64,000 nt of DNA from Rhodospirillaceae bacterium (GTDB lineage Bacteria > Pseudomonadota > Alphaproteobacteria > Bin65), in NCBI GenBank assembly GCA_026709535.1, contig JAPOST010000169.1, positions 1-64,000 on the forward strand. Reading direction: 5' to 3'. Of the stretch, positions 1-64,000 are shown in pieces. Below the pieces are notes generated by a model. It ran no database searches and was not told where the DNA came from. It saw only the letters and a program-made list of their open reading frames with translations. Position 1 is the stretch's first letter, and each line of letters starts with the position of its first letter. The position numbers and the translations under genes were made by a program.

Positions 1-163
1 CGGAATCTCCTTTTCCCACGCAAGCGGTCGGTCCTATCAGCCCCGGCGCGGTGATCGTTGTCTGCGCCCACACCGGCGCGGCCATCACCATAGCCACCAG
101 CGCCGCCGCGAGTGTTGCGGCCAGGCGGGACGGGAATTGACGGATGGTGTCGTGAAAGGACAT
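1..163 (-). CDS. Secreted/periplasmic protein, N-terminal part only (runs off window start)
   Basis: Reverse-strand ATG at 163 with GGAGG just upstream; translation MSFHDTIRQFPSRLAATLAAALVAMVMAAPVWAQTTITAPGLIGPT... has a Sec-type signal peptide (AxA-like cleavage) and stays open to the edge. Confidence 0.6.
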   Translation of the reverse strand, partial: MSFHDTIRQFPSRLAATLAAALVAMVMAAPVWAQTTITAPGLIGPTACVGKGDS

Positions 164-184
164 GGGCGGGGCCTCCTGTACTTA

Positions 185-244
185 TTGAGAGGCCCCCTTG
201 AGAGGCCCCCTTGAGAGGCCCCCTTGAGAGGCCCCCTTGAGAGA
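185..244. repeat. 13-bp tandem repeat (TTGAGAGGCCCCC), about 4.6 copies
   Basis: Read directly: copies at 185, 198, 211, 224 and a partial copy at 237; immediately upstream of the reverse-strand CDS starting at 163. Confidence 0.95.
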
Positions 245-294
245 TTGCCATCAAGCCTAGACCCAAGACACAACGCTGTCAAGCAAGATCGACA

Positions 295-654
295 TCATCG
301 CCAATCACATCGACACCGGATTTTGTCTTCGAACGACGCGCTGACCATATTCGTTTTCCTGCAGGCTGCTATTCGCGGGTTCTGGTGATCGTTCGACCGA
401 TCTGAAGGATGCACGAGTTCGGCAAAGAACTGCCATAAAGGCGTAGCAGCGCGATACACGTCATCCGTCAGGCCACAGATCTGTCCGCGAGTGAATTCGT
501 ACAAGGGAACGAGACTTCGCCGATTGGCGGATATACCAAGGCGGTGGATCGCGGCAGCATCTCTGCTGTCGGTCGGCAAGTCGGGATCCGGGCCTGAAAG
601 GCTGTTTTTGAACTTGTTGATCCTGGACGTTTCGAAACCGAAAGCCGGCAGCAT
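295..654 (-). CDS. Hypothetical protein
   Basis: 119 aa ORF with plausible composition; no recognised family. Confidence 0.3.
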   Translation of the reverse strand: MLPAFGFETSRINKFKNSLSGPDPDLPTDSRDAAAIHRLGISANRRSLVPLYEFTRGQICGLTDDVYRAATPLWQFFAELVHPSDRSNDHQNPRIAACRKTNMVSASFEDKIRCRCDWR

Positions 655-741
655 ATCCGCTACGATGGTCGAGCATTCTTGCGTTCCGTGGATAGCAGGA
701 CTACCTCAAAGACAATCCTGAAAGGGAGGAGTTCTCGACGA

Positions 742-1401
742 ATGCAATCTGGTTTTCAGGCATTTCTGGTGATGGGAACGCTATCACTCATGGTGGGCGC
801 CTGTTCGATTTTAGGCGGCAAGGCGGCCGAGGAACCTGCCCATCGGGTTGTTCTGAAAGACGGCGTTTTCCAGATCCGTGAATATGGCACTTATGCCGTT
901 GCCGAGACAGTGGTGAAGAAATCGTTCGAAGCTGCGACTCGCGAAGGCTTCCGTTTGCTCTTCAACTATATTTCTGGAGCCAATCGCGGGGAGTCGAAGA
1001 TCGACATGACGGCGCCGGTTCTTGTTGCGCCGGAAAGGGTGACGATGACGGCGTCACCGCGGCGGGCGCGTGATGCGCTCGCACGACTCGACGACGCTGC
1101 GACAGGCTGGACGATAGCCTTTGTGCTGCCGGAAGGCGTGACTGCCGGTACGGCGCCAAGACCAGCTAACGACCGCGTTGCTCTGCGCGATGTCCCTGCG
1201 CGTCGCGTAGCCGTTATACGGTTTGCGGGTTTTTTCCGCAAAGCGGTGGCAGAGACGAAGCGGCGTGAACTCGTGGCCTGGCTCAAGGTGCGTGGTCTGG
1301 CGCACCGAGGAGACTGGCGCATGGCTGGATATAATCCACCTTGGACGTTGCCATCGCTGAGGCGCAATGAAGTCATCGTCACGCTGGACGCCAACTATTG
1401 A
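742..1401 (+). CDS. SOUL-family heme-binding protein, putative lipoprotein
   Basis: ATG at 742; lipobox-like LMVGAC; body FQIREYGTYAVAETVV...NYISGANRGESKIDMTAPV...AVIRFAGFF...AGYNPPWTLPSLRRNEVIV matches the SOUL pattern. Confidence 0.85.
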   Translation: MQSGFQAFLVMGTLSLMVGACSILGGKAAEEPAHRVVLKDGVFQIREYGTYAVAETVVKKSFEAATREGFRLLFNYISGANRGESKIDMTAPVLVAPERVTMTASPRRARDALARLDDAATGWTIAFVLPEGVTAGTAPRPANDRVALRDVPARRVAVIRFAGFFRKAVAETKRRELVAWLKVRGLAHRGDWRMAGYNPPWTLPSLRRNEVIVTLDANY

Positions 1402-1812
1402 GTGGCAAGAGCGCGGAAGGTCACCGGCAGTCGGACAAGTACTTGAAGCAGCGTCGGCGAGCACGACGATATCTGGAGACGGCCACCATCCGGCGTTCTC
1501 TTGTAGGCCTGCTGTCCCGCGAATGCTGGGCATACAGGGTCCGCATATTCTTCCAGATCGTTGTGGCGTGGCGGACAACTGTCGGTTCGATCAGTAAACT
1601 GGCGTCTGATCGTCGATGCTATTGCTGAAACCACATCATCTTGTTGTCATAAACCGTCTGTCATGCTAGGTTTTGTAGTGTTTTCCGATTTTTGCGCCGT
1701 TGGCCTGTCAGTCCGGCGTCTCCCGTCAAAAGGACCTTTTCTGCTATTTTGGACAGTTTCGCGCAAACTGTTGCCGCGCTCCATTCTTTTCTGAACGAAA
1801 GCCTGATCTGCC

Positions 1813-4533
1813 GTGCCCGAACCGACGACGCCTGAACGCGAATTTCCGCCTGTTTCCATCGAAGAGGAGATGAAGCGTTCCTATCTTGATTACGCCATGA
1901 GCGTGATCGTGGCGCGCGCTCTCCCGGATGTGCGCGATGGCCTGAAGCCGGTTCATCGGCGCATCCTCTACGCAATGCGTGAAGGCGGCTACACCGGTGA
2001 TCGGCCCTATCGCAAGTCGGCGCTGATCGTTGGCGACGTTATGGGCAAGTACCACCCCCATGGCGATCAGGCGATCTATGATGCGCTGGTACGGATGGCT
2101 CAACCATTTTCCATGCGCCTGCCGTTGATTGACGGGCAGGGTAATTTTGGTTCAATGGACAGCGATCCGCCAGCGGCCATGCGATACACGGAGGCCCGTC
2201 TGGCCGGGGCGGCCGAATCGTTGCTTGAAGACATCGACAAGGATACCGTCGACTTTCAGGAAAACTATGATGAATCGCGCCGCGAACCTGTCGTTCTACC
2301 GGCGCGCTATCCGAACCTGCTGGTCAACGGTGCCGGCGGTATCGCTGTCGGCATGGCGACCAACATTCCGCCGCACAATCTGGGCGAGGTTGTCAGCGCC
2401 TGTCACAAATTGATCGAAAATCCGGACACTTCCCTGGAAGAGATCATGGAAGACATACCTGGTCCGGATTTTCCCACTGGCGCCCTGATCATGGGACGTT
2501 CTGGAATCTATGAAGCTTTCCGCACCGGACGCGGCTCGATTGTCATGCGTGCGCGCCATCACGTCGAGAAGGGTCGGAATGATCGCGAGACGTTGGTGTT
2601 CACCGAAATCCCCTATCAAGTGAACAAGGAGAAGGTTCTTGAGAGGATTGGTGAACTGGCGCGTAACAAGCAGATTGAAGGCATTGCCGGCGCCAACGAC
2701 GAATCGGATCGGGAAGGAGTCCGCCTGATCGTTGACATCAAGCGCGATTCCGATGCCGAGGTCGTGCTGAACCGGTTGTTCCAGTTCACTCAATTGCAGA
2801 CCAGTTTTGGCGTCAACATGTTGGCGCTGAACGGTGGTCGACCGGAACAAATGGGGCTGCTGGATATCCTGAAGGCTTTCCTCGCGTTTCGCAAGGAGGT
2901 TATTGCCCGCCGCACCAGGCACATGCTTGAGGAGGCGAGGGGAAAGGCTCACACTCTGGTCGGTCTGGCGGTCGCGGTTGCCAACCTTGATGAAGCTATT
3001 GCTCTCATCCGTAACGCGCCAGACGCGCCGACAGCCCGCGATCAACTCATGGCCCGATCCTGGCCGGCTGAGGATATTGCCGACCTGATATCCCTTATTG
3101 CCGAGCCGGAGAGCAGGATGGGCGAGGACAACGCCTATCGCCTGACGGAAGCTCAGGCACGAGCAATCCTGGAATTGCGCTTGCATCGCCTGACGGGTCT
3201 GGAGCGGGAGAAGATCGACGAGGATCTTCGGAAGATTGTCGACCAGATTCGAGATTATCTTGACATTCTTCGCTCCCGACTTCGCGTGCAGCAGATTCTC
3301 CGCGATGAGTTGACCGAGATGCGGGAGATTTATGCCGATGACCGGCGCAGCGCTATTGAGGAAGGCGAGATTGACCAGGATATCGAAGACCTGATCCAGC
3401 GCGAGGACATGGTCCTGACTTTCACCCATGGCGGCTATATCAAGCGGGTGCCGCTGACCACCTACCGGGCGCAAAATCGCGGCGGCAAGGGGCGCGCGGG
3501 GATGAAGACGAAAGATGACGATTTCGTCGATCGAGTCTATGTCGTGAACACGCACACGCCAGTCCTGTTCTTCTCGTCGACTGGTATGGTTTACAAGCTG
3601 AAGGTCTACCGTTTGCCGCTTGGCACGCCGCAAGCCCGCGGCAAGGCGATGATCAACCTGCTGCCGCTCCGGCCCGGAGAAACGATATCCATTATCTTGC
3701 CGCTGCCTGACGAAGAGGAGTGGCCGAACCTTGATATCATGCTGGCGACCAGCAGCGGCAAGGTTCGCCGCAATTCGCTCGGCGACTTTACCAACGTAAT
3801 GGCGAACGGCAAGATCGCCATGAAGCTGGAAGAAGGCGAGTCCCTGGTTGGCGTCGAGACCTGCGATGTCGGTCAGGATGCCCTGCTGGCCACTGTTCAC
3901 GGCAAGGCGATCCGTTTTCGGGTCAATGATGTGCGCCTGTTCAAGGGACGAGATTCTCGCGGCGTGCGGGGCATGAAACTGGGCGTGGGCGATCAGGTGA
4001 TTTCTCTTTCGATCCTGGACCATATCGAAGCAGCGACCGGGCAACGGGACGACTATATCCGTATTGCCAACGCCCACCGGCGCGCCGCGTCAATAGCCGA
4101 GCAGGGTGAACAGCCCAATCCAGAGGATATTGAACTTGCCTCGAAATTTGCCGTGGCTCCTTGGAATGACCTGGCGGGGCAGGAGGAATTCGTTCTGGTT
4201 GTCTCCGACGACGGCTTCGGCAAGCGGACATCGGCCTACGAATATCGCATCACCGGGCGTGGCGGGGCCGGGGTGGTCGCAATAGATACTGACCGTCCAG
4301 ATGGTAACGCTCGCATCGTCGGCGCTTTCCCCGTCCGAAATCGCGATGAACTGATTCTGGTAACCGACGGTGGCCAGATCATTCGGGTTCCAGTAGAGCA
4401 GATCCGCGTCGTTGGCCGGGCGACGAGAGGTGTCACACTGTTCAAGGTAGACCAGGACGAACGGGTTGTCTCGGTTTCCCGTCTGCGGGAAGACCAGATC
4501 GTGGTGCAAGAAGCGGCGGCTGAAAATGCTTGA
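1813..4533 (+). CDS. gyrA: DNA gyrase subunit A
   Basis: GTG start; [57 protein letters not shown] and C-terminal GyrA beta-propeller repeats. Confidence 0.98.
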
Positions 4534-4791
4534 GGTGACTGCGCAGATCTTGACCAGAATTCGGCGGCCCGCAAGGATGCTCCGGCGCACAGGACCGGGG
4601 CGTGCCTGACATCGAACCCGTCGAATTCACACGGTTCACCAGAGACTTCGGCGCACGGGCTGACGCGGCCGCCGGCCGGTATTAACTCTCTGCGGGACGG
4701 CACGGTCGGGCCACGCGCTGCTTTATCGATTGCATCGGCGCGCTTGCCCGCCTAGGCAAGGCGTCAGCCATCAGGCGAGGAGAGCGCGGTC

Positions 4792-5295
4792 ATGGCCCGA
4801 GACCGGATCGGGATCTATCCCGGGACATTTGATCCAATTACCAACGGTCACGTCGATATCATTCGGCGTGCGCTCAGGATTTGCGATCAGCTAATCGTCG
4901 GCGTAGCGGAGAATATCGGCAAGAATCCATTGTTTTCGCTGGAAGAGCGCGTTTCCCTCGTCAATCATGAACTGGATCTGATCAACCAAGCCACCGGCGG
5001 CGGCCAAGCATCGACCAGGGTGTTCGGCAACCTCCTCATGCATTTCGTTGAGGAGACCAACGCTGTCATGATCATCCGTGGGCTGCGGGCGGTATCCGAT
5101 TTCGATTACGAATTCCAGATGGCTGGCATGAACGCACGTCTCAATCCGAATATCGAGATGGTCTACCTAATGGCTTCCGAACACCAGCAGTTCATCGCCT
5201 CGCGGTTGGTCAAGGAGATTGCCGCCATGGGTGGCGACATTACAAGTTTCGTGCCGCAAAACACATGTAAGGCTTTGGCGGCCAAGTTTTCCTGA
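4792..5295 (+). CDS. coaD: Phosphopantetheine adenylyltransferase
   Basis: RIGIYPGTFDPITNGHVDIIRRAL ... IIRGLRAVSDFDYEFQMAGMN, 167 aa. Confidence 0.97.
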   Translation: MARDRIGIYPGTFDPITNGHVDIIRRALRICDQLIVGVAENIGKNPLFSLEERVSLVNHELDLINQATGGGQASTRVFGNLLMHFVEETNAVMIIRGLRAVSDFDYEFQMAGMNARLNPNIEMVYLMASEHQQFIASRLVKEIAAMGGDITSFVPQNTCKALAAKFS

Positions 5296-5843
5296 TTTCC
5301 GGATCGTTTTCACGCTGCCGGACCAACCTGCCACAGCCATCGCTGGCGACGCAGTATCGGAGCAGAAGACACAAGAGCAGAAAAGAGCATGTCGTTGGCG
5401 CCGGAATCGGGGCGCAATGGCGAGGCTGCGATGAAAACAGCCTGTCGCCGCCCTTTTCAGGATTCCCTGTCCAGGTCCCCGGCAAGTTGGCCTGCGCCTC
5501 GCGACCATGGCTGACCTCTTGCTGCGTCAGGGGGGAGATATCGGGATGGATATTTCATTTCCGGACAGGACACCGGACAGGACCAAGGCCAACCAATCAG
5601 GTTCACCGAACGATTGATTCGGCCGGACCTGGGCCAGAGTCGTCATGGATGTGAAAGTAGGCGTGACGGAGACTGATCTTGATGATCTCCTGCGCGTCGT
5701 GAAAGTTGATACCTGCAGGCTGGTCAAGCACCATATTCATCCGCAGTTTGTCAGCAGACGCCGTGTATGCTTGAATTGGAACGCCGTGCGTTCGGCTTCA
5801 TATCCATGGGAGGCTCTTCATTTCCAGCCAGTCGCCCGACCTC

Positions 5844-6830
5844 GTGATCGACGGCCTGCAGTATTGCCGCTGGTCAGAAGCGATCTTCCGCCAGTTCCGA
5901 AGCGGCGGCGTGGACGCAGTTCACGCCACGGTTGTCTACCATGAAGACTATTCCGGTACTCTGGCGCGACTGGACGAGTGGGACGACCTTTTCTCGTTAT
6001 TTGATCGCCATATCGTCCATGGTCGCATCTCAACCGATATTCTCGCTTCCCGGCAGGCGGGAAAGACGGCCGTATTTTTCGGCATGCAGAATTGCAGGCC
6101 GGTAGAAGACGACCTGTCCCGGATAGAAGACCTTTACGACCGTGGGATTCGTTTCATGCAGCTCTCCTATAACAAGGCATGTTCGCTGGCGACCGGTTGG
6201 TTCGACGAGGAACGGGACACAGGCGTTACCTTAAAGGGTCGGGAGGCGATCGCCGAGATGAATCGCGTCGGCATGGTTGTCGACATGTCCCATTCCGCCG
6301 AGCGCTCGACGCTGGAGGCGATGGAAGCATCGACCCGCCCCATCGCCATATCTCACGCCAATCCGCGCACTTGGCGCGATACAGGTCGAAACAAGTCCGA
6401 TGATGTGTTGAAGGCGGTAGCGGACTCGGGAGGCATTCTGGGACTCAGCATTTATCCGCACCATATGAAGGAGGGCTCAATGACCACCCTGGAGCAATTT
6501 TGCGAAATGGCGGCGCGGACAGCAGATCTGATGGGCGCGGAGCGACTCGGGATCGGATCGGACCTGTGCCAGGACCAGCCTGATTCTGTAGTCCGCTGGA
6601 TGCGAAGCGGCATTCGGGAGGACGAAAACACGCCACCTCCCGAGGGCGTCAGGGATGTCCGGTTTCCGGATATGCCGTCCTGGTTCCGGTCCAACGAAGA
6701 CATTCCGGGCATCGCCCGGGGGTTGCGCGCCGTCGGCTTTTCCGATCGGGAGGTGGCCGGTATCATGGGCAATAACTGGTATCGCTTCATGACTGACGCC
6801 TTCGGGCCCGCTGTTGGCTCGACGCAATGA
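5844..6830 (+). CDS. Peptidase M19 (renal dipeptidase-like) family protein, divergent metal site
   Basis: VIDGLQYCRW, VDMSHSAERSTLEAME, IAISHANPR, GIGSDLCQDQPD. The start may lie slightly upstream of the GTG at 5844. Confidence 0.85.
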   Translation: MIDGLQYCRWSEAIFRQFRSGGVDAVHATVVYHEDYSGTLARLDEWDDLFSLFDRHIVHGRISTDILASRQAGKTAVFFGMQNCRPVEDDLSRIEDLYDRGIRFMQLSYNKACSLATGWFDEERDTGVTLKGREAIAEMNRVGMVVDMSHSAERSTLEAMEASTRPIAISHANPRTWRDTGRNKSDDVLKAVADSGGILGLSIYPHHMKEGSMTTLEQFCEMAARTADLMGAERLGIGSDLCQDQPDSVVRWMRSGIREDENTPPPEGVRDVRFPDMPSWFRSNEDIPGIARGLRAVGFSDREVAGIMGNNWYRFMTDAFGPAVGSTQ

Positions 6831-8541
6831 CAGGGTCGACAAAACGTCCATCGGGGATCGTTTCCTGGCCGACAACATGATCTTGCGGTCTCCGGACACC
6901 GTACTTCGGCTGAACCGTCTGGGGGCGTTTCACCAGACGCGGCTGAGCTTCATCCGCGCAATGCTTCGCCACGTGGAGGCGGCCGGATATGTGTTTGATT
7001 ATAGCCATTGGGCCATAGACAGGGATGGTGTAGGAGATGCGGTTCTGACGGCGCGGGGAAACGGCCAGATCTATTCGCTGGTCTGCTTTGCCCATGATCT
7101 GGCACCTGCGATGCGGACCGACCGTGTCATTGCCGAAGCATGGGACGCCACGTACACCCTTTTTGACGGGATTCCTGATGCCCGTGAGATGGCCCGGCTG
7201 CGGGAGAACACACCGCGGCAGGAAGCAGGACGCTATGTTCACACCGATTTGATCCTCTCGCGCACCAACAAGAGCGCCCGGTTGTTCGATGATGTGGTTG
7301 AGTGCCTGGCCAAGGGGCGGCAACCGGATGCCGCACGATTGGATGACGTCGGGTACGTCATGCGGACTACCGCGGTATACGGCAACGGCAAGTTCGGTAT
7401 TGCCGACCGATGCCGATATGCCGTCCGAGATGGGTGGGGCGGACCCTTTCGGCTGGAAATGCTGACGGTCTGGATGATCCGTCAGTTCGTGGCCGACCTG
7501 ATTGATCACATGGCCAAGGCGAAGGGCGGCCGCAACGCCGTCTCGCTGGAAAAGGTCCTGCGCCGGCGCTTGGGGCTGGGCAACTCGACCGGACTTGGGC
7601 TGGGACCTTTTATCGTCAATCATCCCGCCTTGTTCGCAAGGTGGGTCGAATGCCGGGAAATTGCGCTGGCGTTGGTCTGCGCGCAACGCGATGCAACGCC
7701 GGATGCCTGGCAAATGTTCAGGGATTGGATTTACCGCGCCGAGAGGGATGTTGCCGGTTGGCTGGTTCCCGATGCACTTCAATCGAAGAAGATTGCCGCG
7801 CTCCGAGAGGATTTGTCTGTTCTTGCGCAGCGGGTTGCCGCAATGCCTCACGATCACGCCTTTCCCTGGTCCGAGATCTGTTCCTGGGCGGCCGATAACA
7901 TGAGCCTTGATGGCCAGGAGCTCGTTGTTTCGCTGGTCATTGAACCACATGGCGATCTCGTCGACCATCTGGCTGACGAAATGGCGGTGGATACGGAGCA
8001 TGATCGCTGGTTCGACCCTTCGATGTCGGTTCTGCAGGCGCGCAGGACGATCGAGGATCACTTTGCCTGGGCGCTGAAGACGGACTACGCGAGGCCGGCA
8101 GCGCAAGCGCGGTTCTGGTACGTCTCGTCCAATAAGCTGGAGCCGCGCCTTGGCGAGCGATGGGAAGAGCCCGGCGCCGAACTGGAACTTCCACTGGCGG
8201 TCGGGCGGGACATTGCGGCCTGCCATGACGATCTTCGGAATTGTGACGATGATGAACTCGTTTCAGATTTCCTGCGCCGACATTCTCAGCATCGTCATGT
8301 TCTTCGCCGATTGCGAAACCCGCTGGCGCACCAGTTCGGACACATCCGAGACAACTTGATTGGTACCGATCTCCTGCCGCTCGACATGCTTCGGTGCAAG
8401 CTTGCCTTCTTTGGCGCTACGAGGTTCGACCCGAAGTCGGACCGCTGGCTGCGAATCAACATGTTTCGCAATGCGCCCTATCCCGATGAGGTTGGCGAAG
8501 GTCCGTTGGATGACTGGATTTTCCCGCGATCGGACGCGTGA
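6814..8541 (+). CDS. Uncharacterised protein (~575 aa)
   Basis: Long ORF (TTG start as given; the ATG at 6877 is an alternative) in a tight same-strand array overlapping the M19 gene; no family recognised. Confidence 0.75.
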   Translation: MARRNDRVDKTSIGDRFLADNMILRSPDTVLRLNRLGAFHQTRLSFIRAMLRHVEAAGYVFDYSHWAIDRDGVGDAVLTARGNGQIYSLVCFAHDLAPAMRTDRVIAEAWDATYTLFDGIPDAREMARLRENTPRQEAGRYVHTDLILSRTNKSARLFDDVVECLAKGRQPDAARLDDVGYVMRTTAVYGNGKFGIADRCRYAVRDGWGGPFRLEMLTVWMIRQFVADLIDHMAKAKGGRNAVSLEKVLRRRLGLGNSTGLGLGPFIVNHPALFARWVECREIALALVCAQRDATPDAWQMFRDWIYRAERDVAGWLVPDALQSKKIAALREDLSVLAQRVAAMPHDHAFPWSEICSWAADNMSLDGQELVVSLVIEPHGDLVDHLADEMAVDTEHDRWFDPSMSVLQARRTIEDHFAWALKTDYARPAAQARFWYVSSNKLEPRLGERWEEPGAELELPLAVGRDIAACHDDLRNCDDDELVSDFLRRHSQHRHVLRRLRNPLAHQFGHIRDNLIGTDLLPLDMLRCKLAFFGATRFDPKSDRWLRINMFRNAPYPDEVGEGPLDDWIFPRSDA

Positions 8542-8545
8542 GCCT

Positions 8546-9214
8546 TTGCTGTGTTCCCGTAATGAAATTAATGGTCTGGCCATGAAAGCGGCACGTGGCG
8601 CGGGACTGCCTTGGGGTCTTGCCGAAGAAGCCGGTTGGGCAGCGTGCTGGCTCGAATCACGCAGGTTGGGCGGCATGTCCGCGTTGGCCAGTAACCTTGA
8701 AGCGTTGGCTTCGGAAGACTGGAGTCTGGATTTTCCGGAGCCGTCTGCAGGTGAATGGCGTGCAGTATCCGGGATAACCGACGGGCTGCTCGCTGGCGTC
8801 ACGCTGGCCGATCGGGCTGGTCTTGATTTGAACCCATCCGTCAGTATCCTTGTCTTGCGCAAGGTCAGATGGCCGATCCTGATGGTGCCGTTTCTCGCGG
8901 AAGCTGTCTGCCCTCGCCATGTTGCCTTGGAACTTCAAGTAGAGGAACACACCGTGTCGGTCGGGATCTTTCCCCATGGCGTTGACCGGGATGTCGAAAT
9001 CCTGAAACACAAGAGCCGATCCGGCGCCGTTTTTCTGGAGGCGCGGGATCTGGATAAGGGCAACCGGGCAGTTCTGGAGCTTGACGGCAGCATTCCGATT
9101 GATCAAGACGCTTATGCAAGACTGGAGTACTGGGCGCACAAGACTTGCGTGCCGGAAAGTGCCGAGTCCCGTCAGAAAGGTGCCGGCGGCGGCGAGTTGA
9201 TTGAGACGGATTGA
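8546..9214 (+). CDS. DUF3726-like protein
   Basis: SRNEINGLAMKAARGAGLPWGLAEEAG resembles the N-terminus of DUF3726 proteins; directly precedes the Ldh gene. Start uncertain (TTG 8546 or ATG 8582). Confidence 0.65.
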   Translation: MLCSRNEINGLAMKAARGAGLPWGLAEEAGWAACWLESRRLGGMSALASNLEALASEDWSLDFPEPSAGEWRAVSGITDGLLAGVTLADRAGLDLNPSVSILVLRKVRWPILMVPFLAEAVCPRHVALELQVEEHTVSVGIFPHGVDRDVEILKHKSRSGAVFLEARDLDKGNRAVLELDGSIPIDQDAYARLEYWAHKTCVPESAESRQKGAGGGELIETD

Positions 9215-9227
9215 CGGGAAGAAGGAC

Positions 9228-10244
9228 ATGGCCGCTGCGGAAACTGTCGCAATGACGACGGAAGAAATCGAAGACCTCGCCTTTCGTGCCTTGCAGAACG
9301 CCGGCGCCAGCGAGGCAAACGCCCGGTCGGTCGCGCGATCCTCGGCGGCGGCACACGCTGACGGCGCTGCCTCCCACGGCCTGCCCTATGTTCCGATCTA
9401 TTGCGAGCACTTGCAGTGCGGCAAGGTGAGGGGACATGCAGCCCTGGCAATCAACCGCATGAAACCGTCGGTATTGGTCGCCGATGCCGGAAACGGCTTC
9501 GCTCATCCTGCCATTGACGCCGGTTTCGAGAGGTTGGTGCCGCTGGCGAAGGAACAGGGTATTGCCTGTCTGGCCATCCGCAACTCCTACAATTGCGGTG
9601 TCTTGGGATGGCATACGCTTCGGCTCGCGCAACGGGGGTTGATGGCGATGGGTTTCACCAACGCACCCGCGTCGATGGCGCCGGTCGGCGGCGTGCAGAA
9701 GGTGGTGGGCACCAATCCGTTCAGCGTCGCGGCGCCGGACGGGAAGGGCGAAGCACACATCCTGATCGACCAGAGCGCCAGCGTGATCGCACGCAGCGAA
9801 ATCATGCAGTACGCACGCCGCGGCGACCCGCTTCCAGAGGGATGGGCTCTGGATGGCGATGGCCGGCCCACGACAGATCCGGATGCGGCCCTGAGAGGCA
9901 CGATGGTTCCTTGCGGCGGCTACAAGGGCTTCGGGGTGGCCCTGATGGTGGAATTGCTGGCGGCCGCCGCCGCAGGCGCCACGCTCGGGAAGGACGCCAG
10001 CCCGTTCTCCGGCCCGGTTGGCGGTCCTCCTGCGACTGGGCAGTTCTTCATTGCCATTGATATTGATACAACCTCTGGCGGCACGTTCCAGGGCCGTGCG
10101 GAAGAGTTGGTGGCCGCCATCTCCAGGCAACCCGGCGCCCGAGTCCACGGCACGGGACGGAAGGCGGCGCGCGCGCGCGCCGCCGCAGAGGCAATGCAGG
10201 TAGATTGCGCCATCGTCGAAAAGGTCAGGGCGCTTGCCGACTGA
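9228..10244 (+). CDS. Ldh-family (malate/L-lactate/ureidoglycolate dehydrogenase type) oxidoreductase
   Basis: ASEANARSVARSSAAAHADGAASHGL, NSYNCGVLGWHTLRLAQRGLMAMGFTNAPASMAPVGG, GTNPFSVAAPDG, GGYKGFGVALMVELLAA. Confidence 0.92.
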   Translation: MAAAETVAMTTEEIEDLAFRALQNAGASEANARSVARSSAAAHADGAASHGLPYVPIYCEHLQCGKVRGHAALAINRMKPSVLVADAGNGFAHPAIDAGFERLVPLAKEQGIACLAIRNSYNCGVLGWHTLRLAQRGLMAMGFTNAPASMAPVGGVQKVVGTNPFSVAAPDGKGEAHILIDQSASVIARSEIMQYARRGDPLPEGWALDGDGRPTTDPDAALRGTMVPCGGYKGFGVALMVELLAAAAAGATLGKDASPFSGPVGGPPATGQFFIAIDIDTTSGGTFQGRAEELVAAISRQPGARVHGTGRKAARARAAAEAMQVDCAIVEKVRALAD

Positions 10245-10272
10245 CAGTCACACAGTTTCAGGGTCAGGAAAG

Positions 10273-11376
10273 ATGAGCACGACTTCCAGCATCCGCGACG
10301 TCGCGATGAAAGGTGCCGGGTACTATTCCAGGGCGACGACCGGCGCCAAGGACGTTATCGACAATGCCACGCCGATGGTCCTGGATGCTGCGGCCGCGCT
10401 GCCCATCCCGTCAGACGGGCGCCCGGTCACCGTCGCAGACATAGGCTGCGCTGATGGCGGTACGTCGCTGGCGATGATCGCCAGGGTGTTGCGGACACTT
10501 CGGGAAAGGGCCCCCGGCGTCCCGATCCAGATGGTCTACACGGACTTGCCGCGCAACGACTTCAGCCAGGTTTTCCAGCACATCCACGGCCTGACGGATG
10601 TGGAGAGCGCGCTGCTCGACATTCCGGATACTTATTTCTTTGCCAGCGGCACGTCGTTTCATCAGAATATCTTTCCGCCGAACAGCCTTCACTTGGGCTT
10701 CTCCGCGACGGCTTCCCATTACATCAGCGAAAAGCCTTGCGCGATATCCGACCATGTTCACATGGTGGGGGCTTCCGGAGATGAACGTGCAGCCTACGAA
10801 GCGCAAGGCGCCCGGGACTGGGAGACCATGTTGCTGCAACGGTCGAAAGAGTTGGTGCGCGGTGGACATCTGGCCTTGTTCAATTTCGGAATCGACGAAG
10901 AGGGTCGCTACCTGGGGAATACGGGAGGCGTCAGTATGTTCAATATTTTCAATGAATTATGGCGTGATCTTGTTGATCGGGGCGTGATCACCGATGACGA
11001 ATACCGAGAAACAAACTTTGCCCAGTGCTATCGTACGGTCGCGCAATTCTGTGCGCCGCTGAATGACCGGTCAAATCCGGTCTACAAGGCCGGATTGCGT
11101 CTGAAGCACGTTGAAACGCGGGTGGTCCGATGTCCGTTCGAGCGCGATTTTGCCGATCACCGCGATCCGGACAGGTTTGCCGTGGCATATATCCCGACGC
11201 TCCGGTCATGGAGCGAACATACCTTCGTCGCCGGCCTGTCGGCCGACCGGTCTCCGACCGAAAAGCAGGAGATTGTCGACCGGTTCTACGACGCCTTCGA
11301 GGATCGGGTGCGTGACAATCCGGAAGGCCACGCCATGGACTATGTCCATACCTATCTGATTTGCGAGAAGGTCTAG
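10273..11376 (+). CDS. SABATH-type SAM-dependent carboxyl methyltransferase
   Basis: GYYSRATTGAKDVIDNATPMVLDAA, VTVADIGCADGGTS, IQMVYTDLPRNDFSQVFQHI, NIFPPNSLHLGFSATASHYISEKP follow the order of the plant SABATH (Methyltransf_7) motifs. Confidence 0.85.
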   Translation: MSTTSSIRDVAMKGAGYYSRATTGAKDVIDNATPMVLDAAAALPIPSDGRPVTVADIGCADGGTSLAMIARVLRTLRERAPGVPIQMVYTDLPRNDFSQVFQHIHGLTDVESALLDIPDTYFFASGTSFHQNIFPPNSLHLGFSATASHYISEKPCAISDHVHMVGASGDERAAYEAQGARDWETMLLQRSKELVRGGHLALFNFGIDEEGRYLGNTGGVSMFNIFNELWRDLVDRGVITDDEYRETNFAQCYRTVAQFCAPLNDRSNPVYKAGLRLKHVETRVVRCPFERDFADHRDPDRFAVAYIPTLRSWSEHTFVAGLSADRSPTEKQEIVDRFYDAFEDRVRDNPEGHAMDYVHTYLICEKV

Positions 11377-11392
11377 TAGCGGTCTGACGGGT

Positions 11393-13147
11393 TCATGGCG
11401 CCATCAGGCCCAATTCGCAGGCCTTGATCTGCAAGGCCAGATATTTCGAGTAAATCCGACACTGGGCAAGGCTGCCGGCGATAAACCACAAGCCCTGCTG
11501 TCTGGTCCGGACAAACATGTTGCGCAGTTCCTGCTCGTCGCCAAACCCCCAGATCGGCCCGACCCGATCTGCCACGACATCGCCGAAAAGCCGCCGTATC
11601 AGGACGTCCTGGCCATGATAGCCGGTCGCCAGCACGACCAGGTCTGCGTCGACGGTACGGCCGTCATTCAGGCGAATTCCATCCGGGGTAAAGCCCCTGA
11701 CATCGTCATTCTGGACCAGGGCGATTGATCCGTCAGCGATCAGGTCCGAACACCCTACGTTGAAATAATAGCCACCGCCGCGGGTCAGATACTTCATCTG
11801 CCATCCGGTGTCGTCTTCGCCGAAATCCAGCCGAAAGCCAGCCGCTTCCAGTCGATCCAGAAGGGGTTTGTCCTGCCTTCTGGCATCTTCGGTCAGCAAC
11901 TGGTGGGTTCGGCGCTGGAGAGGCAGCGGCATCGAGATGGTGATCAGATCGCAATCCTCCAGCGGCAGACCGGACCAGTAGAGCGCGTAGGGCAGTTGGG
12001 CGCTGGGTTCGACCTGGACCACCAAGGTCGGTCTGCGTTGCACCATCGTGACGCGAGCACCGGCTGACCAAAGGTCCTGCGCAATGTCATGGCCACTGTT
12101 GCCGGTTCCGAAAACGATCGCCCGCTTGCCGCGCCAGTCCTCTCCGTCGGTGTATTCGCTGGCGTGCAGGACTGGTCCCTTGAACACGTCGAGGCCGACC
12201 ATGTCCGGGCAAAACGGAATGCCGCTGACGCCGGTGGCCATCACGACGTGACGAGGTTTCAGTAATCGGGAATATCCATTTTTCACGACTGTGGCGTTCC
12301 ACCGCCCCGCTGCGTCGTCGTATGTTCCGCCTTCAAAGGCGGTTTCGGTCCAGACATTCAGTTCCATCGCCTCGGCATAGGCTTCAAACCAGTTCGCCAG
12401 CTTGTCCTTCGGGATGTACGCTGGCCAGTTCGGCGGGAACGGCATGTAGGGTAGGTGATTTGCCTGGGTCTTGTTGTGCAGCGTCAGCGCGTGATATCGT
12501 TTGCGCCAGTTGTCGCCAATGCGTTCATGCCGGTCGACGACCAGCGTATCGACGCCGAGCTGGACCAGCCGTGCTGCGATTGCGAGGCCAGCCTGTCCGC
12601 AACCGACCACCAGGACGTTCGGATTGCGATCGGCAAATGCGGCGCTGTCCCGGCGTTGATCCAGCCAGTTCGGACCCCGGAAATCCCGCGCGTTGCTGGC
12701 ACCGGTGGGTCGGGTTTCGTTCAGAGGCTCTTCATGGCCCGAGATCTGGTTCAGTGCCGTCAGCAGGGTCCACGCCTTCATCGTACCGTCAGCAGCCGGT
12801 TTCAGACGCAGCACGCCCTCGCACGATCCCCTGGCGGACGTGAAGATGAAAATGGCTTCGAGGACGTCTTCGCCGGCACGGGAAACCGGGCCCGCTGCGA
12901 CTCGGTCCGACGGCTGAGCAAAGGCCGCTGGTCGGGTTTCCGCCAGACAGGCCGCCAGCGCCGTGGTTACTGCCGAGACCCCCGAGAACGTGCGGATTTG
13001 CCAATCTCCTGCCAGCACGTCGCGCCAGTGGCAATCCTCCAGAAACAGGCCGCGCAAGGCTTCCGGCCCGCCAGCAAGCGCCGCCTCGAACTCGTCCAGC
13101 CAATCCTGAACCAATCCAGCATGATTCATGTCAGTTGCGTCAAGCAT
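11393..13147 (-). CDS. Flavin-dependent monooxygenase (FMO/BVMO-like) with N-terminal NTF2/SnoaL-like extension
   Basis: VLVVGCGQAGLAIAARLVQLGVDTLVVDRHERIGDNWRKRYHALTLHNKTQANHLPYMPFP and AIVFGTGNSGHDIAQDLWSAGARVTMVQR (two Rossmann motifs); ~150 aa N-terminal extension. Confidence 0.88.
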   Translation of the reverse strand: MLDATDMNHAGLVQDWLDEFEAALAGGPEALRGLFLEDCHWRDVLAGDWQIRTFSGVSAVTTALAACLAETRPAAFAQPSDRVAAGPVSRAGEDVLEAIFIFTSARGSCEGVLRLKPAADGTMKAWTLLTALNQISGHEEPLNETRPTGASNARDFRGPNWLDQRRDSAAFADRNPNVLVVGCGQAGLAIAARLVQLGVDTLVVDRHERIGDNWRKRYHALTLHNKTQANHLPYMPFPPNWPAYIPKDKLANWFEAYAEAMELNVWTETAFEGGTYDDAAGRWNATVVKNGYSRLLKPRHVVMATGVSGIPFCPDMVGLDVFKGPVLHASEYTDGEDWRGKRAIVFGTGNSGHDIAQDLWSAGARVTMVQRRPTLVVQVEPSAQLPYALYWSGLPLEDCDLITISMPLPLQRRTHQLLTEDARRQDKPLLDRLEAAGFRLDFGEDDTGWQMKYLTRGGGYYFNVGCSDLIADGSIALVQNDDVRGFTPDGIRLNDGRTVDADLVVLATGYHGQDVLIRRLFGDVVADRVGPIWGFGDEQELRNMFVRTRQQGLWFIAGSLAQCRIYSKYLALQIKACELGLMAP

Positions 13148-13306
13148 CTTCGGGTCGCCCGCCAGACTGCCGGAAGAGACATCATAACCATCTGATGGCC
13201 GTGCGCCAATCTTCGGCAGTTTCTGATTCCGACGCCGGGGGGCGTTGCGACCGCGTCATCCTCGACACTGGCGGCAATTCAGGGAACAGCGCAACTCGCC
13301 GGGTCA

Positions 13307-14323
13307 TCAAGGCGGACGTTGGGCTTTGCCGTCGTCTGGTCGCTGCTGCTCCGATTGCTCCAAGGACAGGCGGTATCGTCGGGGCGAGAAACCGTATCTC
13401 TTCTTGAATGTCGTGGCGTAGTGACCAGCATTGAAAAACCCGGTGGCGACAGCGATTTCTGTGATGGAAAGGTCGGTCTGGCGCAGCAGTTCGCGCGACT
13501 TGTCCAGCCGAAGCTGGCGGTAGATGCGCCCAGGGCTTTGCCCCAATCCGTGGCGAAACTGGCGAGTCAGCTGTCGATCACCGACGCCTGAAATCGCCGC
13601 AAGTTGCTTCAGCGATAACGGATCAGCGATGTGGTTGTCCATCGCCTCCAAGGCCGACAAGACGACGGACCGCGTCGTCCCGTAGCGCTCTGCCAGACCG
13701 GCGCGTTGGGGTCCTCCAGCCGGGCGGATGTCGGTGTGCATGAACCAGTCGCTGACCAGCCGGGCGAAGGCGCCACCATGATGCTCTGCGATCAGGGCGT
13801 GCATCATGTCCAGCGGCGCGATCCCGCCAGCGCAGGTCAAGCGGTCACGATCCATGACATACAGTCCGCGTTCGAGCATCAATCCGGGATGCCGTTCGGC
13901 CAACGCTGCGGCGTGCTCCCAGTGAACGGTCATCCGTCTGTTGTCCATGACCCCGGCATTGGCCAGTATCGCGGGCCCGCCCGAAACGCCGCCGAGGATA
14001 TGGCTGCGCCTTGCCTGCCGCCGAAGCCATCGAGAGGTTTCGGCGTGATGAAAACCGACCGGATTCCCGCCAGCGACGACAAACGCAAGGTCATAACCGT
14101 CCGGCGCTGCGGCGATTGGTTGGGTTTTGACGATGATCGCTGAGGCACTTGGGCGAGCAGGGGAGTCGCTTGTTGCAGCGTGGAACAGGTCGAGCCGATA
14201 GATTACCCTGCCGGCCAACAGGTTTGCCGCACGCAAGGGTTCGCTGACGGCGGCAAGCGACATCAGCGCGAATCCGTCGATCAAGACGACGGCAATACGG
14301 CGGGGTTGGGACTGGTTGATCAA
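13307..14323 (-). CDS. GlxA-family AraC-type regulator with DJ-1/PfpI-like N-terminal domain
   Basis: RRIAVVLIDGFALMSLAAVSEPLRAAN plus C-terminal HTH (LSLKQLAAISGVGDRQLTRQFRHGLGQSPGRIYRQLRLDKSRELLRQTDLSITEIAVATGFFNAGHYATTFKKRYGFSPRRYR). Confidence 0.92.
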   Translation of the reverse strand: MINQSQPRRIAVVLIDGFALMSLAAVSEPLRAANLLAGRVIYRLDLFHAATSDSPARPSASAIIVKTQPIAAAPDGYDLAFVVAGGNPVGFHHAETSRWLRRQARRSHILGGVSGGPAILANAGVMDNRRMTVHWEHAAALAERHPGLMLERGLYVMDRDRLTCAGGIAPLDMMHALIAEHHGGAFARLVSDWFMHTDIRPAGGPQRAGLAERYGTTRSVVLSALEAMDNHIADPLSLKQLAAISGVGDRQLTRQFRHGLGQSPGRIYRQLRLDKSRELLRQTDLSITEIAVATGFFNAGHYATTFKKRYGFSPRRYRLSLEQSEQQRPDDGKAQRPP

Positions 14324-14411
14324 GATGTCCGAATCTTAAAGAAAAATGTCTGGTTCTGAAAAGCAAAAAATTTGGAAACGACGCATTCCTGTTAAGGATG
14401 GGTAACAGCAG

Positions 14412-15662
14412 ATGCGCTATTCGGTATTTCGCATTCTTGAACAGGGTTTGACCGGCAACCGGGGCTGGAAACCTGTCTGGCGGGAGCCTGACCCGAAACC
14501 GGAATACGACATACTCGTGATCGGCGGCGGCGGTCATGGCCTGTCCACAGCCTACTATCTGGCGACAGTCCATGGCCAGACGAATGTCGCCGTCCTTGAG
14601 AAAGGCTGGCTCGGGTCCGGTAATGTCGGCCGGAATACCACGATCATCCGGTCGAACTACCTGCTGCCGGGGAACCAACCCTTCTACGAATTCTCCATGC
14701 AACTGTGGGAAGGGCTGGAACAGGAACTGAATTTCAACGCCATGATCTCTCAGCGTGGGATCATCAACCTGTTCCACAGCGATGCTCAGCGGGACGCCGC
14801 CGTGCGTCGTGGTAATGCCATGGTCCTTTCCGGCGCGGACGCTGTGATCCTGGATCAGGACGTACTGCGCAAGAAGTGTCCTTTCCTGGATTTCGACAAT
14901 GCTCGTTTTCCCGTTCTTGGCGGGCTCTGGCAACCGCGTGGCGGCACTGCTCGACACGACGCGGTCGCATGGGGCTACGCCCGCGGCGCGGACCGGCGCG
15001 GCGTCGACATTCTTCAGAACTGCGAGGTCATCGGCTTTGATATCCGCAACGGCGCATGCCATGGAGTCGCGACGACCCGCGGGGCCATCAGGGCGAAGAA
15101 GGTGGCGGTTTGCGTCGCCGGATCTTCGGGCCAGGTCATGGAACTGGCCGGCCTGCGGCTGCCGATCGAAAGTCACGTGTTGCAAGCCTTTGTTTCCGAA
15201 GGCCTGAAACCGGTCATTCCAGGTGTCATCACCTATGGGGCCGGGCATTTCTACATCAGCCAGTCCGATAAGGGCGGCCTCGTCTTCGGCGGCGATATCG
15301 ATGGCTACAACACCTATGCCCAGCGCGGTAATCTGCCAGTCGTGGAGAATGTCTGTGAGGGCGGAATGGCCTTGATGCCGATGATCGGCAGGGCGCGGCT
15401 GTTGCGCATGTGGGGCGGCGTGGTGGACATGTCGATGGACGGATCGGCCTTCATCGACAGGACGCTGATCGACGGGCTCTTCTTCAACGGCGGCTGGTGT
15501 TATGGGGGATTCAAGGCGACGCCAGCGAGCGGCTACTGCTACGCTCATCTGATTGCCACGGGCGCTTCGCACCCGGTTGCCGCGGAAATGCGCCTCGATC
15601 GGTTCGCCAGCGGCGCCCTTGTCGACGAGCGGGGCGCTGGCGCCCAGCCCAACCTGCACTAG
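14412..15662 (+). CDS. soxB: Sarcosine oxidase subunit beta
   Basis: YDILVIGGGGHGLSTAYYLA...NVAVLEKGWLGSGNVGRNTTIIRSNYL; first gene of a four-gene array with delta, alpha and gamma subunits. Confidence 0.95.
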   Translation: MRYSVFRILEQGLTGNRGWKPVWREPDPKPEYDILVIGGGGHGLSTAYYLATVHGQTNVAVLEKGWLGSGNVGRNTTIIRSNYLLPGNQPFYEFSMQLWEGLEQELNFNAMISQRGIINLFHSDAQRDAAVRRGNAMVLSGADAVILDQDVLRKKCPFLDFDNARFPVLGGLWQPRGGTARHDAVAWGYARGADRRGVDILQNCEVIGFDIRNGACHGVATTRGAIRAKKVAVCVAGSSGQVMELAGLRLPIESHVLQAFVSEGLKPVIPGVITYGAGHFYISQSDKGGLVFGGDIDGYNTYAQRGNLPVVENVCEGGMALMPMIGRARLLRMWGGVVDMSMDGSAFIDRTLIDGLFFNGGWCYGGFKATPASGYCYAHLIATGASHPVAAEMRLDRFASGALVDERGAGAQPNLH

Positions 15663-15672
15663 CAGGGCCGAC

Positions 15673-15960
15673 ATGATCATTCCGCATCCGCTCCTTGGTC
15701 CGCGCGACGCCTCAGAGTTCGTTTATCTGGGAGATGCATCATTGATCGATCGGCCGGACCCCCGGGCCGCGGATGCGTTACAGCAGTTTCACGACTATCT
15801 GTATTTGCGAGACAATCCGGCCGGTGAACATCGGGAGTTGTGGTTTCACGAACACGGCGATCGCTCCTGGCTGGTTGTCACCCGGAATACGCTGACTCAC
15901 GAAATCACAGCCGTGGAGTTGGCGAAAAAAGTCGCTCTGGAGCGGGGGCGCGACCGATGA
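15673..15960 (+). CDS. soxD: Sarcosine oxidase subunit delta (no cysteines)
   Basis: MIIPHPLLGPRDASEFVYLGDA...NPAGEHRELWFHEHGDRSWLVVTRNTLTHEI; position between soxB and soxA. Confidence 0.88.
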   Translation: MIIPHPLLGPRDASEFVYLGDASLIDRPDPRAADALQQFHDYLYLRDNPAGEHRELWFHEHGDRSWLVVTRNTLTHEITAVELAKKVALERGRDR

Positions 15961-18905
15961 CTGGACTGGAAAGATTGCCTGGCGGTCTGGTCGATCGGAA
16001 TCGGTGCATCGCGTTCACTTTCGACGGGCATCCCTATCTGGGCTTTCCCGGCGATACGCTGGCTTCGGCGCTTCTCGCCAACGGCGTGAGGATGGTCGGG
16101 CGCAGTTTCAAGTACCATCGGCCCCGGGGTGTCTTTTCGGCGGGGTCTGAAGAGCCGAATGCTCTGGTACAGTTGCGTCGCGGCGCGTATCGCGAACCGA
16201 ATACCCGCGCAACCGTGGCGGAGCTTTTCGACGGTCTTGATGCGACCAGTCAGAACTACTGCGGATCCCTGCGTTTCGACCTGTTGGCCGTCAACGACCT
16301 TCTTGCCTCGTTTCTCGGCGCTGGTTTCTACTACAAGACCTTCATGTGGCCGCAAGCGTTGTGGGAGCGCCTGTATGAGCCGGTAATTCGTGCGTCCGCG
16401 GGACCGGGTCGTCTTTCGGGCGATACGGATCCGGATGTCTACGACAGAGGGTACCTGCATTGTGATCTGCTGGTCATCGGCTCCGGTCCCGCAGGTCTCG
16501 CCGCCGCCCTCGTTGCAGGGCGAAGCGGCGCGCGGACAATCCTCGTCGACGAGGACTTCGTGATGGGTGGTCGACTTCACGCCGAAACCCATGAAATCGA
16601 CGGACAACCGGGCGGGGCATGGGCGGGTTCTGTCGTTGCCGAGCTTGGCGCGCTGGAGAATGTCCGGCTTCTTTCCCGGACGACCGTGATCGGAGCGTAT
16701 GATCACGGCATCTACGGCGCTGTGGAACGCAAGACCGACCATCTACCGGACAGTAAGGGCAAACCCCGTCAGATTCTGTGGCGGGTCCATTCCAGGCGAG
16801 CGATCCTTTGCGCCGGCGCGATCGAGCGGCCGATCGCCTTTGGGGCCAATGACCGACCCGGGGTGATGTTGGCGGGCGCGGTGCGGACCTACGCGAACCG
16901 ATATGCCGTAGCGCCTGGCAAACGGGTGGGGGTCTTCACCAATAATGACGACGGCTGGCGCACGGCGGTCGATCTTGCCGCCAAAGGCGTCGAAATCGCT
17001 GCCGTGATCGATACCAGGGAGATGGCGCCGCCGGTTGACGTCACCAGCGTCGAGGTTCGCATGGGCGGGCGCATCACTACAACCTGGGGGCGCAAGGGCT
17101 TGAAGGCCATCACGCTCGCCACGGGCGAGAAAATCGCGATGGATTGTCTGGCGGTATCCGGTGGCTGGAATCCGGCGGTTCATCTGACCTGTCATCAGCG
17201 CGGCCGTCCTATCTGGCGAGACGACATTGCTGCCTTCGTTCCCGGCACCGGTCTTCCGGTCGGCATGGCTGTAGCGGGAAGCGTGAACGGGAGCCTGTCC
17301 TGCGGCGCGGCTTTGCGGGAAGGCCATGACGCCGCAAGCGCCATCATGCAGGATCTCGGAATTGGCCTCGCCAAGGATGCCTTGCCGGCGGCCAGCGATG
17401 AATCGGTCGCCGTCATGCCGTTCTGGCGGGTCACCGAAAGCAGGGGGCGGGCGTGGGTCGACTTGCAGAACGATGTCACCGTCAAGGATATTCAGCAAGC
17501 CCATCATGAAGGCTACCGATCTGTCGAACTGTTGAAGCGCTACACCACGCTGGGGATGGCGACTGATCAGGGCAAGACCGCCAATGTCGTGGCGCTAGCC
17601 ATCCTTGCCGAACACGGAGGGCGATCCATCGGGGATATTGGAACGACAATCTTTCGGCCGCCGTATACCCCCGTCTCGATCGCCGTCTTTGCCGGCCGGT
17701 CGCGCGGCAAGGCTTTCCGTCCGACGCGACTGACGCCGAGTCACGTGTGGGCCGAGGGGCGCGGGGGCACGTTCGTCGAAGCCAGCGGGTGGTTGCGCGC
17801 GCGATGGTATCCCGTATCCGGCGAGACCCACTGGCGGCAATCGGTGGACCGGGAAGTCAGGTTGACCCGAAGTGGTGTTGGTATCTGCGACGTCAGTACC
17901 TTGGGAAAAATCGACATTCAGGGTGAGGATTCCGGGACCTTCCTGAACAAGGTTTACGCCAACGGTTTCGCCAAATTGCCAGTTGGCAGGGTCCGGTACG
18001 GCCTTATGCTGCGGGAGGACGGTTTCGTTTACGACGACGGAACGACTGCCCGACTTGGCAAAACGCATTTCGTGATGACCACCACGACAGCCAACGACGG
18101 TCTGGTCTTCCGGAATCTGGAGTTCGCCCGCCAGTGCCTGTGGCCCGGTCTGGATGTTCATCTGGCGTCGGCGACCGAACAATGGGCGCAATTCTCCGTC
18201 GCCGGACCCCGTTCGCGCGACCTGTTGGCCAAGATCGTCGACCCGCCCTTCGATCTCGCGAACGACGCCTTTCCGCTGATGGCTTGCGGTACGGTCACCG
18301 TTTGCGGCGGCGCGCCGGGACGGCTGTTCCGAATCTCCTTTTCGGGTGAACTGGGTTACGAAATCGCCGTTCCCAGCCGCTACGGGGTATCGTTCATGGC
18401 GGCGCTGATGACGGCTGGCGAGGATTTTGATGCGGTTCCTTATGGCGTGGAAGCGCTCGGCGTCATGCGTCTCGAAAAAGGTCATGTGGCCGGGAACGAG
18501 CTGAACGGCCAGTCCACGGCGAAGATGTTGAACCTGGAACGAATGATCTCCAGGAAGAAGGACTGCATCGGCAATGTGCTGTCGCAACGCCCGGCCATGA
18601 ACCGTCAGGATGGTCTGGCGATGATGGGCTTCCGTCCATTGGATCGCAGCGTCGAACTCACGGCTGGGGCGCATTTTCTGGCAATGGATGCTGAAGACCG
18701 GATGGCGGCCGATGAAGGCTACATGACGTCCGTCGCCCATTCCCCGGAACTGGGTTACAGCATCGGCCTCGGCTTCATCATGCGCGGTCCGGAACGCGTG
18801 GGTGAAACGGTCCGAGCTTGGGATGCCGTCAACGGGAAGGACATTCCCGTCGAGATCGTGCCGCCTCATTTCGTTGATCCGCAAGGCAACCGGCTCCGTG
18901 GCTGA
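15957..18905 (+). CDS. soxA: Sarcosine oxidase subunit alpha
   Basis: ATG overlaps the soxD stop (ATGA); FTFDGHPYLGFPGDTLASALLANGVRMVGRSFKYHRPRG, FAD motif VIGSGPAGLAAALVAGRSG, GcvT-like C-terminus. Confidence 0.95.
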   Translation: MTGLERLPGGLVDRNRCIAFTFDGHPYLGFPGDTLASALLANGVRMVGRSFKYHRPRGVFSAGSEEPNALVQLRRGAYREPNTRATVAELFDGLDATSQNYCGSLRFDLLAVNDLLASFLGAGFYYKTFMWPQALWERLYEPVIRASAGPGRLSGDTDPDVYDRGYLHCDLLVIGSGPAGLAAALVAGRSGARTILVDEDFVMGGRLHAETHEIDGQPGGAWAGSVVAELGALENVRLLSRTTVIGAYDHGIYGAVERKTDHLPDSKGKPRQILWRVHSRRAILCAGAIERPIAFGANDRPGVMLAGAVRTYANRYAVAPGKRVGVFTNNDDGWRTAVDLAAKGVEIAAVIDTREMAPPVDVTSVEVRMGGRITTTWGRKGLKAITLATGEKIAMDCLAVSGGWNPAVHLTCHQRGRPIWRDDIAAFVPGTGLPVGMAVAGSVNGSLSCGAALREGHDAASAIMQDLGIGLAKDALPAASDESVAVMPFWRVTESRGRAWVDLQNDVTVKDIQQAHHEGYRSVELLKRYTTLGMATDQGKTANVVALAILAEHGGRSIGDIGTTIFRPPYTPVSIAVFAGRSRGKAFRPTRLTPSHVWAEGRGGTFVEASGWLRARWYPVSGETHWRQSVDREVRLTRSGVGICDVSTLGKIDIQGEDSGTFLNKVYANGFAKLPVGRVRYGLMLREDGFVYDDGTTARLGKTHFVMTTTTANDGLVFRNLEFARQCLWPGLDVHLASATEQWAQFSVAGPRSRDLLAKIVDPPFDLANDAFPLMACGTVTVCGGAPGRLFRISFSGELGYEIAVPSRYGVSFMAALMTAGEDFDAVPYGVEALGVMRLEKGHVAGNELNGQSTAKMLNLERMISRKKDCIGNVLSQRPAMNRQDGLAMMGFRPLDRSVELTAGAHFLAMDAEDRMAADEGYMTSVAHSPELGYSIGLGFIMRGPERVGETVRAWDAVNGKDIPVEIVPPHFVDPQGNRLRG

Positions 18906-19506
18906 CCATGCCCTGACCGCCGCGTCTCCGCTGGCCGGCTATGCCCGAACCATCGGCGATGTCCTTCTGACCGAGGTAGGCGACTACAACCTGTGTTCCG
19001 TCGCCGCGCCACTGGGCGAAGACGAGGCCTTGGTGGACAGCTTCGACGTGCCGCGACCTGCAACCGGACAATCCTCCATATCGACGGACGGAGCCACGCG
19101 GCTTCTGGGTCTGCAGCCAGATCAGATACTCATCCTGTTTCGCGCAGATGACCCGGACAGGGCCGCCGATCAAGTCGCTGCTGCGATGAAGACGGCTGCC
19201 TATGTCACGGACCAGTCAGACAGTTGGGTATTGCTGGCGCTCGAGGGTGCAGACGTATGCCCTGTCCTTGAGCGGCTGTGCATGCTCGACCTGGACGACG
19301 CCGCCTTTCCGGCGGGGGCTGTCAGCCGGACGGTCATGGAGCATTTGTCCGTAATCATTCTGCGCGAGCGAGACAACCGGTTTCTGCTTTTCAACCCGCG
19401 ATCATCGGCGCGGTCTTTCCTCCATGCTGTGGAAACTGCAGCAGAAACCGTTCTTTTGCAATCGAATGAACCGGTGTCCGTCAGACATCGTCGTGGAACT
19501 TCCTGA
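18898..19506 (+). CDS. soxG: Sarcosine oxidase subunit gamma
   Basis: Follows soxA with a short overlap (GTG start); ~200 aa with a SoxG-like C-terminus (LEGADVCPVLERLCMLDLDDAAFPAGAVSRTVMEHLSVIILRERDNRFLLFNPRSSARSFLHAVETAAE). Confidence 0.85.
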   Translation: MADHALTAASPLAGYARTIGDVLLTEVGDYNLCSVAAPLGEDEALVDSFDVPRPATGQSSISTDGATRLLGLQPDQILILFRADDPDRAADQVAAAMKTAAYVTDQSDSWVLLALEGADVCPVLERLCMLDLDDAAFPAGAVSRTVMEHLSVIILRERDNRFLLFNPRSSARSFLHAVETAAETVLLQSNEPVSVRHRRGTS

Positions 19507-19743
19507 CGGCATCGTCCGCAGCTCCTGGTATCATTGTCCCGTGCGAGAGGCGAGGCGTTCAGCTTCATGGGCGCCGGGGGCGGCGACGCGCCTGCTGTCG
19601 CGGCCGGTGTTTTGGTTCGGCATGTTGAAGGCGAAAAAGCGTCTGTGGCGGCAAGGCTGGCCAACCGGAACGGTGGAGCGCCTGATCGTGCAGAGCAGCG
19701 AGGATCTTTTCAACGTGCGATCGTCGACCGCAATCGTTGTCGT

Positions 19744-20808
19744 TCAGGGGCGATCAGTTGCTCGATGGAAAAGGCGGTTGCTGCGCGGATCGGCGATTGT
19801 CATGGCTTCCTGCTTGTACGGACGGAAGCCGGCGCGCTGATACATCGGCAGGGCGCGTGGATGATCCAGGGAGCAGGTATGCAACCAGAGCCTGTCCGGT
19901 TCGCAGGACCAGGCGATATGGATGATTTCGTGAAGGAGCCAGACACCCGCTCCGCGTCCGATTGCATGCGGCATGAGGCCGAAATACGCGAGTTCGATAT
20001 CATTACCCAAACGGCGATCCAGTTCGGCATAACCGGCAGGCGCGCCATTCATGTATAGCACATAGATTTCCACGCAGTCATCGCTGATGATGGCCTCAAG
20101 CGCGTCATCCTTCATGATTCGCCGCTCGTACCATAGCCAATCCTCTCCAACGGAGTTGTAGAGGTAGCGGTAGAATTTCACGCGCGGAGAGGAGAGGCGC
20201 AGCAGGGCTGATCTGCGCGGCTTGGCAAATGACAGGCGTCGTGGCCGGCCCGTCATCTCCAGATGGGTGATGGTCACGTCGAGCGTCCGATGGTACGCTG
20301 CCTGTTTCAAGTCAGCCGCCGATGCGTCGAACCATTTCTCGAGAGTCGTTACCCTTGCGTCAACATAATCCAACGCGTCATAGAACGCGAGTACGGGCGT
20401 ATTATCCGCCCGCGTCATCAACTGGACCTTTGGTGCGCCTGCTTCACGAAGCCAATTCTCGGCGCGGGTCATGAGGCGTCGACCCAGACCGCGACGCTGG
20501 TGATCCGGGTCGACCGAAAGGTAGTAGACCCATCCCCGGTGACCGTCGTGGCCGACCATCACCGTGCCGACCACGACGCCGTCCCCTGTAGCCACGAGCA
20601 GGGCTGATGTCGGGGTTTTCAGACAGCGAGCGATATCCTTGGCCGAGTCGTTCCAGGGTCGATAGTTTCCGGTTCTTCGCCACAGCGCGTCGACGGCCGT
20701 GAAATCGGTTTCGGCGTAGGGGCGAATGTGGATCAGGGCCGGGCCTCCAAGGACATCTACGGACCTGTCGCGACGGCTGCGTTCTTCTGCGCCGCCCACT
20801 CGCTCCAC
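19744..20808 (-). CDS. Two-domain GNAT acetyltransferase
   Basis: N-terminal YpeA-like GNAT (HIRPYAETDFTAVDALWRRTGNYRPWND...VVVGTVMVGHDGHRGWVYYLSVDPDHQRRGLGRRLM) joined to a second GNAT (YAELDRRLGNDIELAYFGLMPHAIGRGAGVWLLHEIIHIAW...LDHPRALPMYQRAGFRPYKQE). Start uncertain. Confidence 0.85.
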   Translation of the reverse strand: MERVGGAEERSRRDRSVDVLGGPALIHIRPYAETDFTAVDALWRRTGNYRPWNDSAKDIARCLKTPTSALLVATGDGVVVGTVMVGHDGHRGWVYYLSVDPDHQRRGLGRRLMTRAENWLREAGAPKVQLMTRADNTPVLAFYDALDYVDARVTTLEKWFDASAADLKQAAYHRTLDVTITHLEMTGRPRRLSFAKPRRSALLRLSSPRVKFYRYLYNSVGEDWLWYERRIMKDDALEAIISDDCVEIYVLYMNGAPAGYAELDRRLGNDIELAYFGLMPHAIGRGAGVWLLHEIIHIAWSCEPDRLWLHTCSLDHPRALPMYQRAGFRPYKQEAMTIADPRSNRLFHRATDRP

Positions 20809-21614
20809 GAGCCATCGTAAACGCTGATATCCTTGTGGCCCAAGAGATTCAATCCCAAGGCCAGTGTACAGGCGGAAATGCCGGATCCGCAGGTCGTGAT
20901 GACCGGCTTCTGCAGGTCGATACCAACAGATTCGAACGCAGCACGCAGACTGTCCGCTGGCAGCATGGTTCCGGTTTCGGGATCCTGCAGGTTCTGGAAC
21001 GGCAGGTTTACGCTGCCTGGAATGTGTCCGGAAGGCAGGTCCGGGCGCGGTTCCGTTGCTTTTCCGGTGAATCGGTCGTGAGACCGGGCATCAACGATCT
21101 GGCGGTCACCTCTCTCGACGATCTGTTTCATTTGCCGAAGGTTGCGGGCTAGGGTGTTATCGACCTGCGGAGTGAAATTGCGTTCCTGCGGCATCGGCTC
21201 CAGCGATTCGGTAGACCGACCTTCTTTCAGCCATTTCGGCATTCCACCGTCCAGCACCGCCACATCACGGTGTCCGAAATAGCGGAACATCCACCAGACT
21301 CGGGGTGCGCTGAAGATACCGGCTCCATCGTAAACAATGATCAGGTTGCCATCTCCCAATCCCAGCTTGCGGACTTGCATGGAGAACTGTTCCGGACGGG
21401 GCAGGGCATGCGGATAGGGCGAGTCTTTATCCGCGATTTCGTCGATATCGAAATAGACGGCGCCGGGAATATGGGCCTTGGCGTATTCCATCCTCGGGTT
21501 CCGGTTCATCGCCGGCAGATACCAGGATGCGTCGACAACGCGCATGTCTGGCGCCTGCAAGTTGTCGGCCAGCCAGTCGGTGGAAACCAGGACGGAGGGA
21601 TCGGAATAGGTCAT
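20757..21614 (-). CDS. sseA: 3-mercaptopyruvate/thiosulfate sulfurtransferase
   Basis: Tandem rhodanese domains; active-site loop TTCGSGISACTLALGL. Confidence 0.95.
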   Translation of the reverse strand: MTYSDPSVLVSTDWLADNLQAPDMRVVDASWYLPAMNRNPRMEYAKAHIPGAVYFDIDEIADKDSPYPHALPRPEQFSMQVRKLGLGDGNLIIVYDGAGIFSAPRVWWMFRYFGHRDVAVLDGGMPKWLKEGRSTESLEPMPQERNFTPQVDNTLARNLRQMKQIVERGDRQIVDARSHDRFTGKATEPRPDLPSGHIPGSVNLPFQNLQDPETGTMLPADSLRAAFESVGIDLQKPVITTCGSGISACTLALGLNLLGHKDISVYDGSWSEWAAQKNAAVATGP

Positions 21615-21641
21615 TTCTGTCTCCTGGCGGTCACTTGGGCG

Positions 21642-22643
21642 TCAATCCAGCCATCTGGGGGTAGGCAGGCCCTTTTCACGCAGGAATGCCGGATTGAACA
21701 TCTTGCTCTGATAACGGTTGCCGTAGTCGCACAGGATCGTCACGATCGTGTGGCCTGGACCCATTTCCCTGGCGAGGCGAACCGCCCCGGCAACGTTGAC
21801 GCCGCTGCTGCCGCCTAGGCACAGGCCCTCCTGTTCCAGAAGGTCGAAGGCATGAACCAGAGCTTCTTCATCCGGAATCTGGAAAGGATGGTCAATCTCC
21901 AGCCCCTTCAGGTTGGCGGTGATCCTGCCTTGTCCGATGCCTTCGGTAATTGATGATCCTTCGGCCTTGAGTTCACCGTGCTTGTAGTAATGAAACAGGG
22001 CAGCGCCCATCGGATCTGCCAAGCCGATCTGGATATTCCTGTTGCGCTCGCGGAGCGCCATGGCGACGCCGGCAAGGGTACCGCCCGACCCGACGGCGCA
22101 AATGAAACCATCGACCTTTCCATCCGTCTGTTCCCAGATTTCCGGTCCGGTGGTCCGATAATGGCCATTCCGGTTGGCAACGTTGTCAAACTGGTTGGCC
22201 CAGATCGCCCCGTTGGGTTCGGTCCTGGCCAGTTCCTGAGCTTTGCGCCCGGACAGCTTTACATAGTTGTTCGGGTCTCGATAAGGGACTGCCGGCACCT
22301 CAATCAGTTCGGCACCGCACAGCCGAAGCATATCCTTCTTTTCCTGAGATTGGGTTTCCGGAATGATGATGACAGTTTGATAGCCGCGGGTGTTGGCTAC
22401 TAGCGCAAGACCGATCCCCGTGTTTCCGGCAGTGCCTTCCACGATGACACCGCCAGGGCGCAATGCCCCGCTTTGTTCCGCATCTTCGATAATCGCCAAG
22501 GCAGCGCGATCCTTTACCGACTGGCCAGGGTTCATGAACTCGGCCTTGCCCAGAATGGCACAGCCTGTCTGATCAGACGGGCGTTTCAACCTGATCAGAG
22601 GGGTTTTGCCGATCATGTCGACGAAACCGTAGCGTATGGTCAT
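21642..22643 (-). CDS. cysK: Cysteine synthase (PLP-dependent, CysK family)
   Basis: IGKTPLIRLKRPSDQTGCAILGKAEFMNPGQSVKDRAAL, VEGTAGNTGIGLALVA, CAVGSGGTLAGVAMAL. Internal ATG at 22643 preferred over the 580 aa ORF start. Confidence 0.93.
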   Translation of the reverse strand: MTIRYGFVDMIGKTPLIRLKRPSDQTGCAILGKAEFMNPGQSVKDRAALAIIEDAEQSGALRPGGVIVEGTAGNTGIGLALVANTRGYQTVIIIPETQSQEKKDMLRLCGAELIEVPAVPYRDPNNYVKLSGRKAQELARTEPNGAIWANQFDNVANRNGHYRTTGPEIWEQTDGKVDGFICAVGSGGTLAGVAMALRERNRNIQIGLADPMGAALFHYYKHGELKAEGSSITEGIGQGRITANLKGLEIDHPFQIPDEEALVHAFDLLEQEGLCLGGSSGVNVAGAVRLAREMGPGHTIVTILCDYGNRYQSKMFNPAFLREKGLPTPRWLD

Positions 22644-23101
22644 GGCTTTCTGTTTCCGAATTGCTTCAGCAAGGAGGAAACTAGGCGGCAGACTCGCGGC
22701 TATCAAGCGCGCCTTCAGACGTTCGTCATTCGTGAAGTCGGTCAAATCCAGGAACATTTCGGTAGTGGCGACAGTCTTGTCTTCGCGAAGTCCATCCCGA
22801 AAATCGTCGAGTCCCGGATGTCTGTCACGCGACGACAATCTCGGGTCCAGAAAGCGTTGAAGCACGCGGCTAAAGTTGTTCTTTTCCACCTTGTTCTCTT
22901 CAACGACGCCGATATCGTCACCTGTCCAAGTACCCAACGTCCGGAAATTTGTAAAATTGGCGACCCCGATCCCCGAAATTCCACCCCATGACGCGCTGTC
23001 AATCTTCTGCGGAACATATTCTCGCCACTCGCTCAACCATCTGAAATTCAATTCCCTGAACTTCAGGCGCGCTTGATTGATTCTCGCTTCGTTTTGACGA
23101 A

Positions 23102-23640
23102 TCACCATCCCGCCGGCTTGGAGATCGCAGTGCCAAGCAGCACATTCAGAAGCTGCGCCGTCTGGCTCAGCTTCGGCGCAACCTGCCAGTGCCCTGGGCA
23201 CACGATGAACACGGGTTTGCGCCGCTGTGCGGTTGCCATCCGAATAGGCGTCACGAGATCGGTATCGTTCGATATCGCAGTGACCGCATCGTACAACTCG
23301 TTCCAGGCATCGTTGAAGAAATGTATCGCGAGACTGACGTCGGAGCCCTTTCTTGCATCGCGTGGAATTCGGCCACAAGCTCATCCGCTATTGGCACCGA
23401 CGGTTTGCGACGTCTCTTGCTCCGTCCGCCGCGCTCAGGGAAGTCTGCTGATAGGCCGGTGCACCAGGATCATGCGGACAGTGAGGCAGAGCAGCTTGAC
23501 GATCGCATCTCCCGGGGAAAATGGCAGCCTGCTCAGATGAACCGAGTCGAGCCATTTGAACAAAATTCCCTTGACGGCTCCATGGTACAGGTCGAAGCCA
23601 TCGACACAGGCCCGCGTTCTCACTTGCACCCCCAGCAAAA
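23102..23640 (-). pseudogene. NYN-domain (PIN-like) protein relic, frameshifted
   Basis: N-terminal piece RACVDGFDLYHGAVKGILFKWLDSVHLSRLPFSPGDAIVKL (23435-23638) and C-terminal piece KGSDVSLAIHFFNDAWNELYDAVTAISNDTDLVTPIRMATAQRRKPVFIVCPG (from ~23360 down to 23102) lie in different frames. Confidence 0.7.
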
Positions 23641-23671
23641 ATCAAGGGCCACTCCGAGGAGCGGCTCTTGA
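23637..23671 (-). terminator. Putative intrinsic terminator
   Basis: Reverse strand reads TCAAGAGCCGCTCCTCGGAGTGGCCCTTGA followed by TTTTT: near-perfect hairpin plus U-tract. Confidence 0.55.
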
Positions 23672-24409
23672 GCCGACAGCACGTTGCCAACGGGCAACTC
23701 AAGAAAATTGAGCGCCAACCAAACCGTACTTCAAGAGGTCTGGGTTGTCACCCTTGAAAGCCGCCGGTCTCGCGATGCACCAGATTAGCAGTATGGTCGA
23801 CGCCCTGAGAGGAAAGGGGGCATTCGTGGCGCAGATCAGCATGATCGGGATTGATGAAGAACAGCTTTTGGCGCCACGATGCGCTGCACGCTGACACGTC
23901 AGCCAGCTGTCTGGTTCTGCCATGGTGCGCCGGTTCTGCCGGGTCGATCAACTAGGAAACCCCGAATATACCCCGAAGGCTAGCCGACGAATGCGCTTTT
24001 GTGTCAAGCGTTTCTTGGAATCGGCAAGCGAACTTCGGGACCGCCGGAGCCAGACAGACAACTGCCTACATGGCAAACACGAAGTCCAATTCTCGCTTGA
24101 GGCTTTCGTTCCGGTTCTATCTGGAACCGATCCAGCGCTTTCTATTCGGCCTGAATTGCCCTCATGCTCTCTTCAGGCCGTGCCATTAGTTCATGCGCAA
24201 TGGACTGGTTTGGAAAATTTCAGTCCCATGTTCAAACTCGCCGGATGGATATCAACACCAATATCGCGGATACGTTGGATGTCTGGTCGCGCAGCATTTT
24301 AAGAGGTTCATTTTTCAGATGTTGGTGCTCTTATCCAGTTTGCAGTTGGCCTAACGTTGCGTCACGTCCTTGGAAACGGCCTCATGCTGGCCGTATCTGC
24401 GATGCAAAC

Positions 24410-24435
24410 GGCTCAAGCGTCATGACGCTTGAGCC
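24410..24435. repeat. Perfect 26-bp palindrome GGCTCAAGCGTCATGACGCTTGAGCC
   Basis: Read directly; ~97 bp downstream of the glnA stop. Confidence 0.9.
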
Positions 24436-24531
24436 CGCTCGCTGCCGCAGTTTGGCGAAGAGCCTATGCCTACCTCAGATTTGAGTACATGCCGGGACCA
24501 AAAGCCGACCTTTGACTGGTGTCAAGGATTC

Positions 24532-25941
24532 TCAGACGCTGTAATACATGTCGAACTCGACTGGATGGGTGGTATGTTCAAGGTAGTAGACTTCTTCCAT
24601 TTTAAGGTCGATGTAACCGTCGATAAGATCGTCGTTGAACACATCGCCCTTTTTCAGGAAGTCCCGATCGACATCCAGGCTCTCCAATGCTTCACGCAGG
24701 GAGCCGCATACCGTCGGGATATCCTTCAACTCTTCTGGAGGAAGATCATAAAGGTCCTTGTCCGTGGGATCACCTGGATGGATCTTGTTCTGGATGCCGT
24801 CCAGACCGGCCATCAACATGGCAGTGAAGGTGAAGTAAGGATTGCCTGAGGCGTCTGGAAACCTGATCTCGACCCTTTTGCCATTCGGCGCCGCCACATA
24901 AGGAATGCGGCAGGATGCAGAACGGTTCCGAGCCGAGTAGGCGAGAAGAACAGGTGCCTCGAAGCCTGGGATGAGCCGCTTGTAGCTGTTCGTCGAGGCA
25001 TTCGAGAAGGCATTGATCGCCTTCGCATGTTTCATGATCCCGCCGATATAATGCAAGCAGGTCTCGGACAGATCGGCATACTGGTTGCCAGCAAATAACG
25101 GCTTGTCGTCATTCCACAAGGACTGATGGACATGCATGCCCGAACCGTTGTCGCCCACGATTGGTTTCGGCATGAATGTGGCCGATTTTCCCCACTTATG
25201 GGCGATCATATGGACACAGTACTTGTAGATCTGCATCGCGTCCGCCATGGTGACGAGAGGACCGAACTTGATGCCGAGTTCGTGCTGTGACGGCGCCACC
25301 TCGTGATGATGCTTCTCGGTTTCTACCCCCATCTGCTGGATCATGGTCAGCATTTCGGCGCGCATGTCGGTACCGCTGTCGATCGGTGGAACCGGGAAGT
25401 AGCCTCCCTTGATGCCAGGGCGATGGCCGAGGTTGCCGTCTTCGTATTCCGTTCCCGAATTATACGGGCCTTCTTCCGAGTCGATCTGGAAGAATGTGTG
25501 ATTCATGTCGGCGCTGAACCGAACGTCGTCGAAGACAAAGAATTCTGCTTCTGGCCCGAAAAAGGCTGTATCAGCGATTCCTGCCTCGTCCATGTAACTG
25601 ATAGCCTTCTTGGCGGTCGAGCGCGGGTCGCGACTGTATGGCTGACCGGAGGACGGCTCGAGCACATCGCAGAACAGGATCATCGTTGACTGGGCGGTAA
25701 ACGGATCCATGACGGCCGTCGCCGGATCCGGCATCAGCACCATGTCGGACTCGTTGATCACCTTCCAACCGGCGATTGATGAGCCATCGAACATGATGCC
25801 GTCTTCAAAGGTGTCTTCATCGATCGTGTGCACGGCCTGGGCTGTATGTTGCCACTTGCCCCGCGGATCGGTAAACCGCAGGTCGACGAACTGAACGTCT
25901 TCGCTGCGCATCTTGTCCATTACGGATTTCACGTCTGACAT
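24532..25941 (-). CDS. glnA: Glutamine synthetase type I
   Basis: [37 protein letters not shown], adenylylation-site-like NLYDLPPEE variant ([14 protein letters not shown]). Confidence 0.98.
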
Positions 25942-26021
25942 GGCTACTCCTGTCTAATCAGGTGTTCGAGATAGTACGGTTGAACGGGTGGAGAACGGCT
26001 TCACAATCGAAGTCGATGTTT

Positions 26022-26441
<420 letters not shown>

Positions 26442-26461
26442 TCAGCATCAGTCTCTATGCA

Positions 26462-26477
26462 AGCAAGTTCCATGCCA
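26462..26477 (-). promoter_or_regulatory. Putative sigma-54 (-24/-12) promoter for glnBA
   Basis: Reverse strand TGGCAT-GGAAC-TTGCT versus consensus TGGCAC-N5-TTGCW; ~100 bp upstream of the glnB ATG. Confidence 0.6.
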
Positions 26478-26601
26478 ATCTGGATTGCAAACTCGATCAT
26501 TGCAGAGCAGGAGAGGTTCCTGCGGAGTCCTCGCCCATCATCAGCAAAACGATTGTCCAGTTTTGCCGAATAAACAGGCAGCACGTACAAAATTTGGGCA
26601 T

Positions 26602-27777
26602 TCAAGCTGACAGCCAACCAGCCATACGAGTCAAGGCAGTCTCGATATTTCTTGCGCTGTTGGCGCAGGAGAAACGCAGGAAGCCTTCTCCATACGATCC
26701 AAAGCTCGTCCCGGCAATCACGGCGACGCCAGCCTCTTCCAGGAGACCGTGCTGGAGAGTCCGGGCGCTCTTGCCAGTCCCCTGGATATTCGGAAAGGCG
26801 TAGAAGGCGCCGGCCGGCACCTGGCAGTGAATCCCCGGGATCGCGTTGAGCATATCTGCCATTAGGGTGCGCCGACGTTCGAATGCCGTGCGCATCGTCT
26901 CGACGATGTCCTGTGGGCCTTCCAGCGCTGCAATGCCGGCAAACTGAGCACTCGCATTGACGCAAGAATGGGTGTTGATCGCGAGGCGCTCTGCGGCATC
27001 CACCCACGCTGGCGGCCACACGCTGTAGCCCAAGCGCCACCCCGTCATGGCGTAGGTCTTTGACCAGCCATCAAGCACAATCAGGCGATCGCGCAGATTT
27101 TCACGGGCGAGAAGGCTAGTGTGCGCGACGCCGTCAAACAACAGTCGCGAGTAGATTTCATCGCTCATCACCGCCACGAGTGGAAACCGATCAAGACCTT
27201 GAGCCAAAGCGTCTATCTCGGCTGTCGGGATCACGCCGCCGGTTGGATTGGCGGGGGAATTGAGGATGATCAAGCGCGTTCGATCTGTGATCTGCTCCAG
27301 GACAGACTCCGCCTTGAATGCAAATCCTGTTTCTTCTGTCAGCGGTATCGGGACAGGCGTCGCGCCGGAAAACCGGATGACTGATTCGTAGATCGGAAAG
27401 CCCGGGTTCGGGTACATGATCTCGGCACCTGGCTGGCCGAGCATCAACGCTGCAAAGAAAATGGTAGGTTTTCCGCCAGGCATGACGAGGATCTGACCGG
27501 GGCTTACTTCGATGCGCCGATGACGCGCGATATCCGCGGCAACGGCTTCGCGCAGAGCGGGAAGACCAGCAGCTGGCGTATAGCCGTGGTGTCCGTCGGC
27601 GAGCGCCTTCTGTGCCGCTTCGACGATGTGGTCCGGCGTCTTGAAATCTGGCTGCCCGATGCCGAGGTTGATGATGTCCCTGCCCTGAGCCGCAAGGGCT
27701 GTAGCCCGCGCCAGTACCTCGAACGCGGATTCTGTGCCGAGTTGAGCCATGCGGTCGGCAAGACGGGGGGCAATCAT
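26602..27777 (-). CDS. PLP-dependent aminotransferase, class I/II
   Basis: INLGIGQPDFKTPDHI, NSPANPTGGVI, SDEIYSRLLFDG, GWSKTYAMTGWRLGY. Confidence 0.93.
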   Translation of the reverse strand: MIAPRLADRMAQLGTESAFEVLARATALAAQGRDIINLGIGQPDFKTPDHIVEAAQKALADGHHGYTPAAGLPALREAVAADIARHRRIEVSPGQILVMPGGKPTIFFAALMLGQPGAEIMYPNPGFPIYESVIRFSGATPVPIPLTEETGFAFKAESVLEQITDRTRLIILNSPANPTGGVIPTAEIDALAQGLDRFPLVAVMSDEIYSRLLFDGVAHTSLLARENLRDRLIVLDGWSKTYAMTGWRLGYSVWPPAWVDAAERLAINTHSCVNASAQFAGIAALEGPQDIVETMRTAFERRRTLMADMLNAIPGIHCQVPAGAFYAFPNIQGTGKSARTLQHGLLEEAGVAVIAGTSFGSYGEGFLRFSCANSARNIETALTRMAGWLSA

Positions 27778-27853
27778 CGGTCAGAACTCGATTGGCAGGT
27801 CAAGGAGATGCCCGAGTGCGATAAACCGAATGGCAGGAAAAGGGTAGATAATA

Positions 27854-28618
27854 ATGGAAGGCCTTGAGGCTCTGACGTTCGACGTGTTCGGAACGCTCGT
27901 GGACTGGCGGCACAGTATTGCGGCGGAAGCCTTGCGTTTCCTGGGCGAGGAGAAGGGATACGACCGGGATTGGAATGCCTTCGCGCTGGTTTGGCGGGGA
28001 TACTATCAACCGGCGATGGAACGAGTGCGAGCAGGTTCGCGCGACTTCGTGAAGCTGGATGTTCTGCATCGCGAAAACCTGCTCAAAGTCCTGGATGATT
28101 TTAGCATTGATACGTTGACGGAAAGTGAGGTCGACCATTTGAACCATGCCTGGCACCGGTTGGATCCCTGGCCTGATGTCGTCGCGGGCATGACGCGGCT
28201 GAGGGCCAGATATCCTTTGGCGGCGCTGTCGAACGGTAACGTGGCGCTGATCATGAACATGGCGCGTCGGGCGGGTCTCTCTTGGGAGGCTATCCTCGGG
28301 GGCGATGTCGCGCGCGCCTACAAGCCCATGCCCGCCGCCTACGTGTCGGCGGCCGACATGATGGGATTGGAGCCCTCGTCGCTCGCCCTCGTGGCGGCGC
28401 ACAACGACGATCTGAAAGCTGCAGCCAGCGTCGGGTTCAAGACCATTTTCGTGGTTCGCCGAACCGAATATGCCGATGTTGGACAGATCACGGATCAGGA
28501 AGCGTGGGATGGCGCCGATCTGGCGGCCGAAAACCTAGAGGACCTGGCCGATCAGCTGAACTGTCCACAGGCTGCCACGCTTCGCCCTGACACCGGACGG
28601 GACAACACCGAGGCTTGA
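27854..28618 (+). CDS. Haloacid dehalogenase type II (HAD superfamily)
   Basis: TFDVFGTLVDWRHSI, LAALSNGN, YKPMPAAYVSAADMMGLEP, VAAHNDDLKAAASVGFKT. Confidence 0.92.
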   Translation: MEGLEALTFDVFGTLVDWRHSIAAEALRFLGEEKGYDRDWNAFALVWRGYYQPAMERVRAGSRDFVKLDVLHRENLLKVLDDFSIDTLTESEVDHLNHAWHRLDPWPDVVAGMTRLRARYPLAALSNGNVALIMNMARRAGLSWEAILGGDVARAYKPMPAAYVSAADMMGLEPSSLALVAAHNDDLKAAASVGFKTIFVVRRTEYADVGQITDQEAWDGADLAAENLEDLADQLNCPQAATLRPDTGRDNTEA

Positions 28619-28651
28619 TCATGGAGCCTGATTGCAGGCAAACACATCGCT

Positions 28652-29815
28652 ATGAAACCAGCTAATTCCATTTTGTCCGGCTACGGCACAACGGTGTTCG
28701 AGGTAATGTCCTCGCTGGCCAACGAACACGGATCGGTCAACCTTGGCCAGGGTTTTCCTGACGGAAACGGGCCAGATGACGTTCGCGCCGTAGCGCATGC
28801 CGCCCTGGACGACAGCCCCAACCAATATCCACCGATGTTCGGTGTGCCGGAGTTGCGGCAGGCGGTTGCACAACACAACAAGCGCTTTCATGGTCTGGAC
28901 ATCGAATGGCAAAGGGAAACGCTGGTCACCAGCGGCGCGACGGAGGCACTTGCCGCCGCGCATTTCGGCCTGATCGAGCCCGGAGACGAGGTCATCCTGA
29001 TCGAGCCACTCTACGACTGCTATTTGCCGATCATCAGGCGCGCCGGCGCCGTGCCGAAGCTGGTGCGCATCGAACCACCGGACTGGTCTCTGCCCGGCGC
29101 CGCCCTGAAGACGGCGTTTTCAGACAAGACCAAGATGATCTTGATCAACACACCGATGAACCCGGCGTCCAAGGTCTTCACTCGGGATGAACTGCAGGCC
29201 ATTGCCGACCTCTGCCTGGAGCACGACGCCTATTGCGTGTCGGATGAGGTGTATGAACACTTGGTCTTTGATGGCAGGAAACACGTCAGCATGATGAATT
29301 TGCCTGGCATGCGCGAACGGACTGTCCGGATCGGCAGTTCGGGCAAGACATTTTCGCTGACCGGCTGGAAGGTCGGCTACATCACCGCCGCTCCGAACTT
29401 GCTGACGCCGATTGCCAAGACGCATCAGTATCTAACATTCACCACGCCGCCGAACCTGCAGCGCGCCACGGCCTACGGTCTTGGAAAGGATGATCGCTAC
29501 TTCAGGGGGCTTGCGGATGACATGCAGCGCAGCCGGGATCGCATGCAAAGGGGTCTCAAGGAGATCGGCTTCGACGTCATCGATTGTCATGGCACTTATT
29601 TTATTACGGTGGATATCCGGTCTATCGGTTTCAACGGTGACGATGTGGATTTTTGCCGGACGCTTACGATTGATGCTGGTGTCACCGCGGTACCGGTCAG
29701 CGCCTTTTATCAGGATAATCCGCCCCGACATTTCGTTCGCTTCTCTTTCTGCAAGGAAGACGCAACGCTGGACGAAGCAATCCGCCGAATGAAAGCCTGG
29801 GTTCATCCGTCCTGA
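28652..29815 (+). CDS. PLP-dependent aminotransferase, class I/II
   Basis: NLGQGFPDGNGP, LVTSGATEALAAAHFGLIEPGDEVILIEPLYDCY, NTPMNPASKVF, SDEVYEHLVFDG, GSSGKTFSLTGWKVGY. Confidence 0.93.
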   Translation: MKPANSILSGYGTTVFEVMSSLANEHGSVNLGQGFPDGNGPDDVRAVAHAALDDSPNQYPPMFGVPELRQAVAQHNKRFHGLDIEWQRETLVTSGATEALAAAHFGLIEPGDEVILIEPLYDCYLPIIRRAGAVPKLVRIEPPDWSLPGAALKTAFSDKTKMILINTPMNPASKVFTRDELQAIADLCLEHDAYCVSDEVYEHLVFDGRKHVSMMNLPGMRERTVRIGSSGKTFSLTGWKVGYITAAPNLLTPIAKTHQYLTFTTPPNLQRATAYGLGKDDRYFRGLADDMQRSRDRMQRGLKEIGFDVIDCHGTYFITVDIRSIGFNGDDVDFCRTLTIDAGVTAVPVSAFYQDNPPRHFVRFSFCKEDATLDEAIRRMKAWVHPS

Positions 29816-29999
29816 CCGGGACGAGATGTCGGACCGATCCACTATCTCCATGAAGATATTTGGGGGCGCACCGTTCATCGGACAGTCTGACGGCCGGGCG
29901 AAGGCCTCTTCCTGTTGGCACTCGGGTCACCAGGATCCTCTGTTGCGTTATCAGACGATCTGTCCGATATCGCCGGGTCTTGCCAAGGGAGGAGTGTCA

Positions 30000-30175
30000 T
30001 GAACCGGGTGATGACGGTGATCCTGAACGGCCAGTGGGGGCGTGAGCGCGGACACGGCGCTGCGGCTGCCGAGCGGTATTTCGGGACGACGCCTGAACTC
30101 TGGCTGAACTTGCACAAAAGGCGTAGATCGTGGCGGGCCGCGCGATCGCTCAGTGCATGACCCCTGGGCAATCAG
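30000..30175 (+). pseudogene. HigA-type antitoxin relic (frameshifted)
   Basis: Three frames combined read TVILNGQWG / VSADTALRL / AERYFGTTPELWLNLH / QKA-x-VAGRAIAQ, matching the C-terminal half of HigA/VapI-like antidotes. Confidence 0.7.
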
Positions 30176-30360
30176 CGACAACAGAGACGATGGCCAACTT
30201 CCGCGTATCAAAGTGACCTGTTACTATGTGGTGAGGTCGCTTGAACTAGTGTATGGCAAAGCGTATGAAACTTGGTTTCCGGGTTGGAGCGCTACGACGA
30301 TCTCTAAGACCCGAATGGAATTCCGTTGCAAGCCCTAAGCAGATCGGGCCAGCGGTTTGT

Positions 30361-30438
30361 GGCGGGTGTAGCTCAGTTGGTTAGAGCGCCTGGTTGTGGT
30401 CCAGGAGGCCGTGGGTTCAAATCCCATCACTCGCCCCA
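30361..30438 (+). tRNA. tRNA-His (anticodon GTG), CCA encoded
   Basis: GGCGGGTG...CACTCGCC 8-bp acceptor including G-1; anticodon arm CCTGG-TTGTGGT-CCAGG; T-arm GTGGG-TTCAAAT-CCCAT; CCA at 30436-30438. Confidence 0.97.
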
Positions 30439-31322
30439 TTCTTCTTGTATCGTGCTTGCGCGTAAAACGCTGATTTCAGGATTTCATGACACCGTCTCAT
30501 CCTTCCCCTTCACTCGTCGGCAAGCGTATCTGGGTCGCAGTCCGTCAGGGATGGCAGGTTCCGCTATCGTGCGCCGCCTGACCATAGAAAAATAGCGCAT
30601 TCTGGCAGTGTTTTTCCGGTTATTTGCAGAGCGGGGTTCGCATCAGACTTTACACACCACCAGATTTCGGACAGCGAGACATGATTCGCGATATTTCTTT
30701 ACTGATCGTCAGCGCGACGATGGCGCCGTGCGACTGGCGATTCCGCGGCTTTATGAAGTGTGCCCGGAAAAGTTCGCCATGCTGTTGGACAGGAAAATTG
30801 GCAGATCTTTGGTGTTTGAATATATGAAGTGAAAAACCGGTTGATGGCAATTGAACAGAATGGTAAGTGATGGGCGCTGAGACTGGTTCATGAAAGCTGC
30901 CGGAAGATAGTGTTATGCATCAGCAGATCGGGATCGGCTTGTTCATTCGTGATAATTCCCCTAAGCTGGGGTTACGCTGCCGTGCTGGTGATGCCGCGGG
31001 TTATTTTCGGTTTTTGACGAAAATGCAGGCGGCAGCAATTATGACTGTCTGGGCTGTGTTCAGGTTTTCCGTGAACTTCCCGAAGTCAACCTTGAATGGT
31101 TGGTTCCATGTCGCCGAGCAGGGCAGCTTCCCAAGGCAAGTTAACGTCGTTCCAAGGAAACAGATTGCGGATGTGTGCAAGAAGTGGGTGAAAACGGTAA
31201 GAAGTTTGCCTGTACACGGCAGGAGTTTGCTGGCATGATTCTCCTCAACGCCATACGTCCATATATAGTGGTTCTTGACGGCCGACAGCGGAAATACAGA
31301 AAGTTTGTCATGGCAGGTGCCT

Positions 31323-31922
31323 ATGTTTTCGAGAGATAATAAGCCAAAAGATAATTCTGAGCTGGCGTTTGCCGTGCCGCAACGCCCTGTCGAAACGGCT
31401 CATGTCTCAGCCGATGCAAGGGTGCCAACTAAATCACAACAACATCAAGCGACCACCATGATTTCAATTATTGGTGAAGGACTTTATGTCACCGGGAATA
31501 TCAAGTCAGAAGGCGATTTACAGGTCGACGGGTCCGTTGTCGGCGATATCCAGGCTCGGCAGTTGACTATCGGGGAGAGCGGCAAAATAAAGGGCAAGGT
31601 CCTCGCCGAAGAAGTTAACCTGTCTGGTAAATTTGAAGGCGAGATGAGCGCAAAATCCATTATCATGAGCAGGTCTGCCCATGTCATTGGCGATATTCTG
31701 CACGACACGCTCTCGGTTGAAAGTGGCGCTGAGTTTGAAGGAAGATGCCAGCGCCGGTCGACCAGCCAGTTGGCACCGCGGAAGTCCGTGTCTCAAACGG
31801 CAGTTCAGCAGACGCCGACTTCGCAACAGCCAGTCAAGACGGTGCCATCTCAACCGCAGACTGCCGTGAAGTCACCTTCGCCGTCCAGTACTGCCAGCGT
31901 GTCGGAAAAGCGAGAAAATTAG
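31323..31922 (+). CDS. Bactofilin (polymer-forming cytoskeletal protein)
   Basis: TMISIIGEGLYVTGNIKSEGDLQVDGSVVGDIQARQLTIGESGKIKGKVLAEEVNLSGKFEGEMSAKSIIM beta-helical bactofilin pattern. Confidence 0.93.
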   Translation: MFSRDNKPKDNSELAFAVPQRPVETAHVSADARVPTKSQQHQATTMISIIGEGLYVTGNIKSEGDLQVDGSVVGDIQARQLTIGESGKIKGKVLAEEVNLSGKFEGEMSAKSIIMSRSAHVIGDILHDTLSVESGAEFEGRCQRRSTSQLAPRKSVSQTAVQQTPTSQQPVKTVPSQPQTAVKSPSPSSTASVSEKREN

Positions 31923-32007
31923 GAACTTTCTCTGGATAGCCGAGGTGGCTTATCCAAGCAATACCACGCTCCCGCATTCTGGAGCGGGTCCAGGACAAGT
32001 TACTGAG

Positions 32008-34104
32008 TTATCTGTTTTTTTTGCAATTTCCAGTAACTTTACATCGCTTCTTGTCGGCTGGCGGACGCCATGTTCTGGTGAGCGTTGACGCCAGTTTTCC
32101 GCCCCCAAGGAGCGTTCTATATACCAATACATTGGACAGGATACGGCGAACGTAGTTGCGGGTTTCGCCAAACGGAATCTGCTCGATCCAGTCAACAGGG
32201 TTTACGTCACGATCAGGCTGGCCATAGCGCTTGATCCAACGGTCGACGCGACTTGGTCCTGCATTATACGCGGCCGAAGCCAACAGGTATGACCGATTGT
32301 ATTTCCTCAGCAGTGATGAAAGGTAAGCCGCGCCGAGTCGGGTATTGTAATCGCCGTCCTCCGTCAACTTTGCCGGGTCCCATTTCAACTTGAGTCGTCT
32401 GGCCATCGACCGGGCCGTTGAAGGCAGCAGCTGCATCACCCCCTGTGCATTGGATGTGCTGCGGGCATCAACCCGGAATTCGCTTTCCTGTCGAATAATC
32501 GCGAGCACCAACGCAGCCTCCACGGGCAAGGTTGGCGGCAATTTCGGAACCGGATAGGCCAGAACCCAGCGCCGTATCCCAAAAATCAAGGCGGCTCGTG
32601 CCGCCTGTAGGGCAATGTCCTGCTGGCCCAGTTGTCCAGCAATGTCAGCGATCATCGCCAACCGATATCCAGCCCTTGTCGAGGCCAAGGTGGCGGGCAT
32701 GGCTTCGGTCGCCCGCGATGTTCTTTTGAACAACCACCACAGCATCAGGCGGCTTTGCGCTATGTCTTCCTTGTTGGCGTAGAACCTGGCAAGCTGAGCA
32801 GCTGGTTCCCTATCGAAAGCGTCGCGAAGGTCTTCTGGAACGACTGTGTCTTCCGGCAGACGTAAAGCGTTCGTTTTCAGACGCACTAATGACATCTGAC
32901 CGTACAGGCTAAAAGAAACTGGAGCAGCCGCTCTGTACCACGCCGCAGCCTTGTCTCGTTGTTTTCGGGCGCGGGACACTTCCCCAAGCCAGAACGCGGC
33001 CATGGCCTTCACGTCATGACGAGCGGCTTTGTCGAGGATGGCTTGGAAATGGATCACCGCTCTATCGGCCTTGTGCCGTTTCCGCAGGGCGATCCATCCG
33101 GCAAGGCTTTCAGCGCTGGCAAATTGATCTCCTGGCGCCTGTCGGTGATCGGCAGCAACAGTATAAGCCTGCAGATGTCGACCGCCGTTCATCAGCTGGC
33201 GGGCTACCGCGGATCGTTCTTGCCACCAAAGTCGGGTTGATTGGGTCACCGGACTTGGTGCAATTGACAGAGATCTGATCGTCGCGGCTACATTGCGGCG
33301 GCGTCGATTCCATCGAACCAGATCAAGAATAAACGCTTCATCGGCTTTGGTTTCGGGGGATAGTTTAGGCAGGATTTTGATCAGCTTGCCCACTGTCGTC
33401 TTGCTTGGCTGGCGCTGCAGGTCGATACGAATTTCCAAGGGAGCGGCAAGCTTTTCAGGTATCTCAATCTGCGCCAGCAGGCCTTTGGCTCGGCGATACT
33501 GGCGTTTGGAAAGGTGAACCAGGACGCGGGAAGCCTTTTCTTGAGCTGACAGTTTTTTGCCGTACCGCTTGAGGAATCGGGTTTCGCCGTCAGCAGACAT
33601 CGATATTGATTTCCAGCAGCGCGCAATTGCGTCGTCCGCTGACCGGTTATTTCGTTTCTCCAGCCGCTCTATTAGCCGGTTGCAGCCCAAGCGGGTAGTC
33701 GGAGGGTTCTTCGTGAGCCAGTCAATCAGGCGCTTGTCGGTAATCCGTCCCAAATGGGCTCCTTCAGCCCGCTGGCGCAAGGTGATCTGAAGCGGCCAAT
33801 CCGGATGCTTCTCGATAAACCGTATGATCTCTTCTGCTGAAGCATTGTTGCCTGTTCGTCGATATAGCCGAAAGAGTAACGCATCGCGCTGAAAAGGGTC
33901 GGTAACCAGTCCAATCGCCATACGCGCCATACGAAACTCCTGATCCTGAACAGCAACCAAGGCCTGCTTGGGCAGGTCGATTTTCACTGTGGCAGATGTT
34001 TTCTGAGCACTGGCAGGTGCGACACACGCCGAAACCACTATCACCCGGCTAGCCGCTACCAGAACGGAGTAAAGTCGCGGATATCGAAAAAATCGGTGCT
34101 TCAT
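32008..34104 (-). CDS. slt: Soluble lytic murein transglycosylase
   Basis: C-terminal SLT domain: [40 protein letters not shown]...[18 protein letters not shown]...[17 protein letters not shown]. Confidence 0.93.
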
Positions 34105-34211
34105 TACATATGGACCGTGAAATCCTTTACAGGCGTCTTCTTGATGGCGAGATGCCGTCAGTATACGTTAACCGGGAAAGACAAGTGACCGCAAATCGTG
34201 GAGATATTGCG

Positions 34212-35108
34212 ATGTTTAAAGGTTCGATGGTTGCCCTGATCACGCCTTTCAGCGACGGAGCCGTGGACGAAGATAACTTCTGCAAGTTTGTCGAATGGCA
34301 GATCAACGAAGGTTCGGAAGGTTTGGTTCCGGCCGGCACGACGGGCGAATCGCCGACACTCAGCCATGAAGAACACATGAAAGTTGTGGAGTTGTGCGTG
34401 AAACAGACGGCCGGAAGGGTGCCGGTAATCGCTGGCACGGGCTCCAATTGCACGCGTGAGGCGGTAGAGTTTGCGAAGCACGCCAAGGCAGCTGGCGCTG
34501 ACGCGCAACTGAGCGTTGTTCCCTATTACAACAAGCCAACCCAAGCGGGGATGATCGCGCATTACACGGCAATCCATGACGCCACTGATTTGCCAATCAT
34601 CATCTACAATATTCCAGGTCGGTCTGTCGTAGATATGACTGTGGAAACAATGGCGCAGTTGGCCAAGTTGTCGAACATCGTCGGCGTCAAGGATGCAACG
34701 GCGGCCTTGGACCGTCCGATGCAAACACGACTGACCTGTGGGCCGGACTTCTCCATCTTGTCCGGAGAAGATGCTACGACGCTAGCCTTGCTCGCGCAAT
34801 CTGGCGACGGATGCATATCAGTGACCGCCAACGTCGCGCCGAGACTACTGTCCGACATGCATAAGGCATGGCGCGCCGGCAATCTTCAGAAAGCAGGACA
34901 AATCAACGAGTTGCTGATGCCGTTACACAGCGCCCTATTCTGCGAATCCAACCCCGGACCAGTGAAGTACGCCGCAAGCCAGATGGGTTTGGCTTCGTCG
35001 GAGGCGCGTCTACCGATTACCGAAATCGCCGAGGCATCGAAGCGTCAGGTCGAGGCCGCGATGAAACATGTCAGGTTATGGCACGCGACACGAACCGCTG
35101 CCGAGTGA
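34212..35108 (+). CDS. dapA: 4-hydroxy-tetrahydrodipicolinate synthase
   Basis: [89 protein letters not shown]. Confidence 0.97.
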
Positions 35109-35128
35109 GCGCCGAATCCTGACAGAGC

Positions 35129-36376
35129 TTACGATGGCTGTCTTGATTTTTCTTTCTTGCTGCGATACCTGGTTTCCCAAAGTTCGATATAATTCCGCGT
35201 CAACGGAACGATATCCCGACTCCGGGTGATCTGGATCTGGAACACAACCTGGTCCAGGCGTCGAAAGGCGAGTTCGCAGCCTATCAAGTAGAACTCCCAC
35301 ATTCGGCAAAAGCGCTCGTCATAAAGCGCGCGGATTTCGTCACGGTTTGTCATGAAACGCTCGTACCAGGCGCGCAATGTTCGTGCGTAGTGCAGGCGGA
35401 GAACTTCTACATCTGTCACCCAAAGTTTTTCCTTCTCGATCGCGGTCATGATTTCGGACAGCGCTGGGGTGTAACCTCCAGGGAAAATATATTTGTTTAA
35501 CCACGGGTTGGGTGCCGCTGGCGGACCTGCGCGACCGATAGTGTGTAACAGTGCGACCCCGTTTTCTTTCAGCAAAGCGCTCATTTTCCGGAAAAATTCG
35601 CGGTAGTGGTTCACGCCGACATGCTCGAACATGCCCACGGAAACGATGCGATCATAGAGATTGGCCTCGTCCCGGTAATCTTGCAGCTTGAACCGGACAC
35701 GGTTTGCCAGTTTTGCTTTTTTTGCCCGGCTCGTGGCAACTTCGTGCTGTTCCGTTGAGAGAGTCAGGCCAGTCACGTCACCCTTGCCCTCTCGTGCCAG
35801 ATAAAGTGCAAGCCCGCCCCAGCCGCAGCCGATATCCAGTACCTTCTGGCCAGGCTCCAGAAGCAACTTGGCGGCAATATGACGTTTCTTGTGGCGCTGG
35901 GCATCTTCAATGGTGTCGGAATCATTCTCGAAATAGGCGCAGGAGTACTGGCGATCCTTGTCTAGGAACAAGTCATACAGCCGACCGGACAAATCATAAT
36001 GGTGTGCCACGTTACGCTGTGCGCGGTAAGTCGGATTATACTGGTGCAGTCGGCGGGTCAGCATGCGATATGCCGTGCCGATTTGCCCGACCAGCGTATT
36101 CTTTTCAAGTTCGTCGACCGACGCGCACAGCATATCCAGCAGATTGTAGAGTGACCCAAATTCAACAGTCAGGCGTCCGTCCATATACAGTTCGCCAAAA
36201 GCCAGTTTGGGATTAACGAACAGGCGGCGCTGGGCTGCGCGATCATGCAATCGCACAATCACATCCGGTGCTCCGTCACGCTGCTGTCCGATGATATGAC
36301 GTACGCCGTCGGCGTCCAGAATCATTAGCCGCCCGGCGGACACGCACTTATTCAAAAGCCGCGCCAACAGCATCAT
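35129..36376 (-). CDS. cfa: Cyclopropane-fatty-acyl-phospholipid synthase family
   Basis: HYDLSGRLYDLFLDKDRQYSCAYFENDSDTIEDAQRHKKRHIAAKLLLEPGQKVLDIGCGWGGLALYLA. Confidence 0.95.
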   Translation of the reverse strand: MMLLARLLNKCVSAGRLMILDADGVRHIIGQQRDGAPDVIVRLHDRAAQRRLFVNPKLAFGELYMDGRLTVEFGSLYNLLDMLCASVDELEKNTLVGQIGTAYRMLTRRLHQYNPTYRAQRNVAHHYDLSGRLYDLFLDKDRQYSCAYFENDSDTIEDAQRHKKRHIAAKLLLEPGQKVLDIGCGWGGLALYLAREGKGDVTGLTLSTEQHEVATSRAKKAKLANRVRFKLQDYRDEANLYDRIVSVGMFEHVGVNHYREFFRKMSALLKENGVALLHTIGRAGPPAAPNPWLNKYIFPGGYTPALSEIMTAIEKEKLWVTDVEVLRLHYARTLRAWYERFMTNRDEIRALYDERFCRMWEFYLIGCELAFRRLDQVVFQIQITRSRDIVPLTRNYIELWETRYRSKKEKSRQPS

Positions 36377-36583
36377 TCAATCTCCTGATTTCGGTATACT
36401 ACCGCTTAACTCCTTGAAATTGCAACAGAGTGATCAGACAGCAGGGCCTTCACGGAGCGCAGGAAAGAGACGCCGCGCGCAAAGAGTATTTTTGTGAGGA
36501 GAAACCGAACTTGTGCATCAGGCACCAATCCATACAATGTCGACAGAAGCTGGGAATCCTGCAAGCGGGGTGGTTCCAATTTG

Positions 36584-37906
36584 ATGAGCAGCGCGCAATC
36601 CTACGGCATGTTCCAGTCCGACCCGGACGAGGCGACTTCCGGTCCGGTCGGCATCGGCTGCCCGGTGACGCGGGCGGGTAAAGCCTTTCGGCCGTTTTCA
36701 GATGACTATGTCCAGGATCCATATGCCTTCTTCGCGGAAGTGCGTGAGGAAGAACCGGTATTTTATAGCCCGGAATTGGATTGCTGGGTTGTCATGACTT
36801 ATAATGATTGCGTTCGCGTCTTTCGCGATCCGGAGACATTCTCGCCCGTCGTCGCCCGCCATCCGGTCCGATCGCTGTGTCCGGCCGCCGCCGAACTCCG
36901 CGACAGCCTGGAAATCGGAATCGAGCCATCTCTGGTCGACGAGGAGGCGGATACGCACAAGGCCCATCGCCGCCTGTTCGGAGACGCCTTCACGCCAAAA
37001 CGGATCAATGAAGTCGAACCGCGCGTGCGCGAAATCGTTTCCCGGTTCATCGACCAGATCATTGACGATGGCGAAGCCGAGCTGGTCAGCCAGATGCTGT
37101 ATGAAATTCCGGCGTTGGCAATCTTCATTTTTCTTGGTGCGCCAAGCGAGAAGGCCTTGATGGTCAAGGAATTCGGTTCTAAGCGCGCCATCGTGAATTG
37201 GGGATACCCGACCGATGAGGAACAGATCGCCATCATGAAGGACATGGGGCGATCCTGGGACTTTACGGTCGAACTGGTGGATCGGGCGCTGGAGAATCCT
37301 GGAGACAATTACCTGGGCGACATGGTGCGCGTATATCGCGAGGATCCCAGCCGTTTTTCCATCAATTATCTCCGAAACGTGATGTTCTTGATGCAGTTCG
37401 CCGGACACGAAACGACCACGCAAGCGTCGGCCAACGGGCTCAAGAAGCTGCTTTCAGACCGGGAGAAATGGCAGCAGCTTGTTGCCGATCCGTCGCTGAT
37501 CCCGAATGCTGTGGAGGAAATCCTGCGTTATGACAGCTCAATCTTCGCTTGGCGCCGAGTTGCCACGAAGGATACAGACATCAGCGGCATACCGGTACCG
37601 AAAGGGGGCAAGGTGCTGATCATGATGGGCTCTGGCAATCGCGATCCTGACATGTTCGAAAACCCGGAGGAATTCGACCCGTCGCGGTCCAACGCGAAGC
37701 GTCATCTGGGACTGGGACATGGCGCGCATTTCTGCATGGGCGCGCCGCTCGCCCGAATGGAGATGAAGGTTATTCTGGAGGAACTCGTCCGGCGTCTGCC
37801 GCATATGCAGTTGAAACCCGACCAGAAGTTCTGTTATTTCCCGACCTTGACCTTCCGGGGCGTCCAGAATCTGAAAGTGAAATGGGATGTGAGCCAGAAC
37901 CCGTGA
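36584..37906 (+). CDS. Cytochrome P450
   Basis: I-helix AGHETTT, ExxR-like EEILRYDSS region, heme loop LGHGAHFCMGAPLAR. Confidence 0.95.
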   Translation: MSSAQSYGMFQSDPDEATSGPVGIGCPVTRAGKAFRPFSDDYVQDPYAFFAEVREEEPVFYSPELDCWVVMTYNDCVRVFRDPETFSPVVARHPVRSLCPAAAELRDSLEIGIEPSLVDEEADTHKAHRRLFGDAFTPKRINEVEPRVREIVSRFIDQIIDDGEAELVSQMLYEIPALAIFIFLGAPSEKALMVKEFGSKRAIVNWGYPTDEEQIAIMKDMGRSWDFTVELVDRALENPGDNYLGDMVRVYREDPSRFSINYLRNVMFLMQFAGHETTTQASANGLKKLLSDREKWQQLVADPSLIPNAVEEILRYDSSIFAWRRVATKDTDISGIPVPKGGKVLIMMGSGNRDPDMFENPEEFDPSRSNAKRHLGLGHGAHFCMGAPLARMEMKVILEELVRRLPHMQLKPDQKFCYFPTLTFRGVQNLKVKWDVSQNP

Positions 37907-38260
37907 TTTGGCGATCCGCAAGGCGCGATTGCTGTCGATAATATTGGTGCAACTGGCATGTCTGTTTCGTACCGATGCAGGTTGTTAAGGTTTCTGTTGA
38001 TCACTTTATCACACAGTTATATGTCCAAATTTCAGGCTTTGTTGATAGGTAGCACTGAAGTCGCGAAGAGTGAGCCACCTAGTAGCAGTGAGCTGTCTTC
38101 TTCGGCTCTCTCTCAAGTCGGCACCGCACTCGCGAGCCTTCTGGTCCCTTTACGGCGGGGGTAAAGTTTCAGAGTCACTAGGAGTGAGGCGACCGCACTG
38201 CTCAGCAGGATAGAGACGAGAATCCAGATTGTTCGCGCGGACCCTGAAGAGAAGCAACGA

Positions 38261-39448
38261 ATGAACAGGACGAAGAAAGGCATGGTGGCCGTTGTAGCCA
38301 TTACGCTGGTGCTTCTTGCCGTTCGGTCTCTGGCGGATACGGGGGACCTCAAACGCAGGGTGCAATGGGGCGCCGCCAAGGCGTGGTACAATATCGGAAT
38401 CATGTACGAATACGGCCCGGGCGTGGCGAAGGACCACGTCAAAGCCGCCCACTGGTACCGCAAGGCGGCAGAACAAGACTACGCTAGGGCACAATTTCGC
38501 TTCGGGGCCATGTACGCCAATGGCCGAGGTATGCTGAAGGATCATGCCAAGGCCGTCCACTGGTTCCGCAAGGCCGCAGAACAGGGTAACGTCGCGGCGC
38601 AGATTAACCTCGGAGAGATGTACGATATCGGCCTGGATGTGCCGAAGGACCCGGCCAAGGCAGCCTACTGGCAGCGCAAGGCTGCAGAACAGGGCATCAC
38701 CTTTCGGATCCGCAGGGTGGCGGCCGAGCAAGGCGATGCAGAGGCGCAGTTCAGCTTGGGGGTCAGGTACTACACGGGCGTAGGCGTGCCAAAGGACCGC
38801 GCCAAGGCCGCCCACTGGCTCCGCAAGGCCGCAGAACAAGGTGACGTCGGGGCGCAGATTAACCTCGGAAATATGTACCAGACGGGCCGAGGCGTGCCTG
38901 TAGACCACGCCAAGGCAGCCTACTGGCAGCACAAGGTTGCCAAGCAAAGTAACGCTTGGCGTAACGCTTTGCGGAACGACAAAGCGGCGGCCAAACAAGG
39001 CGACGCCAGAGTGCAGATCAAGCTCGGAAACATGTACGACAACGGCGGAGGCGGTCCGAAGGACCACGCCAAAGCCTTCTCCTGGTACCGCAAGGCGGCA
39101 GTACAGGGCAGCGCCAGAGCGCAGATCAAGCTCGGAAACATGTACGAATACGGCAGAGGCGTGGCGAAGGACCACGTCAAAGCCGCCCACTGGTACCGCA
39201 AGGCGGCAGTACAGGGCAACGCCAGAGCGCAAAGCCTTCTCGGGAACATCTACTACAAGAGCCAAGGCGTACTGAAGGATGTGATTTTGGCGCACATGTG
39301 GCTCAACATTGCCAGCGCCAACGGGTATGAGCATGCTGGAAAGGTGCGGGATTCCTTGGAGCGCGGTATGTCCAACGCTGATATTGAGCGCGCAACTGCC
39401 TTGGCTCGGAAGTGTATGAAGCCAGACCACAAGACTTGCGGGCGGTAG
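38261..39448 (+). CDS. Sel1-like repeat protein, putative signal/anchor
   Basis: Repeats of the type AQINLGNMYQTGRGVPVDHAKAAYW...KAAEQGD; N-terminal hydrophobic segment MVAVVAITLVLLAVRSLA. Confidence 0.92.
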   Translation: MNRTKKGMVAVVAITLVLLAVRSLADTGDLKRRVQWGAAKAWYNIGIMYEYGPGVAKDHVKAAHWYRKAAEQDYARAQFRFGAMYANGRGMLKDHAKAVHWFRKAAEQGNVAAQINLGEMYDIGLDVPKDPAKAAYWQRKAAEQGITFRIRRVAAEQGDAEAQFSLGVRYYTGVGVPKDRAKAAHWLRKAAEQGDVGAQINLGNMYQTGRGVPVDHAKAAYWQHKVAKQSNAWRNALRNDKAAAKQGDARVQIKLGNMYDNGGGGPKDHAKAFSWYRKAAVQGSARAQIKLGNMYEYGRGVAKDHVKAAHWYRKAAVQGNARAQSLLGNIYYKSQGVLKDVILAHMWLNIASANGYEHAGKVRDSLERGMSNADIERATALARKCMKPDHKTCGR

Positions 39449-39937
39449 AAGCCCGCAAGGCAGCAGAGCGGTACGGCTGGCGTCTATATCGATTTCAATC
39501 AGGCACAGACTGATCCCGGACTGAAACGGCCTGCTCGCGACACTGATGCTCCCTCCGCTTGCAAGTGCGGCCATGGCCAGTCTAAACAGAATCAGGCCAG
39601 TATTGAGCAGGCCTATTGACAGAGTCGTCAGTTGGAAGCTGCGGGCGTCGATCCTCGACGCGTCGCCTGAATCGCCGACCGCGAGGACCCAACTCGTGCC
39701 GCCGACTTCCAGCGCCAAGTACACGGTGATCGCATCCTCCGCGGAGGGAGAGTTCTTTCATTGAAGGTCATCTGTCGCGCCTTTCGCCAGACAAGGGGCC
39801 GTTGTCGACCGGCGCCTTGCCACTAAGTTTTGATTCCTGGAGGTTCTTGAACCGTATCACTACCACGGGAAATTCCCGAGACGGCTCATGGCATCTGGAG
39901 AATACCTGAATCGGGAATTTTGCCAGTTCTTCAATGC

Positions 39938-40819
39938 TTAGCCAGCAAGGTGTTCAGGCTGCACGTATTCGTCCTTGACCGTGTTCGACAGCATCCCGAT
40001 GCCGGATACTTCGACTTCCACAATATCGCCGGGTGCCAACCATTTGGGAGGTTCGAAGCGTGCGCCGGCGCCGGTCGGCGTGCCAGTGGAAATGACATCG
40101 CCGGGTGTTAGCGACGTGAAGGTCGAGATGTAGCTGACGAGATAGCGAAACGGAAACATCAGATTGGCAGTGGTGTCGTCTTGCCGAATTTCGCCATTGA
40201 CGCGGGTCGTGACCCGAAGATCGTCGTACCGGTGAAATTCGTCAGAGGTGACCATCCAGGGACCAATGCCGCCGGTCCTTTCAAAATTCTTGCCTTGTGT
40301 GACGTTGAACTTGGCGTGACGCAGCCAGTCCCGGATCGTCCCTTCATTGAGGCAAGTCAAGCCAGCAATGTGGCTTTCAGCCAGTTCCTGAGGAATGCGC
40401 CGGCCAGATTTACCGACGATGATGGCGATCTCACCCTCGTAGTCCATCTGCTCCGATTCAGGCGGCCGAAGGATCGGTTGTCGATGGGCCACAAGAGAAC
40501 CAGCCGTGCGCATGAAAATGCTGGGATATTTCGGCAAGTCAGAGTCGTCGTTATATTCCGCGTTCCGGTTCGCGTAGTTGACGCCGATACACAGGATCTT
40601 TTCCGGAAACCGGACTGGACGTCGAAAAGCGATCTCATCCAGCGAGAAATCGGTCTCGGCAACTCCTGCCGCGGCCTCGGCCTCGGCGATCGCATCGTCC
40701 CGCAGCAGGGCCAGAAGGTCGGTATACCGGGGAAGTCTGGTGCCCAGATCAATGATGCCGGCCCCATCGACAACGCCCCACCTGTCCTTGCCATCGGCAT
40801 GGAAACTCAACAGTTTCAT
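39938..40819 (-). CDS. Fumarylacetoacetate hydrolase family protein (HpaG-like)
   Basis: KILCIGVNYANRNAEYN, YPSIFMRTAGSLVAHRQPI, MDYEGEIAIIVGKSGRRI, DVISTGTPTGAGARFEPPKWLAPGDIVEVEVSGIG. Confidence 0.93.
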   Translation of the reverse strand: MKLLSFHADGKDRWGVVDGAGIIDLGTRLPRYTDLLALLRDDAIAEAEAAAGVAETDFSLDEIAFRRPVRFPEKILCIGVNYANRNAEYNDDSDLPKYPSIFMRTAGSLVAHRQPILRPPESEQMDYEGEIAIIVGKSGRRIPQELAESHIAGLTCLNEGTIRDWLRHAKFNVTQGKNFERTGGIGPWMVTSDEFHRYDDLRVTTRVNGEIRQDDTTANLMFPFRYLVSYISTFTSLTPGDVISTGTPTGAGARFEPPKWLAPGDIVEVEVSGIGMLSNTVKDEYVQPEHLAG

Positions 40820-40973
40820 GGGGCAATCTCCGTTTCTTTCAGGCCGTGCCGTCGATGTCGCTCCAAACCTCTGATTGACAGGATTACTATCGATCCATAT
40901 TGCATGCCATGTTTAAGCGTTTGCTGTGGGCGGGTCAAACAACGGATTTCCGCTCCCGGCCACGAGTAGGCCG

Positions 40974-41384
40974 ATGCCCCACTTTCGTATCGAATACTCA
41001 CGAAATCTGGAAGCGGCGCTGGAGCTTTCTGCGCTCTTTGAGACCTTGACCGATGTCGCTGCGGCGACCGGCATTTTCCCTCTGGCCGGAATACGCTGTC
41101 GGGCGTTGCCGCGCGACTGCTACCGTATTGCGGACGGGCATCCGGACAACGGGTTCGTTCATGTGGAATTTCGCGTCGGCGCTGGCCGCGATGTGACAGT
41201 CCTGCGCCAGGCAGGCGAAGACCTTTTCGCGGCACTCCGGGAGCACATGGCGGAGATGATGAGGGATCGACCGGTGGCGCTGTCGTTCGAGATTTCCGAA
41301 ATCCATCCAGATCTCAACTTCAAGACCGGAAACATTCGGGATTACATGAAGGCGCGGGACGAACGTGCGGAGACAGCAGAATGA
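40974..41384 (+). CDS. hpaF: 5-carboxymethyl-2-hydroxymuconate Delta-isomerase-like
   Basis: MPHFRIEYSRNLE (N-terminal Pro catalytic), ATGIFPLAGIRCRALPRDCYRIADGHPDNGFVHVEFRVGAGR. Confidence 0.88.
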   Translation: MPHFRIEYSRNLEAALELSALFETLTDVAAATGIFPLAGIRCRALPRDCYRIADGHPDNGFVHVEFRVGAGRDVTVLRQAGEDLFAALREHMAEMMRDRPVALSFEISEIHPDLNFKTGNIRDYMKARDERAETAE

Positions 41385-42904
41385 CCGACATGCTGAACGA
41401 GCATCTGAAAAGGCTCAAGCCATACCAGAAACGGATTTGCGACGGGATCCTGCCGCACTATATTGGCGGCGCGCCTTGTCTTGGCGCATCGGAGCAAACC
41501 TTTGAGAACATCACGCCGGTCGACAACAGCAAACTGTGCGATGTTGCGCGAGGCAGTGCCCGCGATATCGACAGGGCGTCCAAGGCTGCAGAGGCAGCCT
41601 TTCCCGAATGGCGCAAGGCCAGCGGCAAGGCGCGCAAGCAGATTCTCCACAAGATCGCGGATCTCATCGTCGCCCGTGGCGAGGAAATCGCGCTGCTGGA
41701 ATGCATCGATACCGGACAGACGATCCGGTTCATGAAAGCTGCAGCCGAGAGATCGGCTGCAAACTACCGCTATTTTGCGGATCGTGCGCCGGAGGCTGGC
41801 GACGGGTTGGCGCTGCCGTCCGAAGAACACATGAACTACACCACGCGAATCCCGATCGGGCCGGTTGGCGTAATCACGCCCTGGAATACACCCTTCATGT
41901 TGTCGACCTGGAAAATCGCCCCGGCCTTGGCGGCGGGGTGCTCGGTCGTTCACAAACCGGCGGAGTGGAGTCCGCTCACAGCAACGATCCTGGCCGAAAT
42001 CAGCCAGGAAGCCGGATTGCCGGAAGGTCTGCACAATCTCGTCCAGGGATTTGGCGAAGATGTCGGGGTTGCCCTGACCGAACATGAGGCCATAAAGGCG
42101 ATTGCCTTTGTCGGTGAATCTTCGACCGGGTCAAAGATAATGGCGCAAGGAGCGCTGGGCCTGAAGCGGGTGCATTTCGAATTGGGCGGCAAGAATCCGG
42201 TCATCGTCTTTGAGGATGCCGCTCTCGAGCGCGCTCTGGACGCCGCTATTTTCATGATCTACTCGCTGAACGGCGAACGATGTACGTCGTCCAGCCGATT
42301 GCTGGTGCAGCGCAGTATTCATGACGAATTCGTGACGAAGCTGGCGAAGCGCGTCCGGAACATCCGAGTGGGCCATCCGCTGGACCCCGAAACGGAGATC
42401 GGACCCCTCATCCATCCGGTTCATTTCGATAAGGTCATGAGCTATCGGGATATTGCGCGATCAGACGGCGCCACAGTCGCAGTCGGCGGATCGCGGGCAT
42501 CGTTCTCCGGCGAGGGAAATTTCATCAACGCCACGCTGTTCACCGACGCCAGGAGCGATATGCGGATTGCCCAGGAAGAGATCTTTGGTCCTGTTCTCAC
42601 CGTCATCCCGTTTGAAGACGAGGCCGAGGCTATCCAGATCGGCAATGATGTGCGCTACGGGCTGGCCGGGTACTTGTGGACCCGTGATGTTGGGAAGGCG
42701 CATCGTGTAGCCCACGCCCTGGACGCCGGCATGATCTGGGTGAACTCCCAGAACATTCGCCATCTGCCATCGCCGTTCGGCGGCGCCAAGATGAGCGGCA
42801 TTGGCCGAGATGGCGGAGATTACAGCTTCGATTTCTACATGGAGACAAAAAACGTTTGCATCGCCTTTGGTGACCATCGAATTCCGCAGTTGGGGGTTGC
42901 GTGA
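41381..42904 (+). CDS. hpaE: Aldehyde dehydrogenase, 5-carboxymethyl-2-hydroxymuconate semialdehyde type
   Basis: GPVGVITPWNTPFMLSTWKIAPALAAG, FELGGKNPVIVF, NGERCTSSSRLLVQ, EEIFGPVLTVIPFEDE. Confidence 0.9.
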   Translation: MTDMLNEHLKRLKPYQKRICDGILPHYIGGAPCLGASEQTFENITPVDNSKLCDVARGSARDIDRASKAAEAAFPEWRKASGKARKQILHKIADLIVARGEEIALLECIDTGQTIRFMKAAAERSAANYRYFADRAPEAGDGLALPSEEHMNYTTRIPIGPVGVITPWNTPFMLSTWKIAPALAAGCSVVHKPAEWSPLTATILAEISQEAGLPEGLHNLVQGFGEDVGVALTEHEAIKAIAFVGESSTGSKIMAQGALGLKRVHFELGGKNPVIVFEDAALERALDAAIFMIYSLNGERCTSSSRLLVQRSIHDEFVTKLAKRVRNIRVGHPLDPETEIGPLIHPVHFDKVMSYRDIARSDGATVAVGGSRASFSGEGNFINATLFTDARSDMRIAQEEIFGPVLTVIPFEDEAEAIQIGNDVRYGLAGYLWTRDVGKAHRVAHALDAGMIWVNSQNIRHLPSPFGGAKMSGIGRDGGDYSFDFYMETKNVCIAFGDHRIPQLGVA

Positions 42905-42905
42905 C

Positions 42906-43208
42906 GTGAGTCTCTATTATGTCCAAAAGCTGATCTACCAGTTGAACCGGGATATGCGTGTCCGGGAGCGCTTTGGGACGGATCGGGAGGCGCTGTTGAA
43001 GGAGTACGAGCTCACACAAGAGGAACTGGAAGCCATTCGCACGCCGGACATTGGCAAGTTGTTCGTGCTCGGTGTAAACGGGCAGTTGCTCATGCATTAT
43101 GCAGCACTGCATCGGTATCCGTGGGCCAACTATATTCAGGCCATGCGCGACGGCGTTACCAAATACGGAAAGGTACGCGAAGGATTGTATACGATGCTGG
43201 AGAAATAG
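42906..43208 (+). CDS. Extradiol dioxygenase small (LigA-like) subunit
   Basis: ~100 aa helical LigA-type protein (YVQKLIYQLNRDMRVRERFGTDREALLKEYELTQEELEAIRTPDIGKLFVLGVNGQLLMHYA), directly upstream of the LigB-type gene. Confidence 0.85.
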   Translation: MSLYYVQKLIYQLNRDMRVRERFGTDREALLKEYELTQEELEAIRTPDIGKLFVLGVNGQLLMHYAALHRYPWANYIQAMRDGVTKYGKVREGLYTMLEK

Positions 43209-43212
43209 GGTC

Positions 43213-44040
43213 ATGCCGCTGGTTTTTGCAGGTGTTTGCAGCCATGCGCCTGGCATTACAGGCCGGGCGCACTTGGCGGAGGACGTTGCTGAAAAGCGTG
43301 ATGTCTTCTATGACAGCCTCCACAGGATGCGGGAGGCCATGGAGGAAAAGGATCCGGAAGCCTTGATCGTCGTCGGTGCCGAGCATTTTGCGAACTTCTT
43401 CTTCGATAACATGCCAGCCTATTGCATCGGCATGGCCGATTTCTACGAAGGACCCATTGAGGACGAAGAGTGGCTGGCGATCAGGCGCACGCGAATCCCG
43501 GGCGCGCCAGATATTTCCAGGCGGCTCATCACCGAGGTGATGAACGACTGTGACGTCGCCTATGCCCAGGAATGGAAGTTCGACCACGGCATTGCCGTCC
43601 CGCTCCACTTTCTGACGCCGCGCTATGACCTGCCGGTCATCCCGGTCAACATCAACTGCCAGGAGCCTCCGCTTACGCCGTTGCATCGGGTCTGGGCGTT
43701 CGGGAAGGCGCTGCGCAAGGCCTGCGACGCCATGCCGGAACGGGTCGCCCTGGTTGGCACCGGCGGAATTTCTCATTGGCCCTGCACGCCGGACAGCGGG
43801 ACGATCAACGAGGCGTTCGATCGCGATTTCCTGATCAAGTTTGTCAACAACAGGAAGGATGAACTGCTCGCCTATACGGATGAGGAAGTCTATCGCGACG
43901 CAGGCCATGGCGGCTTCGAGATACGAACTTTCATCAGCATCGCGGCCGCGACTGAAGGTGCGACCGGCAATCTGTGGTTCTATGCGCCGATCCCGATATT
44001 TGCCGTGGGGTGTACGGTCGCGACCATGACCGTGCAATAG
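43213..44040 (+). CDS. Class III extradiol ring-cleavage dioxygenase, LigB-type
   Basis: GVCSHAPGI, VGAEHFANFFFDNMPAYCIGMADFYEGP, FDHGIAVPLHFL, GTGGISHWP, GHGGFEIRTFISIAAA. Confidence 0.92.
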   Translation: MPLVFAGVCSHAPGITGRAHLAEDVAEKRDVFYDSLHRMREAMEEKDPEALIVVGAEHFANFFFDNMPAYCIGMADFYEGPIEDEEWLAIRRTRIPGAPDISRRLITEVMNDCDVAYAQEWKFDHGIAVPLHFLTPRYDLPVIPVNINCQEPPLTPLHRVWAFGKALRKACDAMPERVALVGTGGISHWPCTPDSGTINEAFDRDFLIKFVNNRKDELLAYTDEEVYRDAGHGGFEIRTFISIAAATEGATGNLWFYAPIPIFAVGCTVATMTVQ

Positions 44041-44049
44041 AAGGCGATC

Positions 44050-44832
44050 ATGGACGGCACGCTCACTCACGATGATCTGGCAAATCGGCCTGCCCATATC
44101 CCTGAGACCGAATGGCTGCTGCGAGTAGAACTTGCGGCCTGCTACCGGATTTTCGATCATCTCGGTTGGATAGAGTTGATCTACAATCACATTACTGCGC
44201 GGGTTCCAGGCCCCGATGTACATTTCCTGATCAATCCGTTCGGCCTGATGTATCGGGAAGTCACGGCGTCCAATCTGGTGAAGATTGACTCGTCAGGGAA
44301 TGTGATTGGCAAAACCGCCTGGGGCGTCAATCCGGCCGGCTTCATGATCCACAGCGCGATCCACACGAATGTGCCCAACGCTCATTGCGTGATGCACACT
44401 CATACCACGGAAGGGATGGCCGTTGCCTGCAAGGAAGGCGGGCTGGATTGGAACAACTTCTATTCGGCGCAGATTTACGATCAGGTAGCCTACCACGATT
44501 TCGAAGGCATAACCGTTGAAGAGGGCGAGAAGGAACGGTTGGTCGACAGCCTTGGCGGCAAACGGTTGCTGATCCTGCGCAATCACGGCTTGTTGAGTTG
44601 GGGCGAGACGATTCCCGAGGCTTTGGTACGGTTGTGGACGCTCAATCGCGCCTGTCAGATCCAGATGGCGGCTGAAGGATTACCGGGTTCCTCGATTCCG
44701 TTGTCAGAGGAAGTGCGCCGGCAGTGCGCACGCGTTTCCCTGCAGTTTGATCCGCAATATGGAGGGGGACGCGATGTCTTTGAGGCCTTGCGTCGGACTG
44801 TGGACGCCATCGATTCCAGTTACGGAACCTGA
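44050..44832 (+). CDS. Class II aldolase/adducin family protein
   Basis: ELAACYRIFDHLGWIELIYNHITARVPG, HCVMHTHTTEGMAVA, LILRNHGLLSWGETIPEA. Confidence 0.9.
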   Translation: MDGTLTHDDLANRPAHIPETEWLLRVELAACYRIFDHLGWIELIYNHITARVPGPDVHFLINPFGLMYREVTASNLVKIDSSGNVIGKTAWGVNPAGFMIHSAIHTNVPNAHCVMHTHTTEGMAVACKEGGLDWNNFYSAQIYDQVAYHDFEGITVEEGEKERLVDSLGGKRLLILRNHGLLSWGETIPEALVRLWTLNRACQIQMAAEGLPGSSIPLSEEVRRQCARVSLQFDPQYGGGRDVFEALRRTVDAIDSSYGT

Positions 44833-44833
44833 C

Positions 44834-45844
44834 ATGCGGTTCTGTGTTGTCGGCGCCGGTTCGATCGGCGGTTTCGTTGCCACCCTGATGGCGGAGGCTG
44901 GTCATGACGTTTCCGTCGTGGCCCGCGGACCGCACCTCGCCGCGATTCAGGATCGGGGGCTTCGTCTGGATTTCAATGACCGCAGGATAACTGCTTCCGT
45001 TGCTGCGTCCGAATTCGCTGGCGACTTCGGCCCGCAGGACGTTGTGGTCGTCTCCGTCAAGGCGCCATCCTTGCCGGATACGTTGCCGACCGTCAAGCCG
45101 CTGCTGGGTCCGGAAACCTCGATATTGGTCGCGATGAATGGCGTGCCTTGGTGGATGTTCGATGGTTTCGGCCCGCACGAAGGCCTGAGATTGCGATCGG
45201 TGGATGGCTCCGGTGCACTGGAACGATTCGGATGTCGAGATCGTCTGCTCGGCTGCGTTCTACATATTGCATGCGACGTGCCGGAGCCGGGCTTGATCCG
45301 TCACAACAACCAGAACCGGATGATTGTGGGCGAGCCGAATGGGACAATCACGGCTCGCGCGGAGAGACTGGTCGACGCCATGAAGGCAGCGGGTATCGGT
45401 GCAGAGATCACCAGCCGGGTCCAGCAGGAAGTCTGGATCAAGCTGTTGGGCAATCTTCCGTTTGCGCCCATCTCCATGATCACGGGCGCTACCAACGATG
45501 TGCTGGCGAAGGACCCGGCGCTTCGCAAGGTCATGAAGGCCATGTTCGAAGAAGCATCCGAAGTTGGCCAGTACTTCGGTCTGGAGCCCGGAATGACCAG
45601 TGAAGAACGCATCGACTTGGGCGGCGCGTTGAGCGGTTTCAAGGCGTCTACGCGTCAAGATTATGAAAAGGGTCGCCCCGTCGAACTAGATGTCATTGTC
45701 AACGCGGTGCTCGAGATGGGTGACATCGCCGGGATTGGAACCCCGACGATCGACATGGTCTATGCGTTGGCGGCACAAAAAGCATCGGTCGCCGGATTGT
45801 ATACCTATGATGGGGCGCCGGAGCTAGAATGGAATACTGCATGA
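44834..45844 (+). CDS. Ketopantoate reductase (PanE/ApbA) family protein
   Basis: MRFCVVGAGSIGGFVATLMAEAGHDVSVVARG; C-terminal all-helical PanE-like domain. Confidence 0.88.
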   Translation: MRFCVVGAGSIGGFVATLMAEAGHDVSVVARGPHLAAIQDRGLRLDFNDRRITASVAASEFAGDFGPQDVVVVSVKAPSLPDTLPTVKPLLGPETSILVAMNGVPWWMFDGFGPHEGLRLRSVDGSGALERFGCRDRLLGCVLHIACDVPEPGLIRHNNQNRMIVGEPNGTITARAERLVDAMKAAGIGAEITSRVQQEVWIKLLGNLPFAPISMITGATNDVLAKDPALRKVMKAMFEEASEVGQYFGLEPGMTSEERIDLGGALSGFKASTRQDYEKGRPVELDVIVNAVLEMGDIAGIGTPTIDMVYALAAQKASVAGLYTYDGAPELEWNTA

Positions 45845-46956
45845 CTCTTCAGGACAGCCCCTTTTTCCGTGCCGATCATGTTGGAAGCCTTCTGCGACCG
45901 CCAGCCCTCGCTGCAGCCCGACGGTCCTGGAAATCTGGTGACATGGATGTAGCCGGATTTAGAGCAATCGAGGAAACAGCGCTTCGCGAGGTTGTGGCCG
46001 GACAGCGTGATGTCGGCCTGAACGCAATCACGGATGGCGAATACCAGCGTGACTGGTGGCATCTTGACTTCCTGGCTGGCTTTGACGGGATCGACATGTG
46101 GCATACCAGCTTGGGAGGCGGCTTCAACAATGAGGAGCAACCGCCGCTTGTGCGGGTTACCGGTTTGATCGATTGGCCCGATGGCGGCATCTTTGTTGAA
46201 GCCTTCAAACGGCTGAAGACCCTCGTCGAAGACCTTGCGCCCGATGCAACGCCTAAACTGACTATTCCCGGACCGGGAATGATGCAGCTTCGGGCTGGCC
46301 GTCGGGCGATCGAACCGGTTTACACCGATCAGGATCTGTTCTGGTCTGACCTGACCGCGGCTTACCGCAAGGAGATTGCGGCGCTGGCTGCGGCAGGCTG
46401 CACCTATCTTCAGATCGACGATGTCAGTTTTGCCTACCTCTGTGACGATAACCAGCGGCAGAACCTGCGCAATCGCGGTGAAGATCCAGACGATGTACTG
46501 ATCCAGTATCGTGACGCCACCAACGAGGCGCTGCGCCACCGGCCCCCGGGGATGATGATCACAACTCACATGTGTCGCGGCAACTTCAAGAGCAGCTGGG
46601 TAGCGAAAGGCGGATATGGCCGCGTCGCCGAAGTCCTGTTTCCGACGCACAAAGCCGACGGCTATTTTCTGGAATACGATTCTGATCGCGCCGGTGGTTT
46701 TGAGCCGCTGACCCATGTCCCGCATGACAAGTTCGTTGTGCTGGGTCTGGTCGGGACCAAGACCGGATGTCTGGAACTGACGGATGACATCCGCCGCCGG
46801 ATCGAGCAAGCCGCAGACTTTTTACCGATGGACAATCTCTGCCTGAGCCCCCAATGCGGTTTTTCCAGTACGTACCATGGTAACGATTTGACGGTCGATC
46901 AGCAGTGGGCGAAATTGCGGCTGGTCACCGATTTGGCTCGGGATGTCTGGGGTTAG
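45841..46956 (+). CDS. Cobalamin-independent methionine synthase (MetE C-terminal) family, single-domain
   Basis: RADHVGSLLRP, NAITDGEYQRDWW, LQIDDVSFAYL, TTHMCRGN, FLEYD, LSPQCGFSSTYHGN; ATG overlaps the upstream stop. Confidence 0.88.
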   Translation: MTLQDSPFFRADHVGSLLRPPALAAARRSWKSGDMDVAGFRAIEETALREVVAGQRDVGLNAITDGEYQRDWWHLDFLAGFDGIDMWHTSLGGGFNNEEQPPLVRVTGLIDWPDGGIFVEAFKRLKTLVEDLAPDATPKLTIPGPGMMQLRAGRRAIEPVYTDQDLFWSDLTAAYRKEIAALAAAGCTYLQIDDVSFAYLCDDNQRQNLRNRGEDPDDVLIQYRDATNEALRHRPPGMMITTHMCRGNFKSSWVAKGGYGRVAEVLFPTHKADGYFLEYDSDRAGGFEPLTHVPHDKFVVLGLVGTKTGCLELTDDIRRRIEQAADFLPMDNLCLSPQCGFSSTYHGNDLTVDQQWAKLRLVTDLARDVWG

Positions 46957-47628
46957 ACATCCGGAGACAAAGATCGGCATCGGCTGAAATTGCTCGGTTC
47001 GTCGGGTTGCTTCTGCTCGAATCCTCGACCAATTCAATATTCGGGTAACAGGCGTGGATTCGCCACGCAGCGAAGACGGTTCATGCCCGCAAGGCCCATG
47101 ACGGAGTCGCCGCCGGAACTGGTGGTTTGCCATATGCAGCAATGCTCATTGCCTGTCATGTCCGGATGGCGCAGCCCGAACGGCAACGACAGCCGTCCGG
47201 CGCGGACCGCTTCGCGGCACTGCCATGCCCAACCGGATGGAAGCCAGCCGTTGCGGCGCATTCAGGGCTGTCCTCGTGACAATCATGACGTTTGAGGCCG
47301 GGTTGACAGACCGAAGTCGGTCCAGATCGCAATGACTTTCAACCCCGTTTTCCCATCATATTTCATGCTGAAGCACCGGGGGAAAAAGCTCCCTGGCTTT
47401 TGTCGGTTGCTGGAGCCTCATTGATCAGGAGTTGGAACAGGATAGCTTCCATGTCTCATCGAACCGCATTTGGCTCTATGCCTGAAAACTCCGGAAAGTT
47501 CATTCCTTGTCGACCAATATTCGAGGAACCCTATACGGAAAATGAGCGCCATGCTTCGCAAATCTTGATACAGAGGCAGTCTGATCTTTGATTTTCGCAT
47601 CACTTCATAGCAAAGTCGATGATATCAT

Positions 47629-48438
47629 TTAGCTTCCACGATAATTTGCCTTGCGTTTTTCAAAAAATGCATGAGATCCCTCGGTGTAGTCATGACTGTC
47701 CCGCAGTTTCTCATAGGCATGGCCTTCCAACTCCAGCCCCACTTCCTGGCTGGTATCGTAAACCGTGTTCAATACCCGCTTTACGGTGCGTAGCGACAGC
47801 GGCGACAAGGCCGTCAGGCGCTCGGCATACCTCCCGATCATTTCTGTCAATGCGCCGCCATCTTGGGCAATCTCAGTCAGGATGCCCCAATCCAAGGCCG
47901 TTTCGGCAGGAATTCGCTCGCCCATGCAGATCATCAGGTTCGCACGGGTGAGTCCGATCAGATTGGCGAGGCGATGCGTCCCGCCGCTGCCTGGCATCTG
48001 GCCGATGGAAACCTCCGGGAGTCCAATCAGCGTGTCCTTCACCGCTAACCGGAAATCGCAGGCAAGCGACAGCTCGAAGCCAACTCCGAACGCGTATTTT
48101 TCCATTGCACAGATCACCGGCTTTCCGCATCGCGTCGGCGCCGCAATATTGTAGGCCAGGTGGGACATGCCATCTCGCGGCACATCAAAGAATCCGCGAA
48201 CATCGCCGCCAGACGTATAGACACCGTTCGCGCCGCGAATGACCACCACGCCAACCTCTTCATCCTGCGAAAATTCATCAAGAATTGCAGCGATCTGGGA
48301 GCGTGCCTTGTAGGATACGATGTTGAGCGGTGGCCGATCGAGGATCAGCCAGCCGATTCTCTTTTCGGCATCAATCTCGACTCGCAGGCCATCCAGTTCT
48401 TCCAACAAGGCAGCGCGGCGGGTGGCGTATTTCTCCAT
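47629..48438 (-). CDS. Enoyl-CoA hydratase/isomerase family protein
   Basis: GWLILDRPPLNIVS, VVVIRGANGVYTSGGDVRGF, YAFGVGFELSLACDFRLA, GLPEVSIGQMPGSGGTHRLANLIG. Confidence 0.92.
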   Translation of the reverse strand: MEKYATRRAALLEELDGLRVEIDAEKRIGWLILDRPPLNIVSYKARSQIAAILDEFSQDEEVGVVVIRGANGVYTSGGDVRGFFDVPRDGMSHLAYNIAAPTRCGKPVICAMEKYAFGVGFELSLACDFRLAVKDTLIGLPEVSIGQMPGSGGTHRLANLIGLTRANLMICMGERIPAETALDWGILTEIAQDGGALTEMIGRYAERLTALSPLSLRTVKRVLNTVYDTSQEVGLELEGHAYEKLRDSHDYTEGSHAFFEKRKANYRGS

Positions 48439-48505
48439 GCCTATCTCTCTTTCGGCGTTAATTCAGTTCGTGGCAGGAATGCACGGGATGGCGATCTTGG
48501 ATGGG

Positions 48506-50050
48506 CTACACCGTACTCTCGTAGCCCGCCATCAACGTGTACTCCCCGTTCCGCAACTTTCGGCGGAGGATTTTTCCGCTTGCGGTTCGCGGAATGGTTT
48601 CAACAAAGGCGTAGGCGCGGGGACGTTTGAAGTTTGCTAGGACACTTTTTTTCAAAAGGTCGTCCAGTATTCCTGCAGAAGCGCCGACGCGCGGTTCGAC
48701 AAAGGCTGTCACGCGCTGGCCCATGCGATCATCCGGCAGGCCAACCACGACGGCGCTGTGGCACAGGTTCGTTCGCAGCAGTGCATCTTCCACTTCCTCC
48801 GGATTGATGTTCTCGCCCCCGGAGATGATCATGTCGTCCACTCGCCCCAGAACCCAGACGTCACCATCCTCGTCAACCCGCCCGAGATCGCCGGTATAAT
48901 ACCATCCCTGGCGGATGGCCTTCTCATCCGCATCCGGCCGCTTCCAGTAGCCCGCGAAGGCGTCCGGGCTGTTCAGGTTTACGATAATCTCTCCGACATT
49001 GCCTTTCGGGACTGTTTCATCGGGCATGATCCGGCGATCGGGATCGCCGGTGACGATGCGTATCTCCTGATAAAGCCCTGGTTTGCCGGCTGCCGCTGGC
49101 TTTTCGCGCTGTCTGTTGGAGGCGGCGAAGGTATAAATCTCGCTGGAGCCATAGAAATTCAGGAAGTTGTCGCCGAAAGTGTTGCAGCATTTTTCGACCA
49201 GCGACGGCGCCATGGTCATCCCGGCAAAGCCTGAGCGGATGACAGAGGATACGTTTCTCTGAGCGATATCTGGCTGATTCAGGATATCATGGTACATGGT
49301 GGGTACCAGGAAAATGCCGCCTATGTTTTCCTGTTCAATCGTATCCAACACCGCAGCGGCGCTATAGTCCGGCAGGCACACCATTTTGCCATTCAACAGG
49401 GCCGAGGCTTCCAGCGTGCGCATGCCCATGGTGTGGAAGAGGGGCATCACGCAGAGTTGGGACAGCATCCGCGGGTATTCATTCAACATGATTTGCGACG
49501 CTGTTGCCGACCATTCCGCCTTGTGCGACCGCGGTACGCCCTTGGGGCGTCCGGTGGTACCTGACGTGTAAAGCATGAGTGCAGTGTCGGTATCAAGAAC
49601 GGAGGATGGTCCTGCAACCGGATCGGCCGACATCAATTCGCTGAAGCATTCCCCTGCGTCGGCGGCGGCAATGGCCTTGTCGCCGGTCAGTCCCGTATCG
49701 TTACAGGCTTGGACAACCGCGTTTTCGCAGCTGCCATCATAGACGCACAGCACGGCGTCAGAATCTTCGAGGCAATAGGCGATTTCATCGGCGGTGCTGC
49801 GCCAGTTGATTGGTGTGAAGATGACGCCGCTCATGTATGAAGCCCAAGCCAGCGTTGCCATTTCCCAGCGATTCTTCATCACTACCGCCAAGTGATCGTT
49901 GGGCCGGATGCCCCTTGCGACGAGCCCGCCGGCCGTACGGCAGATCGTGTCATACCAATCGGCATAGGTTTGTCGCCTGTCACCGTCGACGATGGCTTCC
50001 GCATCAGGTGCTCGGGCGGCAGCGCGCTGGAAGGCTTCACCCAGATTCAT
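48506..50050 (-). CDS. AMP-binding acyl-CoA synthetase/ligase
   Basis: LMLYTSGTTGRPKGVPRSH, NFYGSSEIYT, YYTGDLGRVDEDGDVWVLGRVDDMIISGGENINPEEVE, RTASGKILRRKL. Confidence 0.92.
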   Translation of the reverse strand: MNLGEAFQRAAARAPDAEAIVDGDRRQTYADWYDTICRTAGGLVARGIRPNDHLAVVMKNRWEMATLAWASYMSGVIFTPINWRSTADEIAYCLEDSDAVLCVYDGSCENAVVQACNDTGLTGDKAIAAADAGECFSELMSADPVAGPSSVLDTDTALMLYTSGTTGRPKGVPRSHKAEWSATASQIMLNEYPRMLSQLCVMPLFHTMGMRTLEASALLNGKMVCLPDYSAAAVLDTIEQENIGGIFLVPTMYHDILNQPDIAQRNVSSVIRSGFAGMTMAPSLVEKCCNTFGDNFLNFYGSSEIYTFAASNRQREKPAAAGKPGLYQEIRIVTGDPDRRIMPDETVPKGNVGEIIVNLNSPDAFAGYWKRPDADEKAIRQGWYYTGDLGRVDEDGDVWVLGRVDDMIISGGENINPEEVEDALLRTNLCHSAVVVGLPDDRMGQRVTAFVEPRVGASAGILDDLLKKSVLANFKRPRAYAFVETIPRTASGKILRRKLRNGEYTLMAGYESTV

Positions 50051-50561
50051 GCCGGGACTTCCCGATTGCTTGTTCTGCACAGGCCAAAATGGCTTTCACG
50101 ATTCCATCATAGCCGGTGCAACGGCATAGATGACCAGACAGCATTTCTCGGACTTGCTGCTCGGTCGGGGCGACGCCGACGGTGGCAACATCGTCGAGGA
50201 AAGCCTTGGCCGACATCAGAATGCCCGGCGTACAGAAGCCGCATTGCAGCGCATGGTGTTCCTGGAATGCAGCCTGCAGAGGCGCTAGTGCTTCCGGTTT
50301 TCCGAGGCCCTCGACCGTCTCGACCGACGTGTCATCCGCTTGGACGGCATAGATGGCGCAAGCCCGCGCGAGCAGTCCGTCGAGAAGGATGGTGCAGGCA
50401 CCGCACACCGCATGCTCGCAACCGACATGGACTCCCTTGAAGCCCAATTCGTGACGCAGGAAGTCGGCAAGCAGGGTTCGTGGCGTCGCCATGCCGGTGT
50501 ATCGCAGGCCGTTCACCTTGACAGTAATGGAATGGCGCTGTTCTCGGGCAAGGATTGTCAT
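50037..50561 (-). CDS. (2Fe-2S)-binding subunit of molybdenum hydroxylase (CoxS-type)
   Basis: GCEHAVCGACTILLDG and CGFCTPGILMSAKAFL...GHLCRCTGYDGIVKAI. Confidence 0.95.
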   Translation of the reverse strand: MTILAREQRHSITVKVNGLRYTGMATPRTLLADFLRHELGFKGVHVGCEHAVCGACTILLDGLLARACAIYAVQADDTSVETVEGLGKPEALAPLQAAFQEHHALQCGFCTPGILMSAKAFLDDVATVGVAPTEQQVREMLSGHLCRCTGYDGIVKAILACAEQAIGKSRHESG

Positions 50562-51412
50562 GGGTGCAGGCCTGCTCGTTCAAGTGCCCTGACAATTACG
50601 GCCAGACCTAACTTTCGCGCCAGCGCCAATCGGTAGGGTGCATCGCAAACCGGGTCATCTGTTGGCCTCAAGACGGCCATTGATTGTTCGACAAAATCTT
50701 TGAAATTGTTCACGGCATCGTCAGATCCGACAAATACGCGCGGCGCGTCTTCGACGCCGCCCAGACCCAGTCGAATCCCACTCACTCTGCCATCATCATT
50801 CCGCCGGACGATGGCCGCCGCCGCGACGATGGCAAAATCCCCATGGCGAAGCGCAAATTCGGCGAAGGCAGTACCTGGTTCCCCGGCATCTGGCCACTCC
50901 AGGCCCGCGACCAGTTCGTCGGGATGTCGAGCGGTAGTCAAGGCGGCCTCGAAGAATGCCGTTGCTGGAACGTTGCGTCGTCCTGCTGTCGATTGCAACC
51001 AAACAGAGCCATCCATGGTTACCAGGCAAAGAGGCAGTTCCGCCGCCGGGTCGGCATGAGCGACTGACCCGCCAACGGTGCCTCTGGCGCGAGTCTGGTA
51101 ATGGCCGATACAGTCCAATGCTTCACCGACAAGCGGCATGATCAGATCAGCCTTCAGCCGTTGCTGCAAAAATGCTTGCCGAACCAGCGCGCCGGTTTCC
51201 ACGGGTCGATCAGGAGACAAGCTGTCAATTTCGTGCAGGGCCAATCGTCCCAAATCCACCACTACCGCGGGTCTTGCCAGCCGCAGGTTAAGCATTGGAC
51301 CCAGCGACAGACCGCCGGCCAGCGGCGCTGCATCGTCACCATAGTTGGCCATCAGCGCCAGTGCCTCTTCCAGTGTTTCCGGCCGGGCGTAGTCGAACGG
51401 AACAGGTTTCAC
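50558..51412 (-). CDS. FAD-binding subunit of molybdenum hydroxylase (CoxM-type)
   Basis: FDYARPETLEEALALMANYGDDAAPLAGGLSLGPMLNLRLARP, GGSVAHADPAAELPL. Confidence 0.94.
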   Translation of the reverse strand: MKPVPFDYARPETLEEALALMANYGDDAAPLAGGLSLGPMLNLRLARPAVVVDLGRLALHEIDSLSPDRPVETGALVRQAFLQQRLKADLIMPLVGEALDCIGHYQTRARGTVGGSVAHADPAAELPLCLVTMDGSVWLQSTAGRRNVPATAFFEAALTTARHPDELVAGLEWPDAGEPGTAFAEFALRHGDFAIVAAAAIVRRNDDGRVSGIRLGLGGVEDAPRVFVGSDDAVNNFKDFVEQSMAVLRPTDDPVCDAPYRLALARKLGLAVIVRALERAGLHP

Positions 51413-53832
51413 GCGATATCCTCATGGATCATGCGCCACAAGGTGGGCGGGGTGAGGGGCAGGGTGATATCCTCCCGACCGAGCGCGTCGGCGACGGCAT
51501 TGGCAAGTGCAGCAGGTGTTGTCATGGAACTGCCGTCGCCTAGTCCTTTTGAACCCAGCAGCGATTTTTCTGATGGCGTCGTCAGGTGCCGAACCGTGAC
51601 CGGCGGCACTTCCATTGCTGTGGGACAGCGATAGTCGGCGAACGTACCGTTCAGCGGATTGCCATCCGTATCATATGACAGTTCTTCATACATTGCGCCG
51701 CCAACTCCGTGAGCAAAGCCGCCGAGGATCTGACCTTCGACGACAAGGGGATTGAGTTGATTTCCGACGTCGTGAACGGAGACGTATTTCTCGACCGTCA
51801 TTTTCCCGGTATCCGGTGCGATGGACACGGCAGCAAGGTCAAACACGATTCCATACGTTACGGCAGAAGAAACCCGATCATGGTCGTCCGGAGCGGTCAG
51901 CGTTTCCGAATGAATTATGGCTGTTTCGGTGAGGCCGGCATCCAGACCGTCAGGCAGGCCGTCCGGATGCCAGTGCGCAGCAGCGGCAACTCTTTTCACC
52001 GGAAGGGCCCTGTTTGGTATGCCCTTGATCCGAACCTTGCCATCCGCCAGTTCCACATCGTCTACCGCGCATTCAAACAACTCGGCTGCGATCTTCCGGA
52101 GGCGCATGGAAACTCGATCGGCACACGTCACGATGGCGCCGGTAACGGCGGCGGCAAAGCGATTGGAGTAGTTGCCGGACGAGATGGACCATGCATCGTT
52201 TCGGGTGTCGATATCGGTTACCACGTCGATATCGGCGGGGTTGATCGCCAATGCCTGCGCCACGATCTGGGCGGCGACTGTTGCGTGGCCCTGACCATTG
52301 GGAGTACTACACAATTGCACAGTAACGGACCCGCTTGGGTCCATTTCGATGGTTGCGCTGGCATTGCCGCCGGACTTCGGGCCGGCTTTCGCACGCTCCT
52401 CCGGGGTTTGCGCGAGGCTGACATACGCCATGTTCGAGCCGGAGGGTTCGATCCCGCAGGCGAAACCGATACCGAAATAGTTTCCAGCCCTTCGAACATC
52501 GGCTCGGCGCTCTTTCAGGCCTTTGTAGTCAGCGGCGGCCAGCAGCATATCCATCGCCTTGTCATAATCCGACGAATCGAAGGTTGCGCCGCCCGGCGTC
52601 GTGTAGGGGAATGCCTCCTTTCGCAGAAAATTCTGTCGGCGCAGCTCTACCGGGTCGAAGCCAAGCTTGCGTGCGGCGCAATCGATCAGTCGTTCCAGCG
52701 CGAAGAAAAACTGGGGGCCGCCATAGCCGCGGTTCAGGCCAACGGGGAGCGTGTTGGTGACGACCAGTCTGTTTTCCACGGCGATATGAGGTACTCTGTA
52801 GCAGCCGTTCGATGCGGCATGCATCCGGTAGACAGATGCCGGTTCCGGCGGACGCAGGTACGCGCCCATGTTGGCGATGTTGTCGAAGCGTAGCCCCGTG
52901 AGCGTGCCGTTTTCATCGAATGCGCCGTCGATCCGGCCGACGCGTTCGGCAGCGGCGGAAGACGCGGTCAGGTGCTCAAGGCGATCTTCGACCCATTTGA
53001 CCGGATGGCCGGTCAACCGGCTGACTGCGGATAGTAGCAAGATGTAGCCGAAGATCGCCTGCTTGATGCCGAAGCTGCCCCCGCTGGCTGGGGCCGTGAT
53101 CAGACGCAACCTGTTTCCGGCGACGCCAAGTGCCCCGGCCATCAGGGGATGAAGAACGAATGGACCCTGAAAATTCGACCAAACAGTATAGCGGTCCGGC
53201 GCCTTTTCCGCATGAGCTATAACACCATAGGTTTCGATTGGCGTAGAAGCATAGCGGTGGAAGGTGTAGTCCAGACTTACCGTTCGCGCCGCTCGGGCAA
53301 AAGCCGTATCCGGGTCGCCATAGCGAAAGGTCCTGAAGCTGACGCAATTGCTGTCGGCGTCTTCATGCAGAAGTGGGGCCGTATCACACATTGCCGCAAC
53401 GGGCCCAACGACGGGGTCGAGCGGATCAATCTCCACAGAGACCTGTTCGGCTGCATCTTCAGCAAGGTAACGGTCGCTGGCCACGACCACAGCGACCGGC
53501 TCGCCGGCAAACCGCACCTTGTCGACGCCGACAGGCATATAGCGAATTGGCGTCCGAACGACGCTGGGAATTGGTTTCAGGATAGCCGCGATATCCGAAC
53601 CGGTGACGACCGCATCAACGCCATGCATTGCAAGCGCAGAATCGACGTCAATGGACCGAATCCGACCATGGGCGTGGGGGGAGCGGACGATGGCCACGTG
53701 CCGAAGCCCCGCAACTGGCTCCAGATCGTCAATGAATCGCGCCTGGCCGGTCAGCAATGCCGGATCTTCCTTTCGGGGAAGCGCCTTGCCGATCCAGGAG
53801 AATACCGGTTCTGTCATGGATGGTTCAGTCAA
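51409..53832 (-). CDS. Molybdopterin-binding catalytic subunit of molybdenum hydroxylase (CoxL-type)
   Basis: IGKALPRKEDPALLTGQARFIDDL, GGSFGIKQAIFGYILLLSAVSRLTGHPVKWVEDR, QLCSTPNGQGHATVAAQIVAQ, GSKGLGDGSSMTTPAALANAVADALG. Confidence 0.94.
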   Translation of the reverse strand: MTEPSMTEPVFSWIGKALPRKEDPALLTGQARFIDDLEPVAGLRHVAIVRSPHAHGRIRSIDVDSALAMHGVDAVVTGSDIAAILKPIPSVVRTPIRYMPVGVDKVRFAGEPVAVVVASDRYLAEDAAEQVSVEIDPLDPVVGPVAAMCDTAPLLHEDADSNCVSFRTFRYGDPDTAFARAARTVSLDYTFHRYASTPIETYGVIAHAEKAPDRYTVWSNFQGPFVLHPLMAGALGVAGNRLRLITAPASGGSFGIKQAIFGYILLLSAVSRLTGHPVKWVEDRLEHLTASSAAAERVGRIDGAFDENGTLTGLRFDNIANMGAYLRPPEPASVYRMHAASNGCYRVPHIAVENRLVVTNTLPVGLNRGYGGPQFFFALERLIDCAARKLGFDPVELRRQNFLRKEAFPYTTPGGATFDSSDYDKAMDMLLAAADYKGLKERRADVRRAGNYFGIGFACGIEPSGSNMAYVSLAQTPEERAKAGPKSGGNASATIEMDPSGSVTVQLCSTPNGQGHATVAAQIVAQALAINPADIDVVTDIDTRNDAWSISSGNYSNRFAAAVTGAIVTCADRVSMRLRKIAAELFECAVDDVELADGKVRIKGIPNRALPVKRVAAAAHWHPDGLPDGLDAGLTETAIIHSETLTAPDDHDRVSSAVTYGIVFDLAAVSIAPDTGKMTVEKYVSVHDVGNQLNPLVVEGQILGGFAHGVGGAMYEELSYDTDGNPLNGTFADYRCPTAMEVPPVTVRHLTTPSEKSLLGSKGLGDGSSMTTPAALANAVADALGREDITLPLTPPTLWRMIHEDIA

Positions 53833-54349
53833 GGGCCGTCAGGCCGGACCGGTAGCGCCGGGCATTCTCGATATAGTGGCTTGCATTTGCGCGCATGCCG
53901 TTGATCTGCTGTTCTGTCAATATCCGCACGGCCTTTGCCGGAGCCCCGACGATCAGGCTTGCCGGCTCGAAGGTCTTGCCTTCGGTAATCAGGGCCCCAG
54001 CGCCGACCAGACAGTTCTCGCTAATCTGTGCCCCATTCAGGATTGTCGACCCGATACCGATCAACGCCCCGTCGCCAATGGCGCAGCCATGCAAAGTCAC
54101 GTGGTGACCGATCGTGACGTTCTTGCCGATCGAAAGGGGGAAGCCCGGGTCGGTATGCAACATGCAAAAATCCTGCACATTGCTGCCTGCGCCGACGGCG
54201 ATCAGTTCGTTGTCGCCGCGCAGCACGGCCTGCCACCAGACACTGCTTTCCTTTTCGAGCGATACATTGCCGATCACCTCAGCTGTCGGTGCGACCCAGC
54301 TTTCCGGGTGACAGTCGGGCCGGACATCGTTAAGGGCGTAAAACGTCAT
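53825..54349 (-). CDS. Gamma-carbonic anhydrase family protein
   Basis: NVSLEKESSVWWQAVLRGDNELIAVGAGSNVQDFCMLHTDPGFPLSIGKNVTIGHHVTLHGCAIGDGALIGIGSTILNGAQI left-handed beta-helix with conserved His set. Confidence 0.94.
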   Translation of the reverse strand: MTFYALNDVRPDCHPESWVAPTAEVIGNVSLEKESSVWWQAVLRGDNELIAVGAGSNVQDFCMLHTDPGFPLSIGKNVTIGHHVTLHGCAIGDGALIGIGSTILNGAQISENCLVGAGALITEGKTFEPASLIVGAPAKAVRILTEQQINGMRANASHYIENARRYRSGLTALD

Positions 54350-54459
54350 GTCGGAACTGCTCCTTCTATCATGGAACCTGTGTCTGGGTCGCGCCCCTCC
54401 ACGATGCCATGGAGGTCTGGTACTCTGGTATCGCCTGGTCAGTATCCGAAGCGTCATGT

Positions 54460-54639
54460 TCAAGGCTTACGCCGCTCCCGCGCGGCTGCAAGGTCTTGCC
54501 GCGCCGTGATCTCGCGATCTCTTGCCAGGAACCTGAGGCCGAATTCCCTGGCCAGAAGATCGACAACGCGGGAGATAATCCCGATATCGGTCCTCTTCCG
54601 GATTGTCGAGTTGGGCCATGAAACGGGTCTGCATGTCAT
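54460..54639 (-). CDS. Hypothetical small protein
   Basis: 59 aa frame MTCRPVSWPNSTIRKRTDIGIISRVVDLLAREFGLRFLARDREITARQ... directly downstream of the pentapeptide-repeat gene. Confidence 0.3.
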   Translation of the reverse strand: MTCRPVSWPNSTIRKRTDIGIISRVVDLLAREFGLRFLARDREITARQDLAAARERRKP

Positions 54640-54646
54640 CTGTCCC

Positions 54647-55072
54647 TCAAGCCATTCCGAGAACGCCTTCCAGCACGGCATCTTCCAGTACTGCGCCATC
54701 CAGACGAGTTTCGTACAGATCCGCATTGGCCAGGTTTGCCGACTTCAGGACAGCCCGCTCAAGTACGGCGTGGTTCAGTTCGGCCCCACTGAGGTTGGCT
54801 TCTGTCAGGTCTGTCGCGACCATCACGGTTCGGTGCATGAAAGCGCCCGACAGGTCCGCGTCGCGCAGATTGGCCCGCGACAGTTCGGCCCGTATCAGCT
54901 CCGCGCCGCGCAGCGAAGCACCCTCGAAATCCGCGCCTTCCAGCGTATGACCGTGCAAGTTGTAGCCATCGAGATCGGCCCCACGGAAATCACCGCGTTC
55001 GCCGTCTTTGCCGGCCGTCAATATCCACCGCATGTGTTTTCGAAAGCGTGCATCGAATTCATTTCGTTTCAT
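54647..55072 (-). CDS. Pentapeptide-repeat protein
   Basis: GADFEGASLRGAELIRAELSRANLRDADLSGAFMHRTVMVATDLTEANLSGAELNHAVLERAVLKSANLANADLYETRLDGAVLEDAVL; start chosen at MKRNEFDARF. Confidence 0.88.
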   Translation of the reverse strand: MKRNEFDARFRKHMRWILTAGKDGERGDFRGADLDGYNLHGHTLEGADFEGASLRGAELIRAELSRANLRDADLSGAFMHRTVMVATDLTEANLSGAELNHAVLERAVLKSANLANADLYETRLDGAVLEDAVLEGVLGMA

Positions 55073-55818
55073 CACAGCACCCGGCTGGCGTTCGAAGTAT
55101 TTCGCCAAGACGGAGCGTGTGGACTGCGAAAGGTCAAGTCTTTTTCTGGACTGCGGGGCGTCATGATCCCGATGCAAGGTTCGGATGGGGCTCCTGTGCA
55201 AGCACGAGACCGGGTAGGGTGAACGGGGATGCCTTCGCTTTATAGCGGTTGCCGGATCGGATACCTTCGCTTCACGTGCCGTGTTGCATCAGGAGTTCCC
55301 GGTGATCTGTCAGTTCGGTTGAAGAACGGAAGCGTTGCCGTTCAATTCGAGGAAGACTGTGATATCGTCTGGCGGGTTGTGTGCGCAGGCTATCTGGTCG
55401 ATCTCTGCCGGCACAGCAGAATTTCCTGTCGATCAGAATAGTGGACATGACTTCCGGAAAGGTGAGGGCAGCAAGATGATCCCCGATGATTTCCGACAGA
55501 CAACGCGCTTCCCTGAGATCATGGTTGCGGCCTCTGCCAGTACGACGGGACCAGCTTTATCGGCAAAGATAAGCAATTTACGAGAAGCGGGTCAGGTCGT
55601 TTGATGTTTCCAAAACAACCCGGATCTTCCTTTCTCGGCCGGAGTGTTGGCGCAATCCCGTCATCTTGCGCGTCGTATTTGGTTTGTTGACAGCGGGGCG
55701 GCTGGGTGACAATGAAATGGTGATTGAAATATTTTCTCTGCCAGACTGACGATCTAGTCACGTCATGGAATGGTCGGCGAGCTTGCAATTTGCCAGGATT
55801 TGATCAAGCAATGCGCCG

Positions 55819-57201
55819 ATGAACGTCGAAAAAGAAGACCCGGATACATCGTCGACAGGACGGTCCAGCGACTTGGAAACCAAAGCGGAAACCTCGTCTC
55901 ACAGAAAAAGCCGCGTTTTGAGAAGGATCGGTTTCGGCGCCCTGTATCTGATCAAGCTTGTCGTGCCCGTTGCCATTCTTGGCGGCGCGTTCATGGCTTT
56001 CCAGTACATGCAATTCACCAAGCCAACGGTGCAACGCAGGGCGGTCACCGAAAGAGTCTATTTCATTGATACGGTAGTCGCAGCAAAGTCTACCGTCGCG
56101 CCGCAATTGAAGCTTTACGGCATCATCGTGGCTGGTCGAGAGGTGCAGTTGCGCCCGCTGGTATCAGGACGGGTGGTGCGTGTCGGCAAGACTTTTGCCG
56201 AGGGCGGCATTGTCGAAAAGGGTGATTTGCTCGTCGAAATCGACCGTTTTGATTACGAGGTCGACGTGACGGAACGCAAGACCCAGTTGAAGGAGGCAAG
56301 AGCGCGCCTCAAGGAAATCAGGGCAGACCTCGGGGGTGAAAAGGCGCTGATCAAGCAGGATCGTGACCAGATCGAACTGCGGAAGCGGGATACGGTCCGG
56401 CGTAAGGTCCTGCTCAAGAAGGGTGCGGGAACCGAGAAGCTTCTGGACGATTCCAAGATTGCACTGAACAGCCAGGAGCAACGCCTGAACGAGCGTATCC
56501 GCCGCGTGACAACGCTTGAAGCCAGGCTGATTCAGCAGACATCCGCTATTGATCGAGTTGAATTGGCACTTGCCCGAGCGCAGCGCAACCTTCGCGATAC
56601 CAAGCTGGTCGCGCCGTTTGACGGCTTCCTGCGGGAGATTTCCACCGAAATCGGCAAGAGGGTCAGCGTCAATGATCCGATTGCTCGACTGACCGATGCC
56701 CGCCGGTTCGAGGCGGAGTTCCAAGTCAGTGACGCCCAGTACGGTCGACTGGTCAGTGACGGCACCGTGATTGGCAAGCCGGCGGCGGTCGTGTGGAAGA
56801 CATCCGGCAGGAATTTCTTGTTCCCGGCAGAAATCGCTCGGGTGTCGGGTCGGGTCTCCAGCGTCAGCGGCGGCGTGAACCTGTTTGCCAGATTGGCATC
56901 GACGACCATCAAAACACCCTTACGACCGGGTGTTTTTGTAGAGGTCCAGATCACGGATCGCCCTTTCGAGAAGGTATTCCGCCTTCCCGACGACGCGTTG
57001 CACGATGGGCGGTACATTTATGTGGTCGTCGATGAACGCCTGGAGCGGCGAGCCGTTCAGATTGCCGGTCGCGTCGGGAATGATATTCTTGTGCGTGGCA
57101 AAATTGTCGATGGTGACAAGGTTGTCGCTCGAACCTTCCCGGAGATCGGCCCTGGCTTGAAGGTGAACGTCCCCGCGTCGAGCGCCCGAAACACGCAATG
57201 A
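55819..57201 (+). CDS. RND efflux periplasmic adaptor (HlyD/MFP family)
   Basis: N-terminal TM, VQLRPLVSGRVVRVGKTFAEGGIVEKGDLLVEIDRFDYEVDV, coiled-coil hairpin, LVAPFDGFLREISTEIGKRVSVNDPIARLTD. Confidence 0.93.
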   Translation: MNVEKEDPDTSSTGRSSDLETKAETSSHRKSRVLRRIGFGALYLIKLVVPVAILGGAFMAFQYMQFTKPTVQRRAVTERVYFIDTVVAAKSTVAPQLKLYGIIVAGREVQLRPLVSGRVVRVGKTFAEGGIVEKGDLLVEIDRFDYEVDVTERKTQLKEARARLKEIRADLGGEKALIKQDRDQIELRKRDTVRRKVLLKKGAGTEKLLDDSKIALNSQEQRLNERIRRVTTLEARLIQQTSAIDRVELALARAQRNLRDTKLVAPFDGFLREISTEIGKRVSVNDPIARLTDARRFEAEFQVSDAQYGRLVSDGTVIGKPAAVVWKTSGRNFLFPAEIARVSGRVSSVSGGVNLFARLASTTIKTPLRPGVFVEVQITDRPFEKVFRLPDDALHDGRYIYVVVDERLERRAVQIAGRVGNDILVRGKIVDGDKVVARTFPEIGPGLKVNVPASSARNTQ

Positions 57202-57211
57202 GATTGCGCAG

Positions 57212-60200
57212 ATGACGGAAGCAGGCGAATTGCCTGAAATTGGCGTTACCAGGACAGACGCCAACTACGGTCCACGCAGCATCCAGTCCAAGAACGATCT
57301 GATCGGCTTCTTCACACGCCATCGGACAGCAGCCAACCTGCTGATGGTGCTGATGTTGATCGCCGGGTTTTTTGGCTTGAACCGGATGACCACACAGTTC
57401 TTCCCGGATTTCGGGATCGACCTCGTGAGAGTCTCCGTGAAATGGTCGGGTGCAAGCGCCAGCGATGTGGACAGCAATATCATTCAGGCGATCGAGCGGG
57501 AGGTCAGGTTTATCGATGGCGTGAAGGCCGTGAAATCCAGCGCATTCGAAGGGCGCGGCTCGGTCGCTGTTGAATTCGAGCCTGGGACCAACATGCAAGG
57601 TGCGTTGTCCAACGTTGAGACAGCGGTCGGGCAAGTGACAACCCTGCCGGAAGACGCGGAAACGCCGACCATCAAGCGGATCGTGCGCTATGATACTCTG
57701 TCACGGATCATGGTATCGGGACCATTCTCCGAATCGGCGTTGAAGGCGTATGCGAAGCGAATACGCGACGGGCTCCTCAGACGGGGAATTGACAAGGTCG
57801 ATATTGGTGGGTCACGCAAGGAAGAGTTGCTCGTTGAAATCAAACCGGAAACACTGCGAAGATTGAACCTGACGCTGAACGAGGTGGCGCAAAGGATCCG
57901 CCAGACATCTCAGGACGTGCCTTCCGGCGACATCTTTGGTCGAGGCCAGCGGCAGATCCGGAGTATCGGCGCAGTCAAGTCAGCCCAAGAGCTTGGCAAG
58001 ATCGAAATCAAGTCCCTTGCCAATGGCGAAAAGCTCCTGCTTCGGGACATCGCCTCTGTGCGAGAATCATTCAATAAAGACGACTCCACTCGCTGGCGCG
58101 GCGAGAACAGGGCGATCGAATTGCACGCCAAACGTACGCCAAAGGGTGATGCGCTGGCGCTATCGGATGTCGTCGATAGGTATCTGGAGGAAATTCAACC
58201 CGCACTCCCGGTCAGTCTCAAGCTGGAGCGCTATGACATTCAAGCCGACCAGATCAGGAGTCGTGTCAGCTTGCTGATCAACAACGGCATGCAGGGTTTG
58301 ATCATCGTCCTGGTCGTACTTTTCCTGTTCTTGAACGGTCGCGTGGCCTTTTGGGTTGCGGCCGGCATTCCAATTTCGCTGTCTGCTGCGATGATGGTGA
58401 TGTGGCTCTGGGGGCAGTCGGTAAACATGATCAGTATGTTTGGTATGATCATGGCAATCGGCATCATCGTCGATGACGCCATTGTGGTAGGCGAGCATTC
58501 GGAAGCGCTTCGGCGCCTTGGCTATGATTATAAGTTGTCGGCTGAGGCCGGGGCTAGGCGCATGGCACCGCCAGTCTTCTCTGCCTCGTTGACCACGATC
58601 GCCGCTTTCCTTCCCTTGTTGCTGATCACCGATGTCATCGGGACGCTGATCAAAGCCATCCCGCTCGTGGTGATCGCGATCATCATCGCCAGTCTGATCG
58701 AATGTTTCCTCGTGTTGCCGGGCCATATGCGTCATGCTCTTGAATCTGATGAAAGACGGCGTGCTTCTTCGCCTGGCTGGTTCTCACCATTCTTCGGAGT
58801 TATCGGCCTGGCCTGGGTGTGGCCCCTGGTTCCGGCCATTCTGGTCGGGCGCGCTGTCGGCAGGACCCTGACGGCGATCAAACGGGGTTTTGAAAGGGCA
58901 TTCAACGGTTTTCGTGATCGCCTTTTCGTACCTGTCGTCCGCACGTCGCTTCGTTGGCGCTATACAACGGTAGCCTTGGCGCTTGCCGCATTGATCGGCG
59001 CCTTCTCAATCGTTGCGGGCGGGCGAATCAATTTCGTTTTCTTCCCGAATCCGGAAGTGGACAAGATTTTTGCAACCGTGGAGTTTACGGCTGGCACTCC
59101 ACGGACCCGAACACGCGCCATGCTTCTCGAACTAGAGCGAGCCCTGTTCGAAGCCGACAGGAAACATACCAACGGCAAGGGCGGCTTGATCAAGTTCAGT
59201 TCGGGGACGGTTGGATACCCTGTGGGCACGGCAGTCGCCAACAACCCCGTCACTGGGGACCATGTCGGCGGGCTGTTTGTCGAACTCATTCCTTCCGACC
59301 AGCGGACGATTAAGGCAAGCGAGTTCGTCGTGACTTGGCGCAAGGCTGTGCGCAACATGCCCGGCTTGCAACACGTTACCATCAAGCCCTCTCGCGGCGG
59401 TCCGCCCGGCCGGGATGTGGATGTTCGCCTGACCGGAGCGTCAACGTTGAAACTCAAGGAAGCCGCTGAGGAACTGAAGGTAATCCTCAGGTCACTGCCT
59501 GGTGTCCGAGCAATCGAGGATAGCCTGCCGTACGGCAAAATCGAAACCATTCTGGAACTGACGCCTCGCGGCAGGGCCTTGGGCTTCACAACTGAAAGCG
59601 TTGGTCGGCAGGTCCGCAATGCGTTTGATGGCGCCATCGCCAAGCGATTTGCTCGCGGCGATGAGGAGGTATTGGTAAGGGTACGCTTTCCTGATTCTGA
59701 ACTCACGGCAGCGTCGCTGAACACCCTGCATCTTCGTGCGCCGAATGGCGTTTTCGTACCCTTGGGCGCCATTGTCAGCATGCGCGAGAAGCAGGGTTTT
59801 GCGAGAATTCGGCGCGAAGATGGCGCGCGGGAAGTTGCCATCACGGCTGATCTTGATACCAGCATCATGACAACCCAGGCGGCGATCAGCGAGATCAAGA
59901 AAGCCGGTCTCGATCGGTTGGTGACGAAGTACGACCTTCAGTATCGTTTTGAGGGTCGAGACAAGGAACAGAAGCGTACGTTCAGGGACATGATGATCGG
60001 GGCCGGTATCGGTCTGGTCCTGATCTTCGTTATTCTGGCTTGGGTTTTTGCCAGCTACATGCGCCCGATTGTCGTGATGTCGATTATTCCAATGGTCTTC
60101 ATCGGTTCCGTATTGGGCCATTATCTGCTGGGCTTTGATCTGACGATTTTGAGCCTCATCGCTCTCATTGGCCTCTCCGGTATCGTCGTGAATGATTCGA

Positions 60201-60526
60201 TCATTTTGGTATCCGCGGTGAAGGAGCGGCTGGAGGCGGGCGAGCCGGTCTATGAGGCCATCGCCAACGGGTCGCGCGACCGGTTGCGCGCCATTATTCT
60301 TACCTCTCTGACGACCATAGGCGGTCTGATCCCGCTGATGTTTGAGACCGACCTGCAGGCGCAGTTTCTGCTTCCGATGGCCATCACGTTGATCTTCGGA
60401 CTTCTGGTGGCAATGTTCCTGGTGCTGTTCGTAGTACCGGGGATGATTGCAATTCAGGAGGACTTCCGGCGTATTTTCCGACGACCTGATCCGTATGGCA
60501 CTGGCTCGCCCATGCCGGCCGAATAG
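57212..60526 (+). CDS. RND efflux transporter permease (AcrB/MMPL-type)
   Basis: 1104 aa; GMIMAIGIIVDDAIVVGEHSEALRR, FLPLLLITDVIGTLIKAIPLVVI, LIALIGLSGIVVNDSIILVSAVKERLEAG. Confidence 0.96.
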   Translation: MTEAGELPEIGVTRTDANYGPRSIQSKNDLIGFFTRHRTAANLLMVLMLIAGFFGLNRMTTQFFPDFGIDLVRVSVKWSGASASDVDSNIIQAIEREVRFIDGVKAVKSSAFEGRGSVAVEFEPGTNMQGALSNVETAVGQVTTLPEDAETPTIKRIVRYDTLSRIMVSGPFSESALKAYAKRIRDGLLRRGIDKVDIGGSRKEELLVEIKPETLRRLNLTLNEVAQRIRQTSQDVPSGDIFGRGQRQIRSIGAVKSAQELGKIEIKSLANGEKLLLRDIASVRESFNKDDSTRWRGENRAIELHAKRTPKGDALALSDVVDRYLEEIQPALPVSLKLERYDIQADQIRSRVSLLINNGMQGLIIVLVVLFLFLNGRVAFWVAAGIPISLSAAMMVMWLWGQSVNMISMFGMIMAIGIIVDDAIVVGEHSEALRRLGYDYKLSAEAGARRMAPPVFSASLTTIAAFLPLLLITDVIGTLIKAIPLVVIAIIIASLIECFLVLPGHMRHALESDERRRASSPGWFSPFFGVIGLAWVWPLVPAILVGRAVGRTLTAIKRGFERAFNGFRDRLFVPVVRTSLRWRYTTVALALAALIGAFSIVAGGRINFVFFPNPEVDKIFATVEFTAGTPRTRTRAMLLELERALFEADRKHTNGKGGLIKFSSGTVGYPVGTAVANNPVTGDHVGGLFVELIPSDQRTIKASEFVVTWRKAVRNMPGLQHVTIKPSRGGPPGRDVDVRLTGASTLKLKEAAEELKVILRSLPGVRAIEDSLPYGKIETILELTPRGRALGFTTESVGRQVRNAFDGAIAKRFARGDEEVLVRVRFPDSELTAASLNTLHLRAPNGVFVPLGAIVSMREKQGFARIRREDGAREVAITADLDTSIMTTQAAISEIKKAGLDRLVTKYDLQYRFEGRDKEQKRTFRDMMIGAGIGLVLIFVILAWVFASYMRPIVVMSIIPMVFIGSVLGHYLLGFDLTILSLIALIGLSGIVVNDSIILVSAVKERLEAGEPVYEAIANGSRDRLRAIILTSLTTIGGLIPLMFETDLQAQFLLPMAITLIFGLLVAMFLVLFVVPGMIAIQEDFRRIFRRPDPYGTGSPMPAE

Positions 60527-60741
60527 TTCTGGCAGCAGTGTGGATATTCAGTATTGCCGACACCAGACAGATGGATAGGCGTGGACATGACGCCGAATTC
60601 TACGTAGCATCGACCTGCAGGCGCTGGCTGCCGTGGCCCATGCCTCCGAGCAGTTTTGCTGCTTGGTGCACGAATTTCCCGCACAAAGGTCGATCATCGG
60701 CCAGAATCACTGCGGGCAGATTGCAATCTCCGGAGAATGAA

Positions 60742-61446
60742 ATGGCGGATACCAAAGTTGTTGTTCTGTCAGCGGCTGGCAGCGGCATGGGTGCCAGCGC
60801 AGCACGCGCTTTCGCGGCCAGGGGTTACAAGGTGGGAATCCTGTCTTCGTCGGGTAGGGGCGAGGTTTTGGCGGAAGAATTGGGCGGGCTCGGCATCACC
60901 GGCACTAATCAGTCTAACAACGATATTCAGAAACTGGTCGACAAGGTCATGGCGGCCTGGGGCCGGATTGACGTGCTGGTCAACAGTGCAGGCCATGGTC
61001 CTCGTGCGCCGATTCTGGAGATCACTGACGAAGACTGGCGCACCGGGATGGATGTATATTTCATGTGTGTCGTGCGTCCTACCCGGATCGTTGCACCGAT
61101 CATGCAGGCGCAGGGCGGCGGCGCGATAATCAACATTTCGAGTTTCGCTGCCTTCGAGCCATCTTCTGTATTTCCGACTTCAGCCGTCTTTCGGGCAGGC
61201 TTGGCGTCCTACGCCAAGTTGTTTGCCGATACCTACGCAGCAGACGGAGTTCGCATGAATAACGTCCTGCCGGGCTTTATCGACAGCCTCCCCGAAAAAG
61301 AGGAATTCCGTATCCAGATTCCCATGAAGCGTTATGGCACGACAGAAGAGATCGCAGAGACCATCGTCTTTCTTGCCTCCGACGGAGGCGCCTACATCAC
61401 AGGCCAAAATCTGCGCGTGGATGGCGGAATTACCCGGTCCATCTAA
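60742..61446 (+). CDS. Short-chain dehydrogenase/reductase
   Basis: VVVLSAAGSGMGASAARAFAARGYKVGILSSSG, DVLVNSAGHGP, ASYAKLFADTYAADGVRMNNVLPGFIDS, FLASDGGAYITGQNLRVDGG. The usual YxxxK appears as AGLASYAK. Confidence 0.88.
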   Translation: MADTKVVVLSAAGSGMGASAARAFAARGYKVGILSSSGRGEVLAEELGGLGITGTNQSNNDIQKLVDKVMAAWGRIDVLVNSAGHGPRAPILEITDEDWRTGMDVYFMCVVRPTRIVAPIMQAQGGGAIINISSFAAFEPSSVFPTSAVFRAGLASYAKLFADTYAADGVRMNNVLPGFIDSLPEKEEFRIQIPMKRYGTTEEIAETIVFLASDGGAYITGQNLRVDGGITRSI

Positions 61447-61466
61447 GTTTCTTGCGAATTGGGGTC

Positions 61467-63548
61467 CTATCCGGAAAGGATCATCCGCACACCCTCCTCC
61501 CGTTCGAACAGATAGAGAAGCCTCCGAAGGGCCTCGCCACGGTCGCTCAACAGGTCCGGGTCGCGATCCAGCGCGACGCGGGCATCAGATCGGGCGATCT
61601 CCAACAGGTCGCTATGTTCCGGAAACCGTGCAAGCTTGAAAGCGGGCATTCCGCTTTGCTGGGTGCCGAGCACTTCTCCGTATTCGCGCAGGCGCAGGTC
61701 TTCATCGGCAATTTCGAAACCGTCGCTGGTCTTGCGCAGAACGTCGATCCGGGCGCGGGCCATCTCGCCAAGGGGTGCGTCGTAAAGCAGGAAGCAGAAC
61801 GACTTCCGCGTGCCGCGCCCGATCCGACCCCGAAGCTGGTGCAATTGAGCGAGACCGAAACGCTCGGCATGTTCGACAATCATGATGCTGGCATTCGGGA
61901 CATCAACACCTACCTCGACGATCGTCGTAGCGACAAGGATTGCAGCGTCGTTGTTGATGAACCTTTGCATGGCAGCATCCTTCTCGACCGCTTTCATCTT
62001 GCCGTGGACCAGGGCGACCTTCGACCCGAATTCCTGCTGAAGCCAGGCGTGTCGCTTGGTGGCGGCAGTCAGGTCGAGTGCGTCTGAATCGTTGATCAGC
62101 GGGCAAATCCAGAAGACCTGCGAGCCGTTGGCGATCCTGCGTTTCACGCTCGCGACGACAGAGTATAACCGGTCCATAGGCATTGCCCTTGTATCGACCG
62201 GCTTCCGGCCGACCGGTTTGTCGATCAACTTCGAGGTTTCGATGTCGCCATAGGCGGCCAACATCATCGTGCGAGGAATGGGCGTGGCTGTCATTGTCAG
62301 CGTATCGACGCCATCTCCCTTGCTTGCCAGTGCTAACCGCTGCTGAACGCCGAAGCGGTGTTGTTCATCAATGATGACAAGCGCCAGGTCCCGGAACACG
62401 ACGTCTTCTGAAAACAGGGCGTGAGTGCCTACGATGATCGAGACGTCGCCGCCTTCAATTGCCGCCTTCAGCGCCTTTCGACCGCTGCCTCTTTTGCGAC
62501 TGGTCAGGAGTTCGACGCGTAGACCGGCGACTTCAGCGAATCGTCGGATGGTTTCGAAATGCTGTTGCGCCAGGAGCTCGGTCGGTGCCATCAGGGCGGC
62601 TTGGCCGCCGACTTCTGCGGCCGTTGCCATGGCCAGCAGCGCAACCACTGTCTTTCCGCTCCCGACATCACCTTGCAGCATCCGTGTCATCCGCGTAGGC
62701 GCATGCATGTCGGCGTTGATTTCTCTCAGTGCGGTGCGCTGTCCATCCGTCAAACTGAATGGCAAGGAGTCCAAAATTCGCTGCTGTAACTCTCCACTAC
62801 CAGCAAGTGACCGGCCTTTGATCCGGCGTTGGCGCTCGCGGACCAGCAGAAGCGCCAATTGTGTCGCCAGAAGCTCGTCATAGGCCAGACGGCTACGGGC
62901 AAGGGACTCCGATGTGAGATCCGAAGGCCCTTGAGGGCGATGCGCCAGTTGCAAGGCGGCGCGCCACGACGGCCAGCGGCGTTGGGACACCAGTGTTTGA
63001 TCGACCCATTCGGGCAGATCGACGGTGCGATCCAAAGAAGCATCTATCGCCTGCTTCATGGCATGCTGAGTTAGTCCTTCCGTCAACGGGTAAACCGGCT
63101 GCACCGTACGCAGGGATTCGGCTTCTTCCGGGGTGGCAACGAAATCCGGATGGGTTATCTGGCGACGACCCTGAAACTCTTCCACGCGTCCGCTCACTAC
63201 CCGCTGTTGGCCAATTGGGTACGCTGCTTCCAGCCATGCTTTCCGAGCGTTAAAGAACGCCAGCGTCATGGAGCCAGAGTCATCAGAGCAGATTACGCGA
63301 TAGGGTCGCTTCGGCGTCCCGGGAACTTCGTGCGAATCGATCATGACCGTGATCGTGGCAATCTTGCCAGAAGCGGCGTCGGCTATCTTCGGTGAATAAC
63401 GTCGATCGATCAGGCCGGTCGGCAACGTCCAGATCAGATCGACAATCCTGGGGCCGGCGACGCGCTCGACCAGTGTCTTCAAACGTGGACCGATGCCCGG
63501 TAAGGCGTTGATGTCGCTGAATAATGGGAAGAGCGATTCCGGGCGCAT
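61467..63548 (-). CDS. recG: ATP-dependent DNA helicase RecG
   Basis: MLQGDVGSGKTVVALLAM, APTELLAQQHFETIRRF, IIDEQHRFGVQQRLAL, MTATPIPRTMMLAAYGD, HGKMKAVEKDAAMQRF, QLRGRIGRG. Confidence 0.97.
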   Translation of the reverse strand: MRPESLFPLFSDINALPGIGPRLKTLVERVAGPRIVDLIWTLPTGLIDRRYSPKIADAASGKIATITVMIDSHEVPGTPKRPYRVICSDDSGSMTLAFFNARKAWLEAAYPIGQQRVVSGRVEEFQGRRQITHPDFVATPEEAESLRTVQPVYPLTEGLTQHAMKQAIDASLDRTVDLPEWVDQTLVSQRRWPSWRAALQLAHRPQGPSDLTSESLARSRLAYDELLATQLALLLVRERQRRIKGRSLAGSGELQQRILDSLPFSLTDGQRTALREINADMHAPTRMTRMLQGDVGSGKTVVALLAMATAAEVGGQAALMAPTELLAQQHFETIRRFAEVAGLRVELLTSRKRGSGRKALKAAIEGGDVSIIVGTHALFSEDVVFRDLALVIIDEQHRFGVQQRLALASKGDGVDTLTMTATPIPRTMMLAAYGDIETSKLIDKPVGRKPVDTRAMPMDRLYSVVASVKRRIANGSQVFWICPLINDSDALDLTAATKRHAWLQQEFGSKVALVHGKMKAVEKDAAMQRFINNDAAILVATTIVEVGVDVPNASIMIVEHAERFGLAQLHQLRGRIGRGTRKSFCFLLYDAPLGEMARARIDVLRKTSDGFEIADEDLRLREYGEVLGTQQSGMPAFKLARFPEHSDLLEIARSDARVALDRDPDLLSDRGEALRRLLYLFEREEGVRMILSG

Positions 63549-63834
63549 GATTTCAAGTGTCTATAGCTAAACAGCAGGATTCAAGCCTCAATCGCAATGG
63601 TTGACGCTGCCAGGATCGAGGAAGGCTACAACACCACGGTGCGATGAAGCGGAGTTTCGGATGTGGGGGCAAGCAAACCGCTGAGCGCTCCGATTTTGAC
63701 TTCATAGAACGCGTATTCCATCACACTGGCAGACTGTGATTGTGATCATGGAGCAGGATGGATGCCTGATCTAGTGCTGTCGTGCCGACTGATGCATTAC
63801 CAAGATTCAGTCGTCTTGGATTGTCGCAACCCGA

Positions 63835-64000
63835 TTAACAGTGCTGTATGAACAATGCGATTGAGCAGGACGTATTTTTCCGGTCTTCGTGATGATTATC
63901 GCCGAATAATAGATAGCGATATTGCAAGCTCCACTGGAAATTTCCAAGCCAGCGCCTGATTTCATCCTTCTGGTCCGTGTCCAGCTTCGAGGATCGGCCG
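63835..64000 (-). CDS. Possible C-terminal fragment of a CDS extending beyond the window
   Basis: Open reverse frame from the edge: ...SSKLDTDQKDEIRRWLGNFQWSLQYRYLLFGDNHHEDRKNTSCSIALFIQHC*; no family assigned. Confidence 0.3.
   Translation of the reverse strand, partial: GRSSKLDTDQKDEIRRWLGNFQWSLQYRYLLFGDNHHEDRKNTSCSIALFIQHC

Follow-up and report, generated by a model that had tools for sequence, protein, structure and literature searches.

Homarine (N-methylpicolinate) is an abundant marine metabolite and osmolyte, and homABCDER is the name given to an operon for its breakdown. A catabolic pathway for the compound in environmental bacteria has reportedly been described (Ferrer-Gonzalez et al., Nat Microbiol 11:1531, 2026). 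Homarine is consumed by Ruegeria pomeroyi (PMC12817926), and the N-methylglutamate dehydrogenase Mgd participates in homarine catabolism according to a statement in PMC13390433, which cites doi 10.1038/s41564-026-02313-7. The mgdABCD genes of R. pomeroyi code for four Sox-type subunits and lie beside the gene for an AraC-family regulator, TmaR (SPO1584-1588), an arrangement which recurs in the locus described here. A further point of comparison is DpkA of the Ldh_2 family, an imine reductase (PMC6775277). The locus is located in a 64,000-nucleotide stretch of a Rhodospirillaceae bacterium genome (GCA_026709535.1, contig JAPOST010000169.1, positions 1 to 64,000), termed the window, and encodes the following features, where u575 denotes the product of a 575 aa open reading frame (ORF):

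5844..6830, plus strand: M19-fold protein, assigned by Pfam and the alignment columns of 99 orthologs, with a GTG start that agrees with the ortholog N-termini
6877..8541, plus strand: u575, without a Pfam, NCBIfam or PDB relative; TTG 6814 opens the ORF
8546..9214, plus strand: DUF3726 protein, with a predicted truncated Ldh_2-like fold, the invariant partner of u575
9228..10244, plus strand: Ldh_2-family reductase (Pfam), best PDB match the delta1-piperideine-2-carboxylate reductase DpkA
10273..11376, plus strand: SABATH-type methyltransferase (Pfam), a lineage-specific addition to the operon
11393..13147, minus strand: FMO-like flavoprotein, convergent and judged to lie outside the operon
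13307..14323, minus strand: AraC-family regulator of GlxA/GbdR-like type, transcribed away from the Mgd genes, in a TmaR-like position
14412..15662, plus strand: probable Mgd/Sox beta-type subunit (MgdA), by TIGR01373 and clade
15676..15960 (start approximate), plus strand: probable Mgd/Sox delta-type subunit (MgdB), by PF04267
15957..18905, plus strand: probable Mgd/Sox alpha-type subunit (MgdC), in a clade linked to mgsABC-gmaS
18802..19506 (ORF limits), plus strand: probable Mgd/Sox gamma-type subunit (MgdD), with TIGR01375 below its cut-off

The ORFs and strands of the first five genes are as the first-pass annotation had given them, both in an ORF check and in Pfam searches (E-values of 2.8e-67 for Peptidase_M19, 1.1e-14 for DUF3726, 7.6e-93 for Ldh_2 and 5.4e-33 for Methyltransf_7/SABATH), and Pfam likewise confirms the minus-strand FMO-like gene. 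Alignment with orthologs places the likely starts at ATG 6877 for u575 (46 bp past the M19 gene; the encoded length is 554-575 aa by start), TTG 8546 for DUF3726 (4 bp past u575), ATG 9228 for Ldh (13 bp past DUF3726) and ATG 10273 for SABATH (28 bp past Ldh), leaving five collinear genes with gaps of 4-46 bp. A non-standard ATT start for the M19 gene was dropped, as the ortholog N-termini match GTG 5844. Upstream of the operon are gyrA and a CTP_transf-like gene, and a consensus scan found no terminator or promoter above chance. Close spacing and conservation across lineages support the earlier proposal of a single operon and suggest that the five genes are co-transcribed.

The five-gene set is a real and widely conserved bacterial operon. 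A scan of GTDB genomes revealed at least 585 u575-encoding stretches, the best 80 of which derive mostly from Roseobacter-type and other Alphaproteobacteria and also include some Gamma- and Betaproteobacteria as well as MAGs labelled Acidimicrobiales or Deltaproteobacteria. Among 385 sampled genomes of the class, u575 is present in all 43 that are positive for DUF3726, while ten genomes encode u575 without a DUF3726 at Pfam level; a divergent DUF3726-like neighbour occurs in five of the eight neighbourhoods of these that were read. The notion that the five genes might never occur together elsewhere, raised alongside the first-pass annotation, does not hold: across 125 non-redundant loci DUF3726 directly adjoins or follows u575 in 123 of the 124 that could be assessed, the M19 gene is found within 3.5 kb of u575 in 101 of 111, and 57 of 108 have an aldehyde dehydrogenase (ALDH) gene no more than 5 kb away. 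The usual order, LysR / ALDH-M19-(BCCT betaine transporter)-u575-DUF3726-Ldh, is retained across lineages and plasmids, and betaine transporters (BCCT, OpuAC) are encoded in or beside many copies. The u575 and DUF3726 proteins are also naturally fused, in an 814 aa protein (L264:8947-11391) encoded on plasmid MesoLj131a2 of Mesorhizobium sp. 131-2-1, where u575 comprises residues 15-568 and DUF3726 residues 596-814.

Several side features accompany individual copies. Also present in the MesoLj131a2 cluster are a GlxA regulator and a gene of the trimethylamine methyltransferase family. In some lineages a histone-deacetylase-like hydrolase gene occurs directly upstream of M19/u575 (L129:7959-8984, also L091, L092, L143 and L166), and in some Amylibacter-like genomes DUF3726 is followed by an enolase-superfamily (MR_MLE) gene (L127:12088-13317; L151) that may code for a racemase or dehydratase step. 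In each of two genomes (G252 and G154) there is an additional, divergent u575 gene flanked by a DUF3726-like gene of its own (L229:9910-11592 and L230:9842-11494), while in another (G077:C43:756-2305) u575 is in pieces with several stop codons, apparently a decaying copy.

The window version is a variant of this operon that has gained SABATH and contains no ALDH, LysR or transporter gene; a search of the window's genus at a strict cut-off revealed no close ortholog of the ALDH. Most other members of this genus have a demethylase resembling DMGDH near or just upstream of M19, where the window has Mgd downstream instead. Such a protein (DAO+FAO_M+GCV_T), absent in the window, is encoded directly upstream of M19 at L053:12944-15895, L086 and L087. 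In a sister genus an OpuA-type transporter follows SABATH, and the transporters near the operons vary between BCCT, OpuA and branched-chain-type ABC systems. A divergent u575-DUF3726-M19 triad, with u575 about 26% identical, an IclR regulator and other transporters, is found on pSymB of S. meliloti (L266:8947-12393) and on a plasmid of Variovorax SRS16 (L269:7941-11437). Of 103 loci that could be assessed, 14 encode RidA, an enamine/imine deaminase, and an Ldh gene is present in none of these 14 as compared to 40 of the 89 loci without RidA (Fisher p 7e-4, kinship ignored). This mutual exclusion suggests that both enzymes act on one imine or enamine intermediate. Loci where RidA is encoded within or next to the operon, in every case without Ldh_2, are L100:7978-8352, L090:10730-11131 and a dozen more.

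Searches of Pfam, NCBIfam and the PDB returned only noise for u575. Its AlphaFold model (pLDDT 87.8, pTM 0.90) has no fold match in the PDB, the best E-value being 0.83, and on this model u575 appears to be a protein of novel fold. The top structural matches of the DUF3726 model (pLDDT 88, pTM 0.85) are all Ldh_2 enzymes, with a Foldseek probability of 1.00, an E-value of 3.5e-4 and a TM-score of approximately 0.55 by query length; hhalign also pairs DUF3726 with Ldh_2 in matching N-terminal register (E 9e-4), at a probability of just 23%. The model has the fold of the Ldh_2 family, which includes DpkA and the ureidoglycolate and malate dehydrogenases and of which the Ldh gene is a regular operon member, whereas DUF3726 falls short of these enzymes by about 120 aa, shows no conserved His in the 32 sequences compared, so that the catalytic His of the SHG motif is missing, and terminates in the conserved tail GAGAGLxDND. 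We therefore predict DUF3726 to be a truncated, remodelled Ldh_2-type fold without the catalytic His. A search of the accessible literature turned up no paper on DUF3726. Together, u575 and DUF3726 may work as one two-subunit enzyme.

The M19-fold protein retains His150, His171 and Asp240, while all 99 orthologs have D-x-L-Q in the place of the HxD motif and Gln in that of the bridging Glu. It shares its fold, two His ligands and catalytic Asp with the M19 membrane dipeptidases and with 2i5g, its nearest structure, and with the latter also an altered N-terminus; the HxD pair and bridging Glu of the membrane dipeptidases are, however, substituted throughout the operon orthologs. By this residue test one metal site is predicted to be missing and the protein is probably not a dipeptidase. 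We take 2i5g to be Pseudomonas PA5396, an amidohydrolase of the dimethylglycine dgcAB locus; no papers on PA5396/PA5397 turned up in the accessible literature. The Ldh protein (9228-10244) belongs to the Ldh_2 fold family and keeps the catalytic SHG and GGYKG motifs, with DpkA as its closest PDB match.

Downstream of the operon are four adjacent Sox-type subunit genes, for which the name sarcosine oxidase was set aside on tree placement. In a tree of SoxA-type subunits the window alpha subunit falls, with a clade support of 1.00, among enzymes linked to mgsABC-gmaS (L175, L193, L252 and L254; in L175 the identities of Mgs and GmaS were confirmed with Pfam/NCBIfam) and enzymes adjoining u575 (L044/L174, L110, L122, L165 and L167), in a different clade from its own-genome paralog L209; the tree includes no characterised sarcosine oxidase as an anchor. 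On the basis of this clade and of gene context, the four genes are probably mgdABCD, coding for an N-methylglutamate dehydrogenase. Mgd genes adjoin the u575 operon in several other lineages, and annotation places the complete operon of Phaeobacter inhibens and of Roseateles in a single island with LysR, an AraC-type regulator and the Sox/Mgd genes, joined in Roseateles by purU and folD. SoxA-type genes were observed nine times within the u575 loci against approximately 1.3 expected (Poisson p ~1e-5, kinship ignored), with no such gene nearby in more than 90% of the loci. GmaS above cut-off is missing in the window's own genome and in nine of the 13 named u575 genomes, while the own genome and 12 of the 13 encode a SoxA-type enzyme placed within the Mgd clade or assigned there by identity (52-68%). 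Genomes with an Mgd-clade enzyme and no GmaS would need a source of N-methylglutamate other than methylamine. The prediction that RidA-type genomes lack Mgd was only partly borne out, with an Mgd-clade enzyme present in 10 of 16 such genomes as compared to 27 of 28 Ldh-type genomes (Fisher p 0.006, kinship ignored).

The Mgd clade link, together with the report that Mgd takes part in homarine catabolism, leads us to consider it fairly probable that the operon serves the catabolism of homarine or a close relative. A betaine transporter (BCCT or OpuA-type ABC, neither of which is encoded in the window copy) would import a betaine-like, N-methylated nitrogen heterocycle, most likely homarine, after which u575/DUF3726 and the M19-fold protein would activate and open the ring to yield a linear N-methyl imine or enamine. 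The Ldh_2 reductase would convert the imine to an N-methyl amino acid, a step which in other lineages may be replaced by hydrolysis of the imine by RidA. The remaining aldehyde would then be oxidised to N-methylglutamate by the ALDH, found in about half of the copies and not in that of the window, and the adjacent MgdABCD would produce glutamate and a folate-bound one-carbon unit. The operon ALDH is closest to the 2,5-dioxovalerate and alpha-ketoglutaric semialdehyde dehydrogenase models, below their cut-offs, and the betaine transporters, DpkA-like reductase, alpha-ketoglutaric-semialdehyde-type ALDH and Mgd are compatible with an order of uptake, ring opening, reduction, oxidation and N-demethylation. 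For the reaction of u575, DUF3726 and M19 we know of no citable precedent. Counting against homarine are the lack of ALDH and transporter genes in the window copy and of an Mgd-clade enzyme in 6 of the 16 RidA-type genomes, Mgd thus not being universal, as well as the large majority of u575 loci that have no SoxA-type gene in their vicinity.

It is possible, though rather unlikely, that the same operon type acts on another N-methylated or imino substrate, such as trigonelline, hygric acid/stachydrine or N-methylpipecolate, or on a range of these, with Mgd- or DMGDH-type enzymes performing the last demethylation. The variation in transporter types, the 15 loci, some of them in the window's genus, that have a DMGDH-like demethylase close to u575, and the divergent triad with its other transporters in Sinorhizobium and Variovorax are consistent with this, while the Mgd evidence points to N-methylglutamate as the end product. 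Homarine or substitute, the earlier suggestion that the operon handles redox of an N-methylated or imino amino-acid-like compound gains from the betaine transporters, the DpkA-like reductase, the occurrence of RidA in place of Ldh and the adjacent Mgd.

The SABATH and FMO genes, which a reading along the lines of the first-pass annotation would count as core members of an undescribed redox and methyl-ester pathway, fare differently. The SABATH protein (PF03492 at 115 bits, cut-off 29.8) is encoded 28 bp from Ldh and retained in the window's genus and one sister genus, and its closest structure is a fatty-acid O-methyltransferase, i.e. a carboxyl O-methyltransferase; it is, however, encoded in no sampled operon outside that family and missing from nearly all operon copies. 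The FMO occurs at the operon in the window only, with no counterpart at the same position in relatives, and was rejected as a pathway member for lack of conservation. Methyl-ester processing is thus unsupported and such a pathway very unlikely. The FAD domain of the FMO is preceded by an N-terminal stretch of about 170 residues that matches nothing in Pfam. About as improbable is that SABATH N-methylates picolinate to homarine, with this lineage feeding picolinate into the operon or making homarine as an osmolyte; some SABATH enzymes, the caffeine synthases among them, are N-methyltransferases (6lyh and 2efj are among the structural matches) and the gene has its place in the operon, but its nearest solved relative is the fatty-acid O-methyltransferase. 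That the genes are chance neighbours without shared function, for which only the failure to recognise a promoter or terminator speaks, is refuted by the near-invariant adjacency (123/124 loci), the perfect nesting of presence in the 385 genomes and the gene fusion.

Should the homarine assignment be true, a role can be given to the u575 family, which is found in at least 585 genomic stretches and has no Pfam entry, and a fold and a partner to DUF3726; u575 would then mark the use of homarine in genomes, from marine Alphaproteobacteria with small genomes to the plasmids of rhizobia. The triad may represent pyridinium-ring-opening chemistry, and we know of no enzyme family that covers ring opening of the type proposed. 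A tentative extension, which we regard as somewhat doubtful, is that a new class of multi-subunit enzyme, made up of the M19-like protein, u575 and DUF3726, opens N-methylated or cyclic-imine rings, with u575 contributing a new fold and DUF3726 a dead Ldh_2-type subunit. There would be two or more divergent versions of it that differ in substrate (Mgd-linked, and IclR-regulated in Sinorhizobium/Variovorax), the imine being reduced (Ldh) or hydrolysed (RidA) by lineage. New here are the lack of a PDB fold match for u575, the Ldh_2 fold without its His in DUF3726, the loss of a metal site in M19 and the exclusion between RidA and Ldh, and the novel-fold pair u575/DUF3726 is the part most worth following.

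As regards known systems, the gene combination for which the first-pass annotation knew of no characterised pathway is real, but that statement is probably out of date, as a homarine pathway with Mgd was published in 2026 to judge from the mention in PMC13390433, and the claim of an undescribed pathway is weakened. In comparison with R. pomeroyi, the window enzyme belongs to the same clade as the mgsABC-gmaS-linked enzymes, whereas the window genome has no GmaS above cut-off and its Mgd is thus probably not serving a methylamine pathway. With the homarine pathway, the window system has in common the use of Mgd, as far as PMC13390433 mentions it, and the operon type its Roseobacter-type marine hosts. 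The six conserved genes found here (LysR, ALDH, M19, u575, DUF3726 and Ldh) would fit five enzymes and a regulator, a likeness drawn at the level of gene number rather than gene by gene, while the window copy differs in having no ALDH, LysR or transporter and in the addition of SABATH.
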